A program made the translations under genes and the position numbers. A DNA stretch of 37,719 nucleotides, taken from positions 1-37,719 of the IMG/VR virus record IMGVR_UViG_3300032677_000082, one strand, 5' to 3'. Positions within the stretch are counted from its first letter, which is position 1; each line of letters begins with the position of its first letter. The stretch is from a virus. Shown in pieces: positions 1-37,719 of the stretch. Below the pieces are notes generated by a model. The model was given only the letters and a program-made list of their open reading frames with translations. It ran no database searches and was not told the DNA's origin.

Positions 1-567
1 AGTTCCGGTGGATATATTACTGTTGGGTGGACAACCCCAAACAATTTAGTGTTCACAGCTGCAACATATGATGTAGACGCAATTTCGGCCAATACATTAA
101 ACCTGGTTTCAAATGCTCCAATTATTCAAACATATATTGCACAATCTGGCACCCGTACTCAGACTTTAGCGGTAACATTTCCAGCAATTACTCAGTTGTA
201 TATTTTGGTTAATAATACTAACCAATCTGGGTACAATGTTACATTTCAAAACCAAGGTAGTAGCCAGGCACCAATATCATTAACAGCTGGTAACATATAT
301 ACACTATTAAGTGACGGTGAATTTTTATATATTTTAAACTCTTCGTCCTCATCTTTGTTTAAAGCAATTAACGGAAACGCAGGGGCCCCTTCTTACTCGT
401 TTTTAAATGATAATACTACGGGGGTATACCTACAAGGTACTGGTGTTTTGGGGTTATCGGCAAACGCTGTAGAGATAATTAACGTAGATAATACAAATCT
501 ATCGGCTCCTTTAGTCACTATAAATGCAAGGCTTACTGCAAACTTAATTAGCGGCGGACAGTTTTAA
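1..567 (+). CDS. Tail-fibre-like structural protein, 5' end missing
   Basis: The frame is open from base 1, so the gene begins upstream of the window; an internal GTG at 49 is probably not the real start. The visible part (about 188 residues) is rich in Asn, Thr, Ser and Ala and lacks charged stretches, as beta-rich virion proteins do. A segment reading NAGAPSYSFLNDNTTGVY followed by GVLGLSANAVEI matches a motif seen many times in phage tail fibre and adhesin proteins (G-x-PSYSF-x-D-x-x-TG-x-Y). It ends in TAA directly before the ATG of the next gene, so the two are co-transcribed. Likely a tail-fibre or fibre-linked protein; the receptor cannot be inferred. Confidence 0.6.
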   Translation, partial: SSGGYITVGWTTPNNLVFTAATYDVDAISANTLNLVSNAPIIQTYIAQSGTRTQTLAVTFPAITQLYILVNNTNQSGYNVTFQNQGSSQAPISLTAGNIYTLLSDGEFLYILNSSSSSLFKAINGNAGAPSYSFLNDNTTGVYLQGTGVLGLSANAVEIINVDNTNLSAPLVTINARLTANLISGGQF

Positions 568-2742
568 ATGGCGGCTGATAATCAGCAACAACAGAGTAGC
601 CCACAACAAGGCCCTTCTCAATACACATCAATTTATAGCTTAGCTATTCCAGCTGGGATTAAACGCGATGGTACTCAGTTTCAAAATGACCAGTATACAG
701 ATGGTGTGTGGTGCAGGTTCCAGCGTGGTGATCCTAAAAAAATGGGAGGCTATCGAACACTTTTTACTAGTAACGTTGGTATATATCGTGGTATGGTTGT
801 ACAACCATACAATGGAGTAAACTACATTTTTGCTGGTAACTATCAAGAGCTCGATGTGTTTACTTGCGGTATTAACTTTGGTACCGGTAGCGGACCTTTT
901 ACTGCAAATACACTTCCAGGAACTGTGCCGTTTACGTTAGTATCTAATACTGCATCTAGTTTTGTAATTGCTGGTAATGTTACTACACAGTTTCCAACGG
1001 GGACTAATGTAATCTTTAACCAGATTACACCAGTAAACTATGTTACAACAACAGCTTCTTATACTGCCCCTAATACAACTGTAAACTTTACAGGAACGTT
1101 GTCAGGAAGCCCAACAACAGTTTGGCTTAATAATGTTCTTACCTTTATTGAAGACCCTCAAGCTGGTCCATACCTTGTTACTTGGCAATTTGATGCTCAA
1201 TTTAGCCCACAGGGTGGTCAGCTATCTATTTTTGCGCATCCAGGATATAACTTAATTGATATTGATAACGGGGTTCTATCACAAGTTTTAGTTGGAAATA
1301 TCGCTCCTACTTCGGCAAACACTTGGAACTTTACCGGCCTTTCTGATAGCGGCGGGCAAAATCCAACATACCAACCAATTAGTGTTGATGGTGGGGTTAC
1401 AGTACTATATCCGTTTATTTTTGTTTATGGCTCACATGGCTATATTGCTAATAATAACGTTAGTAGCACTTACGCAAGTCAAAACTTCTATGATTGGAAT
1501 GGGCCTTTAGCAAACCAAACTAACGTGTCGTCTTCTAAGATAGTTAAAGGTATGCCAATGCGAGGGGGTACTAACTCTCCCGCAGGTTTATTTTGGGCTA
1601 CCGATTCCCTTATTCGCGTTTCTTTTAACTCTTCAGCTTCTAGTACAACACCTACTAGCCAATACTGGACCTATGATATTATTTCCAGTCAAATTTCAAT
1701 CATGTCTTCCAATGCAATTGTGGAGATGGATGGCGTCTATTGGTGGATGGGTGTTGACCGATTCTATGCTTATAACGGTAGTGTAGTAGTAGTTCCTAAT
1801 GATAAAAACGTAAATTATCTTTTTGATAACATTAACTATACACAACGTCAAAAAGTGTGGGCTACTAAAGTTCCACGATACAACGAGATCTGGTTCTTTT
1901 ATCCTAGAGGTACAGCAACAGAGTGTACAGATGCTATTATTTATAATACTAAAGATAAGATTTGGTATGATGCTGGACAAGCAACTGGAGCTCAGCGCTC
2001 TTGTGGATATACAACAGAGATTTTTCCAACACCTATTTGGGCAAGTTGGAATTATAATCCCTCCTTTAGTGCCCCGCTTACAGTAATACAGCACCCAGCT
2101 AGTCTAGCAGCACCTGGCTTAGATCAAATGTATATATCTGGTGATGTTACACCTCAGCTGGCTCCAGGAACAATCTTCACGTTTACCACAACTGGAGATT
2201 TTAATACAACCTATCAAGTATCTGCTGCAACACTTATTTACAACACTACAATAGGCACTCCAGGTGTTACTTTAATTACCTTCACTGAAGAATCTCCTTT
2301 TACTCCAGCGGTTGGTTCTTCTGTATTTATTCAAAGTGGCGGGTTTACTATTTGGCAGCATGAGTTTGGTCAAAACCAAGTTAATTTAAACACTGAAAGC
2401 GCAGTCTATTCAAGCATTACTACTAGCGATATCAGTTGGCTAACAGGCAATCCAAGTCAAGATAGTTTAGTTGGTGTCAATCGACGGATGCACTTACGCC
2501 GTATTGAGCCTAACTTTTTGCAAACAGGCACCATGTCTATGTCGATTTTAGGGCGTAAGTTTGCAAATAGTACTATTGAAGAGGATTCTGGACCTTTCTA
2601 TTTCGAACCAGGTACAGACAAAATTGACCTTCGTGTAGAACATCGTTTAGTTCGCATTAAGTTTGAATCTAATACCATTGATGGTAATTTTGAAATGGGA
2701 CGTTTAATGATTACTGCTGAATTTGGGGACGAAAGACCTTGA
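568..2742 (+). CDS. Probable tail tube/nozzle beta-propeller structural protein
   Basis: 724 aa with no gap from the upstream gene. It opens with a Gln-rich stretch, then GVWCRFQRGDPKKMGGYR and later a segment with YNEIWFFYPRGTATE and IIYNTKDKIWYDAG, the type of repeated beta-blade found in podovirus tail-completion (P22 gp10/nozzle-like) proteins. No catalytic motif is seen. Its place between a fibre-like gene and the internal virion proteins fits a virion tail component. The family assignment rests on motif style, not on an alignment; a baseplate or tail-hub role is an alternative. Confidence 0.5.
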   Translation: MAADNQQQQSSPQQGPSQYTSIYSLAIPAGIKRDGTQFQNDQYTDGVWCRFQRGDPKKMGGYRTLFTSNVGIYRGMVVQPYNGVNYIFAGNYQELDVFTCGINFGTGSGPFTANTLPGTVPFTLVSNTASSFVIAGNVTTQFPTGTNVIFNQITPVNYVTTTASYTAPNTTVNFTGTLSGSPTTVWLNNVLTFIEDPQAGPYLVTWQFDAQFSPQGGQLSIFAHPGYNLIDIDNGVLSQVLVGNIAPTSANTWNFTGLSDSGGQNPTYQPISVDGGVTVLYPFIFVYGSHGYIANNNVSSTYASQNFYDWNGPLANQTNVSSSKIVKGMPMRGGTNSPAGLFWATDSLIRVSFNSSASSTTPTSQYWTYDIISSQISIMSSNAIVEMDGVYWWMGVDRFYAYNGSVVVVPNDKNVNYLFDNINYTQRQKVWATKVPRYNEIWFFYPRGTATECTDAIIYNTKDKIWYDAGQATGAQRSCGYTTEIFPTPIWASWNYNPSFSAPLTVIQHPASLAAPGLDQMYISGDVTPQLAPGTIFTFTTTGDFNTTYQVSAATLIYNTTIGTPGVTLITFTEESPFTPAVGSSVFIQSGGFTIWQHEFGQNQVNLNTESAVYSSITTSDISWLTGNPSQDSLVGVNRRMHLRRIEPNFLQTGTMSMSILGRKFANSTIEEDSGPFYFEPGTDKIDLRVEHRLVRIKFESNTIDGNFEMGRLMITAEFGDERP

Positions 2743-3008
2743 CAACTTATGTCAATAAACACAATCAGCAGTTTTTTCCTTTTGTTCCAGAGCTATCAAG
2801 CTGGGAAGACTGGAACGGTAATTTCATTATTTATTATGGTCAACTAAACATCCCACATACTTCTGAAGAAAATTGGAAAGATGCAGCATCTTTAATTGCC
2901 AGTACTTTTACGTTTTCTGCTTTTCCAATTCCTGACCCGGATACTTTTGAAAACTGGCAAGATTGGGCCAATGAAGTGTCGTTAAGTATTAACGGTAAAT
3001 CCCACTAA
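2739..3008 (+). CDS. Small virion-region protein, unknown
   Basis: 89 aa, starting with TTG that overlaps the TGA stop of the previous gene by four bases (TTGA), which implies translational coupling. Aromatic and acidic, with repeated W-x-D-W type motifs (SSWEDWNGNF, FENWQDWANEV), suggesting two copies of a short helical unit. No known family recognised. It is the last gene of the first structural operon: a hairpin and T-run follow immediately. Confidence 0.6.
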   Translation: MTTYVNKHNQQFFPFVPELSSWEDWNGNFIIYYGQLNIPHTSEENWKDAASLIASTFTFSAFPIPDPDTFENWQDWANEVSLSINGKSH

Positions 3009-3010
3009 AC

Positions 3011-3034
3011 TAGGGCGTTTTTGCCTTATTTTTT
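3011..3034 (+). terminator. Short hairpin terminator after the first structural genes
   Basis: TAGGGC, a GTTTTT loop, then GCCTTA (one G-T pair) and a run of six T. It lies two bases after the stop of the 89-aa gene. The T-run is also the first part of the promoter-like element that follows, so termination and re-initiation share bases. Confidence 0.5.
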
Positions 3035-3050
3035 GCATTAGTGTATATAG
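3029..3050 (+). promoter_or_regulatory. TTTTTTGCATTAGT promoter-like element
   Basis: TTTTTTGCATTAGT followed by GTATATAG. It sits about 20 bases before the ATG of the 998-aa gene and directly on the T-run of a terminator. The same 14-mer occurs on the - strand before 17602 and 18082, and a variant lies at 28000. The recurrence and positions suggest a phage promoter; which polymerase or sigma factor reads it is unknown. Confidence 0.6.
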
Positions 3051-3070
3051 AATAAACTAAACGGTAAAAC

Positions 3071-6067
3071 ATGGCCTCATCGGATCCAGCACAATACGCT
3101 TCGCAGATCTCTCAGCTTTATCAGCAGAATTTAAATCGTGCTCCTGATGCTGGTGGATTAGCCTATTGGGAGCAGCAAATGGCTGCTGGTGCTCCGTTAA
3201 GTTCAATTAATGCGGCCATTCAAAGTACACCAGAATACCAAGCAGCTCAAACTCCTACCAACGTAGGTAGCTATAGTGAAGCCAACCCTCCTCCAGGATG
3301 GACACAAGTTAGTAGTGCCAATCCTAACCCAAATGAATCTGGGCCCATATTAACTTGGACTCCAACAAACGCCCCTACAGATCCATCGGCAATGAATTAC
3401 AAGTTTGTTCCCGGACAGGGGTCAGATAGTGGAGCAACGTCAGCTAGTCAATTTATACCAACCGCCACTAACGCGGCTATTAATAATCCAGATATAGCAG
3501 GATTAGGTTTGACTCCTGAAGCAGCTCAGACCTTGTATAATTATAAGTCCACTAACCCGGGACTATACTATAATAATTTGCTACAAAACTATGCCGGTAG
3601 TATGGCAATGGATAAGACTTATAGCGGTGGAAAAAATATTCCGGCGTTGCAGCAAAAAATTCAAGACATATCAGGTGCAGCACAACAAGCAGGAATAGCT
3701 CCTGCACAAATTAATAGCATAGTAAATCAGCAATACCAAAGCTCGTATAACACAATAGCAGCCAACAACGCTGCTGGTGCTGGTAATGTTAATTTTGGAA
3801 CTGTGTTACCTGTCATGGCAATGATGGCAGCAGCCCCATTTACCGCAGGGGCTTCTTTAGCTATTGGTGAGGCTGTATTAGGTGCTGGAGCTGCAGGAGC
3901 TGCAACTTTAGGTGCTGCAGTATTAGGTGCGGGTACTTCTGCATTAGTTGCTGCAACCACTGGTGGGGATGTTAAAACTGCAGCATTAAAGGGTGCAATA
4001 GGCGGAGGCGTGTCTGCGGGACTACCTAGCGCAGTAACATCCTTATTTGGTGATGCTAATATTCAAGATGTAGCAAGCGCACTTAATCTAACAAAAAGCC
4101 AAGTAGTTGGATTATTAACTAGCGCAACTGCTACTGCTTTAGGTTCAGTAGCTACAGGCGGGGATCCAGCAAAATTACTTAGTGCTATTACAAACAATTT
4201 AGCTGCCACAGCAATTGGGGATTACGCTGGGAACTTAACAGCTGGTATTGCTCCGGAAACGTTAAGCGGTGTCACAAACGCAATTGGGGCCGTAGCCAAA
4301 GTTGGCGCTAGTGCAATACTCAATAATCAAAACCTTGCTACAGCATTAACCAATAACCTTGGTCAGATTATCGGGGCTTCTACACAGTCTTCAAAATATG
4401 CGGATACATTTGGGTCTGGATTACCATCAACAACTACCATAGATATAAATGCTAAAAGCCCTATTGATGCTACGGGAACAACTTCTGGCCCCCCAGTTAA
4501 TACTTCAGCTGGATCCCCCGTTGATTTAGCAAATACCGTTCAAGTTAAAAATCCAGATGGATCAACTGGATATTTTAATCCTGCTACAAACACAGTATAC
4601 AATTCAGACGGATCTATAAACACTGCGGCAACAGGGACAACGGGGGCCACCTTTACAGGCCAATCAGGCCAGGTAGCTGGTCCGGGTGTTGGTGTGATGG
4701 GCTTACCAAATACTAGCACTAATATAACCGCTGGCGGGACCCCAATTCCAGATGTGTTCCCTGTACAGCCAACGGGGGATCCTGTTAGTGGCGGTCCTAC
4801 TCAAGGAACTCCAAACGCTTCTGCATTGACTTCGGATCAAATAGCTGCAATGGATTCGTTAGATACCCAATTGCAAAACGGTACTATTACACAAGCTCAA
4901 CATGATACACAAATAGCTGCAATTGAAAATCCAACGGACCAAACAGCTTCAGGAATATTGGATGATATTACTGGAGCCCAAACTGGTTCTGGTGGTACCA
5001 GAACAAGTGGTGCGGGCACTGGTGCAGGAACAGCAGGTACTGGAACCGGAACAACAGGTACTACAACAACGCCAATAGCCACAACCCCTGTTAGCGGAAC
5101 AGGTACTACACCAACAACAGGAACTGCTGCAACAGGAACCACTGTAGCTGGAGCAACTGCAGGAACCGGCACAGGGATAGTAACAAACACTGGAGCTACT
5201 GCAGGTACCGGTACGGGTACAGGGACAACAGCAACAGGTACCGGTACAGGTACGGCAATTGGTGCCGGCGCTGCTGCAGCTTTAGCAGCTATTGCTGCCG
5301 GTACAGGTACAGGAACAGGAACAGCAGGTACAGGTACAGGTACAGGTACAGGTACAGGTACAGGTACAGGTACAGGTACAGGTACAGGTACAGGTACAGG
5401 TACAGGTACAGGTACAGGTACATCAACGACAATGGGAACAAATGCTATGCCAGCTGCACCAAAAGCAACGCTGTTAAAAGGAACTCAAATTTCCTCATTA
5501 TTTGGTAATACTCCTGATCCTACTGTTAGCTATGCCCCAGCAGCAATTAACCCCCTATCTTTGCAAGAGATTCAACAAGCCAAAAATGGTGGTATAATTC
5601 ATAAAGCAGATGGTGGAAGTTTACCAATGTCCCCACAGTTAATACGCGGACATCAAACTACTCATGCGGATTTATTTGGGGAAAAAGGTTCTCCTTTAAC
5701 TAACATGCCACACATGCAAGCTGGTGGGCCAACCAATATGGAAGAAAGAACACTTCCTCAAAGTCATAACCCACAATTCTTTAGTGAAGGTGGCTTGCAT
5801 TCGTTACAGCACTCTTTTGTTAGAGGTGCTGGTGATGGAACATCTGATTCTGTACCAGCTATGTTAGCCAATGGCGAGTTTGTAATCCCCGCTGATGTGG
5901 TGGCAGCATTGGGTAACGGTAGTAACGATAGCGGTGCGCATGTATTAGATGCGTTTTTAAAAACAGTTAGAGAACATAAACAAAAGCACGACGCTAAGCA
6001 CCTTCCTCCAGATAGTAAGGGTGCGTTGGGTTATTTATTACAAGCACAACAAAAAGTGAGCAAATAA
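3071..6067 (+). CDS. Large internal-virion-type protein with DUF4214 domain and Gly-Thr repeat
   Basis: 998 aa. Residues 1-60 fit a DUF4214 repeat ([18 protein letters not shown], then a polar helix), a domain often found in surface or structural proteins. Residues 230-330 are Ala/Gly-rich and hydrophobic and could insert in a membrane. Residues 600-800 are low-complexity Gly/Thr, including a perfect hexanucleotide array. The C terminus has ADGGSLP, then [20 protein letters not shown] and [18 protein letters not shown], a motif common to virion-associated proteins of T7-like freshwater and marine phages. Probably an ejected or internal core protein. Followed by TAATG overlap with the next gene. 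Confidence 0.6.
5327..5422 (+). repeat. GGTACA microsatellite, 16 perfect copies
   Basis: Sixteen uninterrupted copies of GGTACA inside the 998-aa gene, encoding alternating Gly and Thr. The flanks hold degenerate copies (GGAACA, GGTACC). The six-base unit keeps the frame when copies are gained or lost, so linker length can vary without breaking the protein. Confidence 0.95.
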
Positions 6068-6996
6068 TGGCTGGTACTACTACCTCCTCTGGGTTAAACA
6101 ATCTTTTAACTGATACAAATCAGGTACAAACAACGCTGCCAACCTGGATGGATACGGCGCAGCAAAATGTTATTAACCAAGCCGGTACCGCTTCTAGTGC
6201 TGCCCCATCGTTTGGTCAAACAACTGCTCAAGGCGCGGTTAATACTTTACAACCTGGTGCTGATAACCCTTTCACACAAGCGAATACAAGTTTAAATACT
6301 ATTGCTTCTGGTGCTGCTAACCCTTGGATTACTGATCCAACAACTGGGGCAGTGACCCCCAACACACAAACTGCTATGGGCGGTTTGTTTGCTGCACAAA
6401 ACCAACAGTTAAACCAACTTATGCCAACCATGACGGCTGGTACAGAGGCTGGAGCAATTGGTTCAGGAAACTTTGGTAGTTTACGTGGCCAAACAGCAGT
6501 AGATACTGCTAAAACTAATGCGTTTGATACACTGGCTGCACAGCAAATGCAATCTGCATTGCAGAACCAAGCTACAGGAGCTACCGCCGCTGGTACACAA
6601 GGCAGTGTTGCTAATCAAGGAATTACAGCAGGCCTAACAACTGGCGCTGCTCAAATGAATGCTCCGTACCAAGGTGCATTAAACTACGCAAATTTAGTAA
6701 ATTCAGTAAACGCCCCAACAACTGTATCCCAACAAAATCAAATGTCTCCGTTGTCTATGTTAGGTTCTCTATCTAGTGTACCCTCGGCAGCAAGTGGACT
6801 ATTAGGAAGTTTAGGAATTACAGGAAGTAGTTTTGGAGGCTTAGGTAACAGTATTTTAAGTAGTCTTGGGTTAGGTTCTTCTACACCAGTTGACACAACT
6901 AGCATACAATCTGGCGCTACAACTGGAGGAACTTTTACTCCTACTGATGGTAGTAGTTTTGTCACTCCTCCAGTTGACACAACAACTCCAGTATAA
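6067..6996 (+). CDS. Internal-virion-type protein, unknown
   Basis: 309 aa, overlapping the previous stop by one base (TAATG). Rich in Gln, Ala, Thr and Asn and nearly free of Cys. The middle contains helix-forming AQNQQLNQLMPT and AAQQMQSALQNQATG; the C-terminal 80 residues are Gly/Ser/Leu-rich (GLLGSLGITGSSFGGLGN), a pattern of membrane-active virion proteins. Its place within a run of large virion genes suggests an ejected internal protein. No catalytic motif and no named family recognised. Confidence 0.55.
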   Translation: MAGTTTSSGLNNLLTDTNQVQTTLPTWMDTAQQNVINQAGTASSAAPSFGQTTAQGAVNTLQPGADNPFTQANTSLNTIASGAANPWITDPTTGAVTPNTQTAMGGLFAAQNQQLNQLMPTMTAGTEAGAIGSGNFGSLRGQTAVDTAKTNAFDTLAAQQMQSALQNQATGATAAGTQGSVANQGITAGLTTGAAQMNAPYQGALNYANLVNSVNAPTTVSQQNQMSPLSMLGSLSSVPSAASGLLGSLGITGSSFGGLGNSILSSLGLGSSTPVDTTSIQSGATTGGTFTPTDGSSFVTPPVDTTTPV

Positions 6997-7008
6997 CAAG
7001 GAACAATT

Positions 7009-8841
7009 ATGGCAGATACCCCAACAGCACCTTTATCAGCAGATGTAGATACTTCTGGAACGCCTACAGCGGGTTTAAGTACGCTCGGAACACCAGTAAA
7101 AGTAACCGGCGGCGGAAAAGGCGCAATGTCTACTATTTCCCCAACAGCTGGGGTATCTATGGACGAACAGTCTAGTAAAGCTATTCTTGGTAACATGCAA
7201 AAAATGTTAGATGAATACAATGACCCATATAAAAAGTTTCAAGATAGTTTGCAAAAAGCTAGTGCTTGGACTAAGTATGATAAAACCCCTGGGTTTGAAC
7301 AAATCCAACGTCAAGAAGAGCAAGATCGCTCTAACAAATATAATATTGCGCAAAATATGGCTTCTTTGCAAGCCGCACAAAATCAAACTAAAACCTTAAA
7401 CCAGTTTATGAACCAATCCGGGGGCGCTGGTGGTGCAAGCGGTACTGGGGGCTCCGGGGGAGCGGATATTCCTGGAATTCCAGCAAACCAGCAACAATGG
7501 GCTAAGTATTTAAGTGCTACAAATCAACCTGAATTTCAAAAGCTATTAACTAGCTATAATGTTAAACAGCCAGATGCACTTAAAATTATGGATGCTGTTA
7601 AGGGTATGCAAGATACCCCACAAAACCGCGAACTATTGCGCCAAACATTTCCTAAATCATTTGAGCCAGCAACTACTTATGATGCACAAGGTCGTGAAAC
7701 TAAAACTATGCCAGATATTGGGGCTTTGTTTAAACAAGCTAATGTGCCAACACAGGCTGCGCCCTCTACAGGTGCTGGTGTGTTTAGTGACCCAAGTATT
7801 CGTATTACTAGTGCACAACGTACCCCTCAACAAGGTCAAGCTCTGTATCAAACTAGCGTTGCTGCTGGAACTCCAGGCATTCAACCCAATGGCATACCTG
7901 TTGCTAAACCTGGTACAAGCCCGCATGAAACTTTGCCCGCTGGAGATGTTTTAGATATTGAAACAGATAAACTTACAACTGCTGGGCGTACTGAGTTGGC
8001 TCAAAAAGGCTACTACCAACCATACGGAAAAGACAGCGTTCATTGGCAAAAAATTCCAGTAGCAGGTGCACCAGCAACTACTTTACCTGCAATGAAAGCC
8101 GCTCTACAACCTGGGGCACAACCAACAACCGGAGATATACCATCTCCCTTGGCTGGTGATACCTCTGTACCGGGTGTAGCTACTAAATATGCTAACTTAG
8201 CAGCAGGTAATAAAGCGTTTATTGAAGGACCACAAAAAGACTTAACGTCTAGAGTAGACGTTCAAAGAAACGATGTTACCAATGCTGATAAAGCGCTTGA
8301 TGCAATAACTAAAGCTGATTTTGGCCCAGGTGGAGCACCAAAAATGGAAGTTATTAAATTAAAAATGCTGGCCGAAATGGCAGGCGGACCTAAATTAGTT
8401 ACTCCTCAAGAAGAAGCATTTTATTTAGCTGGTCAAAATTTAGAAAATGTAAAACAAAGTCAAGTTGCTTTAGGCGCTAAAGCAGCAATGGGTGCGCAAT
8501 ACACGGGTAAAGAGTCCGATAACTTTGCTAAAACTTTAGCTGGTATTAGCGATAAAAACGTGTATATTAAGTCTATATATCAAATGCAAAAAGCAAAAGC
8601 TATGATTGACAATGCGCATTTAGAATACTTAAATAGACACCAAGATGATCCACAAACAGCTAATGCAAATTGGAATCGTGAAGGTGGTATTGGTCAGCAA
8701 ACATCCACAAATATTCTTACAAATACTGTTGAGGCTTTTAAAAATATGCACACAGATGACGGTGCACGTAAATGGCTTGCTGAAAATCCAAACCATCCAA
8801 AAGCTGCTGAAGTTAGAAAACATTTAGGAGAGGTTAAATAA
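7009..8841 (+). CDS. Internal virion protein with M15-type peptidase domain
   Basis: 610 aa. Residues about 263-350 carry the pattern of M15/VanY-type peptidoglycan peptidases: SAQRTPQQGQALY, then SPHETLPAGDVLDI (zinc ligands probably H306 and D313) and DSVHWQ (H345). These enzymes cut peptide crosslinks of murein. Before it lies a Gln-rich helical region and a Gly-rich linker (138-152); after it about 260 mostly helical residues. A peptidase embedded in a virion protein fits local digestion of the cell wall during DNA entry. Start ATG at 7009 follows AAGGAACAATT. TAATG overlap with the next gene. Confidence 0.65.
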   Translation: MADTPTAPLSADVDTSGTPTAGLSTLGTPVKVTGGGKGAMSTISPTAGVSMDEQSSKAILGNMQKMLDEYNDPYKKFQDSLQKASAWTKYDKTPGFEQIQRQEEQDRSNKYNIAQNMASLQAAQNQTKTLNQFMNQSGGAGGASGTGGSGGADIPGIPANQQQWAKYLSATNQPEFQKLLTSYNVKQPDALKIMDAVKGMQDTPQNRELLRQTFPKSFEPATTYDAQGRETKTMPDIGALFKQANVPTQAAPSTGAGVFSDPSIRITSAQRTPQQGQALYQTSVAAGTPGIQPNGIPVAKPGTSPHETLPAGDVLDIETDKLTTAGRTELAQKGYYQPYGKDSVHWQKIPVAGAPATTLPAMKAALQPGAQPTTGDIPSPLAGDTSVPGVATKYANLAAGNKAFIEGPQKDLTSRVDVQRNDVTNADKALDAITKADFGPGGAPKMEVIKLKMLAEMAGGPKLVTPQEEAFYLAGQNLENVKQSQVALGAKAAMGAQYTGKESDNFAKTLAGISDKNVYIKSIYQMQKAKAMIDNAHLEYLNRHQDDPQTANANWNREGGIGQQTSTNILTNTVEAFKNMHTDDGARKWLAENPNHPKAAEVRKHLGEVK

Positions 8842-11093
8842 TGGCTTTTGATCCAGATGCCTATGTAGCCCAAAAAAGCGCGCCATTAGAACAGCCCGGA
8901 CCAAATGTAACTGTATCCGGATTTAACCCTGATGAGTATGTTGCTCAAAAAGCTAAAACCGCTCCTGTTGAAGAAAGTAGTGGTTTTAAATTAGGTAATT
9001 TAAGTGACGCAGGGGTTTCCGCTGAGCGTATGCTAAATGCTATAGCTAAACCACCAGCAGCATTAGCAGAATATGCTGGTTGGGGTGCGCCAGCGAAAGC
9101 ACTAATGGCCCGGGACGAGTATCTTAAACAACATAGTGGTTTAGGTGCATCCCTATCTAGTCTTGGTGGCGATGTTGCAGGACTTATGATCCCTGGTGGC
9201 GCTGCAGGTAAAGTTGCAGAAGCAACTTCTATGCTTCCAAAAGCTACTGAGTTAATGGAACGTATTCCGGGTGCAGCTAAATTATTAGAAACTGGCCCAG
9301 CTTGGTTAGAAAAAACACTAGGCAGTAAATACGCACAAGCTGCAGGTTTAGGTGGAACTTCTTCTTTTTTAGCCCCTACAGGAAAAGATATAACAGAGCC
9401 AGGATTTGCGGAGCAACATACTGCAGAGGCTGGCACAGGTGCTGCTTTAGGCCCAGTATTTACTAAGGGTGCTTCTATGGTTGGCACTGCTCTTGATCCA
9501 GCTATGAAGCGTTTTAAAGACTTGTTAGCTCAAGGTTTCACCAAAGAGCAAATTATGAAAGGTAGCTTTGGGCAGGTTGTTGGTGGTTTAGCACAAAAAG
9601 CCGAAGACATTGGTGCATATATACCTTTTGGTGGAATAAGCTCTTTGGTATCAAAAGGCCAAAAAAGCTTTACAGATGCAGCCAAAAACATTGAAGGCTC
9701 CATAACAAAAACTGCAAAAGAAAAAGCAGCACAGCTTGATACTCAATTGGCAAATGCCAATGTAGGCTTAACAAATACCCAAAAAGGTGTAGTTGTTCCT
9801 GCAGCTAAAGCAAAATTAGATTCTGATAAATTAGATTTACAAAACCGTTATGATGATTTTGTAAAAACTACAACAGATAACATGAACGAACGTCATGCTA
9901 ATGAATTTAGTCGGCCTATTATACAAAAAGCATTAGACCCTGTTGGGGTAACGCTTCCGGATGAGCACCAAGGTACCGAAGCTATTAAGTTTGCGCAAGG
10001 TGTTGAAAAGCAACTATACGATAGTGGTATTGAAAAAGTTGGAGATATCAGAATTGGAGACAATGAGCTAAATTCACTTAAATCCGTATTAGATGCAAGT
10101 AAACACCGTCTTGGTGGAGAAGGTTCTGATTTATATAATAAATTAGCTAGTAGAGTAGATGAAATAAAAGATACTGCTGGGGATTCTAAGTTAATATCTG
10201 CTGGACAATGGCATAATATATTTAAAGATTTAGGTGCAGAGGCTCAAAACTACAAAGGCCCCCTTTCTTCTGGTACAGACCGCGAATACGGTAGTGCGGT
10301 AACTAACCTTAAAAATAAATGGATGGATATTATTGAGGGCACTGAAGGCTCGGATATAATTAAAAAAGCTAATGCGGTTCACTCAGCTTTACAAGTACCA
10401 CAAACAGCAGCTGGGTATTTAAATACATATATGGAAAAGGGCGGTAAGTTTGACCCTAAAGATTTCTTACGAGCATTAAAATCTGAATCATCAAATAAAC
10501 GTTTTGCTGCTGGTGATTCAAGACTTCAAGAAGAAGCACTTGCTGCGTATCAAAAAATGGCAGATGAAAAGTTAGCTTTAAAAGCTAGTCACGATACTTT
10601 CAAAACTCAGTTAACTGCTAAGAAAAAAGAAAAAGCCGCTGAAATGGGTGCGAATTTAACTTTGCAAAACAAAAATATTGCTAATCAAAAAGCATATTTA
10701 AAAACACAAAAAGAAGCTGAAAAAGAAGTATTAAAAACTCAAGTTGATACCAAAAAAGAAGCTTTAGACAAAACTTTAGAGGACGTCTCTAACACAGCAA
10801 ACGACGCTTATGCAAAACATAGGATTATGTATGGTATGTTGGGACTAGGGGGAACGGGAGCTATAGGTCAGGCACTACCATTGGACGCTACAACAAAATT
10901 AGGGATTGCGGGAGCTGCATTAACTGGTTCCCACATTTATGCCGCTCCTCCAGTTCAAGCAGCGCTAAAAGCTGCAGCGCTTTCTAGGCCGGACATTGCT
11001 AGAGTTGCAGGGCAAAAGTTAAAAGAAAAAGCTCCTTTAATTGGTGGATTGGCGGCTTATTCAGCCAACCAATCCAATACACCACCTAAGTAA
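8841..11093 (+). CDS. Large internal-virion-type protein, coiled-coil
   Basis: 750 aa. The N terminus repeats one short motif, FDPDAYVAQK and FNPDEYVAQK, as in other large phage virion proteins. Residues about 95-165 are hydrophobic and Gly/Ala-rich; residues 280-350 and 570-660 are Lys/Ala/Gln-rich and predicted coiled coil. The C terminus has two hydrophobic segments (MYGMLGLGGTGAIGQAL, LGIAGAALTGSHIYAA). This looks like an ejectosome-type protein (T7 gp15/gp16 role), but no lytic enzyme motif is visible. It is the last + strand gene. Confidence 0.55.
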   Translation: MAFDPDAYVAQKSAPLEQPGPNVTVSGFNPDEYVAQKAKTAPVEESSGFKLGNLSDAGVSAERMLNAIAKPPAALAEYAGWGAPAKALMARDEYLKQHSGLGASLSSLGGDVAGLMIPGGAAGKVAEATSMLPKATELMERIPGAAKLLETGPAWLEKTLGSKYAQAAGLGGTSSFLAPTGKDITEPGFAEQHTAEAGTGAALGPVFTKGASMVGTALDPAMKRFKDLLAQGFTKEQIMKGSFGQVVGGLAQKAEDIGAYIPFGGISSLVSKGQKSFTDAAKNIEGSITKTAKEKAAQLDTQLANANVGLTNTQKGVVVPAAKAKLDSDKLDLQNRYDDFVKTTTDNMNERHANEFSRPIIQKALDPVGVTLPDEHQGTEAIKFAQGVEKQLYDSGIEKVGDIRIGDNELNSLKSVLDASKHRLGGEGSDLYNKLASRVDEIKDTAGDSKLISAGQWHNIFKDLGAEAQNYKGPLSSGTDREYGSAVTNLKNKWMDIIEGTEGSDIIKKANAVHSALQVPQTAAGYLNTYMEKGGKFDPKDFLRALKSESSNKRFAAGDSRLQEEALAAYQKMADEKLALKASHDTFKTQLTAKKKEKAAEMGANLTLQNKNIANQKAYLKTQKEAEKEVLKTQVDTKKEALDKTLEDVSNTANDAYAKHRIMYGMLGLGGTGAIGQALPLDATTKLGIAGAALTGSHIYAAPPVQAALKAAALSRPDIARVAGQKLKEKAPLIGGLAAYSANQSNTPPK

Positions 11094-11099
11094 TTACTT
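11088..11099. other. Palindrome at the convergent gene junction
   Basis: AAGTAATTACTT is a perfect 12-bp palindrome that contains both stop codons of the facing genes. No hairpin with a T-run exists on either strand near the junction. Confidence 0.7.
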
Positions 11100-12986
11100 C
11101 CTGTAACGCTTATTGACCCAGCCCTCTGCTGCTAGAGGAAATGTTGGGGCCCATGTTGGTGGGGTTGTCATAATTTGCATAACCTCACCATCCAATACTA
11201 ACTTTGCATTTTCTTCATCAACTAGGATTAATACCTCATCATGGATAGAATTGATTATCTCATAGCCCTTCTTCTCCAAATTGAGCATCGCATTTGCCAA
11301 AAAATCTCTGGCGGTTCCCTGAACTGCGGATTGAAAGATAGAGCTACCAATGAGTTGGTTCCTAGTCCAAGCCCGGGTGTAGGTATTCAAACTGTGAACA
11401 GTGACCCCATACTTAGTAGTCCCCCAAGGAGTTGTGACCAAATCGAGTTGTGGCCTCTGCCAGCAAATCAACCTACCGCTTGGCAATTTCATCCATAGTG
11501 TTTCTTTCACAACTTTCAGCACAATATGCTGTCCCGCCCGAAATGGATTGCCGGGATTGCTTACTGCTTCAATCGCAGCATTTTCGCACAATGACCACAG
11601 CTCCTTCACTTTCGAATACGAACTGCGGTAACCATCTACTGCGCTCTTGGCTTGAACCTCACTCAGCTTAACCCCCATCCCTTCAGCATACTTAACAAGT
11701 CCCTTAGCTCCTTGGCCAAACATCGCGCCCAATACCGCGGACTTACTAACCTGGCGTTGTTCCTTTGTGACCTCATCGTATGGTATATGGTACAAGCGTT
11801 CCGAAGCGAAGACCTTGTACTCATCTAATCCCTTTCTAAAGAGCTCGACCTTGTCTTTTTGCCCAGCCAGGTAGACGCCAACTCGGTTTTCAATTGAGCT
11901 AAAATCCACGTCAACGAAGGTTTTGCCCGAAGGTGCTTTGATCGCAGATCTAACGAGGCTTGAAAGTTCTGCCATTGTGCCACTTGCCCCTCCAAATACC
12001 TGTGGTATCGCGCGTTCAATCTCAGCATCTTCGAGTGTGGGACGAGCAATATTCTGTAAATTGAGGCCACCACGGCTCGCCCAGCGGCCAGTACTAGCGC
12101 CATGATATACCAATGTATTCCTAATCCGTCCTTCACGTTGTATCTCCTGCATCTTAGCGTACTTAGCCACGCTAGTTTGGCTCCCTTCTTGGCGTAATTC
12201 TAATGCCCTACGTACGTCTTTATGTAAGTTAGTGTCTACTAACTTAGCTGAAACGGTCTTAGCGGTCATATCAGCCATATCTCCACCCTTTTCATTCAAC
12301 CAACCGAGCAATTTAGCCCTTTCTGAGGGCTTAAAACCTGTCATAGCGATGAGTTCTTGGTCCAACTGTGCCTGTGCCCCCAATACAGCTTTACAGGCAT
12401 TCTGGAGCTCTATAGGATCAACTGGTACGCCTCGATCATTAATTTGCTGTGTCAGAGTATATACTTCTTGTTCGGCGGCTGTAAGGGGCCTTAAAACGCT
12501 TCCTATGGCCATCTCTGTGCGTACGTCACCCATACAATAATCATACATCTGTTTTAGCAAAACCGGGTCTTTGTCGAATGTACCGTCTTTCTTTGGTTTA
12601 CATAGCTTTTGAATGAGTCGCTTACCAATGGGGTCTTTTTGCTCCACAGTACCTAAAAATATAGCAGCATCTTCCAAACTCTGTGGCACGTTATTGGCTG
12701 CTGCTATAGCCATAGTATCAATGCATCTTTCAAGCAGAATGTCCAATTTAAGCACGTATTTCATAATGTGCCATTCAAACATAACATTCCACCCTTGAAA
12801 CCAATTGTTTCTTTCGTACATAAACATTGGCAAAGGCATATCTGGGGTCCAAAGTTTTACAGGACCCCCATCAATAGAATACGCCATACAAATCACTTCG
12901 GTGCTTGGGTCGCTTGCGTATATGTCTAATCCATGAGTTGGCAAATCAATGTTACTTCGCACTTCAAAGTCTAAATTAATCAACAT
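11094..12986 (-). CDS. DNA polymerase I-family replicative polymerase
   Basis: 630 aa. Residues 1-160 are a 3'-5' exonuclease domain: DFE (D6, E8, exo I), NVMFEWH (exo II area) and YCMGDVRTEMA (exo III). The polymerase domain has motif A DFSSIENRV (361-369), motif B RQVSKSAVLGAMFGQG (411-426) and motif C HDEV (582-585), together with the template-site segment TGRWASRGGLNLQN. It lacks the 5' nuclease domain, as phage Pol I-type replicases do. ATG at 12986 lies inside the end of the HNH gene and has GAAAGG upstream. It meets the + strand operon stop to stop with no spacer. Confidence 0.95.
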   Translation of the reverse strand: MLINLDFEVRSNIDLPTHGLDIYASDPSTEVICMAYSIDGGPVKLWTPDMPLPMFMYERNNWFQGWNVMFEWHIMKYVLKLDILLERCIDTMAIAAANNVPQSLEDAAIFLGTVEQKDPIGKRLIQKLCKPKKDGTFDKDPVLLKQMYDYCMGDVRTEMAIGSVLRPLTAAEQEVYTLTQQINDRGVPVDPIELQNACKAVLGAQAQLDQELIAMTGFKPSERAKLLGWLNEKGGDMADMTAKTVSAKLVDTNLHKDVRRALELRQEGSQTSVAKYAKMQEIQREGRIRNTLVYHGASTGRWASRGGLNLQNIARPTLEDAEIERAIPQVFGGASGTMAELSSLVRSAIKAPSGKTFVDVDFSSIENRVGVYLAGQKDKVELFRKGLDEYKVFASERLYHIPYDEVTKEQRQVSKSAVLGAMFGQGAKGLVKYAEGMGVKLSEVQAKSAVDGYRSSYSKVKELWSLCENAAIEAVSNPGNPFRAGQHIVLKVVKETLWMKLPSGRLICWQRPQLDLVTTPWGTTKYGVTVHSLNTYTRAWTRNQLIGSSIFQSAVQGTARDFLANAMLNLEKKGYEIINSIHDEVLILVDEENAKLVLDGEVMQIMTTPPTWAPTFPLAAEGWVNKRYRK

Positions 12987-13359
12987 TTTTTACCTTTCGT
13001 TTTGTCCAACCATGTTTGTTTTCTACCGAATGAATAGCATGGCAGTTAGCACACAATACTTCGCATTTGGCGATTTCTGCAAAAATGGTTTCCCATTTTC
13101 TTTTGGGGTCTTGCGATATATTGAATAGTTTTTCCCCTTTAATATGATTAAATTGTAGTGCTGCAGGGTGTTTATTATATCCGCATTGCGCACAGCCTCG
13201 GCTTAATTTAATGCTATTAATCGCCTCTCTACGACCCTGTTGAAACTTTTTTGTTGTTCTGGATTTATTCGGGTTGTGATTTCGGCATTTTGCTGAACAA
13301 TATTTTTGCCAAACCACTTTTGATATGTAGTTTGCACTACACGATTGACATGTTTTCAC
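12976..13359 (-). CDS. HNH endonuclease between RNR and polymerase genes
   Basis: About 127 aa. Three Cys pairs (CQSCSANY, CAQCGYNKH, CEVLCANCH) and the segment LQFNHIKG...CEVLCANCHAIH give an HNH fold with zinc-binding knuckles, typical of free-standing homing endonucleases in phages. GTG at 13359 has AGGAG five bases upstream and is preferred over the GTG six bases earlier, which overlaps that site. The end overlaps the polymerase start by 11 bases. A terminator hairpin precedes it. Insertion between RNR and polymerase, common homing sites, suggests a mobile gene; its target is not known. Confidence 0.85.
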   Translation of the reverse strand: MKTCQSCSANYISKVVWQKYCSAKCRNHNPNKSRTTKKFQQGRREAINSIKLSRGCAQCGYNKHPAALQFNHIKGEKLFNISQDPKRKWETIFAEIAKCEVLCANCHAIHSVENKHGWTKRKVKNVD

Positions 13360-13389
13360 ACTCACTCCTAGGGTAACCGACGTATCGGG

Positions 13390-13416
13390 AAAAAAGGGGG
13401 CCAGGACTGCGCCCCC
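13390..13416 (-). terminator. Rho-independent terminator after the RNR gene
   Basis: On the - strand GGGGGC, a nine-base loop, GCCCCC, then six T. It lies just after the RNR stop and before the HNH gene. The T-run is followed by CCC, as at the terminator upstream of the RNR gene. Confidence 0.85.
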
Positions 13417-13441
13417 AAACCAACCACCATGTAAAACTTAA

Positions 13442-15316
13442 TTATATCTCACAAACGCCAGCGCTGCAAGCAAGCATTTGGACGCCTTCTACATTGTCGG
13501 TTTCCTCTTTAAGTTGGCTCCAATCAATAACAGGTATAGCTGCTTTTAGTTCTTCGTATTCCTGCTCAGTACATTCAGTATACGGTGCTTGACGGTAAGT
13601 TCCTCCGTCGTAGGGGAGGTAGCTAACTCCGCTGATTTCGTCAAAGTTGTTCCATGTCCAGGCTCCAACACTAGGCCAGTCTCCTTCCGCAACCGAGATC
13701 GTAACAGAGGGTTTGTGCTCGCACCAATATCGCTGATAGGTAAGCCAGAGCTCAAGGTGGGCGATTGGGGTAACGTCGTCTCTGGTAAGTCCATCGGGGG
13801 CTTTCTGTGGAAAACTGAAGACGGTAGTTTGGGTGGGTTTGTAAACACAGTCTTCTGCTGGAATTCCTTGTCCAATAAGGAATTGGGAGAGAGGATCTTT
13901 TTTATCTCCTCGCACTCTTCGGATATAGAATTTAGCATGGCGAGGGTGGATGCCGCTCGCCGAATTAGTAAGCTGGGATACTGTTCCACTTGGCTTGACG
14001 CATGTGATAGCAGCGCTGACAGGGATTCCGAGAGCAGCTGCCCATTCTTCATTTGTACTTCTAGCGCACTCTCTAAGTTCTGTAAGTAAGGCATTTAATT
14101 TAGGTCCTTGGGTTGTGAGAAGGGGATTATCGTAGATTCCAGTGAGGGAGACACCAAGTAGGCGCTCTTCTTCAGTATTACGTTGCCACACTTTGCGCAA
14201 GTAGGGGAACTTTGTGAAGGTGGACTGGATTGTACCAAGGATGGTGGCAAGCCGCACTTTACGCAACAAGGTCTCTTTAGTATCGTCATGTCGTACTACG
14301 CACTCAGAGAGGTTGCAGAATTGGTAAGGACGTAAAATAATTTCCGAACACGGATTCGTTCCAAATTCGTAGTTAGGGTCCCTGTTACCATATTTCTCAA
14401 CAGTTTTCTTTGCAGCTTCGCGGTTAAATATACCGCGTTCCCCTGAGTGGGAGTTGTATAGCGAAAGCCACTCTTCCATGAATTTGCCAACGGTTGGAGT
14501 TTCATTGTAAACCGCAGAGTTGTTTGCAAGAGCGCGGTGCGGGGCAGTATCCCACCATGGGCCAGCTTTAGCATATCGAATCCTTTCATCGTCTAAGTCG
14601 GAAAGTGAAATCATAGCTGATCGGCGCACACCACCAACCACTACCACCTCACCAATTTTACACATCAGGTCATGGCACTCTAATGAATTTAAGCGACGGC
14701 CTTTAGCGTTTTTAAATGTTGCTACAGTAAACTCAAACAAATCAATCAGTGGTTGCGGCCCGGAAGCTCGTCCGCCAAATGTTTTGAGTCGTGCTCCGGA
14801 AGGTCTAACGGCTGACACGTCCCATTTAGGGATTTCACCAGCCCATAAAGTGGCAAGCAAAAGTCGCAGTGACTTAGACCAACCTTCTTTTGAATCATGT
14901 ACGGTGATTCGATGTTCTGAATCAAATAAGCGCTCTGGCACTTCGGGCAGCTTATTAATATTTTTGGACTCCACTGAGAATCCGACGCCAGTGCCACACA
15001 AGAGAATGAACATTGCCTCGTCAAAGCTCTTAGGATCATCCACAGGCATATAAGCACAATTATAAACGCAAGTATTATCACGATCGGCACTCTTTCCAGC
15101 CGTCATCATGGCTCGCATGGAAGGCATTAATTCTAGGTTAACAATAGAGTTGTATAACTCAGCTTTTAATTCTGTATTTTCGGTAATTGCAGGTGTTCTG
15201 GTAAAAATATAATCTGTAAATCTTGTCACTGTTTCAGGCCAGGTCTCACGACGACCTTTATCGTCTTGGTAACGGGCGTATCTGCTTGCCGCGATATATT
15301 CCATGTACTGATCCAA
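13442..15316 (-). CDS. nrdJ: Adenosylcobalamin-dependent (class II) ribonucleoside-triphosphate reductase
   Basis: 624 aa. Reduces ribonucleotides to deoxyribonucleotides to supply phage DNA synthesis, with B12 as radical source and no separate small subunit. The N terminus (YARYQDDKGRRETWPETV) and NTCVYNCAYMPVDDP, CGTGVGFSVE and the active-site NPCSEI followed by CNLSE match the monomeric class II family; the C-terminal Cys pair (CSAGVC) would regenerate the active site. The start is TTG with AAGGA eight bases before it; an ATG four codons later is too far from that site. It has its own terminator on each side and a -10-like TATAAT upstream. Confidence 0.93.
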   Translation of the reverse strand: MDQYMEYIAASRYARYQDDKGRRETWPETVTRFTDYIFTRTPAITENTELKAELYNSIVNLELMPSMRAMMTAGKSADRDNTCVYNCAYMPVDDPKSFDEAMFILLCGTGVGFSVESKNINKLPEVPERLFDSEHRITVHDSKEGWSKSLRLLLATLWAGEIPKWDVSAVRPSGARLKTFGGRASGPQPLIDLFEFTVATFKNAKGRRLNSLECHDLMCKIGEVVVVGGVRRSAMISLSDLDDERIRYAKAGPWWDTAPHRALANNSAVYNETPTVGKFMEEWLSLYNSHSGERGIFNREAAKKTVEKYGNRDPNYEFGTNPCSEIILRPYQFCNLSECVVRHDDTKETLLRKVRLATILGTIQSTFTKFPYLRKVWQRNTEEERLLGVSLTGIYDNPLLTTQGPKLNALLTELRECARSTNEEWAAALGIPVSAAITCVKPSGTVSQLTNSASGIHPRHAKFYIRRVRGDKKDPLSQFLIGQGIPAEDCVYKPTQTTVFSFPQKAPDGLTRDDVTPIAHLELWLTYQRYWCEHKPSVTISVAEGDWPSVGAWTWNNFDEISGVSYLPYDGGTYRQAPYTECTEQEYEELKAAIPVIDWSQLKEETDNVEGVQMLACSAGVCEI

Positions 15317-15341
15317 AATTGTTTTCCTTATTGTTCTCTAT

Positions 15342-15347
15342 ATTATA
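15342..15347 (-). promoter_or_regulatory. -10-like TATAAT before the RNR gene
   Basis: CATATAATATAG lies on the - strand about 26 bases before the TTG start and just after the terminator T-run. No good -35 hexamer stands 16-18 bases upstream, since that place is taken by the terminator stem. It could be read by a sigma factor that does not need a -35. Confidence 0.45.
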
Positions 15348-15354
15348 TGGTGGG

Positions 15355-15389
15355 AAAAAAGGGAGGCCATAGTTTCTATGGACACTCCC
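15355..15389 (-). terminator. Rho-independent terminator after the SSB gene
   Basis: On the - strand GGGAGTGTCCATAG, AAA, CTATGGCCTCCC, then six T: a stem of about 12 bp with small mismatches. It ends the SSB transcript and abuts the RNR -10 element. Confidence 0.88.
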
Positions 15390-15429
15390 TGCACTACTTA
15401 CTACAAAGGCCTCTAGGGCAATTTACTAC

Positions 15430-15945
15430 TTATACTGCGAAATCATCAGCTGCTGAAGAACCACCACCTAATTTATCAGCATCAGCTAACTTTTGTAGGT
15501 TGTTTAAACCACACGCAATACCTTTAGAACCGGCGGCATTGTATGGGTAAAATGTTACAGATGCACGACCATAACAACCACTATAGAACTCGTTTTGGTC
15601 AAACAACTCTTCACGATTTGCATCTACAACTTGAGGCTTTTGTGCGCTGTTGGCGTTGATAAAATAATGACCTGCATAAGCTGCATCATCACGCTCTTCA
15701 TCACCATCACGCAAACCGCCTTTTAAACCTTTTGGTACTGAGCCGCCAAAGAACGCTGCGTTAGTTGTCTTAGCATCTTCAAAGGCTTTTTTAATCTTTG
15801 CAACACCTTCAACATCGGACTTAGGGATAAGAATAGAAACTGAATACTTTGGTTCGCCACCATTCATACCAGCTTTTGGCTGAAATACATTAGCGTATGA
15901 AAAACGAACTTTACCTGTTACGATTTTAACTTTGTTGGATTGCAT
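15430..15945 (-). CDS. Phage single-stranded DNA-binding protein (DUF2815 family)
   Basis: 171 aa. The opening (VTGKVRFSYANVFQPKA, then EPKYSVSILIPKSD) is characteristic of DUF2815, a phage SSB family with an OB fold. The C terminus is acidic and ends in a hydrophobic tail (SAADDFAV), like the protein-docking tail of SSBs. It has a strong promoter at 16009-16036, a leader with a hairpin, and a terminator after it, so it is probably a highly expressed single gene. It contains one GTTTAAAC octamer (15502). Confidence 0.88.
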   Translation of the reverse strand: MQSNKVKIVTGKVRFSYANVFQPKAGMNGGEPKYSVSILIPKSDVEGVAKIKKAFEDAKTTNAAFFGGSVPKGLKGGLRDGDEERDDAAYAGHYFINANSAQKPQVVDANREELFDQNEFYSGCYGRASVTFYPYNAAGSKGIACGLNNLQKLADADKLGGGSSAADDFAV

Positions 15946-15965
15946 TTTATTTCCTATTTACATTA

Positions 15966-15992
15966 GAACTGGACTTCAATAGGGGCCAGTTC
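15966..15992 (-). promoter_or_regulatory. Hairpin in the SSB leader
   Basis: GAACTGG and CCAGTTC form a 7-bp stem with a 13-base loop in the 5' leader of the SSB mRNA, 20 to 47 bases before the ATG. It could be a binding site for autoregulation by SSB or simply stabilise the RNA. Confidence 0.4.
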
Positions 15993-16008
15993 GTCTACCC
16001 TTAACGCT

Positions 16009-16036
16009 ATTATACACACTTTTACGAATCGTGCAA
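16009..16036 (-). promoter_or_regulatory. Sigma70-type promoter for the SSB gene
   Basis: TTGCAC (-35) and TATAAT (-10) on the - strand, 16 bases apart. The -35 lies inside the last codons of the 85-aa gene upstream. This is the best host-type promoter seen in the window. Confidence 0.75.
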
Positions 16037-16279
16037 TATTCCGTGAAACTCTAATGCTTTTTGTACTGCCATTGCGTTAATAAAATCTGCTTTGTACTCA
16101 TACTCGTCTAATGCTTCTGGATCTTCTGCTATGTAATCGAGTACTTCATACATATCATATCTTAATTGTAACACAGCTTCTCTATTTCCGCTACCGGGTA
16201 AACCATCAAAATCTTTTGTATACTTTTCTATTAAATAATCGGGAACTTCTATTTTATATCCAGAGTATTCAATATTCAT
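16022..16279 (-). CDS. Small acidic protein, unknown
   Basis: 85 aa, strongly acidic (YDMYEVLDYIAEDPEALDEYEYKADF). No family recognised. Its ATG overlaps the stop of the upstream small membrane gene (ATGA), so it is the last member of the operon starting at the DUF2800 gene. The SSB promoter is inside its 3' end. Confidence 0.7.
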   Translation of the reverse strand: MNIEYSGYKIEVPDYLIEKYTKDFDGLPGSGNREAVLQLRYDMYEVLDYIAEDPEALDEYEYKADFINAMAVQKALEFHGILHDS

Positions 16280-16425
16280 AGTTGTAATGTTACCATAACT
16301 AGGCCCACATTACCTAAAGCATATCCTAAAAACGAAATACCCATACCGACTTGACCTTTCATAATAAATTGAATTGCCACAATAGTATACACCACACCAA
16401 TCAAACCAATTAACCAGGCGTTCAT
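16276..16425 (-). CDS. Small two-segment membrane protein
   Basis: 49 aa, beginning MNAWLIGLIGVVYTIVAIQF, a hydrophobic segment, then MKGQVGMG as a short positive loop, then a second hydrophobic segment (ISFLGYALGNVGLVMVTL). The hairpin topology resembles small phage holin-like or membrane-modifying proteins, but no family is recognised. The start codon is the last ATG of an 8-bp repeat array; the stop overlaps the ATG of the next gene (ATGA). Confidence 0.6.
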   Translation of the reverse strand: MNAWLIGLIGVVYTIVAIQFIMKGQVGMGISFLGYALGNVGLVMVTLQL

Positions 16426-16457
16426 GCGTTCATGCGTTCATGCGTTAATGCGTTCAT
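16418..16457 (-). repeat. Five tandem 8-bp repeats carrying start codons
   Basis: On the - strand ATGAACGC x5 (second copy ATTAACGC). The array starts at the DUF2800 stop and ends with the first codons of the small membrane protein. Consecutive ATGAACGC units give ATG-AAC-GCA-TGA, so each stop overlaps the next start. Confidence 0.9.
16422..16457 (-). CDS. Possible 11-residue leader peptide from the repeat array
   Basis: The ATG that overlaps the DUF2800 stop (ATGA) opens a frame encoding MNALTHERMNA and stops at a TGA that overlaps the ATG of the membrane protein. It would carry ribosomes from the DUF2800 gene to the membrane gene by reinitiation. Translation of the peptide is inferred from the arrangement only. 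Confidence 0.35.
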   Translation of the reverse strand: MNALTHERMNA

Positions 16458-17602
16458 GCAAAGTCCTCCTTAGCAGCTTGTTTAACACGTACCAGTTTTG
16501 GTGCTCCGTCTGGACGTAAAACTAAATCACCCAACCATGCCGCTGCTTGCTTGTTAATCTTTTCCAATGATGCGATAGATTTAAGTGTTGGCTGATTCCA
16601 AATCTGTTCCGCTGGCATACCCTTTTCAATAAGCACTGTTGCCGCTAATTGGTTATCTGATATCTTGCGGTGAGTCTTTGTAACTGACAGCTTAAAGCCT
16701 GTAGGAATAACATTACAGGTTATGGCCTGTTCTAGTGCGTACTCTTCTACATCATTTGCCCATGTTCTTAAATCTTGGGCTTTGGCAAGGACTTCAATAA
16801 TTTCGTCTTGGCTGAGGAGGGCTGGCTCTTGGAAGTCTTGCTTGGCAAGCTCTGTGTTGAAGTCGCTGCGGGAGCGGCACGTCGCTTTGGCACGGCAGAA
16901 CTGGCACCACTCTCCGGGGAGGAAGTCACCCGAGCCGGACCACGCTTTCTTGGCTTTGGGTTTGACAAAATAGTTCGCCCAGTCGACAAGTTTATGTATG
17001 CTTGTTCCGTCGGTACTGATTGAGTCGAGTCTAGGTTGGTGAATGGTATAGCTAACTTCTTTAATGTTTGGGAACTCTTCTTTGAACTTGGCGTATGCCC
17101 CGAGTGCGTAAAGTCTGAGTTGAGGATTGTCTTCTGCGTAAACTGGAATTCCTTTTCCAAATTTAAGGTCGATAACGCGAATGGAGTGTTCAGAAAGAAT
17201 AACCACATCGGCCGTACCAAAGCCATCAGGAACCCATTCAGAGAAGTCCACACGCTGTTCAAAAAGCGGTGTGTCTCCTTCACCAATTTGAGAGCGGACG
17301 TAAAGAACGTAGTTGTCAACGTGGGCTTCAAAGTCCTCTCTTTCAGCTTCTTCATAGTTTTGATAGATCGGGTGCGTTTTAATGATTTCATATTCTCGGT
17401 CATATTCATCGTGTCCTATTTGATTAAACTGCAAACGCAAGCGTACTTCACCTAGCGAATGGGCAAGAGTGCCTTCCGCAGAGAAATCAATCCCTTTGGT
17501 ATTTCTTTTTTGTTCTGGAAGGGTGGATTCTAAACGAGCACTTGGTGTGCAAGATAGCCATCTTTTGGCTCCCGATGCACTTAACATGGCGTGGGCTGTC
17601 AA
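16454..17602 (-). CDS. DUF2800 RecB/Cas4-like nuclease
   Basis: 382 aa. The start HAMLSASGAKRWLSCTPSARLE is the signature of DUF2800, a phage family with a PD-(D/E)XK nuclease core. The core is visible as PDGFGTADVVILSEHSIRVI followed by DLKFGKG and QLRLYALGA. A Cys cluster (WCQFCRAKATC) fits the Fe-S site of RecB/Cas4/AddB-like nucleases. Start TTG at 17602 is favoured because the family begins just before HA and GAAAG lies upstream. It probably processes DNA ends in replication or recombination. Preceded by the TTTTTTGCATTAGT element. Confidence 0.85.
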   Translation of the reverse strand: MTAHAMLSASGAKRWLSCTPSARLESTLPEQKRNTKGIDFSAEGTLAHSLGEVRLRLQFNQIGHDEYDREYEIIKTHPIYQNYEEAEREDFEAHVDNYVLYVRSQIGEGDTPLFEQRVDFSEWVPDGFGTADVVILSEHSIRVIDLKFGKGIPVYAEDNPQLRLYALGAYAKFKEEFPNIKEVSYTIHQPRLDSISTDGTSIHKLVDWANYFVKPKAKKAWSGSGDFLPGEWCQFCRAKATCRSRSDFNTELAKQDFQEPALLSQDEIIEVLAKAQDLRTWANDVEEYALEQAITCNVIPTGFKLSVTKTHRKISDNQLAATVLIEKGMPAEQIWNQPTLKSIASLEKINKQAAAWLGDLVLRPDGAPKLVRVKQAAKEDFA

Positions 17603-17628
17603 TTTATTCTTTCAATTCGTTTTAAGAA

Positions 17629-17651
17629 GTATACATACTAATGCAAAAAAA
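17629..17651 (-). promoter_or_regulatory. TTTTTTGCATTAGT promoter-like element
   Basis: On the - strand a T-run, GCATTAGT and then ATGTATAC, about 27 bases before the TTG start of the DUF2800 gene. The T-run is also the tail of the preceding terminator, the same arrangement as at 3011-3050. Confidence 0.6.
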
Positions 17652-17673
17652 GGGGCTAGTCAAGCCCCTTTTT
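17645..17673. terminator. Terminator between the terminase-like and DUF2800 genes
   Basis: AAAAAAAGGGGCT, AGTCA, AGCCCCTTTTT: a 6-bp GC stem flanked by A-run and T-run, so it could work on both strands; its useful direction is -, after the stop at 17693. Confidence 0.8.
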
Positions 17674-17692
17674 AACGAATTTAAAAAAATAT

Positions 17693-18082
17693 TTATTTTA
17701 GGGCGGCAAGCAAATCTGCAATCTCTTTATTGAAATCTACTTTTATTTCTACTTTAGCATCAATTTTAGTATCGCGGGTTTCGCGGTAATCTTGTTGAAA
17801 TTGACCTCTGAGTGCTATTTCAGCGAGGCGGCTGTTGTAGCCTTTGTTTTCGATGTTTGCTAGAAGCTCACGCTCCCAGTGTGCCTGTGAGTGAACCAAT
17901 GCCATATCCAGTGAATCGGCAAACTCTGGATGGTTCTTTTTGAATGTATCTGCTGCGGATTTTGAAATACCTAGATCGGACCAAATCATTTTTTGAGACG
18001 CACCTTGACGCCCTAGTTCAATCATACGATCGCACATTTCCGGCTTAAATACGTATTTTTGAGTTGATTTTTTGGTTGCCAT
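17693..18082 (-). CDS. Terminase small-subunit-like DNA-binding protein
   Basis: 129 aa. A helix-turn-helix near the N terminus (MCDRMIELGRQGASQKMIW, then LGISKSAADTFKKNHPEF) followed by long helices (SLDMALVHSQAHWERELL) resembles small terminase subunits, which recognise phage DNA for packaging. No large subunit is in the window, so this remains a similarity call; a transcription regulator is the alternative. Single-gene transcript: own promoter-like element upstream at 18194-18215 and terminator downstream. Confidence 0.55.
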   Translation of the reverse strand: MATKKSTQKYVFKPEMCDRMIELGRQGASQKMIWSDLGISKSAADTFKKNHPEFADSLDMALVHSQAHWERELLANIENKGYNSRLAEIALRGQFQQDYRETRDTKIDAKVEIKVDFNKEIADLLAALK

Positions 18083-18193
18083 ATAATTCCTTTATTGATG
18101 GGGGCCGTCTTTCCGGCTGCCAGGAGTCCAGTCACCTCTCGCTTACTGGTAATGGCGTTTTAAGCCATTATACGGAGCCTTTCACAAGGAGTC

Positions 18194-18215
18194 CTATATC
18201 TACTAATGCAAAAAA
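18194..18215 (-). promoter_or_regulatory. TTTTTTGCATTAGT promoter-like element
   Basis: On the - strand TTTTTTGCATTAGT followed by AGATATAG. It is about 110 bases before the ATG at 18082, leaving a long untranslated leader that contains the 8-mer GGACTCCT twice and CCGTATAATGG. Upstream the strand reads GGGCGGTTTT, as in the copies at 3013 and 27982 (GGGCGTTTT). Confidence 0.55.
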
Positions 18216-18231
18216 CCAACCAAAACCGCCC

Positions 18232-18471
18232 TTAATCCGGAATGATAATATTGCGTACAGGCTTTTCTTTAGCTTTTTGTTCGTCCTCAATCATTTTTCT
18301 AAAAGTTGGCATCATTTCATTAACAATGCCTTTAGTCATAGCTTCTGCTAAAAGGCGGTGCTCCATTTCCTGTTCTGCTGTTGTCTTTTTAGTTTTTTCA
18401 TCGACGTTGTCCGCAATTTTGGTACCAAATTTACGATGTTTTAAAAACTGACGGATAAAGTTATCATCCAT
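18232..18471 (-). CDS. Small charged helical protein, unknown
   Basis: 79 aa, Lys/Glu-rich (DEKTKKTTAEQEMEHRLL), probably all helical. No family recognised. Overlaps the preceding gene end by eight bases; last gene before the promoter-like element at 18194. Confidence 0.65.
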   Translation of the reverse strand: MDDNFIRQFLKHRKFGTKIADNVDEKTKKTTAEQEMEHRLLAEAMTKGIVNEMMPTFRKMIEDEQKAKEKPVRNIIIPD

Positions 18472-18655
18472 TCTTAGCTGTTTCCTTTTCTAGCATAGCT
18501 TTAAATTGTGGCTCTCCTTGTTGGCGAATTAATGCAATTAAACCAGCTGAACTTTTATAAGGACGCTCGCCTAATTCTTGTAAAATTGCGTTAATAAATT
18601 CAACGGTAAAAGAGAAGTTTAAAATCTCTTTTTTTAGTTTATCTTCCGGACTCAT
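18464..18655 (-). CDS. Small protein, unknown
   Basis: 63 aa with a helical middle (NFSFTVEFINAILQELGERP) and a basic/Gln-rich end. No family recognised. Starts four bases inside the previous gene (ATGA). Confidence 0.65.
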   Translation of the reverse strand: MSPEDKLKKEILNFSFTVEFINAILQELGERPYKSSAGLIALIRQQGEPQFKAMLEKETAKNG

Positions 18656-18939
18656 TTTTTCTTACCTTTCTTTTTAACTGGGAAATTAAATTGATCTCTT
18701 GCTGCTAATTCTTCTGGATCAACACAATACTGGTTTAGCTCCATTTTTTGGCAATATACATCCATTAAATTCTCACATCGCATATCATGAAGTGTTTTAA
18801 TACCCAGTAACACATTCATAACTTCATCCTCGGTCATAGGTCTTGGTGCGTCACTGTAATGTCGAAATAGCAAATCAATATCTTCAACTATCTGCCACAC
18901 CACCATGATGGCGCTTTCTAAGTCAATCTTTGGATTCAT
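18652..18939 (-). CDS. Small protein with poly-Lys tail, unknown
   Basis: 95 aa, mostly helical and acidic, ending in NFPVKKKGKKK, a basic tail that may touch nucleic acid. No family recognised. Overlaps the upstream gene by 17 bases. Confidence 0.65.
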   Translation of the reverse strand: MNPKIDLESAIMVVWQIVEDIDLLFRHYSDAPRPMTEDEVMNVLLGIKTLHDMRCENLMDVYCQKMELNQYCVDPEELAARDQFNFPVKKKGKKK

Positions 18940-19147
18940 TTTTTACTTTCCCTTCAAAATCAAAACAATACCATTTACCTACAATAGCTAATGCAGGAAG
19001 TAATTCTTTCCATGCTTCAATGTCATCTTCATGCCATTTATCTATTTCCTTAACACTTTTAGAAACATTTACGTAACTGTCAATAATACTTTTACCAACC
19101 AACTCGTCCATAATGTCATCATCAATTTCAATATTCATTTTCCGCAC
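18923..19147 (-). CDS. Small acidic protein, unknown
   Basis: 74 aa, acidic N-terminal half (MNIEIDDDIMDELVGKS) and Trp-rich C-terminal half (KWHEDDIEAWKELLPAL). The predicted start is at 19147; an ATG three codons later (MNIEID) is also possible. No family recognised. Confidence 0.6.
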   Translation of the reverse strand: MRKMNIEIDDDIMDELVGKSIIDSYVNVSKSVKEIDKWHEDDIEAWKELLPALAIVGKWYCFDFEGKVKNESKD

Positions 19148-19461
19148 TCCTCGGTGTGGTTAATTGTAGCATCGTTCCAATTATAATTTGTGCCAGCGCC
19201 GCCATTACACGGCAAATTAACTGTGTCTGTAGAGTTAACAAAACTGCTAACAGTTTCATTTTTTTCTCTTAAAGCAATTTCGTCTTGTAAATAAAATGCT
19301 GCTTTTTTAAGGTCTTCAATATTTTTACCTTTTAAATCTGCTCGCCAAATGTATTTCATAACATTACCAAGGTTAAATCCCATGTGCCTAGTAATCTCTA
19401 AGCACTCAACACCACTTGGATGGCTGGTGTAGTGTATAGGGTTATTTACTTGATCGTGCAT
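19135..19461 (-). CDS. DUF3310 family protein
   Basis: 108 aa. The opening VNNPIHYTSHPSGVECLEI, then GFNLGNVMKYIWRADLKG and LKKAAFYLQDEI, is the hallmark of DUF3310, a small domain common in phages and sometimes annotated as nucleotide kinase-like. Its biochemical role is not established. The last 35 residues after the domain are Asn/Thr-rich and unlike the family. Confidence 0.85.
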   Translation of the reverse strand: MHDQVNNPIHYTSHPSGVECLEITRHMGFNLGNVMKYIWRADLKGKNIEDLKKAAFYLQDEIALREKNETVSSFVNSTDTVNLPCNGGAGTNYNWNDATINHTEECGK

Positions 19462-19627
19462 GTTTGCCTCTTAGTTCAGTTTCAACTGCTAAAATTTCTT
19501 CCGGTGTATCGCACACCCACAATGTTTGAACGTCTTTAAACATGGAAAGATCAATATCTTCCACACCTTGTATAGTATCAAATAGCGGGTAACCTTTTAC
19601 TAAATGCTCAACAATAAATGTAGTCAT
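19442..19627 (-). CDS. Small protein, unknown
   Basis: 61 aa; predicted beta-alpha structure (TTFIVEHLVKGYPLFD, then VQTLWVCDTPEEI). No family recognised. ATGA overlap with the gene upstream and 20-base overlap with DUF3310. Confidence 0.6.
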   Translation of the reverse strand: MTTFIVEHLVKGYPLFDTIQGVEDIDLSMFKDVQTLWVCDTPEEILAVETELRGKHARSSK

Positions 19628-19929
19628 AGCTTGAGTTCCTTTTTAATAAACGCAACACCGGCAGCAAAATGATACCGCCAATGCTTTTCTGTTAAACCGA
19701 TATCATTATAACTTAAACCTTGTAAAAAAGCATCTAAAACTTTTTTTGATTTTTCTGGCATTTTTGTGCAAATTAAACGGCGTATATCCGCCACGTCTTC
19801 TACATCCCACGGTAGCCAACCACCTCCCTCTAACATGCTTGATGAAATACCTTCTGATTCATCTTGCTCGATTACGTCCATTTCCTCGTCTGATAGGCGG
19901 GGAGCTACTGCTTGAATTTTTGATGTCAT
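19624..19929 (-). CDS. Small protein with sigma region 4-like HTH
   Basis: 101 aa. The first 55 residues are acidic and probably flexible. Residues 56-100 read MPEKSKKVLDAFLQGLSYND then IGLTEKHWRYHFAAGVAFIKKEL, which follows the layout of sigma70 region 4 / LuxR-type HTH (P-E-x-x-x-x-V-L, G-x-S-Y-x-x-I, then a recognition helix ending in basic residues). Between the SNF2 gene (ATGA overlap) and small genes. It may be a DNA-binding regulator; pairing with the sigma-like protein at 28720 is my inference. Confidence 0.5.
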   Translation of the reverse strand: MTSKIQAVAPRLSDEEMDVIEQDESEGISSSMLEGGGWLPWDVEDVADIRRLICTKMPEKSKKVLDAFLQGLSYNDIGLTEKHWRYHFAAGVAFIKKELKL

Positions 19930-21260
19930 AGTTCTAATGATTCTAGGATTGCATCCTGTAAAGTTATTTTTCCTTCTAATACTGCTACTACTCTTTCATC
20001 TACACTATTGGATACAACTAGGTGGTGTATAATGACCGGCTTTTCTTGCCCTTGGCGATAAATGCGGGCGTTGGCTTGGATGTAGTTCTCTGAGCTCCAC
20101 GGTAAGTCAAACCACACGGTTTGTGCTGTGTCTCCAACGTTGCACTGGAGATTAAGCCCGATGCCCCCTGATTGCGGGTGTGCGAGTAGCATACGAATCT
20201 CACCACGACGCCACGCCTCAATGTTGTCATCGTCCAAGACCACGGCGTACGGGAAAGTGAGGCGAAGCCTTTGCAAGCTGTGCTTGAAGTGGTAGAAGAC
20301 AAGCGTTGGGGAGGAGGACTCTTCCATGATCGACTCAAGATATTCCAGCTTAGAACGGTGTACCTCGTGTGTTTCGCCTTGTTCGTCATACACCGCGCCT
20401 GATGTGAACTGGAGGAGTTTGTTAGCCAACGCCGCTGCTGTTGGAGCTGTGATCCTTTCTTTCTTGATACTAACGACCATATCTTTTTTGAGTTGCTCAT
20501 ACTGGGTCCTTACGTTTTTATCTATTTCGATTTTGTGATAAAGCAAAGTAAGCGGGGGAAGTTGTAGGTAATCCTCAGCTTTAAGAGAATAACAAATATC
20601 TGAAATTTTATCTTGAATAACTTTAGATGCACCACTTTTTGGTTTCCATGTATAAACTTGTCTTGTTTGTCTATTAAATTGATCGGGTTGTAAATATTTG
20701 TCCCTGAACTTTGTTAGGCTTGTTTCTAAACGTGTTCCCAAATCTAATATACCGACCTGAGACCATAGATCAGATACTCCTTGAGGGGTAGGTGTGCCTG
20801 TTAAAATAATACGCCGCGAGAAGCCCTTTAAATGCTTTTTAAGTGCCTTAAATCGTTTGGTTGATGGATCCTTAAAACGGGATGACTCATCAATCACTAG
20901 GTTGCTGAACTGGCTCATCTGAGGCTGTTCCGTTAACCACACCACGTTTTCTAAGTTCACTAAGTAAATGTCCGCGGATTGGTTCAGGGCTTGCAGCCGC
21001 TGAGATGGCGATCCCAAAATTTTCGAGATTTTTAAGGAGTTCAGATGTTCCCACTTCTTGGTCTCCTGCTCCCACACTGTCTCCGCTACCCTCTTGGGCG
21101 CGATGATTAGTGTCTTCCCTTGCATCTGCTCCGCAATGATGGTGAGTGTCGTTATCGTCTTCCCAAGTCCAGGGGGTAGAAACAGACCCAAGTTCAGCAC
21201 CGACTGCGCCTTTAATATTAGTTCGTTTTGGTATTGGTGAAGCTGTGTTCGGTTTAGCAT
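19926..21260 (-). CDS. SNF2-type DEAD/DEAH helicase
   Basis: 444 aa. Helicase motifs in order: Walker A PPGLGKT (29-35), IIAPKRV (motif Ia), Walker B-type VIDESSRF, LTGTPTPQ (motif III), and the second core domain with GGIGLNLQ (motif V) and QANARIYRQGQ (motif VI). This compact layout matches phage SNF2 helicases found in replication/recombination clusters. Start ATG at 21260 has GAAAGAAG upstream. Its first 371 bases lie inside the open frame of the HNH gene. Confidence 0.93.
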   Translation of the reverse strand: MLNRTQLHQYQNELILKAQSVLNLGLFLPPGLGKTITTLTIIAEQMQGKTLIIAPKRVAETVWEQETKKWEHLNSLKISKILGSPSQRLQALNQSADIYLVNLENVVWLTEQPQMSQFSNLVIDESSRFKDPSTKRFKALKKHLKGFSRRIILTGTPTPQGVSDLWSQVGILDLGTRLETSLTKFRDKYLQPDQFNRQTRQVYTWKPKSGASKVIQDKISDICYSLKAEDYLQLPPLTLLYHKIEIDKNVRTQYEQLKKDMVVSIKKERITAPTAAALANKLLQFTSGAVYDEQGETHEVHRSKLEYLESIMEESSSPTLVFYHFKHSLQRLRLTFPYAVVLDDDNIEAWRRGEIRMLLAHPQSGGIGLNLQCNVGDTAQTVWFDLPWSSENYIQANARIYRQGQEKPVIIHHLVVSNSVDERVVAVLEGKITLQDAILESLEL

Positions 21261-21729
21261 TTAATACTTCTTTCCGTTTATCATGTAGCCAATCTGCTAC
21301 TAAGTATAACTCTTTTTCCGTAGCATTATTTTTAATTGTATTTGCCCAATGGGAAATAAACACCACATTTTCTTTAATATAGCCTAATTCAGGAATAACT
21401 CTGTCTAATGATGCTGTATTTTTTTCGGCATTTCCAGAACCCTTTGTAGTACCTACGTATAATAAAGGGACTTTAAATACAGGGCAATTTTCCGTTGCTA
21501 TTGATACAAGATAATCATAGTCTAAATCAAACTCCAACTTTTTATTTCGTGATCTTATTTTTGCGGACTGTAATGCTTGAGTTAAAAACCCGTGTTTGGT
21601 TGCTCGATATTGAATTTTATGAGCCGCCATGCAAAACTTACAGTGAGATGTTAGCTTATCTTTACGTTTGGCATCTTTGTAAAATTCAGAATTTTTTTTA
21701 TTAATATTACATTTTTTGCATAGTTGCAT
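20890..21729 (-). CDS. HNH endonuclease with overprinted C-terminal extension
   Basis: 279 aa. The first 150 residues hold zinc knuckles (CKKCNINKKNSEFYK, CKFCMAAH) and the family end ASLDRVIPELGYIKENVVF then SHWANTIKNNATEKEL, typical of phage HNH proteins. From about residue 157 the frame runs over the 5' part of the SNF2 gene in a different frame for about 123 codons; that part is low in hydrophobics and looks like a shadow of the helicase. Either the HNH stop was lost or the extension is translated. Probably a mobile gene. Confidence 0.75.
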   Translation of the reverse strand: MQLCKKCNINKKNSEFYKDAKRKDKLTSHCKFCMAAHKIQYRATKHGFLTQALQSAKIRSRNKKLEFDLDYDYLVSIATENCPVFKVPLLYVGTTKGSGNAEKNTASLDRVIPELGYIKENVVFISHWANTIKNNATEKELYLVADWLHDKRKEVLNAKPNTASPIPKRTNIKGAVGAELGSVSTPWTWEDDNDTHHHCGADAREDTNHRAQEGSGDSVGAGDQEVGTSELLKNLENFGIAISAAASPEPIRGHLLSELRKRGVVNGTASDEPVQQPSD

Positions 21730-22039
21730 TTATAAATTCCTCCACGTCTTCTTTAGACCTCAATACATGAACAGGAAATCCTTGTTCACCCAAATCGTCG
21801 AATACGAGCACTTGTCTTGGGCTCAATACTCCGGTTGCTGTTTTTAGTTCTACGAGGTACACTTTTTGGTTCAGGAACACTATCCGATCCGGCACTCCCG
21901 TTATTGAGCTCTGCCATTTGAAGGATAACCCCAAGGATTGCTTTATTAACTTGTTCAGGTGTTTTTCTATCTCTTTTTCTAGTACGCTCACGGGTTTCGT
22001 CCTCTGTTGCATAAGCTGCAAATACTTGTTTAAACACAT
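21707..22039 (-). CDS. VRR-NUC domain nuclease
   Basis: 110 aa. The order FKWQSSITGVPDRIVFLNQK, then VYLVELKTATGVLSPRQ, is the VRR-NUC fold (catalytic PD...E-x-K), a stand-alone phage Holliday-junction-type or repair nuclease. The start is uncertain: ATG at 22039 or ATG at 22012. Either way it overlaps the HExxH gene by more than 220 bases. Contains one GTTTAAAC octamer. Followed by the HNH gene (23-base overlap). Confidence 0.85.
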   Translation of the reverse strand: MCLNKYLQLMQQRTKPVSVLEKEIEKHLNKLIKQSLGLSFKWQSSITGVPDRIVFLNQKVYLVELKTATGVLSPRQVLVFDDLGEQGFPVHVLRSKEDVEEFINATMQKM

Positions 22040-22415
22040 GCTCCCCTAAATAGGAACGAGACTCATCGCCAATATTTGTTTCACCAATATATTCAAAAAT
22101 GTGAGTAGTTGTATGCGAGACTTCATGGTATATAACACCCATTCGTTCCAACGCGTCTAACTTAGCCATTTCTTCGTAATTAAAAACAATAGCAAGCATA
22201 GCATGATGCGTACCTTCTTGCTGAATAATATGAGACTCCGCTAAACCAAGATCTAACGCGTTATGTTTAGTTGTGATACCAGAGTCTTTTACTGCATGTT
22301 GAAATGCTGAATCAGAAAAACATATTTTAACTTTAATCCCAAAGTGCCCTGTATCAGCGACATAATATGGTTTACTGGTTAAAGGGGATGGTGGCAAGGA
22401 TTTCTGCGTGGTCAT
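21786..22415 (-). CDS. HExxH putative metalloprotein
   Basis: 209 aa. Centre carries ERMGVIYHEVSHTTTHIFEYIG, a zincin HExxH motif, followed by GDESRSYLGEHVFKQVFAAY, a layout seen in phage-encoded putative metallopeptidases (third ligand possibly E or H in GEH). The last 75 residues overlap the VRR-NUC gene in another frame and turn Arg/Lys/Ser-rich after QMAELNNG. Substrate unknown. Confidence 0.6.
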   Translation of the reverse strand: MTTQKSLPPSPLTSKPYYVADTGHFGIKVKICFSDSAFQHAVKDSGITTKHNALDLGLAESHIIQQEGTHHAMLAIVFNYEEMAKLDALERMGVIYHEVSHTTTHIFEYIGETNIGDESRSYLGEHVFKQVFAAYATEDETRERTRKRDRKTPEQVNKAILGVILQMAELNNGSAGSDSVPEPKSVPRRTKNSNRSIEPKTSARIRRFG

Positions 22416-22548
22416 TATCAGCCTCTATTTCAAAAGTTATACCGCTTTCTGGTTTTTTATTAAAGATAGTGTCCCAGTTTTTATCAAACTGTTCTTTATC
22501 TAAGGGCTGTATTAATGTGTCTCCCTTACCGCCGTCATGTACTGTCAT
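22372..22548 (-). CDS. Small conserved phage protein with GGKG motif
   Basis: 58 aa. HDGGKGDTLIQPLDKEQFDK then NWDTIF matches a small phage protein type usually written G-G-K-G-x-x-x-R/L-P and F-x-x-x-W-D-x-I-F. ATGA overlap with the gene upstream; the end overlaps the HExxH gene by 44 bases. Function unknown. Confidence 0.7.
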   Translation of the reverse strand: MTVHDGGKGDTLIQPLDKEQFDKNWDTIFNKKPESGITFEIEADNDHAEILATIPFNQ

Positions 22549-22808
22549 TTCTTTAACCCTTTACGCAATTCGTGACTATGTAATTTATTGCCGGGGTTTT
22601 TAACTTCACCGGCTGCTTTTGCTATTTTAGCAGCTTTTTTACGATTTGCAATTTCTCCGTCGGAAAGTACAAATTCATGCTTTGCTCCCTTAGCTTCTTT
22701 ACCCGCCTTTTTGATAATATCATCATGGCTTTGTTTAATGGATGTAGCTTTAACTACCTTACCTGATTTTTCTACAATAACAGGTTTAACTACTCTTAAT
22801 TTGTTCAT
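22545..22808 (-). CDS. Small Lys/Ala-rich basic protein
   Basis: 87 aa, about a quarter Lys (KKAGKEAKGAKHEF, NRKKAAKIAKAAGEV). Probably binds nucleic acid. No family recognised. AAGGAATAAC before the ATG. Confidence 0.65.
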   Translation of the reverse strand: MNKLRVVKPVIVEKSGKVVKATSIKQSHDDIIKKAGKEAKGAKHEFVLSDGEIANRKKAAKIAKAAGEVKNPGNKLHSHELRKGLKK

Positions 22809-22816
22809 GTTATTCC

Positions 22817-22891
22817 TTATAGCATTGAGTGTAATATGATTAAAATAAAACCGATTTCAATGGCGAATCCGAATATCGCTGTGATATCCAT
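22817..22891 (-). CDS. 24-residue membrane peptide
   Basis: One hydrophobic segment (ITAIFGFAIEIGFILIIL). AGGAACAACTA precedes the ATG, which overlaps the upstream TAA (TAATG). Position in a chain of coupled genes supports translation; function unknown. Confidence 0.5.
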   Translation of the reverse strand: MDITAIFGFAIEIGFILIILHSML

Positions 22892-23010
22892 TAGTTGTTC
22901 CTGTGGTATGCGTTGTTAGGGTTGGCCAGCATACTGGCAATTAGCTCGTCTGCATTCCAAAACCATTGCTGCGCCCGTAAGCCGTCTGCTTGGTAGATGG
23001 AGAAGCTCAT
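22891..23010 (-). CDS. 39-residue protein, unknown
   Basis: Polar and Trp/Asn-rich (ADGLRAQQWFWNADELIAS). Its ATG overlaps the stop of the frameshifted gene upstream (ATGA) and its TAA overlaps the next ATG. Confidence 0.5.
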   Translation of the reverse strand: MSFSIYQADGLRAQQWFWNADELIASMLANPNNAYHRNN

Positions 23011-23103
23011 AGCATCATCACTGCTGATCTTCTGTTTAATAATTCAGCTTGCAATTCTTGTACCCATGCTTTAAAGTAAGTCAGCTAGTTCATTTGTGTT
23101 CAT
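23007..23103 (-). pseudogene. NELADxL paralogue with +1 frame change
   Basis: Begins MNTNELADLL then TAA; in the +1 frame it continues KAWVQELQAELLNRR and stops at a TGA overlapping the next ATG. The start copies the start of the 87-aa gene at 23517-23780 (MNANELADYL). Either a frameshifted remnant or a programmed +1 site, because the stop is preceded by CTT as in prfB. Confidence 0.5.
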
Positions 23104-23225
23104 TTCTCGCCTTTGTATTCATATAAAGTCACGCACTCAGTTTGGTCGCAAATTACTCTGCGGGTGTATGGGCTTGTAGTGCAAGCAACCAGAAAAATAA
23201 ATAGTGGTAGTAGATACTTAATCAT
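23100..23225 (-). CDS. Small lipoprotein
   Basis: 41 aa. Signal peptide MIKYLLPLFIFLVAC with lipobox LVAC; the mature part would begin at Cys15 and has two more Cys (VICDQTEC). ATGA overlaps at both ends. Size and type recall Rz1-like spanin lipoproteins, but no partner with the Rz layout is adjacent and the mature part lacks Pro-rich sequence, so lysis or envelope exclusion are both open. Confidence 0.65.
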   Translation of the reverse strand: MIKYLLPLFIFLVACTTSPYTRRVICDQTECVTLYEYKGEK

Positions 23226-23422
23226 TTCTCTTGTGCCTTTCTTAGTATTGCTCTAGCAAAATCAACTTCATCTTTGCTTTCTTCCCATTCAGCCATTATT
23301 TCTTCATCTGTTAGGTCTGCTGGATGGTCGTAGAGTGGAATAGCGTTTAGTTCTTCCCCATCTATTTCGTTTAGCAAGTAAACCTCACCATCTACCATCC
23401 ACGCTACTGGTTCATTGTTCAT
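23222..23422 (-). CDS. Small protein of the LTDEEI/AILRKAQEK family, copy 1
   Basis: 66 aa. Starts MNNEPVAW (as does copy 3) and ends DLTDEEIMAEW...FARAILRKAQEK. The two ends are shared with paralogues while the middle differs, as in mosaic phage accessory proteins. Function unknown. Confidence 0.7.
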   Translation of the reverse strand: MNNEPVAWMVDGEVYLLNEIDGEELNAIPLYDHPADLTDEEIMAEWEESKDEVDFARAILRKAQEK

Positions 23423-23520
23423 CTAATTAACCCTGTTATTAGTCCAACAGATATGACCAAAAAGCTAACGCCCAAACAAATTACACCTATTCCAAAACAG
23501 TAATCTACAAAATCATTCAT
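23419..23520 (-). CDS. 33-residue membrane peptide
   Basis: One long hydrophobic segment (FGIGVICLGVSFLVISVGLI). Start and stop both overlap neighbours as ATGA. Function unknown. Confidence 0.5.
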   Translation of the reverse strand: MNDFVDYCFGIGVICLGVSFLVISVGLITGLIR

Positions 23521-23780
23521 TTTATATTCTCCGCAAATTCTAAAAATTCTTCTTTAGTCAATAGCCAAGTATGTCCGTTAACCAACTTATCTGACCACAA
23601 ACGCATTACCCAGTAATTGTCAATAACAATTTCATAAAACGCTGGGTTGCTTTTCAACGCTTCTATTTCAGCTTGTTGCTGGCGTAGCATGAGTTGAGAT
23701 TGATTATGTTTATCTTCATCGTAATCAACTTCGTTGTACATAAAGTCATGTAAGTAATCAGCTAGTTCATTTGCGTTCAT
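23517..23780 (-). CDS. NELADYL family small phage protein
   Basis: 87 aa. MNANELADYL with the coiled-coil LMLRQQQAEIEALKSNPAFY is a pattern common in phages of Gram-negative bacteria. The C-terminal half is beta-rich. Function unknown. A broken copy lies at 23007-23103. Confidence 0.7.
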   Translation of the reverse strand: MNANELADYLHDFMYNEVDYDEDKHNQSQLMLRQQQAEIEALKSNPAFYEIVIDNYWVMRLWSDKLVNGHTWLLTKEEFLEFAENIK

Positions 23781-24016
23781 TTCTTTTGTGCCTTTCTTAG
23801 TATTGCTCTAGCAAAATCTAAATGCCTAAAGCATCCTCCAAACTGTTCCATCCCAGCGCCAAACTCATCTGCAAGACTGTCTATTTCTTCATCGGTTAAG
23901 TCTATATAAACTTTGTATGTACGACTTAATTCATCTGCTTCTAATCCGCATTTTTGACATTGCACAGTCATCCTATCTGACCTTTTTTTCCATGATTCGT
24001 GTTTGCATGTGTTCAT
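23777..24016 (-). CDS. Small protein of the LTDEEI/AILRKAQEK family, copy 2
   Basis: 79 aa. N-terminal zinc-finger-like CKHESWKKRSDRMTVQCQKC, then DLTDEEIDSLADEFG and LDFARAILRKAQKK shared with copies 1 and 3. May bind zinc. ATGA overlaps at both ends. Confidence 0.7.
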   Translation of the reverse strand: MNTCKHESWKKRSDRMTVQCQKCGLEADELSRTYKVYIDLTDEEIDSLADEFGAGMEQFGGCFRHLDFARAILRKAQKK

Positions 24017-24237
24017 TTCTCCTGTGCCTTTCTTAGTATTGCTCTAATTACATTATCCAAACCAACAACTTTTTCACTTTGAGAAAAGTTAAACACATTT
24101 TTTATAGCCCATTCAAAGTCTGCTATTTCCTCATCTGTTAGTGTCTTTAATTGTGGCGAACAAGTGTGAATGGAATCGCCTGTAACTCTTTTGCCACAAT
24201 CTAAACACGCAGTCCACGCTACTGGTTCATTGTTCAT
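24013..24237 (-). CDS. Small protein of the LTDEEI/AILRKAQEK family, copy 3
   Basis: 74 aa. MNNEPVAW start, a CxxC...H-x-C zinc-like cluster (CLDCGKRVTGDSIHTC), LTDEEIADFEW, and the shared end AILRKAQEK. The DNA of the shared ends is nearly identical among the three copies. Confidence 0.7.
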   Translation of the reverse strand: MNNEPVAWTACLDCGKRVTGDSIHTCSPQLKTLTDEEIADFEWAIKNVFNFSQSEKVVGLDNVIRAILRKAQEK

Positions 24238-24367
24238 TTTGTTTAACTCCTAACAATTCAAAAGGATTGAATTTAATTCTGTTATCTTTATATACCCTTG
24301 AAACTTCTACGCCATTTTCAATAACAACAGTCATATCATCATAAATACAAGTAATTTTATAATTCAT
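24227..24367 (-). CDS. 46-residue protein, unknown
   Basis: Beta-strand-like start (YKITCIYDDMTVVIENG) and basic middle. Its ATG overlaps the upstream TAA (TAATG) and its end overlaps copy 3 by 11 bases. Confidence 0.55.
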   Translation of the reverse strand: MNYKITCIYDDMTVVIENGVEVSRVYKDNRIKFNPFELLGVKQNEQ

Positions 24368-24594
24368 TAGTTTTTGTCCTTTACTTGGTGCCATTTAACA
24401 AAATCTACTGCATCCCAAAAGCCGTTCTCGTACTCCTCAGAGTTGATGCCTGTCATGGTGATGTCTTGGTACCAAACAATCATCTTCTCTAGGTGGGTAA
24501 GTCGGTCCTGCATCTTCTTTAGCTCATCACACGGCACACCTACCACGTTGTTAGGTCTTTTAGCTGCGTCTATGCCAAATTGTTCTTTGCTCAT
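24367..24594 (-). CDS. Small coiled-coil protein, unknown
   Basis: 75 aa with a short coiled coil (CDELKKMQDRLTHLEKMI) and an aromatic C-terminal part. No family recognised. ATGA overlap with the gene upstream. Confidence 0.6.
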   Translation of the reverse strand: MSKEQFGIDAAKRPNNVVGVPCDELKKMQDRLTHLEKMIVWYQDITMTGINSEEYENGFWDAVDFVKWHQVKDKN

Positions 24595-25004
24595 TCTGCG
24601 TCCTCTATCACAATGCCGTTATCACGGCGGTAAATTTCCTCATCAGCAAACACCTTGGCTATGTGCTCGGGTACGTGGGTCTGCGTCATGCGGATGTTGT
24701 GGATGTGCATGTTAGACAGCGAGCACACTGGGCGGTATTCCAGTGGTGATCTGCCGTCCTTGCCACGACAGCCCCACCAAAATGCTTTTCTAATTACCTC
24801 ATGCGGGTCTATGTCATACACACTGGCCTGTGTGTACGGCGCGTCATCGTGTATGTTGCAACGTTGGTAATCAAGGCCACCATCAATCATGTACTCCTTA
24901 CCATTAGCGTCAACGTACGTCTTATAATCGTGCCGGTGAAAAGACTGCATCAATGTACCGTCTGGTGTGATGATGCGGTTGGCTAATAGTTTTGGTTCGG
25001 TCAT
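24591..25004 (-). CDS. Conserved phage protein of unknown function
   Basis: 137 aa. IITPDGTLMQSFHRHDYKTY and DGGLDYQRC...DDAPYT with a later DPHEVIRKAFWWG form a layout I recognise from hypothetical proteins of many phages. No catalytic motif can be named. ATGA overlap with the secreted peptide upstream. Confidence 0.7.
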   Translation of the reverse strand: MTEPKLLANRIITPDGTLMQSFHRHDYKTYVDANGKEYMIDGGLDYQRCNIHDDAPYTQASVYDIDPHEVIRKAFWWGCRGKDGRSPLEYRPVCSLSNMHIHNIRMTQTHVPEHIAKVFADEEIYRRDNGIVIEDAE

Positions 25005-25138
25005 TTTGTTTTCTCACAGTTGTATATGACGGTGCAAATATTGTTTTGACAAATAATTTCCTTGGTGCAAGTTTGAGTTTGCGCAAAGGCGGTGATTGGG
25101 CTAAATGCCAGTAAAAATAACCAAATAATACACTCCAT
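25001..25138 (-). CDS. Small secreted Cys-rich protein
   Basis: 45 aa. Signal peptide (CIIWLFLLAFSPITAFA, cut after AFA), then a short mature part with four Cys (TCTKEIIC, NICTVIYNC), likely two disulfides in the periplasm. AGGAGATAAGT before ATG is a strong ribosome site. Function unknown; an envelope-acting phage effector is possible. Confidence 0.65.
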   Translation of the reverse strand: MECIIWLFLLAFSPITAFAQTQTCTKEIICQNNICTVIYNCEKTK

Positions 25139-25140
25139 AC

Positions 25141-25353
25141 TTATCTCCTAAATGGTGTGGCTGGTGCGCGTCTGCCGTACAACCGACGAACCTTTATGGC
25201 TGTAATTCTGCCAAAGGTAATATTTCGCCAGCCTTGGTGCGCGCGTCTTGTTCGTTGTAGCTTAAAGCGTTTTTTCTTAAACTTAGGTATGTAACTACGC
25301 ACACCTCTGCGCCGACCAACACCACCAAAAATGGTGGTGAAGTCGTTACGCAT
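25141..25353 (-). CDS. Small highly basic Arg/Lys protein
   Basis: 70 aa from ATG 25353 (AGAAAG upstream); the longer frame to 25410 would run into the primase end. About a third Arg/Lys (GRRRGVRSYIPKFKKKRF). Likely binds DNA or RNA. No family recognised. Confidence 0.55.
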   Translation of the reverse strand: MRNDFTTIFGGVGRRRGVRSYIPKFKKKRFKLQRTRRAHQGWRNITFGRITAIKVRRLYGRRAPATPFRR

Positions 25354-25369
25354 TATTGTCTTTCTAAAG

Positions 25370-27700
25370 TTAAAACACTTCTTCATTAAATGATTCCACG
25401 CTCTCAACATACTTTTGAGCTTTGTCAGTTAATTTTACACCATGGTAAACCTGTATTCTACCACCGTTTGCCCTATCTTCGCCAGTTAAAATTCTATGCT
25501 CCTGTGTAGCGGCTAAGAAACGGCGTTTAAACGCTAGTTCTGTACCTGGGGGTAAAGACTTATGTATAGCCCATTTTTTGTAGCAAGTGAACACATCGTC
25601 TTTAGATACCTTACCTGTAGGGTCAAACACAAGAGCGTCTTCAACAAATGAACCTATTGGATTGCCCAGTTCGGACATTAACTCTAATAACTGCTTACCC
25701 GATTCTGGTTGGATAAAGTGCCCACCACGGGCTAGTCGGCGTTTAAGTCCATCCATAGCCCAGTTAAAAATACCAGCTAACTCCTTATCTAATTTAACGG
25801 ACAAGTCTGTATCTTCATTGTTATAAAATGAACGGGTCATTTTAAACACTACCATACGGCCCGTCAATGCGTTAGAGTTCTCAGTTAATTGAAGTACCTC
25901 GTTACTATAAACCACAATACGGGTAGGAAGATAGCCGCTCCAAGCCTCTTTGTTCTTTCGATTGACTGTGACGGTATCGCCACCCACAATCCGCAAAAGC
26001 TGAGATACGACAGCACTCCTATTACGTTCGGGAGCTCTTGCATCTGTGAAAGAAGCCAATAATTTACCCAGCCAAGGCTGTAAGCCAAAAGTATCACAAA
26101 GTTCCTCTAGTTGTGGTGCAACGGTATTATGTTGTCCTAGTAACGATACCAGCACCTTGTTAATAGTCCCCTTACCTGATCGGCGAGGTCCGATAATATT
26201 AAAGAATTTTTGTTGCTTTGTTTCACCCGACAACACATATCCAAACATTTCTTGCAATGCTTGGACTGATTCAGGGTCATCCCCCCATACTGATTCTAAA
26301 AACCCCATCCATGATGGGCATTGTGCAGTTGGGTTATATGTAAACGGCAATGAGTTTGGAGTAAAGAATCCCAATGAGTGCGGGATCATTACATAATCTT
26401 TTAGATGGAAGATTCCGTTTTTAAGGGAGATAAGGTCAGAAGCGTCGGGCTGGTTTGAAGCATATTGTTCCAACCAGATTGGCGGTTTCGTATTAGGATG
26501 GTTTGGCAAATGGCAGATGGACTTAACTGCATCGAGTGCCGCAGATACGGATGCTGGAGAAGGGTTAAACATTTCAAGTGCCCCCTTTCTTCCCGTCTTC
26601 TTGCATTTATCCAAAAAAGCGTAAAGTTTAGCTCTGATTGTTGCTTCTTCGATAATTTCATAATGAGTACCTACATAAATAAAGAAGTCCTGCGCGTAGT
26701 GAACTAATGTATGTCCTTCTTCGCTTGAGAACAGATTGTCTAAAAACGTACGGGCATGATTCATTGTTCCTGCATCAAGAATAATATCGCCCCGCTTTAA
26801 CGCCGCTTGTCTGGTTTGGATGTTTACTTTGAAGATAAGCGAGCGCAACGTGGATGTAGAACCACTCTCCCGTTTAAACGTCTTCCACTTTGCATGGCAT
26901 GAGTTATCGCCCGTGGCTTGGTAGGCTGGTGTTGCTCCATCATTGTAAGACCATGTATTCCAGAGTTCACAGGCTTCCGGGTCACCTCTAAACTGGTGAT
27001 GGAGAGCATACCCTACACTCATCCAGTCTGCGTAGCCACAATCAGGGTTTAAATGCGCTAGGATGTCTGTTTCAACACGGGCTAGGTCGTACTCAGGGAC
27101 AGGGGGTTTGTAGTCTGCAAAGTCATCCCCAGTAACATGAACCACCCTATCAGGAATAACGGAGGATAAGTCTTGTTCCTGTGCGGGGACAGAACCGCTT
27201 ATAAGGTGTCCTGTTACCGTGAAGTATCTTCCATGGGGGTATGCCTCAAATCCAATCGAATGGTCTACATGGGCTGTTTTAAGGCTTCCACGGGTAAATA
27301 TCTTTACACCTGTTCCCGATGGGCTGATTTCCATGTAGCCGTTGACGGATTCTGCAATATGCTGCATTGCAGCATTTGTGAAACTCGACAATTCGGCATC
27401 ATAGCAGTCATCCAAATCAATGCCCACTAGGTTATCATCTTCGGAGAAGACAAATCCAACACCACTAAATCGGTCAGGGTTGTTTTGATAGGCGGCTTGG
27501 ACTGTTAGGAAGTCTGCCCATGTTGTTGGGTTAGTGGATGATGCAGATTGCCCTGATGCTTGAATTGGTAGTTTTGACCAGCGTCTATTACCTTCTTCGC
27601 CCACTTCTGTATGACGCCATAGAACCCATCTAGGGATTCTTTTAATCTCCATGGGTATGTTCTCAAAGATTACGGGCAGTGCTTCTGGTTTATTGCTCAT
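25370..27700 (-). CDS. Primase-polymerase / SF3 helicase (P4/D5-type)
   Basis: 776 aa. N-terminal primase-polymerase part: GVGFVFSEDDNLVGIDLDD (metal-binding acids), SPSGTGVKIFTRG, YFTVTGH. A PriCT-type segment follows (YADWMSVGYALHHQF). The C-terminal half is a superfamily 3 helicase: Walker A GPRRSGKGT, LASFTDARAPERNRSA, VVYSNE. This is a fused initiator-primase-helicase as in phage P4 and D5-type proteins. ATG at 27700 has AAAGGAATC upstream, and the gene begins beside the putative origin. Confidence 0.9.
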   Translation of the reverse strand: MSNKPEALPVIFENIPMEIKRIPRWVLWRHTEVGEEGNRRWSKLPIQASGQSASSTNPTTWADFLTVQAAYQNNPDRFSGVGFVFSEDDNLVGIDLDDCYDAELSSFTNAAMQHIAESVNGYMEISPSGTGVKIFTRGSLKTAHVDHSIGFEAYPHGRYFTVTGHLISGSVPAQEQDLSSVIPDRVVHVTGDDFADYKPPVPEYDLARVETDILAHLNPDCGYADWMSVGYALHHQFRGDPEACELWNTWSYNDGATPAYQATGDNSCHAKWKTFKRESGSTSTLRSLIFKVNIQTRQAALKRGDIILDAGTMNHARTFLDNLFSSEEGHTLVHYAQDFFIYVGTHYEIIEEATIRAKLYAFLDKCKKTGRKGALEMFNPSPASVSAALDAVKSICHLPNHPNTKPPIWLEQYASNQPDASDLISLKNGIFHLKDYVMIPHSLGFFTPNSLPFTYNPTAQCPSWMGFLESVWGDDPESVQALQEMFGYVLSGETKQQKFFNIIGPRRSGKGTINKVLVSLLGQHNTVAPQLEELCDTFGLQPWLGKLLASFTDARAPERNRSAVVSQLLRIVGGDTVTVNRKNKEAWSGYLPTRIVVYSNEVLQLTENSNALTGRMVVFKMTRSFYNNEDTDLSVKLDKELAGIFNWAMDGLKRRLARGGHFIQPESGKQLLELMSELGNPIGSFVEDALVFDPTGKVSKDDVFTCYKKWAIHKSLPPGTELAFKRRFLAATQEHRILTGEDRANGGRIQVYHGVKLTDKAQKYVESVESFNEEVF

Positions 27701-27805
27701 TAAGATTCCTTTCTTATTTCCGCTATTGTATAGCGAAACAGCCGGAAATACTAAATAACTTTTAGTTATATTGAAATTCCTTATGATACCAAAAAGTTAT
27801 GGATT

Positions 27806-27914
27806 GACAGGGTAGCGGGGGTCTATCTCACTTTATTCTTTTTTAAAAAAAAAAAAAAAAAAAAAATATAATAAGAAAAGGTAAATATACCCTGTATTTC
27901 ACGACTACCCTGTC
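27806..27914. repeat. 10-bp inverted repeat around the A-tract
   Basis: GACAGGGTAG (27806-27815) and CTACCCTGTC (27905-27914) flank the A-tract. A partial third copy, ATACCCTGTA, lies near 27888. Could be binding sites for a phage initiator. Confidence 0.65.
27810..27832 (+). repeat. 23-bp element, copy 1 (origin)
   Basis: Starts GGGTAGCGGGGG and ends TCTATCTCACT; identical to 37641-37663. Both copies are followed by a long poly(A/T) stretch. Confidence 0.9.
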
Positions 27915-27920
27915 TATTTT

Positions 27921-27962
27921 TGTGGATAACCTGTGGATAACCTGTGGATAACCTGTGGATAA
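27921..27962 (-). promoter_or_regulatory. Four DnaA boxes, 11-bp period
   Basis: TTATCCACA on the - strand at 27921-27929, 27932-27940, 27943-27951 and 27954-27962. Each matches the strong bacterial DnaA box; all point the same way and are one helical turn apart. Confidence 0.85.
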
Positions 27963-27999
27963 CTTTTATTGCACCATTCTTGGGCGTTTTGCGATAAAA

Positions 28000-28011
28000 T
28001 TTTGCATTAGT
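28000..28011 (+). promoter_or_regulatory. TTTTGCATTAGT element, isolated copy
   Basis: + strand TTTTGCATTAGT with GGGCGTTTT upstream (27982) and AGAATAA downstream, as at 3013-3055. It points away from any + strand gene and overlaps the end of a - strand gene, so it may be a remnant or produce antisense or origin RNA. Confidence 0.4.
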
Positions 28012-28228
28012 AGTTACCTAGAATAATATCTGCTACTTCCTTGGTTAAAGGGGTGCAACTATTAGATTCCACGGTAAACACCTCGTATTTATTAAAAGAC
28101 TCAATGTTTTTTGTTTTTACTGGGTCTTTAAGGGTGGTTGTTCTTATTACAAGGTTTAGCCCATCGTTATAGACTGTTACTACCTCCCCTAACATTTCAC
28201 CCCACATAACCCAATCCCCGGACTTCAT
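28007..28228 (-). CDS. TKEVADI family small protein, copy 4
   Basis: 73 aa. MKSGDWVMWGEMLGEVVTVY start and CTPLTKEVADIILGNY end, the most diverged member of a family of four. N-terminal part suggests a small SH3-like barrel. ATGA overlap with upstream gene. Function unknown. Confidence 0.7.
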   Translation of the reverse strand: MKSGDWVMWGEMLGEVVTVYNDGLNLVIRTTTLKDPVKTKNIESFNKYEVFTVESNSCTPLTKEVADIILGNY

Positions 28229-28422
28229 AGGTCTATTTCAAAACCTAGTCTTTTAACCATCTTATAAGACCATTTTCGGAAAGATTCTCTGTTTTCGCTG
28301 GTTTGTTCATCATTTGAATCCCATTCAGATTGGATTTCAAATTCACCTTCAAGATTGTGAAATTCTAACCTTAATAGGTTTCCGTCTTTATCGTAAACAT
28401 CCGTTGGAATAACCTTGGTCAT
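28225..28422 (-). CDS. Small acidic protein, unknown
   Basis: 65 aa; beta-rich start (DVYDKDGNLLRLEFHNLEGE) and a helical end. No family recognised. TAATG and ATGA junctions with its neighbours. Confidence 0.6.
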   Translation of the reverse strand: MTKVIPTDVYDKDGNLLRLEFHNLEGEFEIQSEWDSNDEQTSENRESFRKWSYKMVKRLGFEIDL

Positions 28423-28736
28423 TATATTTCCTTAACTTTGCTTGGTTTTTCTTCCCAGTTATCTGGTGTGCCGTAATCCCCCCGTGATGACCTCATGCGT
28501 TCCTCCTCACGATACCTAGGTTCTACACCTAACCACATAGCAAAAGCCTCTGCATACTCCACATACTCGTCGTTAATTACATATAGCGGGTGGTTTAGCC
28601 CCGCAACATCAACTGTATGGGAAATGGTGCAAGACCTTACCCAAGTCTTATTGCGTTTAAACAGCCTGTCCCTAGCTATAATAAAACGGTTATAGGCTCT
28701 GGTCTGTTCGGGGTTTAGTTCAATCATCTTGCTCAT
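28422..28736 (-). CDS. Protein following the sigma gene, unknown
   Basis: 104 aa; helical, with RAYNRFIIARDRLFKRNKTW and an acidic/Arg-rich end. No sigma region 4 features. Overlaps the sigma gene end by 17 bases. Contains one GTTTAAAC. Confidence 0.6.
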   Translation of the reverse strand: MSKMIELNPEQTRAYNRFIIARDRLFKRNKTWVRSCTISHTVDVAGLNHPLYVINDEYVEYAEAFAMWLGVEPRYREEERMRSSRGDYGTPDNWEEKPSKVKEI

Positions 28737-29289
28737 CAGTTAATCTTTCTGTATTTAAGTGGTCTATGGAGATAGGCTCTCTAACCATAAAGGACTGCAA
28801 CTGCGCCAATTTGCGTGTTGTAATCCCCATTATTTTTGCCAGTTCTTCGGGTTTAGGACTTCTGCCTAGGATTTGAGATAAGGCTCTTTCGTTGTAGTTC
28901 ATCTTCTTTAATGCCTCTACTACATTCATAGGCAATCGAATGATGCTGGAAAGGTTGTCAAGTTCTCGCCTTACACCCTTCTCAATAAAGGACTTTGCGT
29001 AGGTCGCAAACTTAGCATTGTTTTTTGGTTTCCATTTGCGCCCTGCTATTAGTAATTGCTCATTACCAATGCCAATGATATCTTCAACAGGCATTTTGCC
29101 ATGCTTCCAATAACTCATTTTACGCACTACATAAACGACAAAACGCAGATTGTGGGTAATAAGGCGGTCTAATGCCTCGTTATCCCCCTGTGCTATTTTG
29201 TAAGCTAGTTCATGCTCTTGCTCGGTTGTTAGTGGCTCAATACCGTACAATGATTGTAGGTAGTCACTTAGTATGTCGTTGTCAATCAT
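28720..29289 (-). CDS. RpoD-like sigma factor lacking region 4
   Basis: About 189 aa. Region 1.2 (DYLQSLYGIEPLTTEQE), region 2 (NEALDRLITHNLRFVVYVV, EDIIGIGNEQLLIAGRKW, FATYAKSFIEKGVRRELD) and region 3 (IRLPMNVVEALKK to SIDHL) are clear, then the protein ends, so the -35-binding region 4 is missing. It probably directs host RNA polymerase core to phage promoters. ATG at 29289 is used here; a GTG two codons earlier is possible. The start lies at the foot of an 11-bp inverted repeat, suggesting autoregulation. Confidence 0.85.
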   Translation of the reverse strand: MIDNDILSDYLQSLYGIEPLTTEQEHELAYKIAQGDNEALDRLITHNLRFVVYVVRKMSYWKHGKMPVEDIIGIGNEQLLIAGRKWKPKNNAKFATYAKSFIEKGVRRELDNLSSIIRLPMNVVEALKKMNYNERALSQILGRSPKPEELAKIMGITTRKLAQLQSFMVREPISIDHLNTERLTDEQDD

Positions 29290-29318
29290 AGGCACTCACA
29301 TTTTGTATGAGTGCCTAT
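29288..29318 (-). promoter_or_regulatory. 11-bp inverted repeat over the sigma promoter/start
   Basis: ATAGGCACTCA and TGAGTGCCTAT, nine bases apart. It spans from the -10 edge to the ATG, so as DNA it is a likely operator and as RNA a hairpin at the start codon. The core GCACTCAC recurs at the right end. Confidence 0.7.
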
Positions 29319-29356
29319 TATATCACATACCCTTTCTTTTTGCACCATAATGGTGC
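29317..29356 (-). promoter_or_regulatory. Sigma gene promoter with GCACCA...TGGTGC palindrome
   Basis: - strand TATAAT at 29317-29322 with no good -35; instead the palindrome GCACCATTATGGTGC (29342-29356) covers the -35 position. The same palindrome is present four times at 37141-37347. An activator or repressor site is likely. Confidence 0.6.
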
Positions 29357-29484
29357 TTGTAACACATAACTAAATAGGTAGCCAGTAAAGCCCACCATGA
29401 ATTAACTACTACCCACCACAAACCCTTGATTAAACCTAATACTGATATTGTTACTAGATAAAATAATGCCACTATGTATTCCAT
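29323..29484 (-). CDS. Small membrane protein upstream of sigma
   Basis: 53 aa with two hydrophobic segments (IVALFYLVTISVLGLIKGL and WWVVVNSWWALLATYLVM) and a basic end (HHYGAKRKG). TAATG junction with the gene upstream. The sigma promoter palindrome is inside its last codons. Function unknown. Confidence 0.6.
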   Translation of the reverse strand: MEYIVALFYLVTISVLGLIKGLWWVVVNSWWALLATYLVMCYKHHYGAKRKGM

Positions 29485-29609
29485 TAAAACAATGCCTTTC
29501 CTAGTTGTTTAAACACTTCCGAAAAGGTGAGGCTTCGTACCCTCTTTGGTTTTGGTGCTGGCTTCCATACCACCTCACCAAAATCATCATACTTAATCTT
29601 CGGGTTCAT
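29484..29609 (-). CDS. 41-residue basic protein, unknown
   Basis: Contains KPAPKPKRVRSLTFSEVFKQ; the VFKQ codons include a GTTTAAAC octamer. Overlaps the upstream gene by 17 bases and the next by one (TAATG). Confidence 0.5.
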   Translation of the reverse strand: MNPKIKYDDFGEVVWKPAPKPKRVRSLTFSEVFKQLGKALF

Positions 29610-29742
29610 AAAAGTATTCTAAACTTCCATCTTCGCCCAACTCCTCCAATGTCTTTAACTTCTGCATAAAGCATTTCTGTGTTTCGTAGTCCTCATCAAA
29701 GTTATCGTGGTTATCATCAGTAAAATAATCTCTGTTAATCAT
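29593..29742 (-). CDS. Small acidic protein, unknown
   Basis: 49 aa from ATG 29742, chosen because AGGAGAAG precedes it and it overlaps the upstream stop as ATGA; a longer frame to 29790 would overlap by 52 bases. Very acidic (FTDDNHDNFDEDYETQ). Confidence 0.6.
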   Translation of the reverse strand: MINRDYFTDDNHDNFDEDYETQKCFMQKLKTLEELGEDGSLEYFYEPED

Positions 29743-29948
29743 CTGCTTCTCCTCATAATATCGGCTACTTCTTTGGTTATAAAATGACAATCTTCATACA
29801 GGGCAATTCTTTCACTTCTAGTTTGAAAATCAAGGTGCGGGTTGTCCTTATAGTATTCAGTCGGCACATATAGATATATCAAGTTCGCTATTTGCCTAGA
29901 AACCATACAAGGGTATCCCTTATACTCCACAAAATCACCGTACTTCAT
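29739..29948 (-). CDS. TKEVADIM family small protein, copy 3
   Basis: 69 aa. MKYGDFVEYKGYPCMVSRQ start and CHFITKEVADIMRRSR end. The ATG directly follows GTTTAAAC, which also contains the stop codon of copy 2. Confidence 0.7.
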   Translation of the reverse strand: MKYGDFVEYKGYPCMVSRQIANLIYLYVPTEYYKDNPHLDFQTRSERIALYEDCHFITKEVADIMRRSR

Positions 29949-29950
29949 GT

Positions 29951-30157
29951 TTAAACACTCCTCATAATGTCTGCTACTTCTTTGGTTATGGGGGTTACTT
30001 GATCTTGGTTATATACACTCTCTCCATAATTAACGGGGCTGTAATCTTCTTTACAATGCTTCACCCATATTGCCCCACCTCCTGTATCCCAAGTAACCTT
30101 GCCTATATGGGTCTTACCATCAAACCCTTCCGCAAATACAAATTGCCCACGAATCAT
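29951..30157 (-). CDS. TKEVADIM family small protein, copy 2
   Basis: 68 aa. MIRGQFVFAEGFDGKTHIG start and VTPITKEVADIMRSV end. Starts directly after GTTTAAAC and ends in it (GTT-TAA-AC-ATG). Barrel-like N-terminal half, conserved C-terminal helix. Confidence 0.7.
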   Translation of the reverse strand: MIRGQFVFAEGFDGKTHIGKVTWDTGGGAIWVKHCKEDYSPVNYGESVYNQDQVTPITKEVADIMRSV

Positions 30158-30159
30158 GT

Positions 30160-30339
30160 TTAAACACTCCTCATAATGTCTGCTACTTCTTTGGTTATGG
30201 GGAATATCTCATTGGTAGGTTCAATTATTGCGTATTCTTTATCCTCGGCATTTAACACCCATATCTGACAATACATTCCCCCGTACTGTCTAATTTGACC
30301 AACACCTGTGCTATACATAACCCAATCTCTAGGGTTCAT
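30160..30339 (-). CDS. TKEVADIM family small protein, copy 1
   Basis: 59 aa from ATG 30339 (ATGA with the upstream stop; a start at 30351 is less likely). MNPRDWVMYSTGVGQIRQY start and IFPITKEVADIMRSV end. Its stop lies inside GTTTAAAC. Confidence 0.7.
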   Translation of the reverse strand: MNPRDWVMYSTGVGQIRQYGGMYCQIWVLNAEDKEYAIIEPTNEIFPITKEVADIMRSV

Positions 30340-31151
30340 GCTATCACCCAATATGAAACTGAATCTTGCCTCAAGCCAATGTCCTCTACAAATTCCTTTT
30401 CGTTTGAGATATCTAATACAAACATTTTACCTCTAATATCTTCAGGAAGCTCGTTTAAACTTGCTAATATTTGCGGCTCTTTGCTACCTTTTTTGATATA
30501 CTCTACTGAATTCGGTTTGACCCATACAAAAGAATAATCAGGGTCATAGCGGGAATACTTGTCAATCTCGGCTTTATTTTCGGCTAAGTAGTTCATGGCA
30601 CTAGCAAATTTTTGGGTCTTAGGTGCATAACCAATGCTATGCAAGTGAATCATATCCTCATAGGCTAAATCAAAAGCTGAATCTGTTTGCCTATTTACTT
30701 GCCAACTCCATTTATTTCTTATATTGGCAACTGCGCCTTCAAAATTACTTTTCACTTCATCAATGACTTGAAATATGGTTAATGGGTGTATGGTTTTCTT
30801 TGCCGTTGCTAGAATGTTTTTGGCATGAATGGAGGATTTAAGCTGACCCTCTCCTCGCCCATAATATCTTCGGCTTGATTCCACATTCCTATTAACAATC
30901 CAAAATTTGCCATCAAATTTTTGTCTGCCAATTACTGAAACACGCTTATTAAGGCTATCATCAAAGTAAACATCCAATGAAGTAGTAACCCCTACCCATT
31001 CACATTCAATTGGAATATTGTATCGTTCTACTTCACCCTGGTTAAACACTACATTCGGAATGGCTTTTTGTATATTGTTTGCCAGTTCTACAAGTAAAGA
31101 ATCCACATGGGGGATATCTTGAAACGGTATATAAATTGCTTCTTCTTTCAT
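30336..31151 (-). CDS. Uncharacterised 271-aa protein
   Basis: Mixed alpha/beta with no signal peptide or membrane segment. The first half has beta-type ECEWVGVTTSLDVYFDDS and RQKFDGKFWIVNRNVESSRR; the second half is helical. No motif recognised. It lies in the operon with the MoxR/VWA pair and the 327-aa protein, with which it may work. Contains one GTTTAAAC in frame as SLN. Confidence 0.65.
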   Translation of the reverse strand: MKEEAIYIPFQDIPHVDSLLVELANNIQKAIPNVVFNQGEVERYNIPIECEWVGVTTSLDVYFDDSLNKRVSVIGRQKFDGKFWIVNRNVESSRRYYGRGEGQLKSSIHAKNILATAKKTIHPLTIFQVIDEVKSNFEGAVANIRNKWSWQVNRQTDSAFDLAYEDMIHLHSIGYAPKTQKFASAMNYLAENKAEIDKYSRYDPDYSFVWVKPNSVEYIKKGSKEPQILASLNELPEDIRGKMFVLDISNEKEFVEDIGLRQDSVSYWVIA

Positions 31152-31166
31152 TTTAATACTCCTTAA

Positions 31167-32150
31167 TTAAGCAAACCAAGATTTATAACGGTCTTTGCAC
31201 AACTGACCTAGAGGCACTTCAACTGCCTTTAATGGCTTAACGATCTTATATAAATCTCCATGCACATATCTACTAAGCCTCTCTTTATGGAATACATGGG
31301 TGTATTTTGTATCGTAACCCCCACCTGTTTCTTTCATAAAATGGTCGTATGTTGATACTTTTATTTTAAATTTATAGTTTTCGGCAAGAGTAAACCAATG
31401 CTCAGGAGTATTGTCATCGACTTGTTTAAACACATCGGCTACTTTAATACCTTTATCTTTTGATACTAATTTAAGGGGGCTTTCCCATGCACCACAATAT
31501 TTTGGCTCTACCATATCCACCATAACTTTAAGGTAATCTAAAAAGGGTTTAGTCTTAGCCCTCCATTCTTTAGTTAATTCTCTATCTAAGGTGTGGATTA
31601 CTTCTCTACGCACTACCAATGGCATCCAATCCTTCGTGCCCTGTTTGCGTGTGAAAGAGATATCCCCTTTTTCTATGGTGTAATACTGACCGTTTAAACT
31701 CACATACTTACAAGTGCTATGGTTTACCATTTCAAAACCGTACGGCAAATTGAAGTCATAAAAGTAAAAAACAGAATTACAACTGAAACCCCTCGGATAT
31801 AGACCGTGTGGATCAGATTGTGACCATATAGTTCTAGGTGTGTGGACTGTCAATGTTTCCATGCCATCGTTTAAACAGTATGTTATGGCTCTGCTATGAA
31901 GCCTTGACTTATTTATCTCCGACCAACGGTACGCGTCATAAGTAACATAATATTCATTGTCACTCACCTTTACAATTCGTTCTTGTGACCTATTCCTCTC
32001 ACCCAAGGGGCGAATATCAAGATGACCCCTTTTCTTTCCAGTAATCGGTTTTACTTCCTCGTATCGGTTTGCTACTCTTAGAAAATCAAATCTACCACCG
32101 TTATCTCTTTGCACATCATAAGGTGTGCGAGTATTCCGTCCAAAACCCAT
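31167..32150 (-). CDS. Uncharacterised 327-aa protein
   Basis: Start ATG 32150 has GAGGAG upstream and follows the VWA gene stop by one base; a longer frame to 32183 would overlap that gene. Beta-rich with many aromatic residues (DVQRDNGGRFDFLRVANRYE; SDNEYYVTYDAYRWSE). The repeated mention of written-out strands and a GxFDFL start has no family I can name. Three GTTTAAAC octamers are in frame. Confidence 0.65.
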   Translation of the reverse strand: MGFGRNTRTPYDVQRDNGGRFDFLRVANRYEEVKPITGKKRGHLDIRPLGERNRSQERIVKVSDNEYYVTYDAYRWSEINKSRLHSRAITYCLNDGMETLTVHTPRTIWSQSDPHGLYPRGFSCNSVFYFYDFNLPYGFEMVNHSTCKYVSLNGQYYTIEKGDISFTRKQGTKDWMPLVVRREVIHTLDRELTKEWRAKTKPFLDYLKVMVDMVEPKYCGAWESPLKLVSKDKGIKVADVFKQVDDNTPEHWFTLAENYKFKIKVSTYDHFMKETGGGYDTKYTHVFHKERLSRYVHGDLYKIVKPLKAVEVPLGQLCKDRYKSWFA

Positions 32151-32151
32151 T

Positions 32152-33321
32152 TTAATTCTCCTCAATATGAATTGTTGCACCAATAGGTGCGGTTGTTTGC
32201 TTGTTGTCTTGTATTACCCACAATACGGGGCAATTCCAACTCCCTCCCCAATCATTGCCTACATACCCATCGGTTAAAACAATGGCACATACTGGCTCTA
32301 TCTTGTGCTTGTCCATGTATTTTGTAATACAGGATGGGCTTGTACCTCCGCCACCCTTCGGCTTGGTAGATGATCGCATTTTATCGGCTTCGTTTAAACC
32401 ATATACTTCATGCCCCGCTACTGCGCTATCCCAATACAATAAATCTACCTGTTCGGGATTTACATTTTCCATAATGCTACTAACTTCTGACAAAAATCGG
32501 TTTAATATTGCGCCTTGAATACTGCCTGATGCATCAATAGCCAAAACAACACGACCCATCGTTTCACTAAATTGTGATGGCATATAAATGTCATGTTGTA
32601 ACCACCTTCTGTTGGGTCTAGCCCATGTTGAATCATCTTTGCCTTTACATACTGCTGAAACAAATTCTCGTAGTGCCTCTTTCCAATTTACTTTGGCACT
32701 CATCAACTCATCAAATGATCTGTTTAAACTGCCCCCTACCTTACCCGCTAAGATTGCGCCTTGACGAATGGCCTGGTCTATTTCCTTACCAAGTTCTTCC
32801 TTCTCCTCGTCACTCATCTCCTCTGCGCCTTCCCAATCATGCTCATCAAACCCATCCCCTCCCCCTCCCCCGCCACCTTCCCCGCCTTCATCGGGTAATA
32901 GGTTGAATACATCGGCAGAGTTTAACCCCTTGTATTTAATATCATACAAACCCCCCTTTGGTAGTGTGATAAAGCCGTTTGAAAATTCGCCTTCATCCAC
33001 TACTTCTATGTTAATAACATAGTCACAAGCCTTATTAGCCTTGTCGTGGTTGATTTTGGATAGATGCTTCCATGTTAATAAATGGCGGTACATTTTATGC
33101 TTTGCTTCGTGAATAATTACACCACGCAAATCGGTATCGTTTAAACTCTCCACAAATTTGCGCCCGTAATATACATCCCGACCATTAGTACAAGCCGTTG
33201 GCAAATCCTCTTTGACTTTACATTCTCCGACCATCAATACCCCCGAATATGCAACAAACTGCGGGGACTTCATAAGATCAATATGCGCTCTTTCAATTCG
33301 TTGCTCTGCGGTTAGTGCCAT
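32152..33321 (-). CDS. VWA-domain protein with N-terminal metallopeptidase-like domain
   Basis: 389 aa. The N-terminal part has HEAKHKMYRH (HExxH at 71-75), the putative metallopeptidase domain that precedes VWA-like domains (PF13203/PF09967 type). A Gly-rich acidic linker (about 145-175) follows. The C-terminal VWA domain has a complete MIDAS: DASGS (about 262-266), TSPS and TDGYVG. Such proteins pair with MoxR ATPases, here the gene at 33509 with a small membrane gene between. Probably a metal-dependent chaperone or adaptor remodelled by the ATPase; target unknown. Confidence 0.85.
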   Translation of the reverse strand: MALTAEQRIERAHIDLMKSPQFVAYSGVLMVGECKVKEDLPTACTNGRDVYYGRKFVESLNDTDLRGVIIHEAKHKMYRHLLTWKHLSKINHDKANKACDYVINIEVVDEGEFSNGFITLPKGGLYDIKYKGLNSADVFNLLPDEGGEGGGGGGGDGFDEHDWEGAEEMSDEEKEELGKEIDQAIRQGAILAGKVGGSLNRSFDELMSAKVNWKEALREFVSAVCKGKDDSTWARPNRRWLQHDIYMPSQFSETMGRVVLAIDASGSIQGAILNRFLSEVSSIMENVNPEQVDLLYWDSAVAGHEVYGLNEADKMRSSTKPKGGGGTSPSCITKYMDKHKIEPVCAIVLTDGYVGNDWGGSWNCPVLWVIQDNKQTTAPIGATIHIEEN

Positions 33322-33509
33322 TACAATGCCCTCACTTGTATTTTGTCGTTTTCCTTGACCACTTCCGCCTTACCTTCGGCTAGTAGTTCAAGGGCTAGGT
33401 GAAACATAAATAACTTTTGCATGGATGTTGATAGCAAGTGTTTAAACACTACTGCCAATACCGTTGCAACTATCGCCCATACTAATAAAAAAATCTGACT
33501 TGTTTCCAT
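33321..33509 (-). CDS. Small membrane-anchored protein between MoxR and VWA genes
   Basis: 62 aa: one N-terminal membrane segment (IFLLVWAIVATVLAVVF) then an amphipathic helix and a charged end. One-base overlaps at both ends (TAATG). It could anchor the MoxR-VWA pair at the membrane. Confidence 0.65.
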   Translation of the reverse strand: METSQIFLLVWAIVATVLAVVFKHLLSTSMQKLFMFHLALELLAEGKAEVVKENDKIQVRAL

Positions 33510-34588
33510 TACTTCACCTCTTGAGCAAACAGATAGTTATTGGCGGTAGCCCATTTGACAAACCCCTGATTTGTGCCTACTGTGGTTTTCTTACTGGTTC
33601 GCATAACCGATGTAGCAAATAAGCCTTGAGCCTCCTTGGACAATCTTTCTAAATACTTCATCCACTTACTAACATCCTCCTTCTCTAGCCGTTGTATTGC
33701 TGAATAGATAAGCATACAGACGGCACTAGAAGATTTTGGAACAGGGCATTTATCAGGGTTTGCCAAGATATTATCCCAATCAGGTAATTCATCATTAAGC
33801 TGGATTATGGACAACATATCGTAGGTTGCTCTGTTTCCAATAGTGCCTTTTAGTGCATGAGCCATGATGTTTAAACCAAGCCCTTTGGACTTCTTAATAA
33901 TGTCGCTGGCTTTCTCCATACTGCGAGGGGTGCAAAATGATGGGCGGGGCGATCTTGGGTCATAAATGTATTCATTATCGGAGGCTTTATCAAAATCTTC
34001 AAACGATGCAAGCATTTGGGGGAACTGCTTTACGGTTAATAGGACTTCGGGGGCAATGTTGTTTTCTAAAGCCCACTCCACCCACTCTTCGGCACTTGGC
34101 TTTCGTACCTTGACCACGCAAATACGGTTACGGGCATGGGGTTGTAGATTGTCCCCAATGGCTTCGCTGGCAAGGTTAGTAGTGGCGAATACAATAGAGC
34201 CCTCTGGTAAGGCATATGTCCCCAATCTGCGTTCTAGCATTAGGCGTAGGCAAGCATTCATTACTGCCTTTGAAGCCTTGCCAATTTCATCCAGCATTAA
34301 AATAATAGGCTTATCAAAGTGAAAGCCGAATTCCTCATTCGGAATAAAAGAGCATACCTCTACCCCGTCAATGGTGCGAATCTTTGGGACTAAAAAATCC
34401 CCTACATCCTTGGTGGTCATGTCCCCGTAACATACAAAATGGTTAGGGTGCTTGGCTTGTAGCATTTTGAGCATGGAGGATTTACCAATACCCATTTCCC
34501 CTTGTGCTAGGACTGTGACGCTATCGCCTACGCTACTAATTAAATTGGCACACTCTTGGAGAGAGATTGATTTATATAGATTTGACAT
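33509..34588 (-). CDS. MoxR-type AAA+ ATPase
   Basis: 359 aa. Walker A GEMGIGKS (30-37), Walker B IILMLDEIGKA, sensor 1 ATTNLASE, and an Arg-finger region (HARNRICVVKV). The layout is that of the MoxR/CbbQ-type AAA+ family that works with VWA partners to remodel proteins or insert metal. Ribosome site AAAGGAATTAACC before ATG. First large gene of the MoxR-membrane-VWA trio. Confidence 0.88.
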   Translation of the reverse strand: MSNLYKSISLQECANLISSVGDSVTVLAQGEMGIGKSSMLKMLQAKHPNHFVCYGDMTTKDVGDFLVPKIRTIDGVEVCSFIPNEEFGFHFDKPIILMLDEIGKASKAVMNACLRLMLERRLGTYALPEGSIVFATTNLASEAIGDNLQPHARNRICVVKVRKPSAEEWVEWALENNIAPEVLLTVKQFPQMLASFEDFDKASDNEYIYDPRSPRPSFCTPRSMEKASDIIKKSKGLGLNIMAHALKGTIGNRATYDMLSIIQLNDELPDWDNILANPDKCPVPKSSSAVCMLIYSAIQRLEKEDVSKWMKYLERLSKEAQGLFATSVMRTSKKTTVGTNQGFVKWATANNYLFAQEVK

Positions 34589-34606
34589 AATGGTTAATTC
34601 CTTTAT

Positions 34607-34702
34607 TTAATTGGTTGTGGGTTGATACAATTCAGGTGCAATACAAAATAATGCAAATAATAAAACTAATAATAAGGCAATAAAATAATCCTCTTTTGTC
34701 AT
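34607..34702 (-). CDS. 31-residue membrane peptide
   Basis: One hydrophobic segment (FIALLLVLLFALFCIA). ATGA overlap with the peptide gene before it; ends 19 bases before the MoxR ATG. Confidence 0.55.
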   Translation of the reverse strand: MTKEDYFIALLLVLLFALFCIAPELYQPTTN

Positions 34703-34773
34703 AGTGTTGTGCCTAACAATAACAGAATGACAAGAAAAATCGCTAGGGATAAACCCTTAATAAAATCGGTCAT
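34699..34773 (-). CDS. 24-residue membrane peptide
   Basis: MTDFIKGLSLAIFLVILL, a single hydrophobic helix. ATG directly after GTTTAAAC; stop overlaps the next ATG. Confidence 0.55.
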   Translation of the reverse strand: MTDFIKGLSLAIFLVILLLLGTTL

Positions 34774-34775
34774 GT

Positions 34776-34943
34776 TTAAACACTCCGATCATAAAGTAAT
34801 TCATATTGTGTAACCTTAATAAATATTTTGGCGGGGGCATAAGGCTTGTCCATGTTATATAAAAGGCGCAACACTTCGGGAAAGGTATTGGCTTGCAACT
34901 CCTCCTGTGCGCCTGTGGTGCTTTCAATTAAATAAGTGCTCAT
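34776..34943 (-). CDS. 55-residue protein, unknown
   Basis: Starts directly after one GTTTAAAC and stops inside the next (GTT-TAA-AC-ATG). Mixed helix and strand (TFPEVLRLLYN, FIKVTQYELLY). No family recognised. Confidence 0.6.
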   Translation of the reverse strand: MSTYLIESTTGAQEELQANTFPEVLRLLYNMDKPYAPAKIFIKVTQYELLYDRSV

Positions 34944-34945
34944 GT

Positions 34946-35191
34946 TTAAACACCCTCTATCATGTTAATTCGATTATCAAAAAACTCTTGGGGCATTTCC
35001 ACGGCTTGCACTCCATCCAGCCAATGGTTTATGTGTCTGCTTGTAGTCTTGCTCCATTTCTTAGCCGTTCTAAAATAGCGGTAGGTGTGCTTATCATATA
35101 TTGCAACGGGTGTGGCATAACTGAATAGAATAAGCTGGTTAGGGGTTACTAATAGAGTCTGATTACTCCCAATGGGTTTAATAGTAGTCAT
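34946..35191 (-). CDS. Conserved phage protein, DUF8033-like
   Basis: 81 aa. IGSNQTLLVTPNQLILFSYA, TPVAIY...YFRTAKKWSKTTSRHIN and WLDGV...MPQEFFD follow a pattern of a widespread small phage protein (S-N-x-T, SYxTPVA, TTSRHIN). I think of DUF8033 but am not certain of the number. Function unknown. Confidence 0.65.
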   Translation of the reverse strand: MTTIKPIGSNQTLLVTPNQLILFSYATPVAIYDKHTYRYFRTAKKWSKTTSRHINHWLDGVQAVEMPQEFFDNRINMIEGV

Positions 35192-35192
35192 G

Positions 35193-35477
35193 TTATGCCC
35201 TATCCTTTGCGAATTCTATGCCCTTAATAAAGGCTTGAAGTTGATCATATAAGTCCCGTTTAGTGGTGTACCCCGTGGATAATGCCTCCCTGATACCTCC
35301 CCCTTCATTTACCATTCGGTGCAGTTTCACTCCCCCATAAGCCCAAGACAGGTGATAATTTCCGATATTGGCATGGCTTCTATCATTCTCCCTTGTATAT
35401 GGTGTTGATGGGCTATTGGTGATTGCGTTAATACTATCTACCAATGATTCTAGGTGTTTATCGGTTACTCGTTGCAT
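35193..35477 (-). CDS. Conserved phage protein of unknown function
   Basis: 94 aa. DKHLESLVDSIN, NIGNYHLSWAYGGVKLHRM and GYTTKRDLYDQLQAFIKG are features of a small protein seen in many phages. Ribosome site AAGAGAGATAACACC within the repeated 50-bp intergenic block. Confidence 0.7.
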   Translation of the reverse strand: MQRVTDKHLESLVDSINAITNSPSTPYTRENDRSHANIGNYHLSWAYGGVKLHRMVNEGGGIREALSTGYTTKRDLYDQLQAFIKGIEFAKDRA

Positions 35478-35479
35478 GG

Positions 35480-35529
35480 TGTTATCTCTCTTAATAGTGT
35501 TTAAACATGGCGGGGGTTTGCCCCCCGCC
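35480..35529 (-). repeat. 50-bp intergenic block, copy 1
   Basis: Identical to 36105-36154. On the - strand: GGCGGGGG, gcaaa, CCCCCGCC hairpin, ATGTTTAAACACTATTAAG and AGAGATAACA ribosome-site region. No T-run follows the hairpin, so it is not a standard terminator. Confidence 0.9.
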
Positions 35530-35536
35530 CTTGGTG

Positions 35537-35740
35537 TTATATAGTTGGTTTGCCTAGCATTTGGGCTAGATCGTTGTAAACTGAAATCTTATTTCCTTTA
35601 AGCCCTAACTCCTTTTTAGCTAGGGAATACATGGTCATTCCTTTGGAGCATTTAAGCCCCTTAATTTCAAGCCCTAAGCCTCTTAGGATTGTGCAATACC
35701 TAAAATGATGGATTTGCGTAGGGCTGGTTAGCATTGTCAT
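35537..35740 (-). CDS. Small protein, unknown
   Basis: 67 aa from ATG 35740 (AAAGGTATTTAAT upstream; a start at 35767 would overlap the previous gene). Basic helical, containing LKCSKGMTMYSLAKKELGLKG, which could be a DNA-binding helix pair. No family recognised. Confidence 0.6.
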   Translation of the reverse strand: MTMLTSPTQIHHFRYCTILRGLGLEIKGLKCSKGMTMYSLAKKELGLKGNKISVYNDLAQMLGKPTI

Positions 35741-35741
35741 A

Positions 35742-35939
35742 TTAAATACCTTTCTTAATAAATACATAATCGGAGGGGTTCAAAAATTGGGTGCTGGTGC
35801 GATCTTCATTCTCCAGCTTTATACCGTTTTGGGTTCTATCAACATAGCCTAGCCTGTAATCCATTAGGCTATTGTGAAAGGCTATTGTCATGCCAGCCTG
35901 TAATTGCTTGGCTTGAATTCTGATAATGTCTTGGCGCAT
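35742..35939 (-). CDS. Small protein, unknown
   Basis: 65 aa, beta-rich (KQLQAGMTIAFHNSLMDY, GIKLENEDRTSTQF), probably a small barrel. Start has AAGAAAGATAACACC upstream. No family recognised. Confidence 0.6.
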   Translation of the reverse strand: MRQDIIRIQAKQLQAGMTIAFHNSLMDYRLGYVDRTQNGIKLENEDRTSTQFLNPSDYVFIKKGI

Positions 35940-35952
35940 GGTGTTATCTTTC

Positions 35953-36102
35953 TTATTGGTTATCGTACATTTTTTGTAAGGTGTTACCCTGTTTAGTGGA
36001 TAGCGTGTACCATGTGCAAGCCCTCCAATGGGCTTGAGGATACTCTACACCTAACCCAATTAAATCATTAAGGTGTGACAAGGCTTTATCTAATACGGTC
36101 AT
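35953..36102 (-). CDS. Small conserved phage protein, 49 residues
   Basis: DKALSHLNDLIGLGVEYPQA, then WRACTWYTLSTKQ and a final KMYDNQ; the YPxA...W and MYDxQ pattern occurs in small phage proteins. AAGAGAGATAACATT before the ATG. Function unknown. Confidence 0.6.
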   Translation of the reverse strand: MTVLDKALSHLNDLIGLGVEYPQAHWRACTWYTLSTKQGNTLQKMYDNQ

Positions 36103-36104
36103 AA

Positions 36105-36154
36105 TGTTATCTCTCTTAATAGTGTTTAAACATGGCGGGGGTTTGCCCCCCGCC
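36105..36154 (-). repeat. 50-bp intergenic block, copy 2
   Basis: Exact copy of 35480-35529, lying after the SprT-like gene and before the 49-residue gene. Contains the GC hairpin and a GTTTAAAC octamer. Confidence 0.9.
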
Positions 36155-36168
36155 TTTGGTTGGTTGGT

Positions 36169-36780
36169 TTAATCATCACCTTCGTCATCGGGTAAGTTTA
36201 CTGATAGCCATTCGCTGTAATCATCACAGTCACGATCAGGGCAAATTGGGTTGGCTAATTCGATCCACTTTTTAGATGTGTACACCTGATAGCCACAAGC
36301 AAGGCAAATGCACTTAATCATTCGGGTTGATTGTTTTTTGGTGTTGGACTGGGTTAATGGTGCATGGGGATATTCGCCTATCTGCTCTACCCATTGGTTA
36401 ATTGTGGCTAATAATTCGGGGGTTGCCGTCGTTGCCGTCATTTTGCCCTCTAGCCCTACGGACTTGGCGCATTTGGCAAATACCTTGTTATGCCCCTCTG
36501 CGATACCTACAACGGCATGGGCTAATTCGTGGATCAGAATATCGGTTACCCTTGTGCTCTCTGCAATAGAGGGGGCAATAAAGATTTCAAAATGATTATC
36601 TGCGCTGGCGATACTACTCCAGCATTGCCCAATGGCTTTTTTGGTGCTTGTAAGAGAGCAAGCCATTCGGATATTGGCGGGGAGAGTGTAGCCTTGTGCC
36701 TGAAAATGGGGGGCTATAAAGCGGGTAGTGATCTCGTTTAGCCATGTTTCTCGGTTGGCTTGTGCTGGTGAATGGTTCAT
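36169..36780 (-). CDS. SprT-like zinc metalloprotein
   Basis: 203 aa. HELAH (84-88) with EGHNKVF about ten residues on (third ligand H) is the SprT/Spartan zincin layout; a C-terminal zinc ribbon (CICLAC...CPDRDC) completes the SprT-like form. Spartan proteases cut DNA-protein crosslinks; the phage version's target is unknown. It is the first gene after the control region and so likely the earliest transcribed. RBS AAGGAATAGAAC. Confidence 0.85.
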   Translation of the reverse strand: MNHSPAQANRETWLNEITTRFIAPHFQAQGYTLPANIRMACSLTSTKKAIGQCWSSIASADNHFEIFIAPSIAESTRVTDILIHELAHAVVGIAEGHNKVFAKCAKSVGLEGKMTATTATPELLATINQWVEQIGEYPHAPLTQSNTKKQSTRMIKCICLACGYQVYTSKKWIELANPICPDRDCDDYSEWLSVNLPDDEGDD

Positions 36781-36860
36781 TGTTCTATTCCTTATAGGGT
36801 AGTAATCGGGGCGGAATTCGCCTTACCTCTAATTTAACCGATTGGCGGGCTTGTGCCATG

Positions 36861-36936
36861 TATCATACCTAGGGGAAACCCTAATATAACTAAAGTATAT
36901 AAAGGATGGGTTCTATATACCTAGGGTTTACCCTTA
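36861..36936. promoter_or_regulatory. Two operator-like dyads about 52 bp apart
   Basis: TAGGGGAAACCCTA (36870-36883) and TAGGGTTTACCCTTA (36922-36936), each preceded by TAT(A/CA)TACC. The centres are about five helical turns apart, 80-150 bases before the SprT-like gene, so they may bind one regulator cooperatively. Confidence 0.55.
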
Positions 36937-37140
36937 GAAAACTGCGATCTCATCCCCTCCCTTGCTAGGGTATCAAGTAGCATCAAAACGGCTTAAACAG
37001 GGCTTAAAACGCTTTGGATTGAATTGGCATTTTAGCGGGCAGTTATTTACATGGACTGTCGTATTTACGCAACACTTCCAGCACAGCCCTCGCACCTGCG
37101 TGCCGTTTAAACATCCCGCCATATTGCACCGCACCATCGT

Positions 37141-37347
37141 GCACCACATTGGTGCCTGGCGGTTAGTGCCTACTAACATTCCACATTATGAGATGACATA
37201 CCACAATGCGGATGCACCACATTGGTGCATTGCCTAAGTAAGTAAGCACTCACTAACATAGCGCACCACATTGGTGCATTGATAGTAAGCACTCACTAAC
37301 ATAGCAAGTAAGTAAGCACTCACTTATCCAATGCACCAACATGGTGC
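37141..37347. repeat. GCACCANNNTGGTGC palindromes, four copies
   Basis: 37141-37155, 37214-37228 and 37263-37277 have spacer CAT; 37333-37347 has ACA. A fifth copy is at 29342-29356 before the sigma gene. Confidence 0.85.
37241..37327 (+). repeat. AAGCACTCACTAACATAGC direct repeats
   Basis: Full copies at 37244-37262 and 37287-37305, a partial one at 37314-37327, each with AGT in front, interleaved with the GCACCA palindromes. The core GCACTCAC also occurs in the sigma inverted repeat. Confidence 0.85.
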
Positions 37348-37492
37348 TTCCACATAGTGGTATGCTATCCCATAATGCGGAATGGCCCTCCTTTTTAGCG
37401 AAGTGGGGGCTTACTAACTTTCGATACCCCGTTTAAACAGACCCCCATGGCGCTGGTCCGGGGGCCCCACAAACCTTCAGTTTTTATAATTT

Positions 37493-37645
37493 GCGCGGGG
37501 GTACGTTTTAATATTTTTTTTATATAAATCAAAGACTTACAGCGGTTTTGCCAGTTTTGCGCGGGGGTAGCGCGGGGGTAGCGCGGGGGTACGAGATAAA
37601 AAATATCGTTATAAATCAAAGACTTAACCCCCTTGCGCGGGGGTA
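37493..37645 (+). repeat. GCGCGGGGGTA repeats, five copies
   Basis: 37493-37503, 37559-37569, 37570-37580, 37581-37591 (these three in tandem) and 37635-37645. G-runs of five could form quadruplexes on this strand. Confidence 0.9.
37523..37626 (+). repeat. 17-bp direct repeat TATAAATCAAAGACTTA
   Basis: Exact copies at 37523-37539 and 37610-37626, surrounding the tandem GC-rich 11-mers. Confidence 0.85.
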
Positions 37646-37719
37646 GCGGGGGTCTATCTCACTATTTCTTATTATTTTTTTTTTTTTTTTTTTTTTTTTA
37701 AAAATAATAAAGTGATAAA
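37641..37719 (+). repeat. 23-bp element copy 2 with 25-T tract
   Basis: 37641-37663 is identical to 27810-27832, then TTTCTTATTA, 25 T (37675-37699), and AAAAATAATAAAGTGATAAA to the window end. Reversed, the A-tract flanks resemble those at 27832-27876. Confidence 0.85.

Follow-up and report, generated by a model that had tools for sequence, protein, structure and literature searches.

The gap at positions 27701-28006 of the window (the whole stretch of 37,719 nucleotides of viral DNA analysed here) is, judging from its sequence, very probably a replication origin. With a probability of about 0.7 we favour the reading that its central element, designated A, is one half of a bipartite origin of the P4/PICI type, that the phage primase-helicase is the initiator, and that the adjoining DnaA boxes were gained in this lineage as a probable helper. 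The original prediction had been an oriC-like phage origin at this place. An origin is what we too favour, but its oriC-like character was not borne out because the boxes are not kept in relatives. The paired, co-changing iteron origin is a more general and better supported finding than a start by DnaA.

Organisation of the gap

As originally described, the gap immediately precedes the primase-helicase gene (27700..25370, minus strand) on its 5' side. It is not, as had been thought, the sole gap of about 300 bases, since stretches of 413 bp (22809-23221) and 365 bp (25005-25369) without a retained open reading frame also exist. Read outward from the gene, the order is proximal arm, AT stretch with the A22 tract, distal arm and DnaA boxes (Table 1). 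The predicted 22-A tract, the inverted pair (GACAGGGTAG at 27806-27815 and CTACCCTGTC at 27905-27914) and the four exact, same-direction TTATCCACA boxes (27921-27929, 27932-27940, 27943-27951 and 27954-27962) were all present. Read on the plus strand, each box is TGTGGATAA. In the gene-outward reading the distal arm is TACCCTGTA/TTTCACGAC/TACCCTGTC. Many of the 9-bp units are G-rich, and an interpretation as DnaA-trios was rejected on this ground. Within the gap no RNA family was matched in Rfam, no terminator-like sites were seen and the count of promoter-like sites was not above chance. Elsewhere in the window a DUF2815 RNA (Rfam RF03084) was found at 15943-16001, upstream of the gene for an ssDNA-binding protein.

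Table 1. Features of the putative bipartite origin and its presumed initiator in the window
Feature	Position	Strand	Basis
Presumed initiator: primase-helicase of 776 aa with AEP-type primase, PriCT_2, D5_N/SF3 helicase and C-terminal winged helix	25370..27700	-	domain, profile and structure matches
Presumed repeat-binding domain: C-terminal winged helix, about residues 680-770	25391..25663	-	RFX DNA-binding domain match
Proximal arm of element A, GACAGGGTA / GCGGGGGTC	27806..27823	+	sequence
AT-rich core of element A, A22 at 27845-27866; presumed melting region	27824..27887		AT core kept in relatives
Distal arm of element A, three 9-bp units, GACAGGGTA / GTCGTGAAA / TACAGGGTA on minus strand	27888..27914	-	sequence; 9-bp periodicity in relatives
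DnaA-box array, 4x exact TTATCCACA, 11-bp steps, GG linkers	27921..27962	-	sequence; absent in relatives
Three tandem GCGCGGGGGTA units beside element B	37559..37591	+	sequence
Element B, GCGCGGGGGTA / GCGGGGGTC, then AT core with T25 (37675-37699)	37635..37719	+	similarity to A; equivalents in relatives

The window contains four exact boxes in all, every one within the array, while 200 dinucleotide-model sequences of the same length held 0.48 on average and 3 at most. Slippage could yield perfect tandem copies within a single genome, so this count alone is no proof of selection. The enrichment of such arrays in IMG/VR, described below, is the stronger sign.

The A-tract part of element A recurs in the window at 37650-37715. 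This copy belongs to element B, which is 88% identical to A over 66 bp. In the window the contig end truncates B, and B was recognised there initially by its similarity to A, so that here it is not independent of A. Next to element B lies a 43-bp tandem repeat with GCACCAnnnTGGTGC palindromes (37214-37305), which is probably part of a divergent promoter region. In the window two copies of ATAAATCAAAGACTTA are found close to B, and a 13-mer, AATCAANNACTTA, recurs around A and B in many relatives (e.g. L010, L018, L019 and L023).

Conservation in related phages

Searches with the primase gave 23 and then 80 loci in partly overlapping sets, and 64 non-redundant relatives were compared. Contig L004 was rejected as independent support, being identical to the window across 14,121 bp and the same virus; closing the window's genome with its far end also failed, since only the repeated A-tract element matched. 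Two MAG contigs of uncultured betaproteobacteria carry relatives and one Comamonadaceae MAG contig a weaker one (40% over part of the protein), so the hosts of this phage family are probably betaproteobacteria.

Inverted arms with an AT core were found upstream of the primase gene in about 48 of the 64 non-redundant relatives. Their 9-bp arm units include GTCATAGTA, GACAGGGTA, GTACTAGTA, GACATAGAA, GTCACACTT and TTACTAGGG. In an autocorrelation of the relatives lag 9 alone stood out, with a mean best score of 14.2 of 20 against 10.3-11.0 at other lags and 10.2-10.4 in shuffled sequences. The DnaA array behaves differently. None of the others among the 64 non-redundant relatives has a tandem array upstream of its primase gene (two have a single exact box there), and the whole contigs of 49 relatives contained not a single pair of boxes spaced at 11 bp. 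In this phage family the array is a single independent occurrence. A search of related phages for the array, as had been proposed, therefore recovered the 9-bp repeat/AT-core element without the boxes, and the loss of boxes in close relatives that the original prediction had named as evidence against itself does occur, even where the primase is 85-88% identical. In the origin/promoter region upstream of the primase gene a Fur-box-like motif of the AATGAGAATGATTCTCATT type was seen in L011, L016, L018, L022, L023, L164 and L168, and it possibly reflects host iron regulation.

A scan of the relatives for the architecture of B, not for its sequence, gave a hit in most of those with enough sequence. 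Two elements per genome were recorded in 14 genomes, with B 5.6-11.4 kb upstream of A; several of the searched relatives had A alone and two had neither. In relatives B is flanked on one side by the divergent terminase/portal operon and on the other by the early operon.

GC skew gives no support to A as a single start. A change had been expected around 27.8 kb, but the cumulative minimum of the window's genome lies near 33.7 kb and there is none at 27.8 kb, so that skew was discarded as proof of an origin there. In three relatives the minimum is found -5.8 to +2.2 kb from B, with A 9-10 kb away. The pattern matches divergent transcription at B, a confounder of the skew signal there.

The primase-helicase and its presumed binding sites

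The 776-aa protein matched PriCT_2, DUF5906, D5_N and phage DNA primases. A profile built on 15 relatives had as its closest solved structures the SaPI5 primase-helicase (7ola/7om0) and the NrS-1 primase. A predicted full-length model of moderate confidence (pTM 0.38, pLDDT 73) led to these two again and to the D5/E5 hexameric helicases. The primase domain is of the AEP/NrS-1 type and not Toprim. Modelling of the last 130 residues by themselves (pLDDT 82) gave a winged helix; its best structural match was the RFX DNA-binding domain 1dp7 (TM 0.79 by target length), at an E-value of about 2e-3 that indicates fold class and not homology.

The repeats of A and B change together. The 9-mers common to A and B amounted to 0.44 within genomes compared with 0.044 between genomes (permutation p=5e-5), and the same comparison of the flanks gave 0.06 and 0.01. 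That sites 6-11 kb apart change together suggests a common reader of both sets of repeats. Repeat similarity also followed the C-terminal domain of the primase-helicase when the helicase domain was controlled for (partial Mantel r=0.23, p=0.0005), and the reverse test for the helicase domain gave -0.01; the set is small (39 sequences), ancestry is only partly controlled and shared ancestry can inflate partial Mantel values. The primase domain tracks the repeats less well although it is nearer to them on the DNA, so linkage alone probably does not explain the pattern. Such tracking fits the known use of the C-terminal domain by SaPI Rep and Cch2 in binding origin repeats (PMC7581432) and of the winged helix by P4 alpha (PMC4234260).

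Tandem DnaA boxes in other viruses and plasmids

At 11-bp spacing, three exact TTATCCACA boxes were found in at least 120 contigs of IMG/VR (85 after removal of those with similar flanks) and at 12-bp spacing again in at least 120, while 10-bp spacing gave 0 contigs and two scrambled 9-mer controls gave 1 and 0. Spacings of 11 and 12 bp are those expected for cooperative DnaA binding. The excess over the scrambled controls indicates that tandem box arrays are selected, and it makes DnaA binding at the boxes of the window likely. The 11- and 12-bp arrays are loci L027-L146 and L277-L355; six boxes in unbroken 11-bp register were seen in L064/L111, and the arrays of L033 and L055 adjoin a replication gene of the ssDNA-phage type. 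Tandem arrays had been held to be typical of bacterial or plasmid origins, but a 42-nt array query matched 5 of 72,556 plasmid records and 24 of 50,697 phage records.

Among the matches listed, the gene neighbours of 11-bp arrays were diverse, the gene for the terminase large subunit being the commonest. The array stood upstream of terL in 55 of the 57 terL-holding loci listed and, for listed contigs longer than 15 kb, within 2 kb of terL in 11 of 48; this bias arises in part because short viral contigs are picked for such hallmark genes. The notion that these arrays are neighbours of replication genes was dropped, as terminase genes prevail. Loose arrays were also found beside the terminase gene of Berlinvirus, and some Arthrobacter and Vibrio phages have arrays close to the ends of their records. 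In three T7-like phages (Berlinvirus P483, A7 and NJ2; L230, L231 and L234) AGTTAYCCACAG repeat clusters occupy a non-coding stretch beside the terminase gene. Given such neighbours, DnaA-box arrays in phages are real, yet no mark of an origin by themselves.

A proposed bipartite iteron origin

We propose that the C-terminal winged helix of the primase-helicase would bind the 9-bp iterons of A and of its partner B. The protein would assemble on the repeats as SF3-type hexamers, melt the AT core and then unwind and prime. The four DnaA boxes would have been gained in this lineage, just outside the distal arm of A. Host DnaA bound to them would most likely help with opening or with the recruitment of host machinery, or the boxes may possibly be a regulatory site only. 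A place 7 bp outside an origin arm favours the helper role, even if this is seen in one lineage only, and DnaA as a late-gained helper is plausible.

The proposed origin resembles the PICI/SaPI-type iteron origin (defined in PMC6092414), as exemplified by SaPI5 (7ola/7om0) and EcCICFT073, whose initiator is Rep or Pri-Rep. In both, two sets of iterons flank an AT-rich region, the repeats are specific to each element, and a cognate D5/SF3-type primase-helicase with a C-terminal DNA-binding domain is encoded beside the origin. Here, in contrast, the origin is upstream of the gene and not downstream, there are two such elements, separated by about 10 kb, DnaA boxes are an addition of one phage, and the genome is that of a tailed phage of about 65 kb. 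It has portal and tail genes of its own, and relatives have terminase and portal genes, unlike a phage satellite or chromosomal island. In other words the origin would work like a PICI origin, but the phage itself is not a PICI.

Phage P4 has two separated cis elements, ori and crr, with the same iterons. The same arrangement was found here, as was a fused primase-helicase with a C-terminal winged helix. The P4 alpha primase is of the Toprim type, unlike the present one. Moreover, each element here consists of two inverted arrays, the iterons are of 9 bp and the spacing is 5.6-11.4 kb.

Alternative explanations

It might be thought that the array is unrelated to origin opening and instead regulates transcription of neighbouring genes or titrates host DnaA. 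This is rather doubtful, although the array is 220 bp from the primase start and the arrays of other viruses mostly adjoin genes without a role in replication, frequently upstream of terminase. Titration would be expected to take more than four boxes, and the array is placed close to the origin arm and not near the primase start.

The location of B next to terminase genes is a point against the origin model, since a packaging role is possible. A, B and the DnaA arrays of other phages would then be packaging or genome-end signals. The position of B between the terminase and early operons in relatives, the arrays upstream of terL among the matches listed, those beside the Berlinvirus terminase gene or near record ends in some Arthrobacter and Vibrio phages, and the contigs of the window and of G015, both of which terminate at B-type A-tracts, would be consistent with this. 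However, contigs commonly stop at homopolymers as an artefact of assembly, A is some 10 kb distant and adjoins the primase gene, and the repeats track the primase C-terminus. We consider a packaging function quite unlikely.

Host DnaA as the main initiation mechanism is also unlikely. An oriC-like course, in which host DnaA, once bound to the boxes, opens the A22/AT region and loads the host helicase, the phage primase-helicase acting later, has precedents in iteron plasmids with adjacent DnaA boxes and in P1 oriR. As in the window, iterons, an AT-rich region and DnaA boxes adjoin one another in those origins. It would account for exact head-to-tail boxes at 11 bp beside an AT-rich tract, an arrangement shared with bacterial oriC, and for the enrichment of such arrays in viruses. 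The initiator of iteron plasmids and P1 is a RepA-type protein without a helicase, which needs DnaA and DnaB. The presumed initiator of the present phage is a helicase in its own right, and the DnaA boxes are optional in the family; they are missing from every relative, whereas the origin-like element persists. With the boxes lost in relatives, an initiator-type helicase encoded by the phage and the skew minimum elsewhere, the idea that host DnaA starts phage replication is improbable.

Finally, the inverted arms could form a stem-loop of the kind proposed for the AEP-SF3-winged-helix proteins of the pRN1 and BIP-1 type (PMC4234260), with which the complementary arms and the domain order of the protein agree, but this is very improbable because the arms hold direct repeats of 9 bp, which are superfluous for a stem and point to iterons, pairing in the window is limited to 10-13 bp around a gap of 89 nt, and the units differ between the arms in several relatives.

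Implications

On the preferred reading of a two-site iteron origin with DnaA as helper, an uncultured phage family gains a predicted bipartite origin and a predicted binding domain, and the joint change of the repeats and the C-terminal domain offers a natural data set on shifts in the DNA specificity of initiators. We suggest tentatively that the window holds a composite viral origin in which fast-changing two-site iterons were joined by an acquired, cooperative host-DnaA array, tandem boxes being a convergent and little-described feature of viruses at origins or terminase loci. If true, such an origin would tie phage replication to host initiation. The widespread tandem boxes of viruses pose the question of why many phages carry sites for host DnaA, often near terminase.
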